A stretch of 52,303 bases of DNA from Bacteroidota bacterium (GTDB lineage: Bacteria; Bacteroidota; Ignavibacteria; Kapaibacteriales; UBA961), in the NCBI GenBank assembly GCA_020852855.1, contig JADZAA010000132.1, positions 1 to 52,303 on the forward strand, given 5' to 3'. A model generated the notes under the pieces. It made no database searches, was not told the DNA's origin, and worked only from the letters and a program-made list of their open reading frames with translations. Made by a program: the position numbers and the translations under genes. Within the stretch, counting starts at the first letter, position 1; each line of letters opens with the position of its first letter. This document shows, piece after piece, positions 1-52,303 of this stretch.

Positions 1-2
1 AT

Positions 3-113
3 AATAGATTTGTGAGAAGTTTGGAAGAAAGGAAGAAGGCATTTTGGACTATGTTTTCGCACTATCAGAAACCAAACAATGAATTGCAGAAGATTTGTGT
101 AATAAATTATTGA
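3..113 (+). pseudogene. 3' end of an unidentified ORF, probably from an inserted element
   Basis: An open frame enters from the left edge and ends at TGA 111-113 after 36 visible codons. The visible peptide is basic and aromatic, ending NELQKICVINY. I cannot assign a family. Its stop lies only a few bases from where the neighbouring glycosyltransferase frame loses its homology-like sequence, at about 110-118. That is the layout expected when the end of an insertion sequence has landed in a gene. The transposase assignment is inference only. Confidence 0.3.
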
Positions 114-787
114 ACTCTATGTAATAAGCCGAAAGCGTTAATCAAATCGAAAATTCCTTTGCCTGCTTTGATTTGTCCTACGAATAGAGCAATAAACTTA
201 TTTTCGGGCAGTTCAAGTTTGCGTTTAGCTTGGTTCTTATCAGCGTGCGGCGCAAACAAATCACAGTCAAGCCCGTCGGCTACAACGCTGTAGCGTTGCA
301 AAGCCCTTAGCGACCAACGCCGTCTTGTGGCTTCGGATACGCCGATAAATCTGTCTACGGCCGGTTCTATTCGCCGGTCTAATTTACTGGGATTTGTCAG
401 GCGAACGTGATATACGGTTTTCAGCGTAGTTCCGTGCCGCACCGCGCCGCATAGTACGGCATCGCTTTCTTCGTCGCAATGCAGAATTTTCGCACCGCAA
501 TCGAGAGCAATTTGCCGCACAGCGTCTGCTGCCGCAAAGAAATCTTTTGACTCGGCCAGCCACGGTTGCCAAAAATATGTGCGTTTTGCTTCGGGCAAGC
601 GGGATATAAAAACCGGACAATCGCGCTGCTCGAGAGCCTCGCTAAGTTCGCCGTGTACCGTAGTCAATGCCAGCGGGCGGTATTTTGAGCGGTCAAGTTG
701 GTCAATAAGCGCGAGTAAGCTCTTTTGGCCGCCCATCCGCAGATGCGGGAAATGGCTGAAATACAGAATAGGCACAGGCTGATTCAT
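107..787 (-). pseudogene. Glycosyltransferase (GT-B, family 4 type), C-terminal half missing
   Basis: The frame encodes the N-terminal donor-independent Rossmann domain of a GT4-type glycosyltransferase, with an early glycine motif (HLRMGGQKSLL). It then enters the second domain with the usual opening strand and loop (ALFVGQIKAGKGIFDLINAF) and stops about ten residues later. Family members are normally about 350-400 residues; this frame has 226 from the ATG at 787, so the nucleotide-sugar binding half is absent. A longer reading begins at 832, but ATG 787 starts directly with the typical beta-strand and lies 34 bp downstream of a candidate -7 box. The last two codons (VQ) and the stop seem to come from foreign sequence. 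The product, if made, should lack catalytic activity. It would have acted in surface polysaccharide synthesis. Confidence 0.7.
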
Positions 788-820
788 AGCGAAAGCGGCT
801 TTAACTGAACGTCTTTTGTC

Positions 821-829
821 GCAAAAGTA
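821..829 (-). promoter_or_regulatory. Candidate Bacteroidota -7 box for the truncated glycosyltransferase
   Basis: Minus-strand sequence TACTTTTGC fits the TAnnTTTG consensus of Bacteroidota sigma factors and lies 34 bp before the ATG at 787, which would give a leader of about 25-30 nt. I see no clear -33 TTG at the usual distance. Confidence 0.4.
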
Positions 830-1067
830 CAAATATGCGGGAAATCTTGAGTGTGACTTTGTTTGTCCGATACTATTACGTGAATGTCCGATTCAGGCTG
901 TTTTCATTGTCTTTTCGATAAAATTCCGAGCACTTATATTTTTAATTTACTTCTACCGTTTCCAATACTTATGCTATTCTATTTCCGGTATAAAAATTTT
1001 AACGGCTTACAGCCGTCAATACATGCAACGCATAATCTTGCCATGATTTTTCCCAAACGTTCCATTT

Positions 1068-3515
1068 ATGCCTCGTAAAAAAACAAATTTCTCGCTTGCG
1101 AACAGTCCGGAAGTTGACAACGCCGCATTACCTCAGAAACTGACGGTTTTGCCTTTGCGCGATGTTGTAATTTACCCAAATATGATTTTTCCGATTCTTA
1201 TCGGCCGTCCGAGTTCTCTGAAAGCAGTTTCCGACGCAATGGATCGCGATAAATTCATAATGGTTGCCGCTCAAAAAGATGCGGCTACGGAAGACCCTAC
1301 GGTTAATGATTTATATTCTTTCGGTACGGCCGCTAAAATTCTGCAAGTACTGCGCCTGCCGAACAATCTGCTGAAAGTTTTGGTAGAAGGTGTAGTGCAA
1401 GCGGAGATTATAGCTCCTACTCGCAAAAAAGACTGCTTGGAAGTGAAAATTGCTCCCGTTGCACAGATTTTCGACGAGTCGGACACGGACTTGCAAGCAA
1501 AAATACGCAAGGCATCGGAGCTGTTCACACGCTACGTGAAAGAAAGCGACGACCTTCCGCCGGAAATCATACCGGCTTTCGAGAATATCAACGACCCGTT
1601 GCGCAAATTGTATTATGCCGCCGCCAATATCAAGCAGAAGGTGGAAACGAAACAAAAAATTCTCAATAAGACAGCGATTGCCGAGCAATATTTCGAGTTG
1701 ATTTATCTGCTTTCGTCCGAACTTGAAATGTTCAAAATAGAAGATGAATTAGACGAAAAGGTACAAGAATCTATACATAGAACGCAAAGAAAATACTTTA
1801 TTCAAGAGCAGATTCGTGCTCTGCAAAAAGAATTGGACGACGACGACGACGAGGCCAATCCCGAGCTTGCCGCTTTGAAGCAAGCAATTGACAATTCCGG
1901 AATGCACGAAAGTGCTCTGACAAAGGCTATGGAGGAGTTTGAAAAATTGAAAAAAACGCCGCCAATGTCGCCGGAGTACAGCGTTATCCGAACATATTTG
2001 GAAACTTTGACGGCATTGCCATGGGCGGTTAAGTCCGAAGACAATATGAGTGTTGCACATGTGCGGCAGATATTGGACGAAGACCATTACGACCTCGAAA
2101 AGCCAAAAGAGCGGATTTTGGAGTATATTTCCGTTCTTAATTTGGTAGGCTCATTACGCGGACAAATTCTTTGTTTTGTGGGCCCTCCGGGAGTCGGCAA
2201 AACTTCTCTCGGGCGTTCGATAGCGCGTGCTCTTAACCGTAAATTTACGCGAATTTCATTGGGCGGCGTGCGCGACGAAGCCGAAATACGTGGGCACCGC
2301 CGCACTTATATCGGCGCTTTACCGGGCAAAATTATTCAATCAATGAAAAAAGCCGGAACGATAAATCCGGTAATTCTTCTCGATGAAGTCGATAAAATGA
2401 GCATGGACTTTCGCGGCGACCCGTCGTCAGCTCTGCTCGAAGTACTTGACCCCGAGCAAAATTCAACATTCAACGACCATTACCTTGAAGTAGATTACGA
2501 CCTTTCACATACATTGTTTATCACTACGGCCAATGTAAAATACGATATCCCCGCACCGTTGCTCGACCGTATGGAAGTTATTGAGATCTCGAGCTATTTG
2601 GAGCATGACAAAGCCGAGATAGCCAGGCACCATTTAATACCTAAGGCTCTTAAAGAAAACGGTCTTGAAGCGTACAATATTAAATTTGACAGTGCAGCTG
2701 TGATGAAAATTATCCGTGAGTACACCCGCGAGGCCGGCGTTCGCAATTTGGATCGTCAAATCGCTTCCGTATTGCGGAAAATAGCTAAAGATATAGTCTT
2801 GAAACGCGATGAAGCCGCCGCGACAGATGCAAAACCTGCAAAAAAGACAAAGAAACAAAAGCCTCTTATTGTTAATGAAGAAACTGTGGAACATCTGCTT
2901 AAAATTGCTCCTTTCAGACCGAAAGCCGACGAATTGGACGATAAAGTCGGTGTGGCGCGCGGTTTGGCCTGGACAAGCATGGGCGGCGATACTTTGCCGG
3001 TAGAGGTTACAATTATGCCCGGAGCGGAAAAACTGACACTGACGGGAAAATTAGGCGATGTTATGAAAGAATCGGCCACGGCTGCATTGTCGTATGTGCG
3101 TTCGCGCTGGTACGATTTGGGCGTTCCGGAGGACTTCGCCAAGGGAAAAGAAATACATATTCATGTGCCCGAGGGAGCCATTCCCAAGGACGGACCATCT
3201 GCCGGAATTACAATGACGATAGCCTTAATTTCGGCGGCCACGGGCGAGCCTATTCGCGGCGACGTAGCCATGACGGGCGAGATAACGTTGCGCGGCAATA
3301 TATTGCCTATAGGCGGACTGAACGAAAAATTGCTTGCCGCCAAGCGTGTAGGAGTAACCATAGTGCTGATTCCGTCTGAAAATCAAAAAGACCTGTCGGA
3401 AATAAGTTCCGTGATTAAAGAAGGTATGTCTATTGTACCGGTTAATCATATTCTTGACGCTTTACCGCTGGCCTTGCGTACCATTGCGACAACTAAAGGC
3501 GTACCGCAAAAATAG
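1068..3515 (+). CDS. lon: ATP-dependent Lon protease
   Basis: This is a cytoplasmic AAA+ serine protease that unfolds and degrades misfolded and regulatory proteins. The 815-residue length is normal for LonA. The N-terminal substrate domain begins near residue 25 (KLTVLPLRDVVIYPNMIFP) and a coiled-coil/helical region follows to about 330. The Walker A motif GPPGVGKT is at 372-379 and Walker B is VILLDEVDK. The C-terminal peptidase domain carries the catalytic dyad Ser711 (in KDGPSAGITM) and Lys754 (in GGLNEK). The 43-residue spacing equals that of E. coli Lon (S679/K722). A Lys-rich insert near 580-600 (AKKTKKQK) separates the AAA+ and protease domains. ATG 1068 is preceded by about 280 bp without genes. 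The gene seems to stand alone, although the OmpA-type lipoprotein follows 82 bp later on the same strand. Confidence 0.97.
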   Translation: MPRKKTNFSLANSPEVDNAALPQKLTVLPLRDVVIYPNMIFPILIGRPSSLKAVSDAMDRDKFIMVAAQKDAATEDPTVNDLYSFGTAAKILQVLRLPNNLLKVLVEGVVQAEIIAPTRKKDCLEVKIAPVAQIFDESDTDLQAKIRKASELFTRYVKESDDLPPEIIPAFENINDPLRKLYYAAANIKQKVETKQKILNKTAIAEQYFELIYLLSSELEMFKIEDELDEKVQESIHRTQRKYFIQEQIRALQKELDDDDDEANPELAALKQAIDNSGMHESALTKAMEEFEKLKKTPPMSPEYSVIRTYLETLTALPWAVKSEDNMSVAHVRQILDEDHYDLEKPKERILEYISVLNLVGSLRGQILCFVGPPGVGKTSLGRSIARALNRKFTRISLGGVRDEAEIRGHRRTYIGALPGKIIQSMKKAGTINPVILLDEVDKMSMDFRGDPSSALLEVLDPEQNSTFNDHYLEVDYDLSHTLFITTANVKYDIPAPLLDRMEVIEISSYLEHDKAEIARHHLIPKALKENGLEAYNIKFDSAAVMKIIREYTREAGVRNLDRQIASVLRKIAKDIVLKRDEAAATDAKPAKKTKKQKPLIVNEETVEHLLKIAPFRPKADELDDKVGVARGLAWTSMGGDTLPVEVTIMPGAEKLTLTGKLGDVMKESATAALSYVRSRWYDLGVPEDFAKGKEIHIHVPEGAIPKDGPSAGITMTIALISAATGEPIRGDVAMTGEITLRGNILPIGGLNEKLLAAKRVGVTIVLIPSENQKDLSEISSVIKEGMSIVPVNHILDALPLALRTIATTKGVPQK

Positions 3516-3597
3516 CGGAAACGGCAAGTTTAGACTGAATAACGCGATTAAATGCTAATTTAAGCGCGAATTTTATGCGAATGGAACAAAGTATAAT

Positions 3598-4434
3598 ATG
3601 AATATCTACGTAAAAGCGTTTGCGGTAGCTGCAATAACTCTTACGGCTTGCGGCATACCCGAAGAGCAATATCTTGCTGTAGTGAAATCACGTGATTCGC
3701 TTCAAGTCGTTGTAAAAGACCTGCATAAGCAAATTGACGAGCTGAAAGGCTGGGTTAAAAATCGTGATTATACGCTTGAAGACCTGAACGACAAGATGAG
3801 GATATTGCAGGAAACTTACGACCGAATGAAAGCGAACAGCACAGAAGAAATGAAAGGCTTGCTCGCCGAATTGGAGCAAACCCGCAAAGACCTCGAAGCG
3901 CGCGAGCAACGCTTGCATGAAGTGGAGTCCAAATTGCGCGCACGAGATTCGGCTATTACTGCATTGCACGACAGGCTTACGCAGGCATTGCTCGGCTTTA
4001 AGGAAAGCGGGCTGTCAATTGATATTCGCAACGGCAAGGTTTATGTTTCACTCTCAAACCAATTGTTATTCAATATCGGAAGTGTCGAAATTGACAAACG
4101 CGGCAAAGAAGCACTGAAAGAATTGGCAACGGTATTGAATACGCAACCGGATATTTCGATAGTAGTGGAAGGTCATACCGATATTGCGCCGGTTGTAAGC
4201 AAGGGCGGACGCTTCCAAGATAATTGGGATTTAAGCGTTTTGCGCTCCACCGAAGTTACGCGCACACTTACGCAGGAAGGCGTAGACCCCAAGCGGATAA
4301 TTGCATCTGGCCGCGGTGAGTATTTTCCCGTAGAGCAGGGCGATTCTCCCGAAATTCGCGCTAAAAACAGGCGCACGGAAATCATTCTGACACCGAACCT
4401 CGAAGAGCTTTTCGATATTATCAAAACAAAGTGA
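3598..4434 (+). CDS. OmpA-family lipoprotein with coiled coil
   Basis: A lipoprotein signal peptide ends at the lipobox LTAC with Cys18 as the acylation site. A long heptad-rich helix follows (about 25-130, rich in Glu, Lys, Arg and Leu). The C-terminal OmpA/MotB peptidoglycan-binding domain spans about 150-270. Its hallmarks are visible: VVVEGHTDIAP, a run of Arg/Ser/Thr helices, RIIASGRGEYFPV, and the closing NRRTEIILTP. The protein should anchor the outer membrane to the peptidoglycan through an extended stalk. It lies 82 bp after lon and 105 bp before the conserved cysteine-rich protein, all on the plus strand. A co-transcript is possible but not shown. The exact partner or complex is unknown. 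Confidence 0.88.
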   Translation: MNIYVKAFAVAAITLTACGIPEEQYLAVVKSRDSLQVVVKDLHKQIDELKGWVKNRDYTLEDLNDKMRILQETYDRMKANSTEEMKGLLAELEQTRKDLEAREQRLHEVESKLRARDSAITALHDRLTQALLGFKESGLSIDIRNGKVYVSLSNQLLFNIGSVEIDKRGKEALKELATVLNTQPDISIVVEGHTDIAPVVSKGGRFQDNWDLSVLRSTEVTRTLTQEGVDPKRIIASGRGEYFPVEQGDSPEIRAKNRRTEIILTPNLEELFDIIKTK

Positions 4435-4539
4435 ACTTGATTAAGCACATAAATTGTGACTAAAAAACGATTTGTAAGAAGCGCAACAACGCATTTTCTC
4501 GCAACATTTTGCCCTAAAATATCGAAAAATAAAAACTGT

Positions 4540-6390
4540 ATGAATAGTACAATACAATATATCGAACAGACCAATACCTCGTTACCGCATCTTTTCCACA
4601 TTCCTGTTATGGGCATTTCATACACGATTGACGCTCCGCTGAAAGTAGCCCGCTTCGGCATATCCTCCGTAGTTTCAATAGTAGAGGACGGAGTGGCAGA
4701 GGGAATGAGAAAATTCTATTGTAATCAAGAGGGTGAGCCTTACGTCCCGATTACGCAAAAAGACCCGGATTACAGGGCGCGAAGAATATCCGAATATCTT
4801 AACCTGCTCGAAAGAATACTGCAAAAGCAGATGGAAACCATAAAATCGGAGCCGTTCGAGAAAGGAAAAGATATTGTTAAGTATTTCGAGATGTTGCCGG
4901 ATTCTTCGCGTGAAAAAATTCTGTTCGAGCGTATGCAGTCTATGGAAGACGGCACGGAAAAATACGCTTTACAAGAAATTCTTCGCTCTAAAATTGTCGC
5001 AGGCTCCATTGATGCGAATATCATGACCAAATGCGATAAAACCAATTACTCCGCAGACGACGAACCTTTGCCCGCCGAATACAACGATGCCATGGCCGCA
5101 TTGCGCGGTTATGCACAAAGCCGGTTGCACTCGTCTATTGTTTTCTCGGCGGGAATGAATCCGCGATTATTCTCCTATTGCGAGTCGTTCGCCGATTTCT
5201 TTCCGCAGGAAAACGGTATGCTGAATAAAAAAATCATCTTGAAAGTAAGCGATTATCGTTCCGCATACATACAAGGGAAATTTTTGGCCAAGAAAGGGCT
5301 GTGGGTTTCCGAGTTCAGAATAGAATCCGGGCTGAATTGCGGCGGGCACGCTTTCGCTACCGACGGTTATTTGCTTGGGCCGGCATTGGAAGAGTTCAAA
5401 ATGAAACGCGAAAGCCTTGCCGACGAACTTTTTGAAATTTGCAATAATGCCTTGCGGCAAAAAGGAAAAAATATTTTCGAAAAGTGCCCGGAATCAAAAG
5501 TAACCGTACAGGGCGGAATAGGTACGGCAAATGAAAATTACTTCTTGCTTGAATATTATCGCTTGGACGGAACAGGATGGGGCAGTCCTTTTCTGTTGGC
5601 TCCGGAAGTTACCAATTTAGACCGCGACACGCTTCGCGACCTTGCAACGGCGCAACCGGAAGATTATTATTTAAGTTATTTATCGTCGCCTCTCGGCGTT
5701 CCTTTCAACAATTTCAAAAAAAGTTCGGGCGAAAAAGACCGTTTGCAAAGAATAGAAAAAAACAGGCCGGGCAGCCCGTGCTACAATAAGCATTTGACTT
5801 TCAACACCGAATTTACGGAAAAGCCTATATGCACGGCATCGCGCGAATACCAGAACTTGAAAATTAAACAGTTGGAGTCCATGTCGCTTCCTCCCGAAAA
5901 ATTGAAGGAAGAAATTGACATTGTAACGTCGAAAGAATGTCTTTGCCATGGCTTGGAAGCGGCTGCATATCTAAAAAAAGAGTTGCCGCCGCCGCATAAA
6001 TTAAAAGCCGTGAGTATTTGTCCGGGTCCGAATCTTGCATTTTTCTCCGGTGAATTTTCGCTTGCCGATATTGTAGACCATATTTACGGCAGAAAAAACA
6101 TACTTAATTCTCTGCCTCGTCCGAATATGTTCCTGAACGAACTGAAACTGTACATTGACTATCTGAAAAACGATATAGTCAAGAATATAGATTCGGCTAC
6201 CGAGCGAAAGCTCAAATCTATGGAAGCGTTCAAATCCAATCTTCTCGAAGGAGTGGAATATTACAAGTCGCTTACCCAACAGATGGTTAGAGAAAGTGAG
6301 CAATATCGCAAAAAATTCCGTGAAACGCTTCATTCTTTAGAGCAGTCAATTCAAAGCATCAGTTTGCCGGAACTCGTGGAATTAAGTTGA
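4540..6390 (+). CDS. Conserved Bacteroidota protein of unknown function, probably TIM-barrel-like with conserved cysteines
   Basis: The 616-residue product matches, from memory, a conserved family of unassigned function seen across Bacteroidota. Its features are an opening strand of the form HIPVMGISYTIDAPLKVARF, a core RIESGLNCGGHAFATDGYLL, a glycine loop VQGGIGTANE, and GTGWGSPFLLAPEVTNLD. The ordering of strands and glycine loops resembles FMN-dependent TIM barrels of the nitronate monooxygenase/FabK type. That is inference; I see no proven flavin signature. Cysteines recur in short motifs (GLNCGGH, SPCYNKH, PICTASREY, ECLCHGL, SICPGPN) and could bind metal or an Fe-S cluster. The C-terminal 80 residues are predicted helical. 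No signal peptide is seen, so it is probably cytoplasmic. A frame extension to 4456 exists, but ATG 4540 fits the conserved start. A bidirectional terminator follows. Confidence 0.75.
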   Translation: MNSTIQYIEQTNTSLPHLFHIPVMGISYTIDAPLKVARFGISSVVSIVEDGVAEGMRKFYCNQEGEPYVPITQKDPDYRARRISEYLNLLERILQKQMETIKSEPFEKGKDIVKYFEMLPDSSREKILFERMQSMEDGTEKYALQEILRSKIVAGSIDANIMTKCDKTNYSADDEPLPAEYNDAMAALRGYAQSRLHSSIVFSAGMNPRLFSYCESFADFFPQENGMLNKKIILKVSDYRSAYIQGKFLAKKGLWVSEFRIESGLNCGGHAFATDGYLLGPALEEFKMKRESLADELFEICNNALRQKGKNIFEKCPESKVTVQGGIGTANENYFLLEYYRLDGTGWGSPFLLAPEVTNLDRDTLRDLATAQPEDYYLSYLSSPLGVPFNNFKKSSGEKDRLQRIEKNRPGSPCYNKHLTFNTEFTEKPICTASREYQNLKIKQLESMSLPPEKLKEEIDIVTSKECLCHGLEAAAYLKKELPPPHKLKAVSICPGPNLAFFSGEFSLADIVDHIYGRKNILNSLPRPNMFLNELKLYIDYLKNDIVKNIDSATERKLKSMEAFKSNLLEGVEYYKSLTQQMVRESEQYRKKFRETLHSLEQSIQSISLPELVELS

Positions 6391-6419
6391 AACGATAGAA
6401 CTTCGGTAAGTTTAAGCAT

Positions 6420-6456
6420 AAAAAAAGCCGATTACATTGCGTAGTCGGCTTTTTGC
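6420..6456. terminator. Bidirectional Rho-independent terminator
   Basis: A 10-bp stem (6426-6435 with 6441-6450, one G-T pair) encloses the loop ATTGC. It is flanked by an A-run on the left and a T-run on the right. It sits between two convergent genes ending at 6390 and 6511 and can serve both. Confidence 0.85.
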
Positions 6457-6510
6457 TTCTGTTTGTGTTGTGCCGTTATACCGTTAGGTCAAAAACTTGA
6501 CCGATAAGCA

Positions 6511-7914
6511 TCATTTTTTCGTGATAATGAACTCGGTGCGGCGATTGCGGGCGCGGCCTTCTTCCGTTCCGTTGTCGTCTACGGGCATAGAATCGCCAAA
6601 CCCTACGGCTTTAATTCTATCGCCGGCAAATCCGGCTTTTACGAGATATTCTTTTACGGCATCTGCGCGTTTCTGCGAAAGTTTCAGATTATAGTCTTTG
6701 TCTTTTGTGCGATTAGTCGAGTCTGTATGTCCGCGCACCTCTATAGCCATGGCCGGCAAAATTTTCATTAGAGTGGAAATATTGTCGAGTGCAGGCTTGG
6801 ACTCGGATTTCAGCATTGCTTTATCGCTGTCGAAATAGATATTAAGCAAAGCAATAGAGCCGACATCGGGTGTATTATCGAAATCCACGGTAACCGAATC
6901 CTCGCCCGTCGGCAGGCAGATTTTTACGGTAAAACTGTGCTTGCCGTATTCGTTAGGCGAATATTCCATAACGTAATAGTTTCGCAGTCTTTGATACATA
7001 TCCTCGAAAACTGCGTTAAAATCAGCGGTAGAGTAAATTCTGTTGTATGCGCCGCCTGTTTCTTCGGCGATTTTTTGCAGGAAATTATCATTAACGCCGT
7101 AGCCGAAATCAACGGCACAAATTGCGATATTCAGGCGTTTGGCGACGGCCACAAGTGAATCCCGATTTTTTGTGGAGCTGTTATCCATACCGTCGGTAAA
7201 TATTACTACGGCTTTGCGCTTATAGTTATTTGCGCTCGATATTTGGTCCATTCCGGCAGCTATGCCGTCAATAATGGCTGTATATCCTCCCATACCGATT
7301 AACCCGTCTTTGCGCAGGCGCGAGCGAAGCTCCGACGGGTCGGCGGAAAGATAAGACTCCACGCGAATATTGTCGTCGTATTTAATCAGTGTAAGTGCAT
7401 CTTCGGATTTTTTCAACCCTATAATACGGTCGGCTGCATCTTGAATAGCCAATGCACGCTCTTCGCCCATTGAGCCGCTATGGTCCATTACCAAGGCTAT
7501 CGCATGCGGAATATTGTCGCCTATTGTCGTTTCGCGAACCGTCGTTTTTACATTTTTGCTTGCATCGTTGAATGTTTCCCGCGTAAGACACCACAACGAA
7601 GAACTTTTTGCACCCGTTAAATAAGAATAGGAGATATCTGTAATATGCAGGTAAAACTTTATTTTATCCGGTTTGCTGACATCTACGCTTTGCAATAGAA
7701 TTTTCGGTTTCCCTACGGCTTCGGCTACCGGGCGTGTGGAACGGATAAATAGTGGCGTATAGCCTGTGGGTGCGGGTGCGTCGGCTGCTGTTGCAGGCTC
7801 GCCTTCTTGCTGCCGTCCATCGTCGAGTGTAAAGCATCCGGCCAGTAAGACTGCCGATAAAGTTGTAATTATTATTAAAGAACGGCTGTAAAACGACTGT
7901 AAGAGCAAAGACAT
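6511..7914 (-). CDS. vWA-domain and OmpA-domain lipoprotein
   Basis: The start is ATG 7914, which has an AGGAG four bases upstream (7919-7923, minus strand). An upstream in-frame ATG at 7959 is less likely. The signal peptide ends at the lipobox LLAGC (Cys27). After a low-complexity linker and a beta-rich segment (about 70-130), a von Willebrand factor A domain begins with a complete MIDAS, DHSGSMGEE (Asp144, Ser146, Ser148). It runs to about 320. The C-terminal 120 residues are an OmpA peptidoglycan-binding domain with IEVRGHTDST, RADAVKEYLV and the closing ARNRRTEFIIT. The protein should sit at the outer membrane, bound to peptidoglycan, and present a metal-dependent protein-binding surface. 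Its ligand is unknown. It converges on the cysteine-rich protein gene and is divergent from the S41 protease. Confidence 0.88.
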   Translation of the reverse strand: MSLLLQSFYSRSLIIITTLSAVLLAGCFTLDDGRQQEGEPATAADAPAPTGYTPLFIRSTRPVAEAVGKPKILLQSVDVSKPDKIKFYLHITDISYSYLTGAKSSSLWCLTRETFNDASKNVKTTVRETTIGDNIPHAIALVMDHSGSMGEERALAIQDAADRIIGLKKSEDALTLIKYDDNIRVESYLSADPSELRSRLRKDGLIGMGGYTAIIDGIAAGMDQISSANNYKRKAVVIFTDGMDNSSTKNRDSLVAVAKRLNIAICAVDFGYGVNDNFLQKIAEETGGAYNRIYSTADFNAVFEDMYQRLRNYYVMEYSPNEYGKHSFTVKICLPTGEDSVTVDFDNTPDVGSIALLNIYFDSDKAMLKSESKPALDNISTLMKILPAMAIEVRGHTDSTNRTKDKDYNLKLSQKRADAVKEYLVKAGFAGDRIKAVGFGDSMPVDDNGTEEGRARNRRTEFIITKK

Positions 7915-8111
7915 ACTTCTCCTTTTTTGAGATGAACAACGATGGACTGTGAATTGCAAGCGGTTATATCCGAACAGCTTTGTAATAAAATTGTACTATA
8001 AGCGTTATTATCGGTACGGTACGTGTTTGCACATATTTATTCAATGCGGAACGACGTTGCCGTATTGGGCATTTCCCTTATCGACCCCTCGAATTATTCC
8101 GAAAATAAGTC

Positions 8112-9758
8112 ATGAAGCGTTGGCGCGTTATCGCTCCCATAGCTGCAACAAGTTTGTTTGCAGTCGGTTTTTATATAGGCTGGAACGACTCATTATACTT
8201 CAAAATTAACAAATCGCTCGAAATCTTCGGCTCACTTTTTCGCGAAGTTTCGGAAAAGTATGTAGATGAGCTTGACCCCGAAGAATTCGTCAGGGGCGGT
8301 ATAAATAAAATGCTTGCCGAGCTGGATCCATATACTGTTTTTATGGGCGACGGCGAAGCCGACGATATTGACGCACTGACGAGCGGTTCATACACGGGAT
8401 TCGGCATTACGGCCGGAATACGCGACAGTATGATGACAATTACCGGTATTTACGACGGATATTCGGCGCAGCAGAACGGAGTGCGAATAGGCGACAGGAT
8501 ATTGCGTATTGACTCTTCGTTTACGCTTTATGCAGGTTCCGGCGGATTGCGCAAATACTCGCGAGGCGAGGCCGGCAGCAAAGCGCATATTACGTTATTG
8601 CGTGGTGAAAACGACACTCTGACAATGATACTGACTCGCCAGGTCATACGCATAACGAATGTCAGTTATTCCGGTATTTTGCCGAACGATGTCGGATATA
8701 TTAAATTGGAGCGATTCTCGCGTCGTGCTTCGGAGGAAGTGCGCTCGGCTTTGGGTGAATTGCAAGTAGGGCGGCAACTGAAAGGCCTTGTGCTTGATTT
8801 GCGCGATAATCCGGGCGGACTATTGGAATCGGCCGTCGAAGTATGCGAAATTTTTGTTCCGACCGGCAGTAGAATAGTAACTACTCGCGGGCGCGACACA
8901 ACGAACCGAAAAATTTACATATCAAAAATAACGCCAAGTGAGCCTGCGTTGCCGTTGGTAGTGCTTATTAACGGCGCAAGCGCAAGCGCATCGGAAGTAG
9001 TGGCCGGGGCGATTCAAGACCTTGACCGCGGTGTAATAGTCGGCGAACGCTCTTTCGGCAAAGGATTGGTGCAAAACGTTTTTCCGTTACCTCATAATAC
9101 AAGCCTTAAAATAACGACGGCAAAATATTATACGCCGTCGGGAAGATGTATACAAGCGATAGATTTTGCCAAAAGACGCGTCGGACTTCGCGACCAAACC
9201 GACAGCGGGCGAGTATTTTACACGAAAGCGGGGCGTGCCGTGCAAGAATCTCATGGCATTGCGCCGGATAGCACAGCAAATACCGAAGTGCAATCGTATT
9301 TTTTGCGACAACTCATAGAAAACAACGTAATATTTCGTTTTGCCAATGATTATGCCGCACCTTTTGCAACATTCCCGGAAATGATGCAAAACGGCTCTAT
9401 CGTCAAAGAATTTTCTAAATGGCTTGATGAACACGGCAATTTCAAATCTAACTCATTAGAATCGCTTGCCGTCGCGCGAAAAGCGGCTGAAAACGAAAAA
9501 GTACCGTATTCTGTAATGGCTAAATTTGATGCTCTCGAAAAATCGTTGCGAAAAGACAGAAAAGCGTTAATTAAACGTTACGAGCAGCAACTGCGCCGCA
9601 CTCTTGAAGCGGAAACTGTGCGTCGGCTTGCCACAAATCGCAATGCGGTTGATTTTTCTCTGAAACGCGACTCGGTAGCATTAAAGGCCGCCGATATTGC
9701 GGCATCGTCCGCTTATCGTAAAATATTATCCGCAACAGAAAGCGACGTTGCAAATTAA
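8112..9758 (+). CDS. C-terminal processing peptidase, S41 family, with PDZ domain
   Basis: One N-terminal membrane segment or uncleaved signal (residues 7-25) should place the protein in the periplasm. A helical cap region (DPYTVFMGDGEADDI) precedes a PDZ domain at about 85-180. The S41 core follows, with GYIKLERFSRRASEEV and LVLDLRDNPGG. The catalytic pair is Ser292 in GASASASE and Lys317 in SFGKG, 25 residues apart as in B. subtilis CtpB and E. coli Prc. The long C-terminal tail (about 390-548) is helical and charged. Such proteases trim periplasmic or lipoprotein substrates from the C-terminus. The gene stands alone, divergent from the vWA-OmpA lipoprotein with about 200 bp between starts. 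No strong SD is seen before ATG 8112. Confidence 0.93.
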   Translation: MKRWRVIAPIAATSLFAVGFYIGWNDSLYFKINKSLEIFGSLFREVSEKYVDELDPEEFVRGGINKMLAELDPYTVFMGDGEADDIDALTSGSYTGFGITAGIRDSMMTITGIYDGYSAQQNGVRIGDRILRIDSSFTLYAGSGGLRKYSRGEAGSKAHITLLRGENDTLTMILTRQVIRITNVSYSGILPNDVGYIKLERFSRRASEEVRSALGELQVGRQLKGLVLDLRDNPGGLLESAVEVCEIFVPTGSRIVTTRGRDTTNRKIYISKITPSEPALPLVVLINGASASASEVVAGAIQDLDRGVIVGERSFGKGLVQNVFPLPHNTSLKITTAKYYTPSGRCIQAIDFAKRRVGLRDQTDSGRVFYTKAGRAVQESHGIAPDSTANTEVQSYFLRQLIENNVIFRFANDYAAPFATFPEMMQNGSIVKEFSKWLDEHGNFKSNSLESLAVARKAAENEKVPYSVMAKFDALEKSLRKDRKALIKRYEQQLRRTLEAETVRRLATNRNAVDFSLKRDSVALKAADIAASSAYRKILSATESDVAN

Positions 9759-9992
9759 TACGATGCAATATTGTTTTATTCCGTATCGAACAGATGACTA
9801 CAAATATGCAGTAAAGCAACTTACGGGGTTTATTTACGGTAGTGTCATTATGCGGGTAATCTAATTAAAAAAATAAATAAATGCAAATATAAATACGGCG
9901 ATACAAAGTCAAAATATGAAAATATATCGGATTCAGATGAAAAATGAGATCCGTCATAGTTACAAAAGTATTTTTTTGTTAATTTTACAATT

Positions 9993-10379
9993 ATGAAAAA
10001 GTTTGCGGCTATATTCTTTCTCTTTATTTTTCTGATTGCCAATACAGCACTCGGAGAAGTATTGAAGTCGCCCGCGCTTATTCTGCATTACAAGGAACAC
10101 AAGCAAGAAAATAACAGCATTTCTTTCATTGATTTTTTGGCAAAACATTATACTAATGAGATAAATCATAGCCATAACGATAATCATCGCGACCACGAAA
10201 GACTGCCGTTCAAAACGGTGTACAGTCATTTTACTCAAATAGTTCCCGCAGTTCTCAAACAATCCTTTTCGTTTTCCGAAATTATTCCCCAAAAAGCAAC
10301 CGTTAAAACGTCGGTTCGCAATAATTCCGGCTATTCCCGACTTTACCTGAACAGTATCTGGCACCCTCCGCGCTTTTAG
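9993..10379 (+). CDS. Small exported His-rich protein of a heavy-metal efflux locus
   Basis: This 128-residue protein has a Sec signal peptide (hydrophobic 5-20, probable cleavage near ALG-EV). A conserved-looking block ISFIDFLAKHY follows, and then a His/Asp/Asn-rich stretch HSHNDNHRDHERLPF that could bind divalent metal. It lies 167 bp upstream of the CzcA-channel fusion on the same strand. I recall short exported proteins of this kind ahead of RND metal pumps in Bacteroidota, usually unannotated. A periplasmic metal-binding or sensing role is inference from the histidines and the neighbourhood. No catalytic motif is visible. Confidence 0.72.
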   Translation: MKKFAAIFFLFIFLIANTALGEVLKSPALILHYKEHKQENNSISFIDFLAKHYTNEINHSHNDNHRDHERLPFKTVYSHFTQIVPAVLKQSFSFSEIIPQKATVKTSVRNNSGYSRLYLNSIWHPPRF

Positions 10380-10401
10380 TTTTTTCTAATCAATAATCAG
10401 G

Positions 10402-10418
10402 CGTGTTCAATACACGCA
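10402..10418. repeat. Short perfect inverted repeat upstream of czcA
   Basis: Sequence GCGTGT-TCAAT-ACACGC lies between the His-rich protein gene and the efflux pump. There is no T-run, so it is not a standard terminator. It could be an operator or an mRNA hairpin. Coordinates are accurate to a base or two. Confidence 0.35.
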
Positions 10419-10467
10419 AAGCCTTGATGTTGCTGTGTTTATTGTGTGTTGCATTATGCGGTCCGCC

Positions 10468-10475
10468 TAATTTTG
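10468..10475 (+). promoter_or_regulatory. Candidate -7 box for the efflux pump operon
   Basis: TAATTTTG fits TAnnTTTG and lies 71 bp before the ATG at 10547. An ATTG at 10441-10444 could be the -33 element, with a 23-bp spacer. The 167-bp gap after the His-rich gene makes a separate promoter plausible. Confidence 0.35.
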
Positions 10476-10546
10476 CATTGCAGTATCGCATATCATGCTT
10501 TGCATACAGTAAACTGTACTTTACTAATTATTAAAAACTAAAAAAA

Positions 10547-13500
10547 ATGCTGAATAAAATAATAGAGTTTTCTGTAAAGAATAAACTTATCGTAGGTTTA
10601 TTTATAATCGGTCTGCTTGGTTACGGTGCTTACGAAGTGAAAAAACTTCCTATTGATGCCGTGCCCGACATTACCAATAATCAGGTTCAGGTTATTACGA
10701 TTGCTCCCGCACTTGGCGCGCCCGACATTGAGCGATTGATAACCTTTCCGATAGAACAAGTAAACAGCAATATACCCGGATTGATTGAACTCCGCAGTTT
10801 TTCCCGTTTCGGTTTGTCGGTTGTAACTATCGTGTTTAATGATAACACCGACATTTATTGGGCAAGACAGCAAGTTTCCGAACGCTTGCAAGAAGTGCAG
10901 GAACAAATTCCCAAAGGATTCGGGGCTCCGGTGTTAGCTCCCGTTACCACCGGTTTGGGTGAGATTTATCAGTATGTAGTCAGAGCGGAAAAAGGTTATG
11001 AAAATAAATATAATGCAATGGAATTGCGATCAATTCAGGATTGGATTGTACGCAGACAATTATTGGGCGTGAAAGGTGTGGCCGAAGTGAGCAGTTTCGG
11101 CGGTTTGCTAAAGCAATACGAAATTGCCGTAACACCCGAAAAACTTATGGCCTATGGAATTACCATTGCCGATGTATTTAATGCGTTGGAAAGAAATAAT
11201 CAAAATACAGGAGGTTCTTACATTGAAAAAGGCCCTACCGTTTTGTTTATCCGCAGCGAAGGATTGGTGGAAACCACAGAGGATATACAAAATATTGTCG
11301 TGAAAAATCTGCCCGACGGAATCCCGCTTTTGATTCGCGATGTGGGCGAGGTTCGTCTCGGCAATGCGCCGCGCTACGGAGCGATGACCTACAACGGGGA
11401 GCAACAAGTGTCCGGTGCGGTTGTGATGATGCTGAAAGGGGCGAACAGCAATGAAGTTATTCTGAATATTAAAGAGCGCATTGCAAAAATTCAGAAGTCT
11501 TTGCCCGAAGGCGTTGTTATTGAGCCTTTTTTGGATAGAACAAAAATGGTGAATAATGCCATCAGCACCGTTGTTAAAAATCTGCTGGAAGGCGCATTGA
11601 TTGTGATTTTTGTATTGGTGCTGTTCTTGGGAAATTTCAGAGCGGGTTTGCTGGTAGCGTCCGTGATTCCGCTTTCAATGTTGTTTGCCGTTATTCTGAT
11701 GAATTTATTCGGCGTAAGCGGTAATTTGATGAGTTTGGGTGCGCTGGATTTCGGTTTGATAGTAGACGGTGCGGTGATAATTGTGGAAGCAGTAATGCAT
11801 AAACTGTCGCACAGCAAACTATTTGAAAAAGTAAATAAACTTTCGCGCTCGGAAATGGACCAAGAAGTAAAAACCTCTGCCTCACGAATGATGAACAGTG
11901 CCGTTTTCGGACAAATTATTATTCTGATCGTATATCTGCCAATATTTACTTTGCAAGGTATTGAGGGCAAGATGTTTAAGCCGATGGCGCAAACTGTGGC
12001 TTTTGCTTTGTCGGGTGCGTTCCTGCTTTCGCTTACATATATTCCGATGATGAGTTCTTTGTTTTTGAGCAGAAAAATTTCTCATAAACAAACTTTTTCG
12101 GATAAGATGATGAATCTTTTGGAGCGTTTTTATCAGAATTTGTTAATTAAGGTTTTACGCCGTCAAAAAACTGTGCTTGTTACAGTTTCCGGATTATTTG
12201 TAACGGCAATATTCGTCCTAACGACTTTAGGCGGTGAATTTATCCCGTCTTTGCCCGAAGGCGATTTTGCCGTTGAGACTCGGGTTCTGCCGGGCAGTAA
12301 TTTGAACACTTCCATTGATGCAGTTTCCAAAGCGTCCAAAATACTCTTGAAAAATTTTCCGGAAGTAGAAAAAATTGTCGGTAAAACCGGAAGCAGCGAA
12401 GTGCCGACCGACCCTATGCCGATTGATGCCTCCGATTTAATGATTATTTTGAAAGACCGAAGCAAATGGACATCGGCAAAAACTTATCCCGAATTGGAAG
12501 AAAAAATGACCGAAGCATTGGCTGATGTGCCGGGCGTTACATTCGGATTTCAATATCCTGTGGCAATGCGCTTTAATGAGTTGATTTCGGGTGCCAGACA
12601 AGATGTGGTTTGCAAAATTTTCGGTGAAAATTTGGATACCTTGGCAATGTATGCAGGCAAATTGGGGCAAATATCCAATACTGTGCAAGGCACGGAAGCA
12701 ATATACGTAGAATCGGTAACGGGTATGCCTCAAATCGTCGTTCGATATAATCGCGCCGCCATTGCGCAGTACGGGCTGAATATCGGCGACATTAACCGTA
12801 TTGTTAATGCGGCTTTTGCCGGCGAGAGCAGCGGAATTGTTTATGAAGGCGAAAAAAGATTTGACCTTACTGTTCGATTGGCGACAGATAAAAGAAAAAA
12901 TCTTACTGATATTCAGAATTTACCGATTGCTACGCCTCGAGGTACGCAAATACCGTTAAGCACGGTTGCAAATGTAAGCATTGTGGAAGGGCCAAATCAA
13001 ATTCAAAGAGAAAATTCACAACGCAGAATAGTAGTCGGCTTCAATATTCGCGGCAGAGATATTCAGAGTGCCGTTCACGAACTGCAGCAAAAAGTAGAGC
13101 AACAAATAAAATTGCCGTCGGGATATTTTATCGCTTACGGCGGAGCTTTTGAAAACTTGGAAGCCGCTAAGCAAAGGCTGTCGGTTGCTGTTCCGATTTC
13201 ATTGCTTCTGATTTTTTTATTGCTTTATTTCGCGTTCGGTTCGGTTAAACAAGGTCTGTTGATTTACACTTCAATTCCACTTTCGGCAATCGGCGGAATC
13301 TTTGCATTGGCGATTCGCGATATTTCTTTCAGCGTTAGCGCGGGTATCGGTTTTATAGCATTATTTGGCGTTGCCGTGCTTAACGGCATTGTGCTTACAG
13401 CGGAATTTAACCGCTTGAAAGGCGAAGGATATACCGACCTGAAACGTATTGTGATAATGGGAACAAAAATACGCCTGCGGCCGGTTCTTATGACGGCCTT

Positions 13501-14893
13501 TGTAGCCTCTTTGGGCTTTCTTCCTATGGCTCTTAGTCAAGGCGAAGGCGCGGAAGTACAAAGACCGTTGGCAACTGTGGTAATCGGCGGTTTATTGGTT
13601 GCCACTTTCCTTACGCTTTTCGTGCTGCCGATACTTTACATAATTTTTAACAAAGGATTTTTTGCAGGCAAGAAAAATACAGTTACCGCAGTCGCTGTTC
13701 TGACGGTATTATCGGTTGCAAACACTTATGCGCAAACTCCTATAACACTTCGACAAGCGATAGATTCGGCATCGGCAAATAATCTTTCGGTAAAAAACGA
13801 AAAGTTGCGCGCTGCATATCGTCAAAAACTAATTCAAACCGCCGCCGATATTCCTGCAACAAGTATCAGCGGAGAATATGGCCAAATAAATAGTTTTTAT
13901 TCGGACATAAAAATCGGCTTGTCGCAAACCATGAAATTCCCGACTATTTATTTTTCTCAAAAAAAACTGTTGAGCGAAGAGTGGAAAAGCGGTTTGTTAA
14001 ATGTAGAAATAAAAGGGGCAGAATTAAAAAGATCGGTATCGGAAGTATTTTTTAATCTGCTGTATTTGGAACAGAAGAAAAACCTGTTACTGAAAAACGA
14101 CAGTTTATTTGTGGGATTTTCAGACAAAGCAAAGCAACGCTTCAACAGAGGCGAAAGCAGCTTACCGGAGAAAATATCGGCCGAAAATCAAAGAGGGCAA
14201 ATTGCTCTGCAACTATCGCAATTGGAGCAAGACATTGAAATTTGTCGTTTGCAGTTCGGGTTATTGCTCAACACAACGACTGCTTATACGCCGATTGAAA
14301 ATCAATTTGAATTGCCGGAGATTGTTACTGCATACAGCGATATTTTGACCGCTCATCCCAATTTGGAATATTTGAAACAACAACAGAATATTGCAGTGGC
14401 CATTACGGAAACAGAACTCTCTAAGTTATTGCCCGATATTACATTGGGCTATAATTTGACGGGGATGAAGGGAACTGGTGCCGATAATATCGAATATAAC
14501 GGTACGCCTCGTTTTCATTCTGTTCAATTAGGTTTGGCAGTTCCTATTTTTACGGGCGGGCAGAGCGCGAAAATCAATGCCTCAAAAATCAATGAACAAA
14601 TAGCGCGTAATGAGTATGAACTGAACCTGAAATACTTTGAAACCGCTTTTTCTTCTGCAATAAAGCAATATCAAAAATATCGGAGTGCCGTTTTATACTT
14701 TGAAAATACGGCTCTGAAAAATGCAGAAACAATCAAAAATACCGCAAACAAACAATTTTCTGCCGGCGAAATAAATTATTTGGAATGGTTGATGCTGACT
14801 AATCAAGCACTTGTCGTTCAGAGCGAGTATTTAGATGCAAAACACAACAGAAACAACGCAACTGCCGAAATAATTTTTTATCTTAATAAATAA
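10547..14893 (+). CDS. czcA: CzcA-type RND heavy-metal exporter fused to a TolC/CzcC-like outer-membrane channel
   Basis: Residues 1-1040 are a complete heavy-metal RND pump: an N-terminal membrane helix, PIDAVPDITNNQVQV, two periplasmic porter domains and two six-helix bundles. The motif DFGLIVDGAVIIVE in TM4 marks the divalent-cation (Co/Zn/Cd) subgroup; Cu/Ag pumps differ there. From about residue 1042 the frame continues through a signal-peptide-like segment (VTAVAVLTVLSVANTYAQ). An approximately 400-residue TolC-family channel follows, starting TPITLRQAIDSASANN and ending with paired helices (GEINYLEWLML). Such fusions are common in Bacteroidota, so the length of 1448 is not an artefact. 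The adaptor gene follows 11 bp downstream, so pump, channel and adaptor form one export system across both membranes. Confidence 0.95.
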   Translation: MLNKIIEFSVKNKLIVGLFIIGLLGYGAYEVKKLPIDAVPDITNNQVQVITIAPALGAPDIERLITFPIEQVNSNIPGLIELRSFSRFGLSVVTIVFNDNTDIYWARQQVSERLQEVQEQIPKGFGAPVLAPVTTGLGEIYQYVVRAEKGYENKYNAMELRSIQDWIVRRQLLGVKGVAEVSSFGGLLKQYEIAVTPEKLMAYGITIADVFNALERNNQNTGGSYIEKGPTVLFIRSEGLVETTEDIQNIVVKNLPDGIPLLIRDVGEVRLGNAPRYGAMTYNGEQQVSGAVVMMLKGANSNEVILNIKERIAKIQKSLPEGVVIEPFLDRTKMVNNAISTVVKNLLEGALIVIFVLVLFLGNFRAGLLVASVIPLSMLFAVILMNLFGVSGNLMSLGALDFGLIVDGAVIIVEAVMHKLSHSKLFEKVNKLSRSEMDQEVKTSASRMMNSAVFGQIIILIVYLPIFTLQGIEGKMFKPMAQTVAFALSGAFLLSLTYIPMMSSLFLSRKISHKQTFSDKMMNLLERFYQNLLIKVLRRQKTVLVTVSGLFVTAIFVLTTLGGEFIPSLPEGDFAVETRVLPGSNLNTSIDAVSKASKILLKNFPEVEKIVGKTGSSEVPTDPMPIDASDLMIILKDRSKWTSAKTYPELEEKMTEALADVPGVTFGFQYPVAMRFNELISGARQDVVCKIFGENLDTLAMYAGKLGQISNTVQGTEAIYVESVTGMPQIVVRYNRAAIAQYGLNIGDINRIVNAAFAGESSGIVYEGEKRFDLTVRLATDKRKNLTDIQNLPIATPRGTQIPLSTVANVSIVEGPNQIQRENSQRRIVVGFNIRGRDIQSAVHELQQKVEQQIKLPSGYFIAYGGAFENLEAAKQRLSVAVPISLLLIFLLLYFAFGSVKQGLLIYTSIPLSAIGGIFALAIRDISFSVSAGIGFIALFGVAVLNGIVLTAEFNRLKGEGYTDLKRIVIMGTKIRLRPVLMTAFVASLGFLPMALSQGEGAEVQRPLATVVIGGLLVATFLTLFVLPILYIIFNKGFFAGKKNTVTAVAVLTVLSVANTYAQTPITLRQAIDSASANNLSVKNEKLRAAYRQKLIQTAADIPATSISGEYGQINSFYSDIKIGLSQTMKFPTIYFSQKKLLSEEWKSGLLNVEIKGAELKRSVSEVFFNLLYLEQKKNLLLKNDSLFVGFSDKAKQRFNRGESSLPEKISAENQRGQIALQLSQLEQDIEICRLQFGLLLNTTTAYTPIENQFELPEIVTAYSDILTAHPNLEYLKQQQNIAVAITETELSKLLPDITLGYNLTGMKGTGADNIEYNGTPRFHSVQLGLAVPIFTGGQSAKINASKINEQIARNEYELNLKYFETAFSSAIKQYQKYRSAVLYFENTALKNAETIKNTANKQFSAGEINYLEWLMLTNQALVVQSEYLDAKHNRNNATAEIIFYLNK

Positions 14894-14904
14894 TCTTTGA
14901 AACA

Positions 14905-16035
14905 ATGAAAAAAATAATAATATTCACAGTATTTGCCTTGTTGCTGACCTCATGCGACAGCAAGCAAGCAATAGAGCAGCCCGCAGTTTCGCCTAAAAAT
15001 GAACATACGGTAACGCTTACCGACGAGCAATTCAAAAATGCCGGAATAGAAATCGGTAAAGTCGAAATAAAACTCGTTTCTTCGGTATTGAAATTAAACG
15101 GTAAAATTGATGTACCTCCGCAAAATACCGTATCTGTCAGTGCGCCGTTGGGCGGATATTTAAAATCAACCAAATTATTGCCCGGAATGCATATAAACAA
15201 GGGCGAAGCGCTTGCCGTGATGGAAGATGTGCAATACATACAATTACAGCAAGATTATTTGACCGCAAAAGCGCAATTTACATTTTACGAAAGCGAATAT
15301 TTGCGTCAAAAAGAGCTGAACGAAAGTAAAGCCGCCAGCGACAAAGTTTTTGAACAGACAAAAGCTGCGTATCAAACTCAGGATATTTCAATAAAATCAT
15401 TGGAGCAAAAGCTTGGGCTGATTGGATTAAATCCCAATAATATTACGGCCAATACAATTTCCAAAAGTATAAATATTTATTCGCCGATAACGGGATTTGT
15501 ATCTGCTGTGAATATTAATATCGGCAAATACGTTAATCCGAGCGACGTATTGTTCGAATTGGTTAATCCGAGCGACGTTTATTTGACTTTAATCGTGTTT
15601 GATAAGGACTTAAATAAACTCGCCATAGGGCAGAAAGCTTTTGCTTACGTAAATAATCAGCCCGATAAAAAATATGAATGTGAAATTATTCTGATAAGTA
15701 AAAATATCTCGAACGATAATTCGGCGCAGGCTCATTGCCGTTTCAAAAAATACGATAAAATACTATTGCCCGGAATGTTTATGAGTGCGAATATCGAGCT
15801 GTCGGGAAGCAATGTTTCCGTATTACCCGATGCCGCTATTGTTCGGTTTGAAAATAAAAACTATGTGTTCGTCGCAAAGGAAAATAATCGGTTCGAGATG
15901 CATGAAGTACAGACGGGCGATACAGAGAACGGATTTACGGAAATTCTCAATTCGGAGTATCCGGCCAATCAGAAATATGCGGTAAATGGTGCATATAATT
16001 TATTGATGGCACTGAAAAACACCGATGAAAAATAG
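14905..16035 (+). CDS. czcB: RND efflux periplasmic adaptor lipoprotein (CzcB family)
   Basis: The lipoprotein signal peptide ends at LLTSC (Cys17). A beta domain (about 45-80) leads into the barrel-sandwich lipoyl half-motif SAPLGGYLKSTKLLPGMHINKGEALAVMED (about 73-103, given here in part as its key residues G78, G79, P86, G87 and G93). A helical hairpin spans about 105-170. The second half-motif is IYSPITGFVSAVNINIGKYV. A beta-barrel and membrane-proximal domain complete the 376 residues. The adaptor links the inner-membrane pump to the outer-membrane channel encoded by the preceding fused gene, which ends 11 bp upstream; the two are surely co-transcribed. No His-rich N-terminal extension is present, unlike some CzcB proteins. 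Substrate choice rests on the pump motif (divalent cations). Confidence 0.92.
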   Translation: MKKIIIFTVFALLLTSCDSKQAIEQPAVSPKNEHTVTLTDEQFKNAGIEIGKVEIKLVSSVLKLNGKIDVPPQNTVSVSAPLGGYLKSTKLLPGMHINKGEALAVMEDVQYIQLQQDYLTAKAQFTFYESEYLRQKELNESKAASDKVFEQTKAAYQTQDISIKSLEQKLGLIGLNPNNITANTISKSINIYSPITGFVSAVNINIGKYVNPSDVLFELVNPSDVYLTLIVFDKDLNKLAIGQKAFAYVNNQPDKKYECEIILISKNISNDNSAQAHCRFKKYDKILLPGMFMSANIELSGSNVSVLPDAAIVRFENKNYVFVAKENNRFEMHEVQTGDTENGFTEILNSEYPANQKYAVNGAYNLLMALKNTDEK

Positions 16036-16179
16036 TTTTAATCTTGTCAATCGGATAAATTGGCCTATAATTTAATTACATTTATTCAGTAGGTTCCCAA
16101 TACCCGAAAACTCGATATGCCAAGAACAAAATCAGCAGCCTGATGCAGAGAATACGCACGATTATCTGCCGGTAAAACG

Positions 16180-16187
16180 TAATTTTG
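16180..16187 (+). promoter_or_regulatory. Candidate -7 box for pyrB
   Basis: TAATTTTG matches TAnnTTTG, 35 bp before the pyrB ATG at 16223. No -33 TTG is seen at the normal spacing, so this is tentative. Confidence 0.33.
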
Positions 16188-16222
16188 AAACGATTAGTAC
16201 CTTAAATTTCTGTTTTTTCGAT

Positions 16223-17188
16223 ATGGCAAATAATCTTGACGAGATGATTCGGCACGCCGCCGAAATATATCGGAGCCGACATTTACTGACGGCGGAAGGC
16301 CTGGGTGCGGAAGAAATAGTATCTATATTCAAAATAGCCGAATATTTTGTTGAGCAAGGCATTAACGGCAGAAAGCGTCATGATATTCTGCGCGGTATGA
16401 CGGTAATTTCGGCTTTTTTTGAAACCTCTACTCGCACTAAAATATCGTTTGATCTGGCGGCGCGGCGATTAGGTGCTGATGTAACTGCATTTCAGGCGAC
16501 GGCAAGCAGTCTGGCCAAAGGAGAGTCGCTTCTCGATACGCTTGCGACTATTAATGCAATGGGTGCGGATATGTGGGTAGTTCGTCATTCCCAATCGGGG
16601 GCTGTGGAATTGATGAGCCGAAATTCCGATTGTATTTTTTTGAATGCCGGCGACGGACGACATCAGCACCCTACGCAAGGCCTATTGGATTGTTTCACGC
16701 TTTGGCGACGCTGGAAAGGCGAAATGAGCGGAAAGCGAGTGTGCATAATCGGCGATATTGAACATAGTCGCGTTGCTCGGTCAAATTTTCTGCTGTTGCA
16801 AACGCTTGGTTGCGAAACCGGAATGGCCGCACCCGGAACGCTGATTCCGCACTCGTGGCCAATATTGGGCGCAAGGCGATTTTTATCTTCAAAAGAGGCT
16901 TGTGAATGGGCTGATGCCGCAATATTCCTGCGCCTGCAAAAAGAACGTATGGAGGGCGGGCTGTTACCTGCGAATGACGGCTTTGCTAAACGTTACGGAA
17001 TGACTTGTTCTTTGCTGCAAAAATTGCCGCACTTGACAATTTTGCACCCGGGTCCGGTGAATTACGGCGTTGAAATAGACGCAGAGTCTGCCGCAGATAA
17101 ACGCTCGGTCATTCGAGAGCAAGTAACAAACGGCGTTGCCGTCAGAATGGCTGTAATGTCGGTTTTAGCCCAAAAACAGCGTCATTAA
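16223..17188 (+). CDS. pyrB: Aspartate carbamoyltransferase catalytic subunit
   Basis: This is the committed step of pyrimidine synthesis: carbamoyl phosphate plus aspartate gives carbamoyl aspartate. The carbamoyl-phosphate loop is FFETSTRTK (Ser69-Thr70-Arg71-Thr72). The mobile-loop motif SSLAKGES has Lys99, and HPTQ is at 149-152. The aspartate domain ends with the HPGPVNYGVEI segment (275-285). The last motif normally has Arg after Asn (NRGVEI); here residue 281 is Tyr. The first motif usually has Pro where this protein has Thr68 (FFEPSTRT). The length of 321 matches the stand-alone class without a regulatory chain, and no pyrI is adjacent. pyrE lies separately at 26.7-27.3 kb. A perfect 12-bp hairpin terminator follows at 17199. 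Confidence 0.95.
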   Translation: MANNLDEMIRHAAEIYRSRHLLTAEGLGAEEIVSIFKIAEYFVEQGINGRKRHDILRGMTVISAFFETSTRTKISFDLAARRLGADVTAFQATASSLAKGESLLDTLATINAMGADMWVVRHSQSGAVELMSRNSDCIFLNAGDGRHQHPTQGLLDCFTLWRRWKGEMSGKRVCIIGDIEHSRVARSNFLLLQTLGCETGMAAPGTLIPHSWPILGARRFLSSKEACEWADAAIFLRLQKERMEGGLLPANDGFAKRYGMTCSLLQKLPHLTILHPGPVNYGVEIDAESAADKRSVIREQVTNGVAVRMAVMSVLAQKQRH

Positions 17189-17198
17189 GCGGCTTTTC

Positions 17199-17224
17199 AA
17201 TAAAAAAGCAAATGCTTTTTTATT
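17199..17224. terminator. Perfect palindromic terminator between pyrB and tRNA-Val
   Basis: Two perfectly complementary 12-nt arms (17199-17210 and 17213-17224) flank two A residues, with A- and T-runs inside the stem. It can stop pyrB transcription from the left and tRNA transcription from the right. Confidence 0.75.
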
Positions 17225-17244
17225 AAGCACTTGCCTTTGTTCTG

Positions 17245-17319
17245 TGGGCTCTACAGGATTCGAACCAGTGACCTCTACCGTGTCAAGGTAGCACTCTAAA
17301 CCAACTGAGCTAAGAGCCC
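17245..17319 (-). tRNA. tRNA-Val, anticodon GAC
   Basis: The minus strand folds as a cloverleaf: acceptor GGGCTCT/AGAGCCC with discriminator A, D-arm GCTC-AGTTGGTTTA-GAGT, anticodon stem CTACC/GGTAG around TTGACAC (anticodon GAC, reading GUC/GUU), and T-loop TTCGAAT. CCA is not encoded. The T-stem ACTGG/CCTGT has one T-T mismatch at its middle pair, which is unusual. Confidence 0.93.
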
Positions 17320-17459
17320 TTTAGTTTTCTGTATGCAACGAGGATAAAGTGCGAAAATACCTCGAAAGCAGGCACATTTCCAAATAGTATTTTCTGCGGC
17401 GGCAACGGAATGTACAGTGGAAGATTTGCCTGTTTGTTCCGTACTGCCGTGTTTTTCAG

Positions 17460-18167
17460 TTACTTATAGATAATTTTACCGGACAGCATATTCCCTTCGC
17501 TGTCGGTAGGTATAACGCGCCCTTCGTATTGTACCAAGACATGAGGCGGATTAACGTCAGCCCAAAAAGCGATGTTGCCCGCAAATTGACGAATTATCCA
17601 CGACGATGCCCGCAGCGAAATTTTCAAGCAAAGTTTTCCTCGAACCGTTTCTTCTTTTTCTTTTTTTAACTCGAAGCCGATAGATTCCAGCCGCGACGGA
17701 ACAATTAAGCGAAACTCGATACTTTTACCTGCGGCAATTTCGTCATAACTTCTTGAAATACGCTCGGCAAGCAAAGATTTGCTCATAACGGGTTTTTTCT
17801 CTGCAATGTCTTTATATTCCGTTTTTGACGAGGCGTTCTTTTTGTATTCCAAACGATACGAGCGAGAGTCCGAACGGGATGTTTTTTCTGCTCCGCCCGT
17901 AATATAATTCATTGTCGAACTTTCGATAACTTCAAGTGTCGACGTGTAGTAACGTGTCCAATCCTTTGCAATGATTTTGCCGGATTCATTGAAATAATCG
18001 GTTGTTTTTTCCGCAAATTGCCCGTTGCGGCTCTCGGTGCCGACAAAAGTGAACTTCTGCTTGCCGTCAATGTATATGTTGCCGCCCGACGGAGCTACGG
18101 CCGCAATGGTTGCAATGGATAAACTCAAGACTGCAACCGCCGGAAGCAAACGAGAACGAATTTTCAT
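17460..18167 (-). CDS. Exported protein of unknown function
   Basis: The 235-residue product starts with a Sec signal peptide (MKIRSRLLPAVAVLSLSIA, probable cleavage near AAVAPSG). The rest is predicted mostly beta-strand, with many Lys, Glu and Ser. It looks like a periplasmic beta-sheet protein that reads like the DUF3108-type folds (GKSIEFRLIVPSRLESIGFEL; GKLCLKISLRASSW), but I would not assign that family without a profile search. No lipobox, membrane helix or catalytic motif is visible after the signal. The gene is divergent from mreB (about 195 bp between starts) and ends 140 bp from tRNA-Val. It appears to be monocistronic. Confidence 0.7.
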   Translation of the reverse strand: MKIRSRLLPAVAVLSLSIATIAAVAPSGGNIYIDGKQKFTFVGTESRNGQFAEKTTDYFNESGKIIAKDWTRYYTSTLEVIESSTMNYITGGAEKTSRSDSRSYRLEYKKNASSKTEYKDIAEKKPVMSKSLLAERISRSYDEIAAGKSIEFRLIVPSRLESIGFELKKEKEETVRGKLCLKISLRASSWIIRQFAGNIAFWADVNPPHVLVQYEGRVIPTDSEGNMLSGKIIYK

Positions 18168-18361
18168 TTTGAAAACGGAGGATTAGGAATGAAAGTTGAA
18201 ATAAATTGTTGCTTATCGTTCTGAATTTACGATAAAACGGCGATTAGTTCGCTAAGATTTACGATTTTTGTAAATATTTACCATAAAAAACCTCGCTTAG
18301 GCACAATGTTTGCGATACAATGCTAAACTTTGCGTACTAAGTTTAACGAACGTTTTTGTAC

Positions 18362-19384
18362 ATGCGCTTGAATCTTTTCTCTACCGACGTAGCCATAGAT
18401 CTCGGAACTGCCAACACGCTTATCTGGATGAAGGGCAAGGGTATTGTTCTTAACGAACCTTCCATTGTAGCCTACGACCGCAATACCAAGCATATAATTG
18501 CCATCGGAGGCGACGCGCAGAATATGCTGGGGCGCACTCACCGCGATATTCGCACAATTCGTCCGTTGAAAGACGGCGTTATAGCGGACTTCGAGATTGC
18601 CGAGGGTATGCTTCGCGCATTTATACGCAAAGTATCACCAAATTGGCAGCCCGCCCGGCGCGTTGTAGTATGCGTGCCGTCCGGTATCACAGAGGTTGAA
18701 AAACGCGCCGTTCGCGATAGTGCGGAACACGCCGGCGCGAAAGAAGTCTACTTAATCGCCGAACCGATGGCCGCGGCTATAGGCATTGGATTGAACGTAA
18801 GCGAGTCCGTCGGCAATATGATAGTTGATATAGGCGGCGGCACTACGGAAATTGCGCTTATTGCACTTTCCGGCATTGTTATTGACGAGTCTATTCGTAT
18901 CGCCGGCGATGAAATGACAAACGCTATACTGCAATATTTCAAGCGCACACATAATATACTAATTGGCGAACGCACGGCCGAAATTATTAAATGCGAAGTT
19001 GGCTCTGCATTTCCGCTGCAAGAAGAACTTGAAATTGAGGTGCGCGGACGTAATTTGCTCTCCGGAATCCCGGAGCAAATCATAGTAAGCTCGATTGACA
19101 TTCGCGATGCACTGTCGGAATCAATTCGTATTATAGTTGACGCTATCCTGACATTACTCGAAAAAACACCTGCCGAACTTTCAGCCGACATTTTCGACCG
19201 CGGCATTATGCTGACAGGCGGCGGCGCAATGCTGAAAGGACTAGATGAACTTATCAGACGCGAAACAAGCCTGCCGGTGCACGTGGCCGAGGACCCGCTC
19301 ACGGCCGTAGCACGAGGCACGGGCAAAGTTTTGGAGAATCTATCCGATTTTCAAAACGTGCTGATAAAGAGCAAACGATATTAA
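18362..19384 (+). CDS. mreB: Rod-shape determining actin homologue MreB
   Basis: This actin-like ATPase polymerises under the inner membrane and directs lateral cell-wall synthesis. The motifs are in order: phosphate-1 DVAIDLGTANTLIW (residues 9-22), the conserved VLNEPSIVAYD, VCVPSGITEVEKRAVRDSAEHAGA, LIAEPMAAAIGIGL, phosphate-2 MIVDIGGGTTEIALI, and the adenosine motif IMLTGGGAMLKGLDELI. The length of 340 is normal. ATG 18362 is preferred over TTG 18356 because family members begin directly before the first strand (MRLNLFSTDVAIDLG). No mreC or other mre gene follows; signal peptidase I is next after 63 bp. The cell is therefore probably a rod or curved rod. Confidence 0.96.
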   Translation: MRLNLFSTDVAIDLGTANTLIWMKGKGIVLNEPSIVAYDRNTKHIIAIGGDAQNMLGRTHRDIRTIRPLKDGVIADFEIAEGMLRAFIRKVSPNWQPARRVVVCVPSGITEVEKRAVRDSAEHAGAKEVYLIAEPMAAAIGIGLNVSESVGNMIVDIGGGTTEIALIALSGIVIDESIRIAGDEMTNAILQYFKRTHNILIGERTAEIIKCEVGSAFPLQEELEIEVRGRNLLSGIPEQIIVSSIDIRDALSESIRIIVDAILTLLEKTPAELSADIFDRGIMLTGGGAMLKGLDELIRRETSLPVHVAEDPLTAVARGTGKVLENLSDFQNVLIKSKRY

Positions 19385-19447
19385 CCGCCTTCCCGTTCGA
19401 TAAATGTATCCGTTACTTTCGGGGCGAATTAATAATATTCGGGCGTA

Positions 19448-20164
19448 TTGTTTTCTATCGTGAAAAATCTCGGGAAAAATCAGCCGAAATTGCGATTTCT
19501 TTTGTTGATACTGCCGCTTACAGTTGCCGCTCTGTTTATTGTAAAAATTTTTATTCTCGACTTCTACCGTATTTCTTCCGCTTCAATGTCGCCGGCATTG
19601 CTTACGGGCGATTTTATAGCTATTCTCAAGGTTTTCTGCCGAATTGAAAAAAACGATATAGTTGCTTTTACATTGCCCGAAAATGCGGCAGAAAAAGGCG
19701 ACTATGAACGTAATTCATTATTTATTAAGCGTGTAATTGCTGCGACGAACGATACGATTTCGGTTGAAAGCAATACTGTATTTGTAAATGGGCAAAAGAC
19801 GCGCTATGCGGCCGAACGCACGGAGTACGTACTTTCTGCCAAGAAATTCGTAGTTCCGGGTAAGGGTACGGCTTTGGATATTTCACCGGAAAATGAGGTG
19901 GTCTGGCGGCCTTTGGTCGAACGCGAAGGACATTCGGTCGTTATTAGAAACCGCATAATTTTTATTGACGGAAACCCGGCAACGGAATTTAATTTAACGC
20001 AAGATTTTTATTTCGTAACAGGCGATAATACAACCGACAGCTATGATTCGAGATATTGGGGATTATTGCCCGAAAAAGCAATTGCCGGTCGGGCTTTTTT
20101 GATATATTGGTCTGTTGCCGAAACCGACGGAGTGCGATTAGGGCGAATAGGTATGGTACGATAA
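19448..20164 (+). CDS. lepB: Signal peptidase I
   Basis: This membrane-bound serine/lysine protease removes Sec and Tat signal peptides on the periplasmic side. One N-terminal membrane helix (about 16-37) leads to the catalytic SASMSP motif (Ser46). The general base Lys94 lies in FIKRVIA. The C-terminal box is FYFVTGDNTTDSYDSRYWG, and a short hydrophobic stretch follows. The length of 238 fits compact S26A enzymes. No ATG precedes the helix. The frame opens with TTG 19448, and GTG 19460 is an alternative; neither has a clear SD. The gene follows mreB by 63 bp and converges on the aminotransferase, 24 bp away. Confidence 0.92.
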   Translation: MFSIVKNLGKNQPKLRFLLLILPLTVAALFIVKIFILDFYRISSASMSPALLTGDFIAILKVFCRIEKNDIVAFTLPENAAEKGDYERNSLFIKRVIAATNDTISVESNTVFVNGQKTRYAAERTEYVLSAKKFVVPGKGTALDISPENEVVWRPLVEREGHSVVIRNRIIFIDGNPATEFNLTQDFYFVTGDNTTDSYDSRYWGLLPEKAIAGRAFLIYWSVAETDGVRLGRIGMVR

Positions 20165-20188
20165 TATTTTCCCTGCTGTTTTTTTGCC

Positions 20189-21301
20189 TCAGCCTGCGGC
20201 TGAAATATCTCGTAAACACGAACAAATATACGAGATTTGCTCGTCGGTTAAATTGTACGATGAAGGCAAATACAATCCGTCGCGCCAAAGCCGTTCCGCC
20301 GTAGGGCAAGAGATTTCTCGTCGGCCTTTAATATCTTTGAAACACGGCTGAATATTCATCGGACAGAAAAACGAGCGCGTTTCTATTCCGCACTCTTGCA
20401 GTTTTTGCATAACTGCATCACGCGGCACACCAAACTCTTCGCCTATTACAATTCCGTACATCCAATACACGTTTCGCGCCCAAGGCAATTCGGAGGGTAA
20501 TTGCAAACCCGGTACGCCAGAAAGTTGCTCGGAATATCGGCTGGCTACGTCGCGCTTTAAGGCTATTAATTCTTCGATTCTTGCTAATTGTGCAATGCCC
20601 ATAGCCGCCTGATAGCCGGTCATGCGAAAATTAAATCCGGCTTCTTGATGCCAAAATCGCGGCTTGGTAAAAGCAAGATTGCGCAACAAGCGTAATTTTT
20701 CGGCGTAAGTATCGCTGTTGGTGCATATCATTCCGCCTTCGCCGGTAGTGATAATTTTATTCGCATAAAAACTGAAACAATTCATATCGCCGAAACTGCC
20801 CGTGGTGCGCCCGCGGACAGTTGCGCCGTGCGACTCGGCACAATCCTCTATAACCGTCAGGCCATACTTCTGCGCGATAATCATAAGTGCATCCATATCA
20901 ACGGGATGTCCGAATAAATGCACGGGAATTATCGCCTTGGATCGCGATGTAATCAGCGACTCTAAAACGCCAAGGTCAAGATTCCACGTTTCGGATTCGG
21001 AGTCCACCGCCACAGGAACAGCGCCGTTATGATAGGCGGCAAGTCCGGTGGCTATATTTGTAGAAGCACTTACCAATACTTCGTCGCCTGTGCCTATACC
21101 GGCCGCGCGAACCGCAAGATGCAATGCGGTAGTTCCGCTTGTAACGGCTATAGCGTGGCGAACGCCTATGTATTCAGCGAATTTTCCTTCAAATTCCGGA
21201 ATAAATTTTCCGAAAGAGCCGCTGATTTCGCCGCGTCGCAACGCTTCGGTTACAAGTGCGATTTCTTCATCGCCGATTATGGGTTCAAATACGGGAATCA
21301 T
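20189..21301 (-). CDS. DegT/DnrJ/EryC1/StrS aminotransferase (perosamine-synthase-like)
   Basis: This PLP-dependent enzyme aminates a nucleotide-linked keto-sugar for surface glycans. The N-terminus IPVFEPIIGDEEIALVTEAL and the GKFIPEFEGKFAEYIGV motif are typical of the GDP-perosamine synthase branch. TSGTTALHLA binds the phosphate, DCAESHGA holds the PLP ring, and Lys182 in SFYANKIITTGEGG is the internal aldimine lysine. The length of 370 is normal. The sugar product cannot be told from sequence alone. The gene is separated by 150 bp from the P-type ATPase upstream. It may have its own promoter: CAAATATA on the plus strand at 21370-21377 reads TATATTTG on the minus strand. No other sugar-biosynthesis gene is adjacent. 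Confidence 0.9.
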   Translation of the reverse strand: MIPVFEPIIGDEEIALVTEALRRGEISGSFGKFIPEFEGKFAEYIGVRHAIAVTSGTTALHLAVRAAGIGTGDEVLVSASTNIATGLAAYHNGAVPVAVDSESETWNLDLGVLESLITSRSKAIIPVHLFGHPVDMDALMIIAQKYGLTVIEDCAESHGATVRGRTTGSFGDMNCFSFYANKIITTGEGGMICTNSDTYAEKLRLLRNLAFTKPRFWHQEAGFNFRMTGYQAAMGIAQLARIEELIALKRDVASRYSEQLSGVPGLQLPSELPWARNVYWMYGIVIGEEFGVPRDAVMQKLQECGIETRSFFCPMNIQPCFKDIKGRREISCPTAERLWRDGLYLPSSYNLTDEQISYICSCLRDISAAG

Positions 21302-21451
21302 GGAGTTTCAGCACGAAAAATTTTGATGGGAAATCTTGGAATTTACAACGAGCCCACAACGATATATTCCAAATATAAAAATGATTTTTATCAGACTGCG
21401 TATACCGAAATAAAACGCGGTGTTTTTTTCAGATATATTACGTGTGGCATA

Positions 21452-23911
21452 TTATTTTGTCGAAAACAATGCGAACAATTTTCGAAGTGCCGCAGATACA
21501 AGCGCACCAACGATAACACTGCCGAAAAGCGTAGGCATAATCTCGACGGGGAGAGCATTAAACTCATAGAAAAAATAGACAAAACGAGCGATAATATTAT
21601 CGGACGGAATCCATAAAAATATGCTGAAAACGACAGCTATCGCAAAACCGGCGACAATTATTTTTTTCGCATTCGCTCTATTGTGCGGAACGGTTATCAC
21701 TACACAGTTCAATATAAGCGAATAAACTATAACTGCAAGCGGCACAACCTCTTCTGCTAAAAGCGCATTATGCCCCGCCTGATGCGGCAGATGCGTTGCG
21801 GATATAATATTCCGAAAAAGATTTATCGTTAGTTTTTCCGCCATAACCAGTGCTACGGCAAAGCCTGCAAGCGTAATTGCCAATGCACCGAACAATTCTC
21901 TGAAAAATCTGCGTTGCGGCTCGGTTCTGCCATTCCAAAGCGCGATGCAATAAGCAGGCAAAGCCACGCCGGCCGTAGTCAGCAAAGCGGTTTTTCGCGG
22001 TGTTAAAGAAATATCGTAAAATCCGGAAACACCGGCGGTGCGCAATAAACTCAGAAAAAGAACAATAAAATTTTTAACGAGATAAATCTCGGAAATAAGC
22101 AATACGGTTGAAACAATATTGTTCCCTTCCGAGAAAATGGACGGCAGCAAAGAGAATTTGTTTTTAAGTAAAATAATGTCCGAAATTTCTTTTGTCATTC
22201 CGCTGCCTTCTTCCATTGCGATTCCAAGTGCGGCTTCTTTAATTGCGGGCACGTCGTTTACGCCGTCGCCTATCATTGCGGTGCGTGCGCCGGAGCGATT
22301 CAGCGACTGTAAAATGCGCAGTTTATGTTCCGGCGACAGCCGTGCGAAAACGTCGCGCTCGCGTACTAATTTGTCGAATTTTACTTCATCGGAGCTGTCT
22401 AATTCTACACCTGTAACCACTTCGTCGCGTTTAATATTCCAGCCGGCCGCATTAATTGTTGCAAATACAGAATCGGGATGGTCGCCCGATAAAATTTTAA
22501 GCCGTATATCTTGCTCCCGGAATAATTCAAGGGCTTCTTGCACATCGTTGCGCAATGGGTCTTGCAGTGAAATTACGGCTATAGCTCGAACAGCGATGTT
22601 TTGTATATCGTCGGCAAGCGTATTTAATTCGACATCAGGGCTACATTCGCCAAACGCCACATTACGATAACCGCACATATCGCCATAAATTATCCGATTG
22701 ACTTCGCTATTGTTGTCGAGTTGCAAAGACTCGGGCGCACCGAGTACAAATACGCGCTCACGGTCGCCTGTTGATATTCGCGCCGCACTGTATTTTCGTG
22801 CGGAGCTGAACGCCAATTCGTCAAGCATTACGGCAGATTCATCGAACGGCAATTTTTCTATTGCTTTAATAGTTGCATTGGGATTGGTACATAATCGCGC
22901 AAAGGTTCCGGCCAGTGTTTGGGCTTCGTCAAGCGTAAATTCATTTATTGGAGAAACGCTGAAAATAGAAATCGCATTTTGCGTAAGTGTTCCCGTTTTG
23001 TCCATACATACAGTCGTAATAGTGGAGAACGACTCTATGGCATTCAGCTTTTGCGTTAATGCTCCGAGCAAAGAAACGCGCCATACACCAATGGCAAAAG
23101 TAACGGTAGAGAAAAAAATCAGTCCGCCCGGCAGTAATGACAAAACAACGGCTGCTATTCGCCGTATAAAATCAACGTCGCCGAATAATTCTTCGCGACG
23201 AATCGCTATTTCGAAGGCTACTGCTATTAGGGCAATGGCAAAAGATGCCAAAAATATACGGTTCAGATTGCGCTGAAGCGGTGTCGTAACAAATTTATAC
23301 TTACGTGCAAGGTCGGTAATCGAAGCCGCGAGTGAATCGTCGCCGACTTTTTCGGCAAGATAAAGCGCACTGCCGGACACGCAGAAACTGCCCGAAAATA
23401 TTTCGTCGTTGATTGATTTAGAAATGGGAAGCGACTCGCCGGTCAGCAACGATTCGTCCATTTCGAGCGATGCAGCCGAAATTATTTTTCCGTCTACAGG
23501 AGCAAAATCGCCCCGACGAAGAACCACAATATCACCAACAACGATTTCTTCTTGCGGAATTGACTTTTCGATGCCGCCGCGCAATACCACGGCGGATTGC
23601 GGCAGCATCAACCGCGCCTTTTCGAGCAAAGAACGCGCACGTAGTTCTTGAATTATTGCCGCAACCGAATTGACAACGAACACCATCACAATACCGATGC
23701 TGTCCATCAGCAAACGCGGATCGCCCAATGCTATGAATGCAATATACAATCCGATAATAACCACCAGCATAATTACGTTGTTGCCCGAAAGCGTATTCTC
23801 GAAAATAATCCGTGCAGTCGGTTTTGAATGGTGTTTCCCGAATGAATTTCCTTTGCCGTCGGCTAGCAGCCGAGAGGCTTGCGCGTCGGTAAGTCCTTGA
23901 AATGATTGCAT
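21452..23911 (-). CDS. Cation-translocating P-type ATPase (CtpE-like)
   Basis: The actuator motif LLTGES, phosphorylation motif DKTGTLTQN (Asp304) and hinge MIGDGVNDVPAIKEA are all present. About ten membrane segments are recognisable: two early, two flanking the actuator domain, and six at the C-terminus. There is no N-terminal metal-binding domain. The order and the C-terminal bundle resemble the CtpE-type family (Ca2+-linked in mycobacteria). In TM4, where P2-type pumps have PEGL and heavy-metal pumps CPC, this protein has LLPGGLIFF, so the usual Glu ligand is Gly. Substrate is therefore uncertain. It lies 24 bp downstream of the FAD/Fe-S dehydrogenase and is probably co-transcribed with it. 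Confidence 0.88.
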   Translation of the reverse strand: MQSFQGLTDAQASRLLADGKGNSFGKHHSKPTARIIFENTLSGNNVIMLVVIIGLYIAFIALGDPRLLMDSIGIVMVFVVNSVAAIIQELRARSLLEKARLMLPQSAVVLRGGIEKSIPQEEIVVGDIVVLRRGDFAPVDGKIISAASLEMDESLLTGESLPISKSINDEIFSGSFCVSGSALYLAEKVGDDSLAASITDLARKYKFVTTPLQRNLNRIFLASFAIALIAVAFEIAIRREELFGDVDFIRRIAAVVLSLLPGGLIFFSTVTFAIGVWRVSLLGALTQKLNAIESFSTITTVCMDKTGTLTQNAISIFSVSPINEFTLDEAQTLAGTFARLCTNPNATIKAIEKLPFDESAVMLDELAFSSARKYSAARISTGDRERVFVLGAPESLQLDNNSEVNRIIYGDMCGYRNVAFGECSPDVELNTLADDIQNIAVRAIAVISLQDPLRNDVQEALELFREQDIRLKILSGDHPDSVFATINAAGWNIKRDEVVTGVELDSSDEVKFDKLVRERDVFARLSPEHKLRILQSLNRSGARTAMIGDGVNDVPAIKEAALGIAMEEGSGMTKEISDIILLKNKFSLLPSIFSEGNNIVSTVLLISEIYLVKNFIVLFLSLLRTAGVSGFYDISLTPRKTALLTTAGVALPAYCIALWNGRTEPQRRFFRELFGALAITLAGFAVALVMAEKLTINLFRNIISATHLPHQAGHNALLAEEVVPLAVIVYSLILNCVVITVPHNRANAKKIIVAGFAIAVVFSIFLWIPSDNIIARFVYFFYEFNALPVEIMPTLFGSVIVGALVSAALRKLFALFSTK

Positions 23912-23935
23912 GACTGCGTATTTGGCGATAAAGAT

Positions 23936-26737
23936 TTATGATTGTGGCCGCGTGGCTTCTTCGAGAAGGCAGAGTATCGATCGATAATTCAATCCGGTAG
24001 CATAGGACATAGCAATTTCACAAGTGATATTACCCGAATATCCGTCCGTGCAATTCATGCCGCGCAATTCGCAGGCTTCATCTGCGGTAGCCGATTCTGT
24101 TAATTCCGGCACGAGAAAACCCCGGTCGCCCGCAAAGCCGCAACAGCCGACAGAAATCGGAACCACAACGTTTTCGGCGCATACGCGGGCAATGTCCTCG
24201 AATATGTGGGCAATTCCGGTTTTAATGGCCGAGCAAGTAGGATGAATGGCGGCAGTTTGCGGAAGCTTCCTCGGTTGTAATTCGGGTAATAATTCATTTG
24301 CCGCAAATTCAATTGCATCTAAAATGCGATATTTACTTAAAGAAGCAAGATTTTTTAATGTTTGAGAGCATGAGTTTGCGTCAATAATCAGCGGAAGCCG
24401 TCCGCCGTCCGTCCATTGTTCTATAGCATTCACAATATTCTGTTCGGCTATATTTCGCGCTTCGTCAAATCCTTTGGAAGAGAAAGGCAGGCCGCAGCAA
24501 AGCGAACTTGACTGTTCGGGCAGAAATATCTTAATGCCGGCACGTTTGCATAATGTAAGAAAAATGTCATGCAATTCGCCGGAATTGTTTTTGCCGAGCA
24601 TCCGTCCTATGCAAGCCGGAAAATATACTGCCGTCGCATCTGCCCGAATATTATTTGTACGTGCTTTTGTCGGCACTTTTGTAACAGCACGATTCCATTT
24701 CGGGAAACCTTTGTTTATTTTCCCGAGAAGTTTTGATAAAGCAGTAACGCCGTCATTACCCATAATTTTCGCTGCTGCATGGCCGGTGTGTATGCTTAGC
24801 CGAGCGGCGTATTGCGCTTGTCCTAAATTCCGTGCAAGAAATTCGGCCGTTATATTCGAAGCATAGGAACGCCCCCGTTGCCTAAGTGTTTTTACTAAAT
24901 CTCCGGTATCAATTCCGATGGGACAAGCAACCGCACACATTCCGTCGACTGCACACGTGTCAAGCCCGTCGTAACGGAAATCGCATTCGAGTTCTTTGGC
25001 TAAAGATATGTCGCCATTGGCTTTTGCCGCAATCATTTCGCGACGAATCCCAATGCGCTGTCGTGGCGTAAGCGTCAGATTTTTGCTCGGACAATATGAT
25101 TCGCAGAAACCACATTCGATGCATTTATCAACGCTGTCTTCAATTTTAGGGAAAAGTTTGACGTGCCGTATGTGCGCTTGCAGGTCATCGTTAAGAATTA
25201 CTCCGGGATTCAGAATATTACGCGGGTCTATCAATGCTTTCAGCCTGCACATTATATCGTAAACTGCTTTTCCCCATTCTTTTTCGACAAAAGGCGCGGC
25301 ATTACGTCCTGTTCCATGCTCAGCCTTGAACGAGCCGCCGTATTTTACGATTACAAGTTCTGCTACGGATTGCATCAGTGCGTCGTAATGTGCAATATCT
25401 TCGTGCGATTCAAATCTTTGAGTGAGAATAAAATGCAAATTGCCGTCTTTTGCATGACCAAATATAATAGCCTGCTCATAGCCGAAGTTGCGGAAAATTT
25501 GCTGTAAATCAACTACTGCATCTGCAAGCCGGTCAATCGGAAATGCCACGTCTTCATTGATAAGACTCGTACCGGTGTTGCGCACCGCTCCAATAGAAGG
25601 CAACATTCCGCGGCGGATTTTCCATAGCGACATTTGTTCTTTTGCATTGCGAGTAAAATACGGCGCAATGAGTAATTCGAGTGAAGTGAGCGTTGCAAAT
25701 CCTTTATTTTCAAGATGTTTTAATTCTTCTTTTGATTCTGCCTGAAATTCTACTAAAAGCGCGGTGGCATTTTCCGGTAAAGAGCGTAGAATATGCGGTG
25801 CTTCCGGCAAATGCTCCACAGAACGAAGTGCCGCTCTATCCATCAGTTCGAGGGCTGCTGCACCGGAATTACCCAAAGGAATAATAGCACGGCAGGCAGA
25901 AGCAACATCGGGGAAATATAGTATCCCCGTAAGCTTATGCGGCTTATCGGCTATGGTTCGGAATATTGCCTCGGCTATAAAACCGAGCGTTCCTTCCGAG
26001 CCTATCATCAATTTTGCAAGAATATCGGCCGGTTTTTCACAATCCAAAAATGCGTTGAGAGAATATCCCATCGTGTTTTTAATCTTGTACTTATGTCGAA
26101 TCAGTTCACAAATGGCCGCATTGTTTTGCACATCTTCTTTGAGTTGCGTCATCCCGTTGTAAAGTTTAGGATTTTCTTGTTGCAGATGCCGGTTTGCGTC
26201 TGCCGAAGCCGTATTTACATAAGTGCCGTCGGGCAATAGGAAGGCGAGCGATTCTACGGTATGATAGCTGTTTTCAGCCACACCGCAACACATTCCGCTG
26301 GAATTATTGGCAAGTATTCCGCCGATAGTGCAGGTATTGACAGATGCCGGGTCGGGGCCTAGTTTGCGTTTGTATGGTTTCAGGTGTATGTTCAAGCGGC
26401 CGGCGATAATTCCGGGCTGCGTTTTTATGCGTCGGCCATTTTCGAGAATTTCGTATTGTTCCCATTTTCGAGAAATCTCCACTATAATTCCTTCGCCGAC
26501 TGCTTGGCCGGAAAGGCTTGTTCCGGCGGCGCGGAATGTGAGGGGAATTTGCCTGTGCGCACTCCATTCGAATAAAGCGCGGATTTGGTCGAGCGATCTC
26601 GGACGGACTACGGCGCGGGGAACAATACGATAACCGCTTGCGTCGCGGGAGTACGCCAGCCTGTCTATACGGCGAATTGTCGCGTTTTGCGGTGTGCAAA
26701 CAGCAGCGAGTTCGGCAAGTAAAGTTTCATCGTTCAT
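23936..26737 (-). CDS. FAD- and Fe-S-binding oxidoreductase (GlcD-GlcF type fusion, D-lactate/glycolate dehydrogenase-like)
   Basis: Residues about 40-250 form a PCMH-type FAD domain (PLTFRAAGTSLSGQAVG; TIGGILANNSSGMCCG; IGSEGTLGFIAEAIF). The FAD-oxidase C-terminal domain extends to about 520 with FKAEHGTGRN. Two 4Fe-4S motifs follow (CIECGFCESYCP and CAVDGMCAVACP). Two CCG-type cysteine domains close the protein (SLCCGLPFSSKGF and VGCCGFAGDRGF). It should oxidise a 2-hydroxy acid such as D-lactate or 2-hydroxyglutarate and pass electrons to quinone at the membrane. ATG 26737 gives 933 residues and overlaps pyrE by 11 bp. A GTG at 26761 in the same frame would extend the overlap to 35 bp. Substrate is not decidable here. 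Confidence 0.92.
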   Translation of the reverse strand: MNDETLLAELAAVCTPQNATIRRIDRLAYSRDASGYRIVPRAVVRPRSLDQIRALFEWSAHRQIPLTFRAAGTSLSGQAVGEGIIVEISRKWEQYEILENGRRIKTQPGIIAGRLNIHLKPYKRKLGPDPASVNTCTIGGILANNSSGMCCGVAENSYHTVESLAFLLPDGTYVNTASADANRHLQQENPKLYNGMTQLKEDVQNNAAICELIRHKYKIKNTMGYSLNAFLDCEKPADILAKLMIGSEGTLGFIAEAIFRTIADKPHKLTGILYFPDVASACRAIIPLGNSGAAALELMDRAALRSVEHLPEAPHILRSLPENATALLVEFQAESKEELKHLENKGFATLTSLELLIAPYFTRNAKEQMSLWKIRRGMLPSIGAVRNTGTSLINEDVAFPIDRLADAVVDLQQIFRNFGYEQAIIFGHAKDGNLHFILTQRFESHEDIAHYDALMQSVAELVIVKYGGSFKAEHGTGRNAAPFVEKEWGKAVYDIMCRLKALIDPRNILNPGVILNDDLQAHIRHVKLFPKIEDSVDKCIECGFCESYCPSKNLTLTPRQRIGIRREMIAAKANGDISLAKELECDFRYDGLDTCAVDGMCAVACPIGIDTGDLVKTLRQRGRSYASNITAEFLARNLGQAQYAARLSIHTGHAAAKIMGNDGVTALSKLLGKINKGFPKWNRAVTKVPTKARTNNIRADATAVYFPACIGRMLGKNNSGELHDIFLTLCKRAGIKIFLPEQSSSLCCGLPFSSKGFDEARNIAEQNIVNAIEQWTDGGRLPLIIDANSCSQTLKNLASLSKYRILDAIEFAANELLPELQPRKLPQTAAIHPTCSAIKTGIAHIFEDIARVCAENVVVPISVGCCGFAGDRGFLVPELTESATADEACELRGMNCTDGYSGNITCEIAMSYATGLNYRSILCLLEEATRPQS

Positions 26738-27263
26738 GCCCGGCGGCGGCTTGTAATTCACTCATTGTAAACACGCTTTGCAATGGTATGCCGGCTTCGG
26801 CAAGTGCTTCACGTCCGCCGGATTCACGGTCAATCACGCATAAGCAACACAGTATTTGTGCGCCGAGTGCGCGAAGGTCTTCCGCGCTTAGCAACACTTG
26901 CCCGCCGCTTGTGATTACATCTTCTATTATAACTATTTTGCGTTCATTCAAATTAGAACCTTCGGAAACGCGCATAGTGCCGTATTCTTTGGCTTTTTTA
27001 CGCACAAAAGCCGTGGGCAATCCGGTATGCAAAGAAATGGCCGTTGCTATAGGTATGCCGCCTACTTCAAGTCCCGCAAGAACTTCCGTTTCGGGCGGAA
27101 GCATCTCGGCCATTTTTTCGGCTATAACCCGCAAAAGTTCCGGGCGGCTTTCAAACTGATATTTATCGAAATATACATTGCTGACTCTGCCCGAACGCAA
27201 CGTGAATACGCCGGTCAGATGAGCAGTTTGAAAGACGTTTTTTGCAAGCGTTGCCTTATCCAT
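26727..27263 (-). CDS. pyrE: Orotate phosphoribosyltransferase
   Basis: The enzyme makes orotidine monophosphate from orotate and PRPP. The N-terminal hood is FTLRSGRVSNVYFDKY, the central loop is LAGLEVGGIPIATAIS, and the catalytic flexible loop is FVRKKAKEYGT. The PRPP-binding motif IVIIEDVITSGGQ is complete. The 178-residue length is slightly short but within the family range. It lies 49 bp after recX and its end overlaps the start of the FAD/Fe-S dehydrogenase, suggesting coupled translation. It is far from pyrB, so the pathway genes are scattered. Confidence 0.95.
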   Translation of the reverse strand: MDKATLAKNVFQTAHLTGVFTLRSGRVSNVYFDKYQFESRPELLRVIAEKMAEMLPPETEVLAGLEVGGIPIATAISLHTGLPTAFVRKKAKEYGTMRVSEGSNLNERKIVIIEDVITSGGQVLLSAEDLRALGAQILCCLCVIDRESGGREALAEAGIPLQSVFTMSELQAAAGHER

Positions 27264-27312
27264 AATTTGAATCGGTTCGTAGATAAAAGGAATGTATTCC
27301 GTATGATAAACG

Positions 27313-27942
27313 TCAATTAAGTTTCAATTCTTCCACAACTTTGCGAATAATATCCCAAGCAAATCCCTGCTGTGCGAGAAAAGACACTATTGCGCTACGC
27401 TGTTTATCTACGGTTTTATGGCGTACCGTGCGCAGTTTTTTAGTGGCAGCATCACGTGCCATTGTTTGCGCGTCGTCTTCGGGAAAGACTTCGGCTACGG
27501 CAGTTTTAATGTCTTCGGACGGGATGCCGCGTTTTTTTAATTCGGCAACAATACGCGATTTTCCCATAGACTTGCGCTTAAGCAAATCGGAAATGAACGA
27601 ACGTGCATACGCCGTGTCGTTAATATATTTAAACTCTTTCAGGAACTCTACAGCTTCGTCCGCTTCGTCGGGCAGAAAGTCTTTTTCTATTAGTTTTTTG
27701 CGCACTTGCGCCGAAGTTCGCGGCTTAAAAGCAACAAAATTATGCGCTAATTGCTTTGCACTCATCACGCGCTGGTCGCGTGCAATAGAAGCGACTGTTT
27801 CTTCGGAAATATCTTGTTTTTTTGAGACATTATATTTGACGATAAGGTCGGTTGAACACTCGAAAGTTTCGCCGCCGTCGAGCATTACGATGCAACCGGC
27901 CGCACGTCCGCGTTTTTTGACGATAGAAGTTACTATGGGCAT
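27313..27942 (-). CDS. recX: RecX regulatory protein
   Basis: RecX inhibits RecA filament extension. The sequence shows three-helix repeats typical of the family: RTSAQVRKKLIEKDFLPDEADEAVEFLKEF (key features RSxxEVRxKL-like start and Leu spacing), YINDTAYARSFISD, and KSRIVAELKKRGIPSEDI. The 209 residues include a beta-rich N-terminal extension (about 1-40) of a kind often seen in Bacteroidota RecX proteins. recA is not in the window. The gene lies 12 bp after tyrS and 49 bp before pyrE in one minus-strand run. Confidence 0.9.
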   Translation of the reverse strand: MPIVTSIVKKRGRAAGCIVMLDGGETFECSTDLIVKYNVSKKQDISEETVASIARDQRVMSAKQLAHNFVAFKPRTSAQVRKKLIEKDFLPDEADEAVEFLKEFKYINDTAYARSFISDLLKRKSMGKSRIVAELKKRGIPSEDIKTAVAEVFPEDDAQTMARDAATKKLRTVRHKTVDKQRSAIVSFLAQQGFAWDIIRKVVEELKLN

Positions 27943-27954
27943 ATAAATCGAGAT

Positions 27955-29169
27955 TTATTTTATAGAAATTCGGGCAAATTTCAGTTTGCCTACTTTAAAA
28001 ACTTTGGGTTTATCGAGTGTTACTGTTTGTCTGGCATCAAGGACTTTTTCGCCGTCAATGCGCACGCCGCCGCCTTCGATTAAACGACGTGCCTCGCCTT
28101 TAGATGACGCAAGTCCCGCTGCCGTCAGCACGTCTGCCACTGCCGATGTTTCTGGCAAGGCAATGTCTATTGCCGGTATTTCGTCGGGCAGGTCTTTTTT
28201 TACGAATACTCGCTCAAACTCCTCGAACGCTGCATTTGCGGCGGCTTCGTCGTAGTAAAGAGCAACAACTTTTTTTGCCGCCTCAACTTTTGCTGTTCGC
28301 GGATGCAGGCTGCCGTTTTTCAGATTTTCTTCCATTTGTGCCGCTTCGGCCGGCGAGGCGTTAGCAGCATAGAGGAAATATCGTGCCGTCAGTGTATCGG
28401 GTATTGACATAACCTTTCCGAACATATCTTTCGGCGAATCTGACAGGCCAATATAATTTCCGAGCGATTTGCTCATTTTTTCAATGCCGTCGGTGCCTTC
28501 AAGTATCGGCATCAGCACAATACATTGCGGCTCGGCATTGTATGCGCGTTGGATTTCGCGCCCTACAATCAAATTAAATTTTTGGTCTGTTCCGCCAAGT
28601 TCCACATCGGATTTAACGGCAACTGAATCAACCGCTTGCGCAAGCGGATACAGAAATTCGTGTATGCCTATAGGCTCGCCGTTACGATAACGTTTATCGA
28701 AATCTTCGCGCTCGAGCATCTGCGCCACCGTAAATTTGCCGGTAAGCGTAACAACGTCGTGGAAACTCATTTCGCCTAACCAATCGGAATTGTACGTCAT
28801 TTTCAAGCGGTCAAGCGAAAGTATTTTTGCGGCTTGTTCGAAATATGATTTTCCGTTGATGCGGGTTTCCTCTATGGTAAGCGGCGGGCGCGTCTTGGAT
28901 TTGCCGGTAGGGTCGCCTATCATTCCGGTAAAATCGCCTACGATTAGAACGGCTTCGTGCCCTAAATCCTGAAATTGGCGCAGTTTACGCAGAACTACTG
29001 CATGACCTACGTGTAAATCGGGGCGGCTCGGGTCGCAACCAAGTTTTATGGTAAGCGGTTTCTTTGTCTTAACGGAACGCTCGATTTTACGGGCAATTTC
29101 ATCTTCGGGGAATATTTCCGCAGCACCTGCGCGGATAATATCCATTTGTTCGTTCAGTGGTAAAAACAT
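27955..29169 (-). CDS. tyrS: Tyrosyl-tRNA synthetase
   Basis: This class I aminoacyl-tRNA synthetase charges tRNA-Tyr. The HIGH-type motif is PDLHVGHAVV, the tyrosine pocket segment is FLYPLAQAVDSVAVKSDVELGGTDQKFN, and the KMSKS loop is present intact (IEKMSKSLGNYIGL). A C-terminal S4 RNA-binding domain (about 340-404) ends the protein. The HVGH/KMSKS combination and length of 404 fit the second bacterial TyrRS subgroup. ATG 29169 is preferred; the frame extends to 29205 with basic residues not expected in the family. TATTTTTG (minus strand 29210-29203) is a candidate -7 box 34 bp upstream, making tyrS the probable head of the tyrS-recX-pyrE-dehydrogenase-ATPase unit. Confidence 0.95.
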   Translation of the reverse strand: MFLPLNEQMDIIRAGAAEIFPEDEIARKIERSVKTKKPLTIKLGCDPSRPDLHVGHAVVLRKLRQFQDLGHEAVLIVGDFTGMIGDPTGKSKTRPPLTIEETRINGKSYFEQAAKILSLDRLKMTYNSDWLGEMSFHDVVTLTGKFTVAQMLEREDFDKRYRNGEPIGIHEFLYPLAQAVDSVAVKSDVELGGTDQKFNLIVGREIQRAYNAEPQCIVLMPILEGTDGIEKMSKSLGNYIGLSDSPKDMFGKVMSIPDTLTARYFLYAANASPAEAAQMEENLKNGSLHPRTAKVEAAKKVVALYYDEAAANAAFEEFERVFVKKDLPDEIPAIDIALPETSAVADVLTAAGLASSKGEARRLIEGGGVRIDGEKVLDARQTVTLDKPKVFKVGKLKFARISIK

Positions 29170-29202
29170 CAATTTCAGCCTGTCTGCAAGGTAATTTTTC
29201 CG

Positions 29203-29210
29203 CAAAAATA
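29203..29210 (-). promoter_or_regulatory. Candidate -7 box for the tyrS operon
   Basis: TATTTTTG on the minus strand fits TAnnTTTG and lies 34 bp ahead of the chosen tyrS ATG. The -33 element is not clear. Confidence 0.35.
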
Positions 29211-29328
29211 ACCAAAAAACAAGCAGAATTGATAACAGATATAATATGCCCCGAAAGATTGACGAATTGAAAGTGAAATTTTACCGGATAATTGCGATGT
29301 AAATCCGAAATCAGGCAGGCTGCGCACT

Positions 29329-31497
29329 CTATATCATTCCGCTACGCTTGCGCAAGAACCATTCAAGAGCAAAGCAAAACAGTGCTGCCCCCAAAAGCCA
29401 AGGCGCACTCCACAGCGGAATTTCGCTGCGGCGTGTTATTGTTTGCGGAGTGAATGAGGCATTATTCTTCAAGTCTTTGAGGAACTGTGCCGCTGTTTCG
29501 GGCGTGTAAAATTTACCGCCCGTTCGGACGGCAAGTGCCCGCAATAATTCAACATTCATTCGCAGATTCTGGAATTCTAAGCCCGCGCCGCTTACGCTGA
29601 AACGTCCGTTGTCCGAGCCGTACATTTGCTTATTTACGGCGGCAGTTCCCGCAAAAGAATAATCGCCCGCCGGCAAACCGTCGAGCTGACCGCTGTAGCG
29701 GCCGTTTCCGAGTGCTTGCAACATTATTTCGCGCTTTTTCAGACCGTTGCCGCTAATTGAAACACGAACTTCGGCATTATCCGCAGGAACAAGCGCACGG
29801 TCATAAACTTGCGCCGTAAATTCTGCCGCTTCTGTGGTGCCGTAGAATTTTTTCGTGGTTTTAATGCGAACTTGCTTGCGGCTCTCATCTACCTGCAACC
29901 AACGTAAAGCATTGCCGAAAAATGCAGAAAATACGTCCGGTGCAGAATTACCTTTCGCTTGTTCGGCAGCAAAACCCAATAATTTCCAGCGATAGAGTCC
30001 GTAGCCTAAAATTGCCAAAGTTTTCGATTGCTGGAAATCGCGCATTGAAATAAGCGGCTCTGCAAGTTCTACGCCGTTGACCTTAACGCTTGCCAACATT
30101 TCCGCTTCCGGTTTCATACGTGCAAATGTTTCCGTGCGGAATATCGGCGGAAGTTGATTCCATACTTCTCTGTCAGCGTCGGTTCCGTTTATTTTCATCG
30201 TTACATTTCCCAAAGCCTGCGGCTTTACATCGGCAAAAGCCGAATATTCCTGCGAACGCGACGAAACAACACTAAAAGGCATAAATGCGTCGAATTGTTT
30301 CAGTTTTGCGTAATCGGTTTGCTGCGAGGCAATAAACAGCAAGGGCTTGCCGCGCTCAAGCTCGCGTTTTATATCGTTCAGCACCGACTGCGGCGTAGAA
30401 GCAATCGGGAAGCCGACGAAAATAATCAGTTCTGCGGCCGCTAATTGTTGAGCCGTCGGCAAAGTTCCGTAAAACTCCGCGCCCTGTTTTTGCACAAACA
30501 TTTGCAACGTTGTATTTTTATCTTCGGAAGCGGCCTCGGCAAGGAATGTAACGTCGGGCGAAGGTGCGCCGGCAAAAAGAGCCGTTAAGCGTTTCTGTTT
30601 CGATATGCGTACATATTCGGCTGCGGAATTGTTTTTCGAGGTTAATTCTCCGGCTGCGGGTGCTACCGAAGCGGTTAATTTACGTATCCCTTCGGCGGTA
30701 GGCTTATATGCAAACATAAGCGGATAAGACTGTTGCCCCGTGCGAAGTTTTACGGTTTGTTCGCCAACTTTTGCTCCGTTGTCAGACAAAATTACTTTTA
30801 CTTCTTCACCGTCATAGCCAACTGATTTCAGCGATACATTCACGGGTAATTCCGCGTCGAGCGAGCCGTATTCGTTAGTTATCAATGATTGTATCGTGAT
30901 GTCTTTCGGCTCGGACGAATCACCTATACCTATAACGTATATAGGGCGGCCGAATTCGTCGGCGGCATAAAGCGGATTATTCCCCGTATTGAACGCACCG
31001 TCGGTAATCAGCAAAGCGGCGCGAATATTCCTGTCTTCGGTTTCGTTGCGCAACCATTCCAAAGGCAGCGCCATATCGGTAGAACTTCCCGTAAAATCAA
31101 GCGAATCGGGCGAGGCGACAGATTTAGCGTCGGAATCGAAACTAACGGTCAGCAATGGCTGATCCGCGTCGTTCAAGCTGTTTTTTACAGCCGTTCCAAA
31201 TTCTTCGCGGCGGCTGCGTCCGCCCGAATTGATGGTCATTGACTGTGAATTATCCAATAAAACGGCAAATTCAGGACGGTCTATAGAATCTGAAACCAAA
31301 GTTAAAATAGGTTCGAACAGCGCGAAAAGCAATAGCGAAACGGCAAGAGTACGCAATGTGGCCAGTGTGATGCGTCGCGTGAGGGAAACGGGCGGAACTG
31401 TACGGATATAAGACCAAACGGCAAACGCCGTTGCCGCACATATCAAAGCGATAATGACAAACCACGAAGCGGTGATGCCGAGCGAATACGAGTGCAT
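29329..31497 (-). CDS. vWA-domain inner-membrane protein
   Basis: Two N-terminal membrane helices (about 10-28 and 45-63) are followed by a vWA-like domain with the MIDAS start VLLDNSQSMTI (DxSxS). The fold continues through LLITDGAFNTGNNP and PIYVIGIGDS to about 190. Beta-sandwich domains span about 200-300 and 540-640. Between them lies a Rossmann-like segment (ELIIFVGFPIAS; GKPLLFIASQQTDY). One C-terminal membrane helix (about 695-715) ends in basic residues. This arrangement matches large vWA proteins near or related to the Bat aerotolerance family, but no moxR or bat neighbours are present. Most of the protein should face the periplasm. Function and ligand are unknown. Confidence 0.8.
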   Translation of the reverse strand: MHSYSLGITASWFVIIALICAATAFAVWSYIRTVPPVSLTRRITLATLRTLAVSLLLFALFEPILTLVSDSIDRPEFAVLLDNSQSMTINSGGRSRREEFGTAVKNSLNDADQPLLTVSFDSDAKSVASPDSLDFTGSSTDMALPLEWLRNETEDRNIRAALLITDGAFNTGNNPLYAADEFGRPIYVIGIGDSSEPKDITIQSLITNEYGSLDAELPVNVSLKSVGYDGEEVKVILSDNGAKVGEQTVKLRTGQQSYPLMFAYKPTAEGIRKLTASVAPAAGELTSKNNSAAEYVRISKQKRLTALFAGAPSPDVTFLAEAASEDKNTTLQMFVQKQGAEFYGTLPTAQQLAAAELIIFVGFPIASTPQSVLNDIKRELERGKPLLFIASQQTDYAKLKQFDAFMPFSVVSSRSQEYSAFADVKPQALGNVTMKINGTDADREVWNQLPPIFRTETFARMKPEAEMLASVKVNGVELAEPLISMRDFQQSKTLAILGYGLYRWKLLGFAAEQAKGNSAPDVFSAFFGNALRWLQVDESRKQVRIKTTKKFYGTTEAAEFTAQVYDRALVPADNAEVRVSISGNGLKKREIMLQALGNGRYSGQLDGLPAGDYSFAGTAAVNKQMYGSDNGRFSVSGAGLEFQNLRMNVELLRALAVRTGGKFYTPETAAQFLKDLKNNASFTPQTITRRSEIPLWSAPWLLGAALFCFALEWFLRKRSGMI

Positions 31498-31585
31498 AGT
31501 CCGATGAATTGATGTAACCGCGCTCTTCGACGTTCTACAACGTGCGGAATTTTACCGCATAGAATAAAACAAAAGCGGCGAGGCC

Positions 31586-32317
31586 TTACTCCGTGCCGCC
31601 GTAATAGGCTATACTTTCTTTTATCGAGACTATAGTTTGGGGTAAGTCGCGCTCTATTGCACGGGCGGGAAAACGATATACAATCCAGCCTTTTGTTTGC
31701 AAATCAACATCGCGTGCTTTATCTCTATGCACATCTTGCGTTGCAAGATGATACGGGTCGCCGTCACATTCCACGGCAAGCCGTGCATTCTTGCAAAAAA
31801 TTGCAAAGTCAATATGATAAGTTTTTGCTTTGCCATTTGCTATATACTCGCGCTCAGCCGGAATATGCTGGGTGCGCAGCTCATGCCATAATCGTTCTTC
31901 AAGGCTGCTACCCGAAAAAACTTCATTAATTTCACGCGCCAAGAATAATTTTTCGCGAGTTGTCGGGATAAACAGCAACCGTCTGTGGCGTGCACTTACA
32001 ATCGGTTGGGGGAAAGTGAGCACTTCGTTAAATGAAATTTTATAGTAGCGGTCGTTTGCTTTCGGACTTGTTGCTTCCTCCGGCAGCAAATCGCTACGCA
32101 AGCATACGGAAACGTCTGCTATTTCGGCATAGCGTCTTACAGCAAAAGCTTCGTTACCGAATATCTTCGGTTGATACCAAGCAATATATTTTGCAGTATC
32201 GTTCCGTATAATTTCAGGCGCGGATTTAACCGGAATACGATACCAATGCTCGCGCTCGACAAACAACAAGTCCTGCTTGTCTTTAAGAATAGCTACTAAC
32301 GCATCTTTGCCCTGCAT
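31586..32317 (-). CDS. DUF559/Vsr-like endonuclease-fold protein
   Basis: The C-terminal half (about 135-235) is a DUF559-type PD-(D/E)XK nuclease fold: an early Glu in SLEERLWHELR, then YHIDFAIFCKNARLAVECDGDPYH, with Asp and Glu-x-Asp in the active-site positions, and KGWIVYRFPA at the end. The N-terminal half (about 1-130) has no family I recognise. Such proteins relate to the very-short-patch repair endonuclease fold, but their role is mostly untested. No methyltransferase or helicase is adjacent. The gene lies just left of the IS30 graveyard, and its probable promoter touches that region. Confidence 0.78.
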   Translation of the reverse strand: MQGKDALVAILKDKQDLLFVEREHWYRIPVKSAPEIIRNDTAKYIAWYQPKIFGNEAFAVRRYAEIADVSVCLRSDLLPEEATSPKANDRYYKISFNEVLTFPQPIVSARHRRLLFIPTTREKLFLAREINEVFSGSSLEERLWHELRTQHIPAEREYIANGKAKTYHIDFAIFCKNARLAVECDGDPYHLATQDVHRDKARDVDLQTKGWIVYRFPARAIERDLPQTIVSIKESIAYYGGTE

Positions 32318-32371
32318 ATCGCAACTGTTCGAATTTGTATGAAATACGCTTTTTTTGACGCTGTATTTTTA

Positions 32372-32400
32372 CAAACTTAGCAAATAGCCCCTGTTATCAA
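32372..32400 (-). promoter_or_regulatory. Candidate promoter of the DUF559 gene
   Basis: On the minus strand, TTG (32400-32398) and TAAGTTTG (32379-32372) are separated by 18 bp, fitting a Bacteroidota promoter. The -7 box lies 54 bp before the ATG at 32317. The -33 side starts 7 bp past the end of an IS30 remnant. Confidence 0.5.
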
Positions 32401-32406
32401 GGCATA

Positions 32407-32426
32407 TTCAACCGTCAAGTGCAACG
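32407..32426 (-). repeat. IS30 3'-end motif, copy R1
   Basis: A 20-bp motif with consensus CGTTGYRCTTGRCKGTYGAA, the coding end of an IS30-type transposase plus its stop. R1 is on the minus strand and is the tail of the deleted remnant. Confidence 0.6.
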
Positions 32427-32552
32427 ACCTCCGCGTTGCGACGAGTTTTACGGCCTATACTCGAAAGCGACATGCCAAGTGTTGCGCCTATTCTGCGATA
32501 TTATCCGCCGCAAGTGCATTGCTCGAATTTCGTATCTTTGCTCTTGGGTCAT
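32408..32552 (-). pseudogene. Internally deleted, frameshifted IS30-family transposase remnant
   Basis: From ATG 32552 the minus strand reads MTQEQRYEIRAM, the usual opening of IS30-family transposases. A +1 shift is then needed to read the helix-turn-helix RIGATLGMSLSSIGRKTRRN. The sequence jumps directly to VALDG and a stop at 32408, which is the C-terminal type of ending (VALDC-stop) in such transposases. So about 270 codons are missing between the two ends. It cannot make an active enzyme. Confidence 0.7.
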
Positions 32553-32592
32553 TTTTCTATGAAAACCAGCCCATCTTTTTATTTATCCTTAC

Positions 32593-32612
32593 CGTTGTGC
32601 TTGGCTGTTGAA
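32593..32612 (+). repeat. IS30 3'-end motif, copy R2
   Basis: The same 20-bp motif on the plus strand (reads VVLGC-stop in one frame). No transposase body precedes it. Confidence 0.55.
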
Positions 32613-32628
32613 TCCGCCAGATATAAAC

Positions 32629-32648
32629 CGTTGCACTTGACTGTTGAA
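32629..32648 (+). repeat. IS30 3'-end motif, copy R3
   Basis: The same 20-bp motif on the plus strand (reads VALDC-stop), 36 bp after R2 as a short imperfect tandem. Confidence 0.55.
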
Positions 32649-32703
32649 TTCAAGAATGGAAACCATAAACGGAGACGAATAGCCCAAGCGCGGTAGTCAA
32701 GCA

Positions 32704-32736
32704 CACCTGCCCGTCCGGCAGACGGGTTTGCAGGTG
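32704..32736. repeat. Two-part hairpin in the IS graveyard
   Basis: Outer arms CACCTG/CAGGTG and an inner stem CCCGTC/GACGGG around loop CGGCA form a strong hairpin with a small bulge. No T-run follows. It lies 29 bp before copy A of the dispersed repeat. Confidence 0.55.
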
Positions 32737-32764
32737 CACCGGCCTACGCTAAATTAAAAACTTA

Positions 32765-32836
32765 CCCGTGCCGTGTCAGGTGATATACGGTTGCCGGCTC
32801 TATTGCGTCTGGAGGTGATATCCCGACGTAACGGGG
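32765..32836 (+). repeat. Dispersed repeat of about 70 bp, copy A
   Basis: It begins CCCGTGCCG, contains TGCCGGCTC in the middle and ends GTAACGGGG. It aligns along its length with copy B at 42187-42254, with substitutions and a small gap. No open frame is conserved between the copies. The origin is unknown. Confidence 0.55.
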
Positions 32837-32877
32837 AAAAACTTGCAAAAGAGGCGGCTTTTAACGCACATCTGCAC

Positions 32878-32897
32878 CGTTGCGCTTGGCTGTCGAA
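32878..32897 (+). repeat. IS30 3'-end motif, copy R4
   Basis: The fourth copy of the 20-bp motif (stop changed to CGA). Its CTTGG supplies the probable -33 element of the promoter for the downstream exported protein. Confidence 0.55.
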
Positions 32898-32918
32898 CCC
32901 GTTGCAACGATACCTTTG
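32886..32918 (+). promoter_or_regulatory. Candidate promoter of the coiled-coil/LRR gene pair
   Basis: TTG (32886-32888) and a perfect TACCTTTG (32911-32918) are 22 bp apart. Transcription would begin near 32925, so the ATG at 32985 with a 60-nt leader is far more likely as start than the TTG at 32928. Confidence 0.55.
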
Positions 32919-32984
32919 GCATAATAATTGAGAAACAACAAGTCAAGTATTGTGAAATATTCACGCACATTCTTTGCAAATAAC

Positions 32985-34148
32985 ATGGTTGCGCGTTCTG
33001 TAAATTCGGCGGCAATTCAAATTGCGGCTATATTCCTCGCTTTTGTTTCGATGTTTTCAGCGGCTTTTGCGGCCGAGCCTTATGTTAAAGTTCCGCCTTA
33101 TCCGACAAAAGCGGAAATGGAACGCTATGAAGACAACGAAGAAATGTTTGCCGTGTTGCTTTTAGACTATTATCGCACTGCCTCGATACTCGAAGCGCAA
33201 CTAAGATATTGGGACGTAAAGCCCGCAGTACCGGTTGCCACCCCCACACTCGACGAAATTACGTCGCAAGAAGCAAAAACTCTGAAAAAATTCTACGGAA
33301 CGGCCGCAAAATTACAAGCACAAATCGAGGCTTTGCCCGAAGAAGAACTTCGCGCTCATGTGCGCGATGTGGAAAAACGCCTGAAAGACGAGCGTAAGAA
33401 AAACGTGGAGATGCAGGCAAAAAACTTTGAGTTGGAATTAAAATCGCAGCACGTGGATTCATATTCCGAGCGTATTTATGAGTTTGCACGACAATGCGAT
33501 AAAATGAAAAGCGAGCTTGATTCTATGGCATATCTCTATTATATGCTGAAGTATTCTTCGAGTTCTGCTCTGGCGCGGGCGTTGGACGACAGCTTTGTTC
33601 CTTCGCTGATGCTTTCAAATTCCGGGCATTTGATTTCCGTAGGTGAGAACGGAATAAATACGGATATTTCCTACGGTGCAAAAGCAGAATTGAACTTAAA
33701 TTCATTTTACGGCTTCGGTAAATACATAGACTTATGGTTCGCTTATTTAATGCCTCAAATAAAATCGAATCCGTTTCACGAAACGGCCGGTTCGCGGTGG
33801 CGCGAATGGAACTCGAATATTTATTCTTTCGGATTAAATTTAAATTTGCCGGACGTGATTGCAATATCGTCTGCAAAAGCGGGAATTAAAATCGGCGGCG
33901 GCTATTATTGGGGCAGTGCAACTTCGCCGAATATAGGTCTGCCTGACGTTGATTACAAAGGCCAAGTGCTGAATTTGGAACTGAATTTTTCAAAATTTAC
34001 CACAATAAGCCCGGCAAGTCTGTATTTTAATTTAGGTGTTTTATTCCCTTCGCGCTCAATGATTTATTCCGATATTAACCGCAATGTAAATATCGGTAAA
34101 TCAACCATTACAACGTTCGGCCTCGGACTGCGCTTTAACGTTCTTTAA
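32985..34148 (+). CDS. Exported coiled-coil protein with C-terminal outer-membrane barrel-like domain
   Basis: From ATG 32985 the protein has a Sec signal peptide (hydrophobic 12-27, probable cleavage at AFA-AEPY). A helical region spans about 40-180 with a Lys/Glu-rich coiled coil (EEELRAHVRDVEKRLKDERK). The C-terminal 190 residues alternate in the way of transmembrane beta-strands (SFGLNLNLPDV, AGIKIGGGYYWG, TTFGLGLRFNVL) and end in a hydrophobic residue. It should be an outer-membrane protein with a periplasmic or surface stalk. I know no named family. It is followed after 22 bp by the TPR/LRR gene, presumably in one operon. An in-frame TTG at 32928 is rejected as start because it coincides with the predicted transcription start. 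Confidence 0.72.
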   Translation: MVARSVNSAAIQIAAIFLAFVSMFSAAFAAEPYVKVPPYPTKAEMERYEDNEEMFAVLLLDYYRTASILEAQLRYWDVKPAVPVATPTLDEITSQEAKTLKKFYGTAAKLQAQIEALPEEELRAHVRDVEKRLKDERKKNVEMQAKNFELELKSQHVDSYSERIYEFARQCDKMKSELDSMAYLYYMLKYSSSSALARALDDSFVPSLMLSNSGHLISVGENGINTDISYGAKAELNLNSFYGFGKYIDLWFAYLMPQIKSNPFHETAGSRWREWNSNIYSFGLNLNLPDVIAISSAKAGIKIGGGYYWGSATSPNIGLPDVDYKGQVLNLELNFSKFTTISPASLYFNLGVLFPSRSMIYSDINRNVNIGKSTITTFGLGLRFNVL

Positions 34149-34159
34149 TTCTGTGAAAC

Positions 34160-34164
34160 AGGAG
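34160..34164 (+). promoter_or_regulatory. Shine-Dalgarno site that fixes the TPR/LRR gene start
   Basis: AGGAG lies 6 nt before ATG 34171. It argues against the GTG at 34153 further upstream. Confidence 0.65.
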
Positions 34165-34170
34165 AAAAAT

Positions 34171-35091
34171 ATGTTTGCAAGAATTTTCACCGTTATTTTT
34201 ATCGGCCTGATAATATGCGGCTCGGCGCAGTCCGGCGAATTAGGCAAAAGATACTTGAAACTCGGCAATACTTACCGCGAATCGGGTAATTTCGACAAAG
34301 CCGAAGACTATCTGAAACAAGGCAAAAAAATGGTCGTCGGCGACGGCTATTGGTCGGCGGCCGGCGACGAATATTTGGGGTATTTATACCGCGATATGGC
34401 CGGCTCTGAAAATTACTCGTCAAATTCGCCGTATTTTCTTGCATTGGCAAAAGAATATTTCGAAAAAGCATTGTCCGGCTACCGAAAATACGTAAAGCAA
34501 CCCGACGGCAGTCCTTCGGCATTGCGCGGCTTGCAGGATAAAATCGTTGAAATAAACAGTATGATGGAGAATGTCGACGGAAATGCGTCGCCCGGTGCGG
34601 TATATGCGGTAAACGGCGGGAAAATAATTAATTACGATAATTCGAAGCTTAAAGGCATGCCCGATAATTTACCGATAAAAATGGAGAATTTCAGCGCGGC
34701 CAACAATCGTCTGAAAGAATTCCCGAGCATATTTTCCCGTTATACGAATCTTCAATTTATAAATCTGAAAAATAATCGTATATCAACGCTCGGCGCAGGC
34801 CTTGGCGATATAAAAAATCTGCGTGTACTTAATTTATCGGGCAACAGGATTAAAACTGTTCCCACTTCGGTTTCCTCGTTGAAGCAATTGGAGATACTTG
34901 ACCTTTCCAATAATAAATTACGCGAAATTCCAACTGCGGTAATATCTTTGCAACGCTTGAAAGTATTGGATATTTCGGGAAATAATATCCCTTTTTCGCA
35001 AATTTCCGTACTGATTAAAAATATGCCCAATACCAATATACTTTTCGACCGTTACATACGTGAAGAAAACGAGGACGAGGGCACTCCTTAA
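34171..35091 (+). CDS. Exported TPR and leucine-rich-repeat protein
   Basis: A signal peptide (MFARIFTVIFIGLIICGSAQS) precedes a TPR-like helical region (GNTYRESGNFDKAEDYLKQG; LAKEYFEKALSGYRKY) at about 25-130. Then about five leucine-rich repeats run from 165 to 290, for example LQFINLKNNRIST, LRVLNLSGNRIKTVP, LEILDLSNNKLREIP and LKVLDISGNNIPF. The cap is a short acidic tail (ENEDEGTP). LRRs form a curved protein-binding surface, so it may bind a partner outside the cytoplasm. The preceding gene, 22 bp upstream, is the obvious candidate, but that is inference. Its stop overlaps by 4 bp the stop of the convergent cupin gene. Confidence 0.8.
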   Translation: MFARIFTVIFIGLIICGSAQSGELGKRYLKLGNTYRESGNFDKAEDYLKQGKKMVVGDGYWSAAGDEYLGYLYRDMAGSENYSSNSPYFLALAKEYFEKALSGYRKYVKQPDGSPSALRGLQDKIVEINSMMENVDGNASPGAVYAVNGGKIINYDNSKLKGMPDNLPIKMENFSAANNRLKEFPSIFSRYTNLQFINLKNNRISTLGAGLGDIKNLRVLNLSGNRIKTVPTSVSSLKQLEILDLSNNKLREIPTAVISLQRLKVLDISGNNIPFSQISVLIKNMPNTNILFDRYIREENEDEGTP

Positions 35092-35507
35092 TTCTCTGTT
35101 TTTTTTGCCTCAACAAAAACTTTGTCGTTTTCCATGCCGAGATACGGGCCTTGTTTTACGCTGATGCACTGCATATCCTCGGTTACTCGAATGGCATGAA
35201 CACCGTGTATCAACACGATTCCGTCGCCGGTGCGCAACGTAATCTCTTCGAGCATTGTTCCGTCGTCTGCGTATAATTCCACCACTACTTCACCGCGTTG
35301 CACCACAAACATTTGTTGTAAATCGGCTATTTCGCGCTTGAACGGCTTGTGATAATGCGGCGGTTCGACGAAGCCGGCCTTATGCGCAAGCAAACCGAAC
35401 TGAAACGACGATTCGGCCGGTGAGAAGAAAGTTGTGTGTTCCACGCGAACGTCGGCGCGCAGCACTTCGGCATAGCGAATTCCGTTGTACTCAATGCTTT
35501 GTATCAT
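35088..35507 (-). CDS. Cupin-fold protein
   Basis: This 139-residue single-domain cupin has motif 1 in PPHYHKPFKREIADLQQMFVV (His residues in HYH and a later Glu) and motif 2 in LIHGVHAIRV. It keeps possible metal ligands and resembles cupins found next to sugar and glycan genes. Some of those are isomerases or epimerases and others sensors; the reaction cannot be told here. Its ATG overlaps the stop of the large glycosyltransferase-methyltransferase gene as ATGA (35504-35507), so translation is coupled and the two proteins probably act together. Confidence 0.75.
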   Translation of the reverse strand: MIQSIEYNGIRYAEVLRADVRVEHTTFFSPAESSFQFGLLAHKAGFVEPPHYHKPFKREIADLQQMFVVQRGEVVVELYADDGTMLEEITLRTGDGIVLIHGVHAIRVTEDMQCISVKQGPYLGMENDKVFVEAKKTEN

Positions 35508-38473
35508 TTTATCTCCACGAGAGTTAAATGGCCGATTACTGAAAATTGCGCTTCGGGTGTTCCGTAACGAAAGCGCGGTTTAGCTGAATAATACGCTTCG
35601 GCGGGCTGAATCTCGCGCAGAACGCCTTGCGCCGCGTCCTCGCGAACAAAAAAAGCGTTGTAGCCGTTTGAATCGCAACCGGCAAGAATATATCCTTTTC
35701 GCCGCATTAGTTTGGTAAGTGCCGTAAGCGACGCGCCGTGATACCAACCGCTTTTATGATAATTCATTCGGTAAAATTCCGGGTCGTAAGGAATGGTAAC
35801 GGAGCGTTCGGGACCGAACGACGGATTATATTCCAAAATCACAATGCGGGGATTTATGACATTTACGCGATCCATTATCCAATAATCATTGCCGTCAATA
35901 TCGAGCGAAAATACGTCAAGTGCGCCCGTGTATTTATTTTGCAGGAATAATTCATTGACATTATCGAGCGTAATAAAACATTGCTCTACGCGAATATTTT
36001 TCAAATGAGCGTAAAATCGGCGCGCTGCTTCTACTTGCTGCATATTTCCGTCAATCAACAATCCGCTCCAATTATGATTTATTGCAAGATTAGCCGTATT
36101 ACATTCGTCGCCGTTGCCGATTCCTATTTCTACAAAACGCTTATTTGTAATTCCTATCCGTGAAAGTATTCCCATTAAAATTCCGTCTTCTCCGCTCTGC
36201 GAATATATTTTAAATTCAAAATTTCCCAGCATTTTAATTTGATTTTCGGCATTTGCTTCCACGTCGGCCGCCGCACTTTCGATAAACGGCTTTATTGCAC
36301 GCGAAGCCATTGCAGCGGCATATAATGCCTGCTGATTATGCGGCGCAACTTTCAGTTCGCCGGAAAGTGCCGTAAATGCCTCGTCAATACGCCCAAGCCG
36401 CCAAAGACAAATTGAGCGCAAATATTGCGTGTTCGGCGTTTGCGAATATATTATCATACTCTCGTCCAGATGACTTAATGCGTCCACAAAATCGCCTTGC
36501 TGCATTAATTGTACGCCTTTTTGCATAAATTCGTCGGCACGACGTTGCAATATCTCAATCGGTTGCAATGTATGCGGATAGGGCGGTTGCGCTTGATTTT
36601 CCATAGATTTGTTTTGTTGCTTTTTCTCCGGCTCCTGTTTCCGAGATGTTTTATTACTGTTATCGTAGGAATTATTTTTGCCGAGATAATTTTTACGTAT
36701 GAAAACGAATGTTTTTTCAGAATAATCTTCCGTATTGCTTTCCACGATTACAAGCGTTTTTTCAAGTATAAATCCTTGCCGTAAAAATTCGTCCGATAAT
36801 TCCCGTTCGTTAAATATTAACTCGACTGTTTTCGTACCGTAAGCCTGCTTTTTAAGAAATTGCGTGGGGCGTACAGCACATAGCGGCGTTCGGTGCAAAA
36901 TCACCCGATTGTCGGCTACGCGGCAGGTTTCGGCTATATGCGCCGCGTATTCTACTGCATACAGCAATACTCCTGCCGAAAACACAACATCAAAAGCGCG
37001 GTCGGCAAACGGAAGCGATGCGCCGTCGGCTGTAATAAATTCCGAATTCGGATAATAATCGCGTGCCATTGCAATGAAATCCGGCGAAATATCCACACCG
37101 CAATATTGCATCTTTTTTTGCGTAAGATATTCCAAAACTTCCGCGTAATATCCGCTCGAGCAGCCGATTTCCAATATTTTCAGTCCGTTACGTGCAATTC
37201 CGACAAAAGCATCTGCGGCAATTTTATACGGCATCGGAACAATGCCGCGATACATATCGGCAAGTTCTTTTTGCGTAAGTGCGCGTTGCTTCGGCGGTAT
37301 GTCCTTGTCAAGCCAGCCGCTACGCAACTCGTTCGTAATATCGGACTTGTCTATGATTTTATGTCCGCTTGAAATATCTGTCGGCGATATTCCCTCAAAA
37401 AGCGATTTTTCGCGCTTGTATCGTAAATGACGCTCTAACCATTCTGCCGTTTGCTTCATGCGAACAGCATAAGTATGCTCGGTGAGTGTGCGCTTTTGCC
37501 CGGCAATAGCGATTTGTGAAGCTTCGTCTGGGTGCGCTTCATAATAGGCTGTCAGCTCGGCACATTCTTCGGGTGAATTGAAAACGGCAACTTCTTTATT
37601 CGGCGTAAAAAGTTCTGCCAAATTTTCTTTTGCATCGGTCAGCAGCAAAGCTCCGCACCCTGTAGCCTCGAAAAGCCGCATATTATTCGCATAATTTTGC
37701 GCAACGCTTACAATATGCCGATTTACCGTGATGCGCGAGCGTCTGAATATGTCGAACATATCCGAACCCCAGGCTTCTCCGTGATGTTTGGAACGTATTA
37801 CTGAATCCGGCGGTAAAATTTCCGAACCATAACCCCAAAAATCTGTATTCGTATTTCGGGCTATATATTCGAGCAATTTGTCGGCTTCTTTATGCACTTG
37901 CGAAAATCCGCCTACGAAACTGCAATTTATATCGCGCTTTTTCGGCGACGAAGTTTCCGTTAAAATTCGCGATTCGAAGGCGAGCGGCTGATAATAAACC
38001 GCAACACCAAGCGTACGGAAACGTTCAACATAATGCGGAAGCGAAGAAATTAAAATATCGAAACCGGAAAAATGCGCTGTTGCCGGAATTGGCGAGGCAT
38101 GCTGTCCCGCTATTATTTTTACATACGGCCGAATAGCGGCGATAAATTCCCGTGAAGCGATGGAAGTATCTTGAAAATAAACCACATCGGGCTTTTTCGC
38201 AATAATTTGCGCAACTGCCGTATTCAGACCTTGCACATTTACGCAATTTTCCTTAGCCCAAGCACTCTGCAAAGGCGCGGCGTTTATAATTGCATCTTCG
38301 GTTTCCCAGCCGGCTGTTGCCAAATTATAAGAATAATAATCGCTGTCGCCAAAACGCGCACCGCATAGTGCGGCGAGCTGCTCGCGGTACGGTAATCTCA
38401 AAATATCGCGATTAGCATAAAAACTTTGCAGAAATGACGAGTAGTATTGATGCAAAAACAAGCACGAAGGCAT
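35504..38473 (-). CDS. Four-part fusion: CgeB-like glycosyltransferase, SAM methyltransferase, TPR, FkbM-type methyltransferase
   Basis: From ATG 38473 the product has 989 residues. Residues about 1-350 are a GT-B glycosyltransferase of the CgeB/DUF3880 type (DVVYFQDTS, CSFVGGFSQVHKEADKLLEYI, NMRLFEATGCGALLLTDAKENLAELF). About 420-590 form a class I SAM methyltransferase (LKILEIGCSSGYYAEVLEYL, YCGVDISPDFIAMARDYYP, FDVVFSAGVLLYA). A polar Gln/Lys/Asn linker (about 610-645) leads to TPR helices (about 650-740). The last 230 residues resemble FkbM-family methyltransferases (SQSGEDGILMGIL, FVEIGIGNGDECNTANL, DVFSLDIDGNDYWIMD). It probably assembles and methylates a surface glycan in the cytoplasm. 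The frame is open throughout, so the fusion is not a sequencing join. A candidate TATCTTTG box lies upstream. Confidence 0.85.
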   Translation of the reverse strand: MPSCLFLHQYYSSFLQSFYANRDILRLPYREQLAALCGARFGDSDYYSYNLATAGWETEDAIINAAPLQSAWAKENCVNVQGLNTAVAQIIAKKPDVVYFQDTSIASREFIAAIRPYVKIIAGQHASPIPATAHFSGFDILISSLPHYVERFRTLGVAVYYQPLAFESRILTETSSPKKRDINCSFVGGFSQVHKEADKLLEYIARNTNTDFWGYGSEILPPDSVIRSKHHGEAWGSDMFDIFRRSRITVNRHIVSVAQNYANNMRLFEATGCGALLLTDAKENLAELFTPNKEVAVFNSPEECAELTAYYEAHPDEASQIAIAGQKRTLTEHTYAVRMKQTAEWLERHLRYKREKSLFEGISPTDISSGHKIIDKSDITNELRSGWLDKDIPPKQRALTQKELADMYRGIVPMPYKIAADAFVGIARNGLKILEIGCSSGYYAEVLEYLTQKKMQYCGVDISPDFIAMARDYYPNSEFITADGASLPFADRAFDVVFSAGVLLYAVEYAAHIAETCRVADNRVILHRTPLCAVRPTQFLKKQAYGTKTVELIFNERELSDEFLRQGFILEKTLVIVESNTEDYSEKTFVFIRKNYLGKNNSYDNSNKTSRKQEPEKKQQNKSMENQAQPPYPHTLQPIEILQRRADEFMQKGVQLMQQGDFVDALSHLDESMIIYSQTPNTQYLRSICLWRLGRIDEAFTALSGELKVAPHNQQALYAAAMASRAIKPFIESAAADVEANAENQIKMLGNFEFKIYSQSGEDGILMGILSRIGITNKRFVEIGIGNGDECNTANLAINHNWSGLLIDGNMQQVEAARRFYAHLKNIRVEQCFITLDNVNELFLQNKYTGALDVFSLDIDGNDYWIMDRVNVINPRIVILEYNPSFGPERSVTIPYDPEFYRMNYHKSGWYHGASLTALTKLMRRKGYILAGCDSNGYNAFFVREDAAQGVLREIQPAEAYYSAKPRFRYGTPEAQFSVIGHLTLVEIK

Positions 38474-38527
38474 AATAAATCCAGAATATAGGCTATTATT
38501 GGCCGAAGATAGATATAGAACACATTG

Positions 38528-38535
38528 CAAAGATA
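38528..38535 (-). promoter_or_regulatory. Candidate -7 box for the glycosyltransferase-methyltransferase/cupin operon
   Basis: The minus strand reads TATCTTTG, an exact TAnnTTTG, 55 bp before ATG 38473. It excludes the longer frame start at 38530. No -33 TTG at the best distance; one with a 14-bp spacer exists. Confidence 0.42.
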
Positions 38536-38960
38536 AACAAGAGCAATTACAATGCCCGAAGTGTAAAACGGCGATAATTCAGTCGGTTTTGCACACTTCA
38601 CTTACCGCAAAATCAGTAATTTTACCGCATAGCAGGCGGCTATGCTGAATTTTATATATATTACAGAAAACTTTATGGTAATACTATATTGCCTTGTGCG
38701 AATATGAATTAAGGCGTTTAATAATTACTGTGCAACAGACAGGAAGCCATATATTTTCTGCTTCGTTAAAATAATTTCAAAGCGACACATATTCAATTAG
38801 CGGTTTTTTTTCGACAAAAAATATATTTGGGCCGATTCCGAATTAAACTGAATCGCAACTTCGCAGTTCAAACAGCAACGAATTATTTTGTTTCGCACCC
38901 GGCCTTAGCCCGAAGAATGTCGAAATTCACGGCATTGTTTTCTCTAAATTTACAAGTGCT
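38536..38960. other. Intergenic stretch between divergent genes
   Basis: About 425 AT-rich bases without a supported gene. The only signal I see is TATATTTG at 38822-38829 (plus strand), a possible -7 box for the DUF1800/DUF1501 pair with a leader of about 145 nt. No hairpin terminator, repeat or RNA gene was recognised. Confidence 0.4.
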
Positions 38961-38969
38961 ATTATTTTG

Positions 38970-38975
38970 AGGAGG
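38970..38975 (+). promoter_or_regulatory. Strong Shine-Dalgarno site of the DUF1800 gene
   Basis: AGGAGG lies 5 nt before ATG 38981. This is unusual in a window where most genes lack a recognisable SD. Confidence 0.7.
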
Positions 38976-38980
38976 TTTGT

Positions 38981-40594
38981 ATGAATCGCAGAATGTTTCT
39001 GACCATGCAACGCAAAAAAGATGCTTTCGGCGATGGGCTTGTGCAAGAAGCCGCCGAGCCGCGCTTTGCACAGCGCACGTCCGCAGGCTTGCAACCGTAT
39101 GTTCCAAGCAAGGACAATCCGTGGGACTATTCCAAAGCCGCTCACTTATTGCGCCGATGCGTTATAGGCGCGACCGATGCAGAAATACGCGAGGCTGTTG
39201 CCACAGGATTAGACTCTACGCTTGCCAAACTTTTCAAGCCGTTTACACCCGACGTTTCGGAAATAGCTGACGTAACGGTAAAAGATGTCCGCATACGTCC
39301 TGATTCTGCCGCCGACCAAAAGGCATTTCAAGACTTGGTTAATGCAAGACAGAATAAACTGCTGCGCTGGTGGCCTAAAATTACGGTCAATGCGCCCTTG
39401 TCATTGCAAGAAAAACTGACCATATTCTGGCATGGCCATTTTACAAGCGAGATTAGCGTTGTGCATCTTGCCGAATATATGCTTGTGCAGAACCAAACAT
39501 ATCGAAAGAATATGCTTGGCGATTTCAAGCAATTCGTAAAAGAAATGTCCATTGACCCGGCAATGCTGATTTATTTGGACAATATCAAGAACTATAAAGC
39601 CGGAAGAGCCAAGCAAATCAACGAAAACTTTGCCCGCGAGCTGATGGAACTGTTCACTTGCGGAATTACGGATTGGGATAATAATCCGAATTACACGCAA
39701 GACGACGTACATGAGGGTGCGCGCTCTCTAAGCGGCTGGACTATTGCGCCAAGCTTGCAAGGTGCTGCATTCCTTGGTACAACCGGTTTATTTATCGAAT
39801 CTCGTTGGGATGCCGACAGCAAAACATTTATGGGGCAAACCGGTCAATTCAAGGCATTCGACGTTATAGACATTATTTTCGACAAGCGCGGCGATGAAGT
39901 TGCAAAATTTATTTGCGAAAAAATCTACCGTGAATTTGTTTATTTCATTGCCGACAGAACCATTGTGGAAGGAATGGCGCAAACCTTTGTCAACAATAAT
40001 TGGAACATTCGTGCTGTTATCGAGCAACTTTTGCGCAGCGAACACTTTTTTGACATTGCCAATATCGGTGCGCGGCAAAAAAGTCCGGCGGAATATATGC
40101 TCGGAATTATTCGCGGCTGGGGAATTACTTCCGTGCCGGATTTTCAATTATCGCAAACCGGAGGCGCGTATCAAGATTTGTTGGCTCGTATGATGGCTTT
40201 GGGGCAAACGCTGTTCAATCCGCCTGACGTAAAGGGCTGGCGCGGCGGGCGCACTTGGATAAGCGTGTCGACACTTCCGCCGCGTCAAAAATTCGCGCTC
40301 AACGTAATAGACGGTATAATAAAAATCCGGAACACGCCTGCGTATGTATTTGACGCACTTGAATTTGCCAAAACATTTCCAACGCCGGACGATGCCAAAA
40401 AACTTTGCGCCGATATGTCGCAATTTCTATTGAACATTACGCCGTCGGCCAAGGAGTCTGCCATGCTTTTGGATACATTGCTTGACGGCGCACCTGTTTA
40501 TGAATGGGATATTAACGACCCGTTATTTGCCCGTCCGCGCATACGCAAGTTTATGAAAGCTGCCGTCCAATTATCTAAGTTCCAATTATTCTGA
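38981..40594 (+). CDS. DUF1800 family protein
   Basis: The 537-residue protein carries the DUF1800 signature: AAHLLRRCVIGATDAEIREAV near residue 50, LQEKLTIFWHGHFTS, LGDFKQFVKEMSIDPAMLIYLD, NENFARELMELFTCG, and LFNPPDVKGWRGGRTWIS. The family is of unknown function and nearly always precedes a DUF1501 gene, as here (33-bp gap). The N-terminus (MNRRMFLTMQRKKDAFGDG) does not look like a Sec or Tat signal peptide, so export would need the partner or is absent. A strong SD precedes the ATG. The two proteins are thought to work together in some secreted or surface process; that is inference from constant linkage. Confidence 0.9.
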   Translation: MNRRMFLTMQRKKDAFGDGLVQEAAEPRFAQRTSAGLQPYVPSKDNPWDYSKAAHLLRRCVIGATDAEIREAVATGLDSTLAKLFKPFTPDVSEIADVTVKDVRIRPDSAADQKAFQDLVNARQNKLLRWWPKITVNAPLSLQEKLTIFWHGHFTSEISVVHLAEYMLVQNQTYRKNMLGDFKQFVKEMSIDPAMLIYLDNIKNYKAGRAKQINENFARELMELFTCGITDWDNNPNYTQDDVHEGARSLSGWTIAPSLQGAAFLGTTGLFIESRWDADSKTFMGQTGQFKAFDVIDIIFDKRGDEVAKFICEKIYREFVYFIADRTIVEGMAQTFVNNNWNIRAVIEQLLRSEHFFDIANIGARQKSPAEYMLGIIRGWGITSVPDFQLSQTGGAYQDLLARMMALGQTLFNPPDVKGWRGGRTWISVSTLPPRQKFALNVIDGIIKIRNTPAYVFDALEFAKTFPTPDDAKKLCADMSQFLLNITPSAKESAMLLDTLLDGAPVYEWDINDPLFARPRIRKFMKAAVQLSKFQLF

Positions 40595-40614
40595 CACCGC
40601 ATAATTTGTATAAA

Positions 40615-40620
40615 AAGGAG
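40615..40620 (+). promoter_or_regulatory. Shine-Dalgarno site of the DUF1501 gene
   Basis: AAGGAG lies 7 nt before ATG 40628. Confidence 0.65.
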
Positions 40621-40627
40621 TAGCGCA

Positions 40628-42175
40628 ATGAAACGCAGAACTTTTATTCAGAAATTGGCCGCAACCGGAATGATATTGCCCATGGCTATGGGATTCCCGC
40701 GCCTGCGAGCATTCGCACAACCGCCGGAAAATTCGCCGTTTACCAAATTGGCCGCTGCCCAAAGCGACCGTATTCTCATCATTATCCGTATGGCCGGCGG
40801 AAATGACGGGTTGAATACGATTGTACCTTATACGAACGCTGCCTATTACGCGGCACGCAGCGAAGGTGCGGTGTCAATAGCAGAGAATGAAGCGGTAAAG
40901 CTTCCCGGATCCGATACACTTGGGTTGCATCCCGAACTTTCACCGCTAAAACAGCTTTTTGAGGAGAAAAAACTTGCAATAGTGCAAAATGTAGCCTATC
41001 CGAATCAAAATTTATCGCATTTTCGTTCTACCGATATTTGGCTTTCCGGGTCAGATGCCAATGTATATTCGCAGGCGGGCTGGTATGCAAAATATCTCGA
41101 GGAGATTTATCCAGATTATCCTGATACATTGCCCGCTATGCCGTTTGCCATCGAGCTTGGAACATATCTGAGCACGACGCTAATCGGCGAAAAAAATAAT
41201 ATGGGCATAGCGATTACAGACTTAAGTTATGTGCCAGGAATGCCGGACAGCGACCATTTGGCCGATAATCACGAAGGCGATGAAGAAAAATACGTTCGTG
41301 AAATAATGCGTCAGACTAACGTTTTCTCTAATTCTATTATAGCGGCAGCGATAAAGCAAAGCACAAACAAAGCGGTTTATCCTACAGGCAATAAGTTGGC
41401 AGATGCACTTGCCGCCATTGTAAGAGTAATTGCAGGCGGGCTTACTACGCAAATGTATATCGTGAATGTAGGCGGCTACGACACGCACTCGTCGCAACTT
41501 GTGCAACAAGCCAATTTGCACAAGCAATTTGCCGAAGCATTATTGGCATTTCAGCGCGACATCGAGGCATTCGGTCTGGATAAGCGAATCGCGCTAATGA
41601 CTATCAGCGAGTTCGGTCGCCGTGTTGCTTCAAACGGAACAGGTACCGACCACGGGGCTGCTTCGCCGATTTTTGCGCTCGGAACAAGCGTAAACGGCGG
41701 ATTCTACGGGCGCGAGCCAAATCTCGAAGACCTTGACAATAACGGAAATTTGAAAATGGAATATGATTTCCGACAATTGTATGCTTCCGTCCTAAGCCAA
41801 TGGTTCGGTGCTGCCGACTCGGAACTAACGCCGGGACCATTACCGCGCACATTCGCGCAGCTGCCTGTTTTTCAACGCTTGGCAACCGGCGCGAACGAAA
41901 GCGGCACTTTCGCGGCAAACGGATTGTCGTTAGGACAAAATTATCCAAATCCTGCTATTGCGGAAACCATAATTCCTTTCGAGGGCATTGGACCGAATAT
42001 TATCGCGACATTGACTATCTCTACAATCGAAGGGCGTGAAATTTTACGCGAGCAACTTACGTCGGGGCAAACTGCGCTTCGTATAGACGTTCGCAAAATG
42101 CCTGCCGGAGCATATATTTATGAAATTCGTAACGGCTCGGCACGAATTACACGCTCTATGACCGTGCTTCGATAG
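40628..42175 (+). CDS. DUF1501 family protein with Tat-like signal and T9SS sorting domain
   Basis: The N-terminus MKRRTFIQKLAATGMILP is a twin-arginine-type signal, with cleavage expected after AFAQ. The DUF1501 core belongs to the alkaline-phosphatase-like sulfatase superfamily and shows GGNDGLNTIVPY, SHFRSTDIWLSGSD, GYDTHSSQ and ISEFGRRVASNGTGTDHG. From about residue 430 a type IX secretion type A sorting domain begins (LGQNYPNPAIAETIIPF) and ends with AGAYIYEIRNGSARITRSMTVLR (key residues G, Y, I and the final LR). The protein should cross the inner membrane folded and then be placed on the cell surface by T9SS. It follows the DUF1800 gene by 33 bp. A dispersed repeat with a hairpin begins 12 bp after its stop. 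Confidence 0.9.
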   Translation: MKRRTFIQKLAATGMILPMAMGFPRLRAFAQPPENSPFTKLAAAQSDRILIIIRMAGGNDGLNTIVPYTNAAYYAARSEGAVSIAENEAVKLPGSDTLGLHPELSPLKQLFEEKKLAIVQNVAYPNQNLSHFRSTDIWLSGSDANVYSQAGWYAKYLEEIYPDYPDTLPAMPFAIELGTYLSTTLIGEKNNMGIAITDLSYVPGMPDSDHLADNHEGDEEKYVREIMRQTNVFSNSIIAAAIKQSTNKAVYPTGNKLADALAAIVRVIAGGLTTQMYIVNVGGYDTHSSQLVQQANLHKQFAEALLAFQRDIEAFGLDKRIALMTISEFGRRVASNGTGTDHGAASPIFALGTSVNGGFYGREPNLEDLDNNGNLKMEYDFRQLYASVLSQWFGAADSELTPGPLPRTFAQLPVFQRLATGANESGTFAANGLSLGQNYPNPAIAETIIPFEGIGPNIIATLTISTIEGREILREQLTSGQTALRIDVRKMPAGAYIYEIRNGSARITRSMTVLR

Positions 42176-42186
42176 CTTATCTTTTG

Positions 42187-42254
42187 CCCGTGCCGGCAGG
42201 CTTTTACACCTGCCGGCTCATTTACGCCTTGAGAGTAACTTCCGATACAACGGG
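42187..42254 (+). repeat. Dispersed repeat of about 70 bp, copy B, with hairpin
   Basis: It begins CCCGTGCCG and ends ACAACGGG like copy A at 32765-32836. A perfect 9-bp hairpin GCCGGCAGG/CCTGCCGGC (42192-42200 with 42209-42217) lies inside and may end transcription of the DUF1501 gene, although there is no T-run. Confidence 0.55.
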
Positions 42255-42284
42255 AATGCGAAGCGGCCACGAGCGTAAAAGTCG

Positions 42285-42292
42285 TATTTTTG
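42285..42292 (+). promoter_or_regulatory. Candidate -7 box for the amidase gene
   Basis: TATTTTTG fits TAnnTTTG and lies 37 bp before ATG 42329. A start at 42290 or 42296 would overlap it, so 42329 is preferred. No -33 element is clear. Confidence 0.35.
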
Positions 42293-42328
42293 CGTATGCG
42301 GAATTTTCAGACGACATATCACCGCTCT

Positions 42329-44134
42329 ATGCCGTTATATGCCGTGCGGCTGTTGCGTTTTATTTTCGCGCCAATAGCTGCCGTTGTTTTAATTGCAGCG
42401 GTAAGTATTGAGCCTGCCTTACCGACTACTTTATCGGTTGCCGCCAAAACACTACAATTTGCACCGCGGAAAACGTTCGTTTCCGTAACACTTCCAACCG
42501 GCCGCATTACGCGGCTGTCCGCACGGATTATCAACGGTCAGCAATACGCATCAATACCTGATTTGGCCGCCGCGCTGTTTCCCGGGGGAATAGCTCGCGA
42601 AGCAGAATGTAAAATTTTATTTAAAAACGAAAGTCTGCGGCTTGCGCCTGCATCGTTTCTTGTTGCGCACGAATCTTTCGGCGGCGAAGAGAGAATTGCA
42701 CAGATGAATATGCCGGTTATAGCAATAAATGCCAAGCCGCTCGCGCCTATTCCGCAATTTTTCGCTGCTTTGCAAACGCTTGGCGTTTTTACCGTGCAAA
42801 TCTCCGATGCCGCCATAACTCTTAAAATGGCCGGCCAAGCGGCAAATACGCCCGCACGGCGGAAAATACCGGCCGAACAGCCTATGCAACGCATTGCGCA
42901 GCAATCGGTTACGCCTTCTGTTGCTCCTGCCGCACCGCAGCCCGGCCGCTATAATTTGCCGGTCGACCTCGACCGCTCACCAATAGCCGATTTGCCTGAC
43001 GAAATTGGTGAAAACACAGGCCCGATAGCATACGCAGAAGCGCAGGATAAGCAAAATACTGCCTCGATTACTGCAATTACGGCATACCGCAAAGACAGTA
43101 TCCTTCAAATTCGCTTTACGGCAAATCGCGACATATACTCATTCCAAAAGCCCGAAACAGAGGGGAATGAAATAATAGTGCGCTTTCCCGATATGAACAA
43201 TGCAGTACGCGAACTTGGAACACTTGCCGATATGTTTCCGATTAAATCGGCGCGTGTAGAGAACATACGGCAAATACTTGTGTTCCGCATACGCTTGCAT
43301 CAAAAGCCGATTTCTTGTGCCATAAGGCGCATAGGCTCGCGTAAAGTGATTTTGGATATAATTATTATTCCGTCGGAAAAAAATATAAAAAAAACTGCAC
43401 CTGATAAGTCCGTGGAGCAGTCTGACAAATGGAAATTGGACGTTGTAGTGCTTGATGCCGGGCATGGCGGAATAGACGAAGGAGCAACAAGTATATCGGG
43501 CATTCACGAAAAAGATGTTACATTGGCAATTGCATTGAAAACACGAGATTATTTAAATAAAATTCTGCCTGATGTTAAAGTAGTTTTAACGCGCTCTGCC
43601 GATACTTTTATAGCTTTGGATAGGCGTGGACAAATAGCCAATGAAGCCGGCGGAAAATTATTTGTGAGTATTCACTGCAACTCTATGCCCTCAAAGCCGC
43701 ATCCGGCGCATGGCTTCGAGGCTTACATTTTGCGCCCCGGGCGCAATGCCGAAGCCGTTGCTGTGGCCGAGCGTGAAAATTCATCGGTAAAATTCGAGAA
43801 AAAATCCAAAATAGAAAAACTTTCCGAAGAGCAAATTATAGTGGCAACTATGGCGCAGGCCGCATTTGTTAAATTCAGTGAATTATTTGCCACAATATTG
43901 CAACAAGAAATGAAAAAACGAACTACACTTACGGCGCGAGGAATTTCGCAAGCGGGTTTCTTGGTACTTGTAGGCGCATCAATGCCCAATATGTTGTTTG
44001 AAACTGCTTTTCTATCAAATGAATCGGACGAAAAATTCATTTCATCTGCGGCAGGGCAATCCAAAACAGCCAAAGCCTTAGCAGATGCAATTGCAAGATA
44101 TGCACGCGATTATGCAAAGGCTGTGGAAAAATAA
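42329..44134 (+). CDS. N-acetylmuramoyl-L-alanine amidase with AMIN domain
   Basis: This zinc amidase (Amidase_3) cleaves the peptide from muramic acid during cell separation. From ATG 42329 a membrane-spanning signal (RLLRFIFAPIAAVVLIAAV) leads to an N-terminal beta-rich region (about 30-180). A Pro/Ala linker follows, then an AMIN domain (about 250-345) that targets peptidoglycan or the septum. The catalytic domain begins at about 370 with VVLDAGHGGIDEGA (zinc His). It continues with Glu in IHEKDVTLAI, the second His in FVSIHCNSMP, and the catalytic Glu in LFETAFLSN. The motif set is complete, so the enzyme should be active in the periplasm. Upstream in-frame TTG and ATG codons at 42290 and 42296 are less likely starts. 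Confidence 0.9.
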   Translation: MPLYAVRLLRFIFAPIAAVVLIAAVSIEPALPTTLSVAAKTLQFAPRKTFVSVTLPTGRITRLSARIINGQQYASIPDLAAALFPGGIAREAECKILFKNESLRLAPASFLVAHESFGGEERIAQMNMPVIAINAKPLAPIPQFFAALQTLGVFTVQISDAAITLKMAGQAANTPARRKIPAEQPMQRIAQQSVTPSVAPAAPQPGRYNLPVDLDRSPIADLPDEIGENTGPIAYAEAQDKQNTASITAITAYRKDSILQIRFTANRDIYSFQKPETEGNEIIVRFPDMNNAVRELGTLADMFPIKSARVENIRQILVFRIRLHQKPISCAIRRIGSRKVILDIIIIPSEKNIKKTAPDKSVEQSDKWKLDVVVLDAGHGGIDEGATSISGIHEKDVTLAIALKTRDYLNKILPDVKVVLTRSADTFIALDRRGQIANEAGGKLFVSIHCNSMPSKPHPAHGFEAYILRPGRNAEAVAVAERENSSVKFEKKSKIEKLSEEQIIVATMAQAAFVKFSELFATILQQEMKKRTTLTARGISQAGFLVLVGASMPNMLFETAFLSNESDEKFISSAAGQSKTAKALADAIARYARDYAKAVEK

Positions 44135-44423
44135 ATACATTAAAAAAACGACGCATCTGAACGTTGAACCTGACCTAGTCGCTTGTAAGATTATATTTTG
44201 AGTGGAAATCTCAAATACCGGCATTACGTTCTTTCCAACGAAATCTTAGTTCCGTCAATTTCAAAACCGCATATTTTCGATATAATTTACTAATGAAAAT
44301 TCCGGATTTAATTGGTCAAACACATTGTGTATTCGTGCGTAACAAGAAAAAATCTTGACGGGCTATAAACGTTAATAGTGCCGAAACAACCTTAAAACAG
44401 ACGCATAAACTCAAATAACTTTC

Positions 44424-45569
44424 ATGGAATCCCGACGATTCGATTTTTATACGCGCTTCGACGACCAAACCTTAGAACAAACAAAACCACGCCCGCAACG
44501 ATACGCTCTTGCAATCGTGTTTTTTCTGCTGACGGTAATTTCCACCATATTAGCCGGCACTGCATTAAGCGGGAAAATTCCTTGGGAAATTGAAAATTGG
44601 CAATACGGAATTACTTACTCCGTGCTGATTATGCTTTTTCTTGCTTCGCATGAGTTCGGGCATTATATAGCGGCTCGGCTACACAAGGTTGATGCCTCTT
44701 TGCCGTATTTTTTGCCGATGCCATTAGTGTTTTTATCGCCATTCGGCACGTTCGGCGCATTTATCCGTACTCGCTCGCCTATTCTAAGCCGCAAAGCACT
44801 ATTTGATATTGGCGCAGCCGGCCCGCTTGCCGGATTTGTTGTTTGTGTGGCAATTCTTATAGCCGGACTGATAACATTGCCGCCTATTGATTTTCTTTAT
44901 TCCATACATCCGGAATATCGCGCTTTGCCGGCTATTCCCGAAAACGGAATGCGCTTCGGCGATACTTTATTGCTTCCGATTTTGGCACATATATTCGCAC
45001 CCGAAAACGCATTTATGCCGCCGATGAATGAAATTTATCATTATCCGTTCCTATGCGTGGGTTGGTTCGGAATGTTTGTTACTGCATTAAATATGTTGCC
45101 TTTCGGACAATTGGACGGCGGGCATATTTTATATGCTATGTTTGGAAATCGTCAGAGAAAAATAGCGTCCGTTGTCTGGTGGCTGATAGTGATTTTCGGG
45201 CTCGGAGGTGCTTTGGGTGAATTACGGCTTATTGTGCAGAACGATTCGCCAGATGCTTTCTACACAACAATTCAATCCGCGCTATCTCCATTTTTAGAAA
45301 GTATTTACCGTGTTGCGCCGTGGTATCTTAACGTATGGAGCGGCTGGTTGTTTTGGGCTTTTATAGGCCGTTTTTTAGTGAAGCTGCCGCATCCGACTGT
45401 GGAAGACTATGAGCCGCTTAATAAAGGAAGAATGGCTTTGGGCTGGGCTGCAATTGCCGCATTCGTACTTAGTTTCTCGTATAACGGAATTACGATGGAC
45501 TTAAATATTCAAGGTGACGCGCCGCAAAAGCCCGGTGTTCGCGTAGTGGAAAATTCAATTCACAAGTGA
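44424..45569 (+). CDS. Site-2 protease family membrane metalloprotease (M50)
   Basis: Zinc-binding HEFGH (about residue 76-80) in a membrane helix and the second motif NMLPFGQLDGGH (about residue 225-236) identify an intramembrane S2P protease. About seven to eight membrane helices are visible. There is no PDZ domain, so it belongs to the compact type rather than RseP. A long loop with LRLIVQNDSPDAFY separates the last helices. The substrate is unknown; such proteases often clip anti-sigma factors or signal-peptide remnants. It starts after a 289-bp gap in which I see no gene or clear promoter. The next gene begins 4 bp after its stop, so the following membrane genes are probably co-transcribed. 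Confidence 0.92.
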   Translation: MESRRFDFYTRFDDQTLEQTKPRPQRYALAIVFFLLTVISTILAGTALSGKIPWEIENWQYGITYSVLIMLFLASHEFGHYIAARLHKVDASLPYFLPMPLVFLSPFGTFGAFIRTRSPILSRKALFDIGAAGPLAGFVVCVAILIAGLITLPPIDFLYSIHPEYRALPAIPENGMRFGDTLLLPILAHIFAPENAFMPPMNEIYHYPFLCVGWFGMFVTALNMLPFGQLDGGHILYAMFGNRQRKIASVVWWLIVIFGLGGALGELRLIVQNDSPDAFYTTIQSALSPFLESIYRVAPWYLNVWSGWLFWAFIGRFLVKLPHPTVEDYEPLNKGRMALGWAAIAAFVLSFSYNGITMDLNIQGDAPQKPGVRVVENSIHK

Positions 45570-45573
45570 TTCT

Positions 45574-46677
45574 ATGAGCATTACGGCGCGCCAACATACC
45601 GTTATCGCATTATTGCTGTTCTGTGCATTGGCGGCAGCTTTGAATTTGTCCGGCAACGGAATATCTTATGCGGAAATGTCGGCTATTGAAACCCGGTATG
45701 AAATGTATCCGCCTTTACCGCGGGCTGTATATTCGGCCATAACCCGCAACTATACTGTTTCTACATTGCAATTGCGCTTTATTTCTATTGCTTTTTCGGG
45801 GCTCGGCTTATTCTTTTCTTGGTTGCTTGCGCGTCGCGTCGCGTCGCCTTCGCTTGCGCTTGCTGTGCCGGCAGCTCTTGCCGGAACATCATTTTGGAAT
45901 ATGGCAGCGCGTTCGGCAACGCCCGACATGATGATGCTTGCAACTATTGTCGCGGTATTTTGGCTTGTATTGCCGTCACCGTCGAATAGTGCAAATAAGT
46001 CACTGCAACAGCGCGGCTTATTCATTTTAAGATTACTTTCGGCTGTTATTCTTGCATCGGTTACTTTGCCGTTTCGCGGTTCGGGCGCATTGAGCGATAT
46101 ATTTCGAGAGGCTTCAGCAGCAGATATTTATTCGGCACTTCCGTTTGTTGCTTGTATTCCTTTTACGGTTTGGTTTGCCGTAGCAACAAGAGAAAACGCA
46201 AAATCTGCCTCAAAAAACCGTAATGCCCTAATAATGCTGGCAACAGCCGTTGTATTTGCCGTGCAGTCATTGACCGTGCGCGATAATATCGGTATATTCT
46301 GTTTGCCGTTTGCCGTAATTTCGGGAATACGTATCATCGAAGCTGCATTTTCTCCCGAAGTATCGCCTCGCGTCGGAGCGATAGCCGTTGCTTTGCCGTA
46401 TAGCCTTGCAATAGCAACAGTTATAGCGTCCTTGTTTCCGATTGCCGAAATTATGTTGGGAATAGGCGGCATTGCTTTGGCATTATGGGGCGTAGTCGTA
46501 CTTGCCGCATTTTTGGCGCCTCGTGAGATAATTCGACAATGGCTGGCACATGCCGTAATTGCGGTCGGCGTAGTAGTTCCTTTGCTTTTGATGCTGCGAA
46601 TAATGGCCGGAAACATAGGGAATACGTCGCGTAATTCGGTAGCAGAACCTAAACCAAGCACTTTTTCAATTCATTGA
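45574..46677 (+). CDS. Multi-pass membrane protein, GT-C (family 39)-like, shortened
   Basis: The 367-residue protein has about nine hydrophobic segments. The N-terminal part resembles GT-C glycosyltransferases of the PMT/ArnT type: a loop with ETRYEMYPPLPRAVYSAI, then LQLRFISIAFSGLGLFFSWLLARR and AARSATPDMMMLA. The usual acidic residues of the first loop (DE before YAE) are replaced by GISYAEM, and the C-terminal half typical of ArnT (about 500-550 residues) is absent. It may be a degenerate or specialised relative; enzyme activity is uncertain. It lies between the site-2 protease (4 bp) and the PorZ-like gene (25 bp). Confidence 0.65.
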   Translation: MSITARQHTVIALLLFCALAAALNLSGNGISYAEMSAIETRYEMYPPLPRAVYSAITRNYTVSTLQLRFISIAFSGLGLFFSWLLARRVASPSLALAVPAALAGTSFWNMAARSATPDMMMLATIVAVFWLVLPSPSNSANKSLQQRGLFILRLLSAVILASVTLPFRGSGALSDIFREASAADIYSALPFVACIPFTVWFAVATRENAKSASKNRNALIMLATAVVFAVQSLTVRDNIGIFCLPFAVISGIRIIEAAFSPEVSPRVGAIAVALPYSLAIATVIASLFPIAEIMLGIGGIALALWGVVVLAAFLAPREIIRQWLAHAVIAVGVVVPLLLMLRIMAGNIGNTSRNSVAEPKPSTFSIH

Positions 46678-46702
46678 TTTTATTCAAAACATCTTGATTT
46701 TT

Positions 46703-48952
46703 ATGGGCTTGTCGAAATTTATATGCACGGCTGTATTCTTGGCGTTCTGCGTATTCGGATATGCTTCATCGCAAATACGGTTGTATAATTGGAAAGCTCA
46801 TTCTTCGATGTATAAAGTAGTCGGCGCAGCATACGACGGCAGCGGCAATTTGTGGGCGGCCACAAGCGGCGGTGCATTTCGGTATTCTTTTGCCAAGAAA
46901 GAATTTACCGAATACAGAAATGTTGATGCCATGCTTTCGCTCGGTGCTTCGGCTGTTTATTATCAAGCCTCTTCAAATTCGATGTTTATAGGCTCGAACG
47001 ACGGAGTAATAAGCCGATTTTCTTTGGACGGCAATAAATGGACGCATCTAACCGATATTCAAAATCAAACAACGCTGGCAAAAAAGAAAATTTCTGCTTT
47101 TGCCTCAATAGGCGGGCGACTGTTTGTGGGCGGTGATTTTGGTTTGTTGGAATATAATTCCGAAAATGTTCCGGGTGATTATGTGCAACAAATGGGCGAA
47201 TTCCCTCGCGGTACGCCGGTGCTTCAAATCGTTGTTCTTCAGGATACGCTTTGGGCTGCCACGCCGCTCGGTGTTGCAAGAATTGCACTTAGCGAACCAT
47301 CGTTGCGCAATCCTTCGGCTTGGCGAACAATAAATTATACTAACGGGTTGCAAGAAAATAACTGTGTGGGAATTGCAGCCTACGGCGAGAAAATGTACAT
47401 AGCCTCGCTTAGCACTATAGTTGAATATGAAAAAGGAATATGCAAAGTAATACAGCAAAATGCCGGTAAAATATCGACAATTAGTGCAAATTCCGATGGC
47501 ATATTCTACACAAACGAGTTCGTGCTTGCAAGTGTTGCCGGCGGCGGTATTTCGCTTAAATTACCGGATTTTCCGACCGGACACGTGCTTACCTCCGCAA
47601 AAGACAAAGAGAATATTATAATTTTTATTCGGAATAATGCTCTCGGCGTTTATCGCGGCGGCGACTCGGTGGAGCTTGTGCAACCAAACACACCCTTTTC
47701 CAATCAATTTTCATCTCTTACAACCGACAAATTCGGCAATCTTTGGGCTACTACCGCTATCGGCGACGTTAATCCTGCCGGATTTGCATTACTTTCGGCC
47801 AATGGCTGGACAAATTATCGTGCCGGAAATAACCCGGCAATCGTAACAAATTCTTTCTATAAAGCCGTGAGAATGTCCGACGGTTCTGTATGGCTAGGAA
47901 CTTGGGGAGGAGGTATAGTAAAAGCCGTACCTTCGGAAAACGGAGCAACCTTTACGAACTATAACGATAGCGTAATTACAGGCCTGCCTAATGCACCGAA
48001 ATTTGTTGTTACGGGCAAGGCCGCCGAAGATGCAAACGGTGCCGTATGGGTTACGAGTTTTTCTCCATCGTCGGGCGGTAATTTACTTTATGCTCGTTCT
48101 GCCAATGGCACTTGGCGCGGTTTTGAGAATGGAGCGGGTTCAAGCAGAGAATATAAACAAGTTGCAGTGGATTTTTCCGGTACAAAATGGCTGGCAAGCG
48201 ATGGTGCGGGATTGGTCGTGTTCAACGAAAAAGGAACGCTTGACGATAAAACAGATGATTTTTGGCGATCAGTTACCACAAATGATGCCAACATATTAAG
48301 CAATACGCAAACCGCAATTGCCGTAGATAAAAACGGTGCATTGTGGTTGGGAACGCCCGTCGGTTTGGCTGTAATATTCAATCCGAGTGCAATCCTGCGC
48401 AATGGAACTCTTGCTGTGCAACGCCCGCAATCACTTGCAAATCTGACTATTAACGATATTTTTGTTGACCCGCAGAATAATAAATGGGTGGCTACAAATT
48501 CCGGTGTTTTTGTTCTAAACGAAGATGGAACACAAACGCTTTCCATTTTCACAAAAGAAAATACGCCGCTGTCGAGTAATGAAGTATTGGCAATTGCTCT
48601 GAATGAAACAAACGGAACAATGTATTTCGGTACAAAAGAAGGACTTTTGCAAGCACAGTCGCTTACTGTGCAACCATTGCCAACTTATGACGTAAGTGTT
48701 TTCCCGCAACCGTTTTATCCCGAAATTGACGGCGAAGTGGTGATTGACGGCTTGGCAGATGATGCAAATATTCGCATTGTTTCGCCCGGCGGACAGGCTA
48801 TACGCTCGCTTCAAACCAAAAGCCGCCGCATAACTTGGGATGGGCGTGATAATTTTGGTAATATTGTGCCTACCGGTGTATATGTTATTCTTGGGGTATC
48901 GGCTACCGGCGGTGAAGCAGGTGCGGGAAAAATCGCAATTATCCGCAAATAA
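46703..48952 (+). CDS. PorZ-like beta-propeller protein (T9SS-associated)
   Basis: From ATG 46703 a signal peptide (ICTAVFLAFCVFGYASSQ) opens a mature protein starting IRLYNWKAHSSMYKV. Two beta-propeller regions built of two-component-regulator-type blades follow, with repeats such as GNLWAATSGGAFRY, KISAFASIGGRLFVGGDFGLLEY and GALWLGTPVGLAVI. The C-terminal 85 residues form an Ig-like sorting-type domain (ISVFPQPFYP-like start DVSVFPQPFYP, then ITWDGRDNFGNIVPTGVYVILG). The opening sequence, two propellers, C-terminal domain and length of 750 match PorZ of the type IX secretion system, a surface protein that binds the A-type LPS anchor. I did not compare it by alignment, so the call is PorZ-like. 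TTG 46694 is a poorer start. Confidence 0.72.
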   Translation: MGLSKFICTAVFLAFCVFGYASSQIRLYNWKAHSSMYKVVGAAYDGSGNLWAATSGGAFRYSFAKKEFTEYRNVDAMLSLGASAVYYQASSNSMFIGSNDGVISRFSLDGNKWTHLTDIQNQTTLAKKKISAFASIGGRLFVGGDFGLLEYNSENVPGDYVQQMGEFPRGTPVLQIVVLQDTLWAATPLGVARIALSEPSLRNPSAWRTINYTNGLQENNCVGIAAYGEKMYIASLSTIVEYEKGICKVIQQNAGKISTISANSDGIFYTNEFVLASVAGGGISLKLPDFPTGHVLTSAKDKENIIIFIRNNALGVYRGGDSVELVQPNTPFSNQFSSLTTDKFGNLWATTAIGDVNPAGFALLSANGWTNYRAGNNPAIVTNSFYKAVRMSDGSVWLGTWGGGIVKAVPSENGATFTNYNDSVITGLPNAPKFVVTGKAAEDANGAVWVTSFSPSSGGNLLYARSANGTWRGFENGAGSSREYKQVAVDFSGTKWLASDGAGLVVFNEKGTLDDKTDDFWRSVTTNDANILSNTQTAIAVDKNGALWLGTPVGLAVIFNPSAILRNGTLAVQRPQSLANLTINDIFVDPQNNKWVATNSGVFVLNEDGTQTLSIFTKENTPLSSNEVLAIALNETNGTMYFGTKEGLLQAQSLTVQPLPTYDVSVFPQPFYPEIDGEVVIDGLADDANIRIVSPGGQAIRSLQTKSRRITWDGRDNFGNIVPTGVYVILGVSATGGEAGAGKIAIIRK

Positions 48953-48979
48953 ATTTTAGAATGAAATTTGGGTAAGTCT

Positions 48980-49927
48980 ATGAAAATCGGTCGTATTCTT
49001 TTATTTGTCGCAGTGTCGGCAATTTGTGTCGGTTTATCCTTTTCTCGCGCCGATGCGCAAACGGACACACAGACTGCAACAGACGCGCAAAAGCAAACTG
49101 CTGCAAAAGTCGCCGCTGAAAAAGAAGATGATTCCGAAGACGATGAATACGAGCGTTTTTTTGATATTTCTGCCACAGTTAATTTACACGGCGAAAAACC
49201 GACTTTGGAATTGCAGTATTCCTCACTCGGCGTTGATTACAAAGAAATTCCGAATGGAGCAATTGCCGGATTCGGAGTCTTAGACGGGCGTTTAGGCTCC
49301 GTAAGAACTATAAGCAACAAAAAAAACTCATTATTTTATGAGCGTGCCAAATATTTATATTTCGGCTACGGTGCAACTTCATTAGGTATGATAAACACAG
49401 CCGAAGGAGCAAAAACAACACTATGGCGTTTCGGCCTCGGTGAGCGTTCGGGACGCGGTTGGAAATTCGGCGATGCGGGACTTGTTATGTATTACGGCAC
49501 GGCAATGATATGGTCGGATTTTTCTCTTGCGGATACGTCAGTTCTTACGCTACAACCCAAAATGAACGATTTTCACGATGCATTTCGATTCGGAAAATTC
49601 ACGGAAGGCGGCGCGGCATTTAAAATAGGTGAAAGTGCTGCGATAACATTGGGATATGAGCAAACAGCGGTTTTTCCGCGCCATCTGCCGTTTTATTGGA
49701 TATTTAGTGAAGCCATAGAAGGCGTGGCGCAAGAAGCGGCAGAGAGATTTACTCGCGCCGTCGCGAAAAGTTCGCCCCAAACCGCACCTATTGTAGGATT
49801 TTTGTTGCATAACGGCATCGGAATTGGTGCAGGTCTACTAAAAAAGAATCGTATGAATTGGCCTTTTGATACGGCACCCGCATTATTGCAAAACGGTATG
49901 CGTCTGGGAGTAAGTTTTAGATTCTGA
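48980..49927 (+). CDS. Exported protein, probably outer-membrane beta-barrel, with acidic N-terminal linker
   Basis: From ATG 48980 a signal peptide (KIGRILLFVAVSAICVGL) ends near SRADAQ. A Thr/Gln/Lys-rich then strongly acidic stretch (KEDDSEDDEYERFF) follows to about residue 60. The rest alternates like membrane beta-strands (FDISATVNLHG, YLYFGYGATSLGM, LWRFGLGERSGRGW, MRLGVSFRF) and ends in Phe, a typical outer-membrane signature. I do not know a named family. It begins 27 bp after the PorZ-like gene and is the last of the four-gene envelope run. Its role may relate to T9SS or surface anchoring, from neighbourhood only. Confidence 0.68.
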   Translation: MKIGRILLFVAVSAICVGLSFSRADAQTDTQTATDAQKQTAAKVAAEKEDDSEDDEYERFFDISATVNLHGEKPTLELQYSSLGVDYKEIPNGAIAGFGVLDGRLGSVRTISNKKNSLFYERAKYLYFGYGATSLGMINTAEGAKTTLWRFGLGERSGRGWKFGDAGLVMYYGTAMIWSDFSLADTSVLTLQPKMNDFHDAFRFGKFTEGGAAFKIGESAAITLGYEQTAVFPRHLPFYWIFSEAIEGVAQEAAERFTRAVAKSSPQTAPIVGFLLHNGIGIGAGLLKKNRMNWPFDTAPALLQNGMRLGVSFRF

Positions 49928-50016
49928 AAATAAATATTTTGAATAAAAGAAAAACAGTGAGAAAATGTAAAAAAAAAGGTGTTTGAAATTGATGTAATGC
50001 GTTGATTATTTTGCTG

Positions 50017-50790
50017 TTACTTGTCAAAAATATTATCAAGATGATATTGTATGAAATCTTTTTTAGGAAAATATCTTTGTGGTTGAATGAGTGCTTGATT
50101 TTCTATTGGCGCAAAATACTTTTGAAAATAATCTGCTGTTTTTTTCTTTTTTAATTTAGTTGAAAGTAATATCTGATAATTTTCATTTACAGCTATCAAA
50201 CCTTTATCAAACGCTTTATCATACAATGCTGACAAGCAAATTCCATTTTCAGGATTTAATCTTTCTTTCTCATTTTTTGACCAAGGAATAATATGGCTTG
50301 CGAAAAGTAATTCAGGAATATCAATGCCAGTAATTGCACATTTACCAGAATAATTTGCAACAACTATTTGTCTGAAAACATTTTGATTTACCCTTGTTTT
50401 TACTTCACGAATTTTTGTTTCACCTTTCAAATCTTTAATGTCAAAAAGCAAATCGTCAAATTTAATTTCAATAGTTTGATTTTCTTTTTCGGCAAGTATC
50501 TGTTCACTTAAAAAAATAAGTTCCTCTTGATTATTAAAAAACTCGTCCCAAATAGGCTGACATTGTTTTATACCTCCAACCATTCCTTTTACACCTCTGT
50601 TTTGATGATATGGGTCGCAAGCAGCAAAATTTGTAAGGCGAATTGCAATTGAATTTACAGTTCGCCCTAATAAATTTGCCATTTCAATAATTTCTGGCGT
50701 TCTGATATGCATTTTACCAAAAGGTAATTTCAAATACAGATTAAAAACCAGTATCAATTCATCTTTTCCCCAAAGTTTTCTTTCTGCCAT
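50017..50790 (-). CDS. HNH endonuclease, restriction-like
   Basis: The C-terminal half carries an HNH motif of the HNH_2 type: CAITGIDIPELLFASHIIPWS (key Cys, Ile, His) and ERLNPENGICLSALYDKAFDKGLI. This is common in type II restriction-like nucleases. The N-terminal half starts WGKDELILVFNLYLKLPFGKM and contains NSIAIRLTNFA, a predicted helix-turn-helix-like DNA-binding region. No methyltransferase lies beside it in the window. The region 49.9-50.9 kb is visibly richer in A and T than the genes to its left, which suggests recent transfer. It sits 116 bp from the IS1380 element, and a cognate methylase could be beyond it. Confidence 0.82.
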   Translation of the reverse strand: MAERKLWGKDELILVFNLYLKLPFGKMHIRTPEIIEMANLLGRTVNSIAIRLTNFAACDPYHQNRGVKGMVGGIKQCQPIWDEFFNNQEELIFLSEQILAEKENQTIEIKFDDLLFDIKDLKGETKIREVKTRVNQNVFRQIVVANYSGKCAITGIDIPELLFASHIIPWSKNEKERLNPENGICLSALYDKAFDKGLIAVNENYQILLSTKLKKKKTADYFQKYFAPIENQALIQPQRYFPKKDFIQYHLDNIFDK

Positions 50791-50905
50791 TTTTATTACT
50801 CCGAAGTTGCCGGTTATTAACTGTTCGGACGTAAGTTATTTTGTGGATCACAATAAGAAAATCTTGACAGCAAAAAAACAAAAAATATGGACTTCAGGAT
50901 ATTAA

Positions 50906-50922
50906 CCCAGATTACGCATTAG
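50906..50922 (+). repeat. Left inverted repeat of the IS1380 element
   Basis: CCCAGATTACGCATTAG, a mirror copy of the right repeat with one difference. The transposase stop codon (50912-50914) lies inside it. Confidence 0.85.
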
Positions 50923-52231
50923 AAAAAGGGAACTCAAAATTTTGGGATTGATTCCATAGAGAAGTGAACCATTTTCTGCGTTTTTTGATGAGAGCTATTT
51001 TGAGCACTATCTGCTCATTTACTTTTTCAAAGTATGCTCCTATTGCAAAAGTTCGGAAACGCAATGTTGATAGCCTTTTCTGCGTTTTTTCTTGTAGAAC
51101 AAACTGTTTGAATAGCGACATTAAATTGTAGGCAATCATAGCAAATGTCAAAGCGGCTTCGGTGGCATAAAACCCTTTTAAGTTAAAGCTGTCAAATCCA
51201 AAATCATACTTGAGTTCTTTGATGTAGTTTTCAGCATTTGCCCTGCCTCTGTACAATCTCCAAACCTCCGCTGCACTCAGTTTTAGACTTGTTACATAAG
51301 CACTGTAGCGATAATTTCTATACGCTTCTTCTTCGGGAAAAAGACTTAACATTTTACCGGTAGCATTCGGTCTTTCTTTGATTTTTTGCCTTACGATTAT
51401 CAGCCTTCTTTCTTTTTCCCAACTTTCACTTTGATAATTTTGCTCACAAATTTCAATACCTTCATCCAACTGAATCCAAGCCTTGTTGTCTGCTATCAAT
51501 CGCTGAATAGGATGTGTAAATTTTGCTGCGATGATAAAATCAGTGTTCCTTTGCTCCAAATAATCCATAATATCAGATTGAAAGAAACCACTGTCTAACC
51601 GTATCAATCCTACTGTTTTGCTCTTTAATTTCTGTAAAGTATCTTCCAAAAATGATAAGAAATTATTGGCAGATGAAGTATCACCACTTCTTAGCCACAT
51701 ATTGGCAACAAGGTTCACATCAGACACAAAAGCGATAAGAGGGTGATGTGATTTTCTGCCTTTTTTCGTAGGATTATATCCTCTTTTAGCCCCTTCGGTA
51801 CTATCGCCATAGCGCGTAAGTATGGACGAATCAATATCAAGCGTAAAGTGGTCGAAATGAAAATTATCAAATATCCAAGAGTAAAAATATTGACTGACTT
51901 CAAGGTTGGTTACTTGGTCAAACTTAGAAAAATATCGTTTGAACACATCTTGTGCAGGAGCGTTTTTCCAACCAAAAATACGAGCAAGAGCAGGGTCTAA
52001 TCGGGTCAGTTCTGTGTGCATAAAGCGATTAGCACCACACCAAATACTGGTAATAAAACTCTCTAAAATCACTTCGGGAGCATAGCCACGATTAGAACCC
52101 GACACAGGAAGGTGTTCGCAACCTGAAACAAGTTCTGAAAATCGGATTTTATCCATCATTTGCTTCAAAAATGCAATTCCGCCCCAAGTCGTAATCTCTT
52201 TACTGGTAAAGCTTACGGGAAAATCTATCAT
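50912..52231 (-). CDS. IS1380-family transposase
   Basis: This 439-residue DDE transposase starts MIDFPVSFTSKEITTWGG and has the family's conserved N-terminal region (PVSGSNRGYAPEVILESFITSIWCGANRF). Catalytic Asp residues are in FTLDIDSSIL and IRLDSGFF. The third acidic residue lies in YRGRANAENYIKELKYDFGF, the Y-R-E-K signature. The frame is intact from ATG 52231 to a stop inside the left inverted repeat, so the enzyme is probably active. A leader palindrome lies 10 bp before the start. Confidence 0.92.
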   Translation of the reverse strand: MIDFPVSFTSKEITTWGGIAFLKQMMDKIRFSELVSGCEHLPVSGSNRGYAPEVILESFITSIWCGANRFMHTELTRLDPALARIFGWKNAPAQDVFKRYFSKFDQVTNLEVSQYFYSWIFDNFHFDHFTLDIDSSILTRYGDSTEGAKRGYNPTKKGRKSHHPLIAFVSDVNLVANMWLRSGDTSSANNFLSFLEDTLQKLKSKTVGLIRLDSGFFQSDIMDYLEQRNTDFIIAAKFTHPIQRLIADNKAWIQLDEGIEICEQNYQSESWEKERRLIIVRQKIKERPNATGKMLSLFPEEEAYRNYRYSAYVTSLKLSAAEVWRLYRGRANAENYIKELKYDFGFDSFNLKGFYATEAALTFAMIAYNLMSLFKQFVLQEKTQKRLSTLRFRTFAIGAYFEKVNEQIVLKIALIKKRRKWFTSLWNQSQNFEFPFSNA

Positions 52232-52240
52232 AAAAAAACT

Positions 52241-52257
52241 CTAATGCTAAGCGTTAG
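52241..52257. repeat. Imperfect palindrome in the transposase leader
   Basis: CTAATGCT-A-AGCGTTAG, two 8-bp arms with one mismatch, 10 bp before the transposase start codon. It could hide the ribosome site or bind the transposase. It shares CTAATGC with the terminal repeats. Confidence 0.45.
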
Positions 52258-52286
52258 AAATTTACACCCTTTTTGGAAAAATAACC

Positions 52287-52303
52287 CTAATGCGTAATTT
52301 GGG
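52287..52303 (-). repeat. Right inverted repeat of the IS1380 element
   Basis: Reverse complement CCCAAATTACGCATTAG. Its last base is the last base of the window. Confidence 0.85.

Follow-up and report, generated by a model that had tools for sequence, protein, structure and literature searches.

A predicted glycosyltransferase-methyltransferase fusion with an overlapping cupin gene in a genome of the Kapaibacteriales (Bacteroidota)

The window, that is, the whole stretch of DNA that was analysed (52,303 nucleotides; contig JADZAA010000132.1 of assembly GCA_020852855.1; Bacteroidota, Ignavibacteria, Kapaibacteriales, UBA961), carries on its minus strand an open reading frame at 35504-38530, in which the ATG at 38473 gives a protein of 989 amino acids. 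The junction with the following cupin gene reads ...GAG ATA AAA TGA; the cupin ATG lies inside the ATGA at 35507-35504, and the two genes overlap by 4 bases at the fusion stop codon. The frame of 989 codons, the motifs EIGCSSGYY and FVEIGIGNGDE, and the cupin start in ATGA at 35504-35507, all reported in an earlier note made from the letters alone, were borne out by the sequence. The coordinates of the features are listed in Table 1. The genes neighbouring the fusion are housekeeping or unrelated, and the window was on these grounds ruled out as a glycan gene cluster.

Table 1. Features of the fusion, the cupin and the detached aminotransferase gene in the window.
Feature	Coordinates	Strand	Basis
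Whole fusion protein, 989 aa	35504..38473	-	Orthologues in three genomes (L010-L012)
CgeB-type glycosyltransferase domain (predicted), residues 1-370	37364..38473	-	PF13524, 8.9e-35
First class I SAM methyltransferase domain, residues 401-590	36704..37273	-	Methyltransf_25, 5.1e-16; Methyltransf_11, 1.9e-15
Polar linker, residues about 591-640	36554..36703	-	About 30% identity to orthologues; low pLDDT
TPR-like helices, residues 641-740	36254..36553	-	TPR_19 below cut-off; 57-59% identity to sister genus
FkbM-like methyltransferase domain, residues 741-989	35507..36253	-	PF05050 subthreshold; class I methyltransferase fold in model
WbuC-like cupin, 139 residues	35088..35507	-	TIGR04366, 7.1e-7, subthreshold; cupin model
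DegT aminotransferase, detached partner of the cupin	20189..21301	-	PF01041, 4.2e-116; 72% to the sister gene following the cupin

The N-terminal part of the fusion is predicted to be a sugar transferase of the CgeB type, since PF13524 was found well above its Pfam cut-off (120.2 against 25 bits; residues 200-342); it shares 53-54% identity with the proteins of a sister genus and 35-46% with stand-alone or differently fused relatives. The DUF3880 label (PF12996) given to it in the earlier note did not hold (12.4 bits; Pfam cut-off 25.2). The first methyltransferase domain, with EIGCSSGYY at residues 435-443, matched Methyltransf_25 at residues 433-519 (59.6 bits; Pfam cut-off 27). The FkbM-like domain, with FVEIGIGNGDE at residues 780-790, scored 20.0-21.1 bits for PF05050 (residues 779-928), below the Pfam cut-off of 22.7; the sister-genus protein exceeded this value (25.3 bits), and the family was found at E≤0.01 in nine of 11 relatives. 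No solved structure was related to it by sequence. In the AlphaFold2 model, which covers the C-terminal half of the fusion only, the domain forms a block with a pLDDT of mostly 90-98 and a class I SAM-methyltransferase fold, and the best Foldseek matches were SAM methyltransferases, headed by the N-terminal domain of EvdMO1 with bound SAH. The fusion thus contains two separate methyltransferase domains, as had been claimed. The TPR region is modelled as helices (pLDDT about 45-80); the best TPR score was that of TPR_19 (21.3 bits; Pfam cut-off 25; residues 656-723), and no repeat passed. The proposed order of glycosyltransferase, class I methyltransferase, linker and FkbM-like methyltransferase stands, with the TPR as its weak member, and so does the coupling to the cupin.

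The whole chain was found in three of 60 related genomes, all belonging to one sister genus (G002, G005 and G008), at 56% identity. The FkbM-like domain was the most conserved part (68-70%) and the linker the least (about 30%), the flanks of the linker showing 47-70%; high conservation of the domains against low conservation of the linker is expected of separate domains on a flexible tether. A frameshift or an assembly join in the linker near 36.6 kb, the artefact that the earlier note had named, was ruled out, as the chain runs unbroken there in three other assemblies. The cupin gene adjoins the fusion gene in all three sister-genus assemblies, and its product is 80-82% identical to the window cupin. 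The co-occurrence of the two genes, checked over 61 genomes (the window's own and the 60 relatives), was complete: the cupin accompanies the fusion in exactly four genomes and is absent from the other 57. No further full-length chain was detected among 395 sampled genomes of the phylum, in 85,000 genomes scanned with exact peptide patterns (an insensitive method), or in IMG/VR.

The sister-genus fusion is longer, about 1269 residues, due to an extra methyltransferase ahead of the glycosyltransferase, and the window's genome contains neither this domain nor a remnant of it. A chain from another family of the class (L207) starts with the same N-terminal methyltransferase (60% identity). The domain was gained or lost in one lineage, and its presence in L207 favours a loss in the lineage of the window.

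An operon of the sister genus starts with the fusion, which is followed by the cupin, a DegT aminotransferase, a TylM1-like N-methyltransferase, a glycosyltransferase and a double glycosyltransferase (the G008 contig stops within the first glycosyltransferase). Each of the six has a counterpart in the genome of the window, where they are scattered over the window contig and two others. The cupin and the DegT aminotransferase genes lie 14 kb apart, the N-methyltransferase counterpart is on contig C122 (49% identity), and the two glycosyltransferase genes correspond to one ORF of 1282-1286 aa on contig C128 (65% and 50%). Genomes of two further genera of the family (G001 and G003), which have neither the fusion nor the cupin, are also without the first operon glycosyltransferase. 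The retention of all parts after they moved apart is evidence of a shared function, and the fusion is accordingly not the 'self-contained enzyme' suggested earlier. It is highly improbable that the window copy is a decaying, non-functional remnant: such a remnant would have lost the N-terminal methyltransferase and the operon, and the former is indeed absent and the latter scattered, but the 989-codon frame is open with all motifs kept, the FkbM-like domain and the cupin retain the identities given above, and all partner genes are preserved as open frames.

The best PDB match of the DegT aminotransferase was perosamine synthase (3bn1, 1.9e-90), with QdtB at 2.5e-59; aminotransferases of 3- and 4-amino sugars are indistinguishable by sequence (PMC8944477). 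The methyltransferase of the sister operon matched sugar N,N-dimethyltransferases of the TylM1/DesVI type (3bxo, 8e-9; 3pfg, 6e-8), including dTDP-3-amino-3,6-dideoxyglucose N,N-dimethyltransferase.

The window cupin had no Pfam match and no profile match in the PDB. Its nearest model was TIGR04366 (WbuC), at 29.2 bits and thus under the curated cut-off of 42, yet all 12 cupins tested matched this model (best 5.1e-9); nothing specific on WbuC function was found in the literature searched. PF05523 (FdtA/QdtA) matched neither the window cupin at E≤1 nor the 12 relatives at E≤0.1. The predicted structure (pLDDT 81) shows the double-stranded beta-helix of cupins, and its Foldseek matches were generic (quercetinase, RmlC and others, the WlaRB ketoisomerase 5tpu being one among many). 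Residues H51, H53 and H104, like the KQGPY motif, do not vary among the 12 cupins, as is typical of an active site. Of the metal site HxH...E...H, the three histidines are kept, and the glutamate, present in distant relatives, is replaced by Gln65 in the clade of the window.

Outside the window's genome, 22 cupin loci were collected at E≤1e-13: three from the sister genus, eight from the phylum, seven from IMG/VR and four from proteobacterial plasmids. The set includes near-duplicates, for example L089/L090 and L057/L058; another four plasmid matches were left out. On annotated plasmids, the cupin relatives carry the label hypothetical protein. An aminotransferase gene lies directly downstream of the cupin in all 22 loci, and a TylM1-like N-methyltransferase is encoded nearby in 18. 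Three weak cupin relatives (L054-L056, E 4e-4 to 9e-4) have no aminotransferase beside them and appear by eye closer to WbuC. A GDP-mannose 4,6-dehydratase gene directly precedes the cupin in L077 and occurs elsewhere on the stretch in L083 and L211, the latter also having GDP-fucose synthase and mannose-1-phosphate guanylyltransferase genes on either side of the cupin-aminotransferase pair; L086 contains a dTDP-glucose 4,6-dehydratase in place of the GDP enzyme. The dehydratase was rejected as an indicator of the nucleotide, because GMD and RmlB are both encoded in the genome of the window and in its relatives.

These loci tie the cupin to the aminotransferase rather than to the fusion. Between the two roles offered in the earlier note, isomerase or sensor, they favour the former, and a place in amino-sugar synthesis is most likely for the cupin, which would take the step immediately ahead of the aminotransferase, either as 3,4-ketoisomerase or as an accessory to transamination. 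The cupins FdtA, QdtA and Tyl1a are 3,4-ketoisomerases that shift the keto group from C4 to C3 ahead of transamination. Together with FdtB/TylB and TylM1, they form the same set as the cassette, i.e., cupin, aminotransferase and N,N-dimethyltransferase; they differ in that the window cupin lacks a PF05523 match and the cassette aminotransferase is nearest to GDP-perosamine synthase. Direct 3,4-ketoisomerase activity on some nucleotide sugar is a tentative assignment, plausible but short of probable; no similarity to known ketoisomerases was detected in the cupin sequence, and the structural match is a generic one. Rather unlikely is a non-catalytic cupin (a chaperone, regulator or sensor) beside an aminotransferase that makes a perosamine-type sugar by itself, the product then being N-methylated. 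The Gln at residue 65 in place of the usual metal-ligand Glu would suit such a protein, as would the nearest PDB match of DegT, since perosamine synthases require no isomerase (PMC8944477). However, the invariant residues resemble an active site, in every other locus of clear similarity the cupin directly precedes DegT, and the known ketoisomerases at this step are themselves cupins.

According to a 2022 review, no 3,4-ketoisomerase for GDP-4-keto-6-deoxymannose has been identified, and attempts to make GDP-mycosamine in vitro with no enzymes besides the dehydratase and the synthase did not succeed (PMC8944477). The cupin might be this missing enzyme, in which case the cassette, common to bacteria and phages, would yield a GDP-mycosamine-type N-methylated 3-amino sugar, and the fusion would be its dedicated transferase-methylase; we regard this specific version as unlikely. 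The dTDP dehydratase of L086 and the presence of both enzymes in the window's genome are compatible with either nucleotide.

Parts of the fusion also occur as separate genes. In L198-L203, two adjacent genes encode the glycosyltransferase (35-43%) and, in the order of the fusion, the first methyltransferase (34-41%), and in L200-L202 a methyltransferase weakly matching the sister-genus N-terminal domain (about 1e-10) lies just ahead of this module. A head-tail adaptor gene in L201 and a major tail protein gene in L203 beside the module identify these contigs as phages. The same gene order in split form suggests that the fusion probably joined parts already lying together as a cassette. On its own, the FkbM-like family gave matches on 205 IMG/VR stretches, several of which adjoin GDP-mannose 4,6-dehydratase. 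A Rhizobium sp. WYJ-E13 plasmid encodes a glycosyltransferase with the same class I methyltransferase behind it (42% over residues 10-602, in two pieces), as does Azospirillum sp. TSH58 (WP_247874362; 29% over residues 7-572); no FkbM-like domain of the window type was found in either, and the TSH58 protein ends in a different methyltransferase. Two chains from this bacterial class, L207 (MTase-GT-TylF-MTase) and L208 (GT-FkbM-MTase), are put together from similar building blocks, but in another order, with other methyltransferase families and no cupin seen alongside. The literature searched held nothing specific on CgeB-methyltransferase-FkbM fusions. The fusion is thus of a known kind, the modular glycosyltransferase-methyltransferase enzymes, with a new chain order; the order noted earlier as unusual is so, but it is not isolated, given the other mixtures in the class and the split version on phages.

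A precedent for a TPR-bearing transferase is FlmG of Caulobacter, which, like the fusion, has TPR and glycosyltransferase parts in one chain and whose TPR part alone binds flagellins (PMC7591256); its domain order is opposite to that of the fusion, and it has no methyltransferases. Could the fusion be a protein glycosyltransferase of this kind, in which the TPR recognises a cytoplasmic protein acceptor, the glycosyltransferase adds a sugar and the methyltransferases finish it? The TPR-like helices within the chain and the homologous modules among the virion genes of L201 and L203 are consistent with it. Nevertheless, the TPR of the fusion is small and below every cut-off, no acceptor gene adjoins the fusion among the unrelated neighbours in the window, and several relatives lie in polysaccharide clusters with glycosyltransferases and ABC transporters; this function is distinctly unlikely.

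On balance, the fusion is moderately likely to be a multi-domain glycan-building enzyme in a scattered six-gene pathway of a methylated amino sugar, in which the fusion transfers a sugar and methylates, and the cupin, DegT and TylM1-like enzymes make the sugar. Transfer and methylation remain the best reading of its predicted domains, in agreement with the earlier note. The protein is probably cytoplasmic. The cupin and the DegT aminotransferase would convert a 4-keto-6-deoxy sugar nucleotide to an amino sugar, the amine of which would be methylated by the TylM1-like enzyme. The CgeB-type domain would transfer a nucleotide-activated sugar onto a growing glycan or protein acceptor, the two attached methyltransferase domains would methylate the product (probably by O-methylation), the TPR may serve to bind the acceptor or a partner, and the other glycosyltransferases would extend the glycan. 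Besides the points on the cupin and the nucleotide given above, these observations speak against the pathway: the C122 counterpart of the N-methyltransferase is just 49% identical, the genes in the window's genome are not in one operon, and a few CgeB relatives fused to methyltransferases have no cupin seen beside them (L208).

Taken together, the fusion, its split phage version and the sister-genus operon name one glycan-pathway gene set at four places in the genome. The cupin-aminotransferase cassette is the most valuable lead; it gives a concrete and cheap test of the missing GDP-sugar 3,4-ketoisomerase (PMC8944477).

The last four bases of the cupin gene were overlapped by the convergent TPR/leucine-rich-repeat gene, and the second protein of the DUF1800/DUF1501 tandem carried a Por secretion tail. 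Elsewhere in the window's genome, the orthologues of two separate glycosyltransferase genes were fused in one frame. At L207, a locus from another family of the same class, two giant chains adjoin.

Features near the fusion and cupin, and long chains elsewhere
Feature	Location	Remarks
Protein with TPR and leucine-rich repeats	window 34153-35091	convergent with cupin
DUF1800 and DUF1501 proteins, tandem	window 38981-42175	divergent from fusion
Fused glycosyltransferase frame	G000:C128:5602-9441 (L218)	1282-1286 aa
TPR and radical-SAM-like protein with methyltransferase-like part	L207:3314-6718	methyltransferase-like part by eye
MTase-GT-TylF-MTase chain	L207:6725-10465	1246 aa

The FkbM-like family, with the motifs SQxGEDG and DIDGNDY, matched 205 viral stretches in the IMG/VR search; among the 80 fetched (L118-L197), about 13 had a GDP-mannose 4,6-dehydratase within 4 kb. 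No PHROG matched the FkbM-like domain of the window. The cupin-aminotransferase-N-methyltransferase cassette was also present in the IMG/VR loci L087, L089, L090 and L092. Since these contigs are classed as viral, bacterial viruses may produce their own modified amino sugar.
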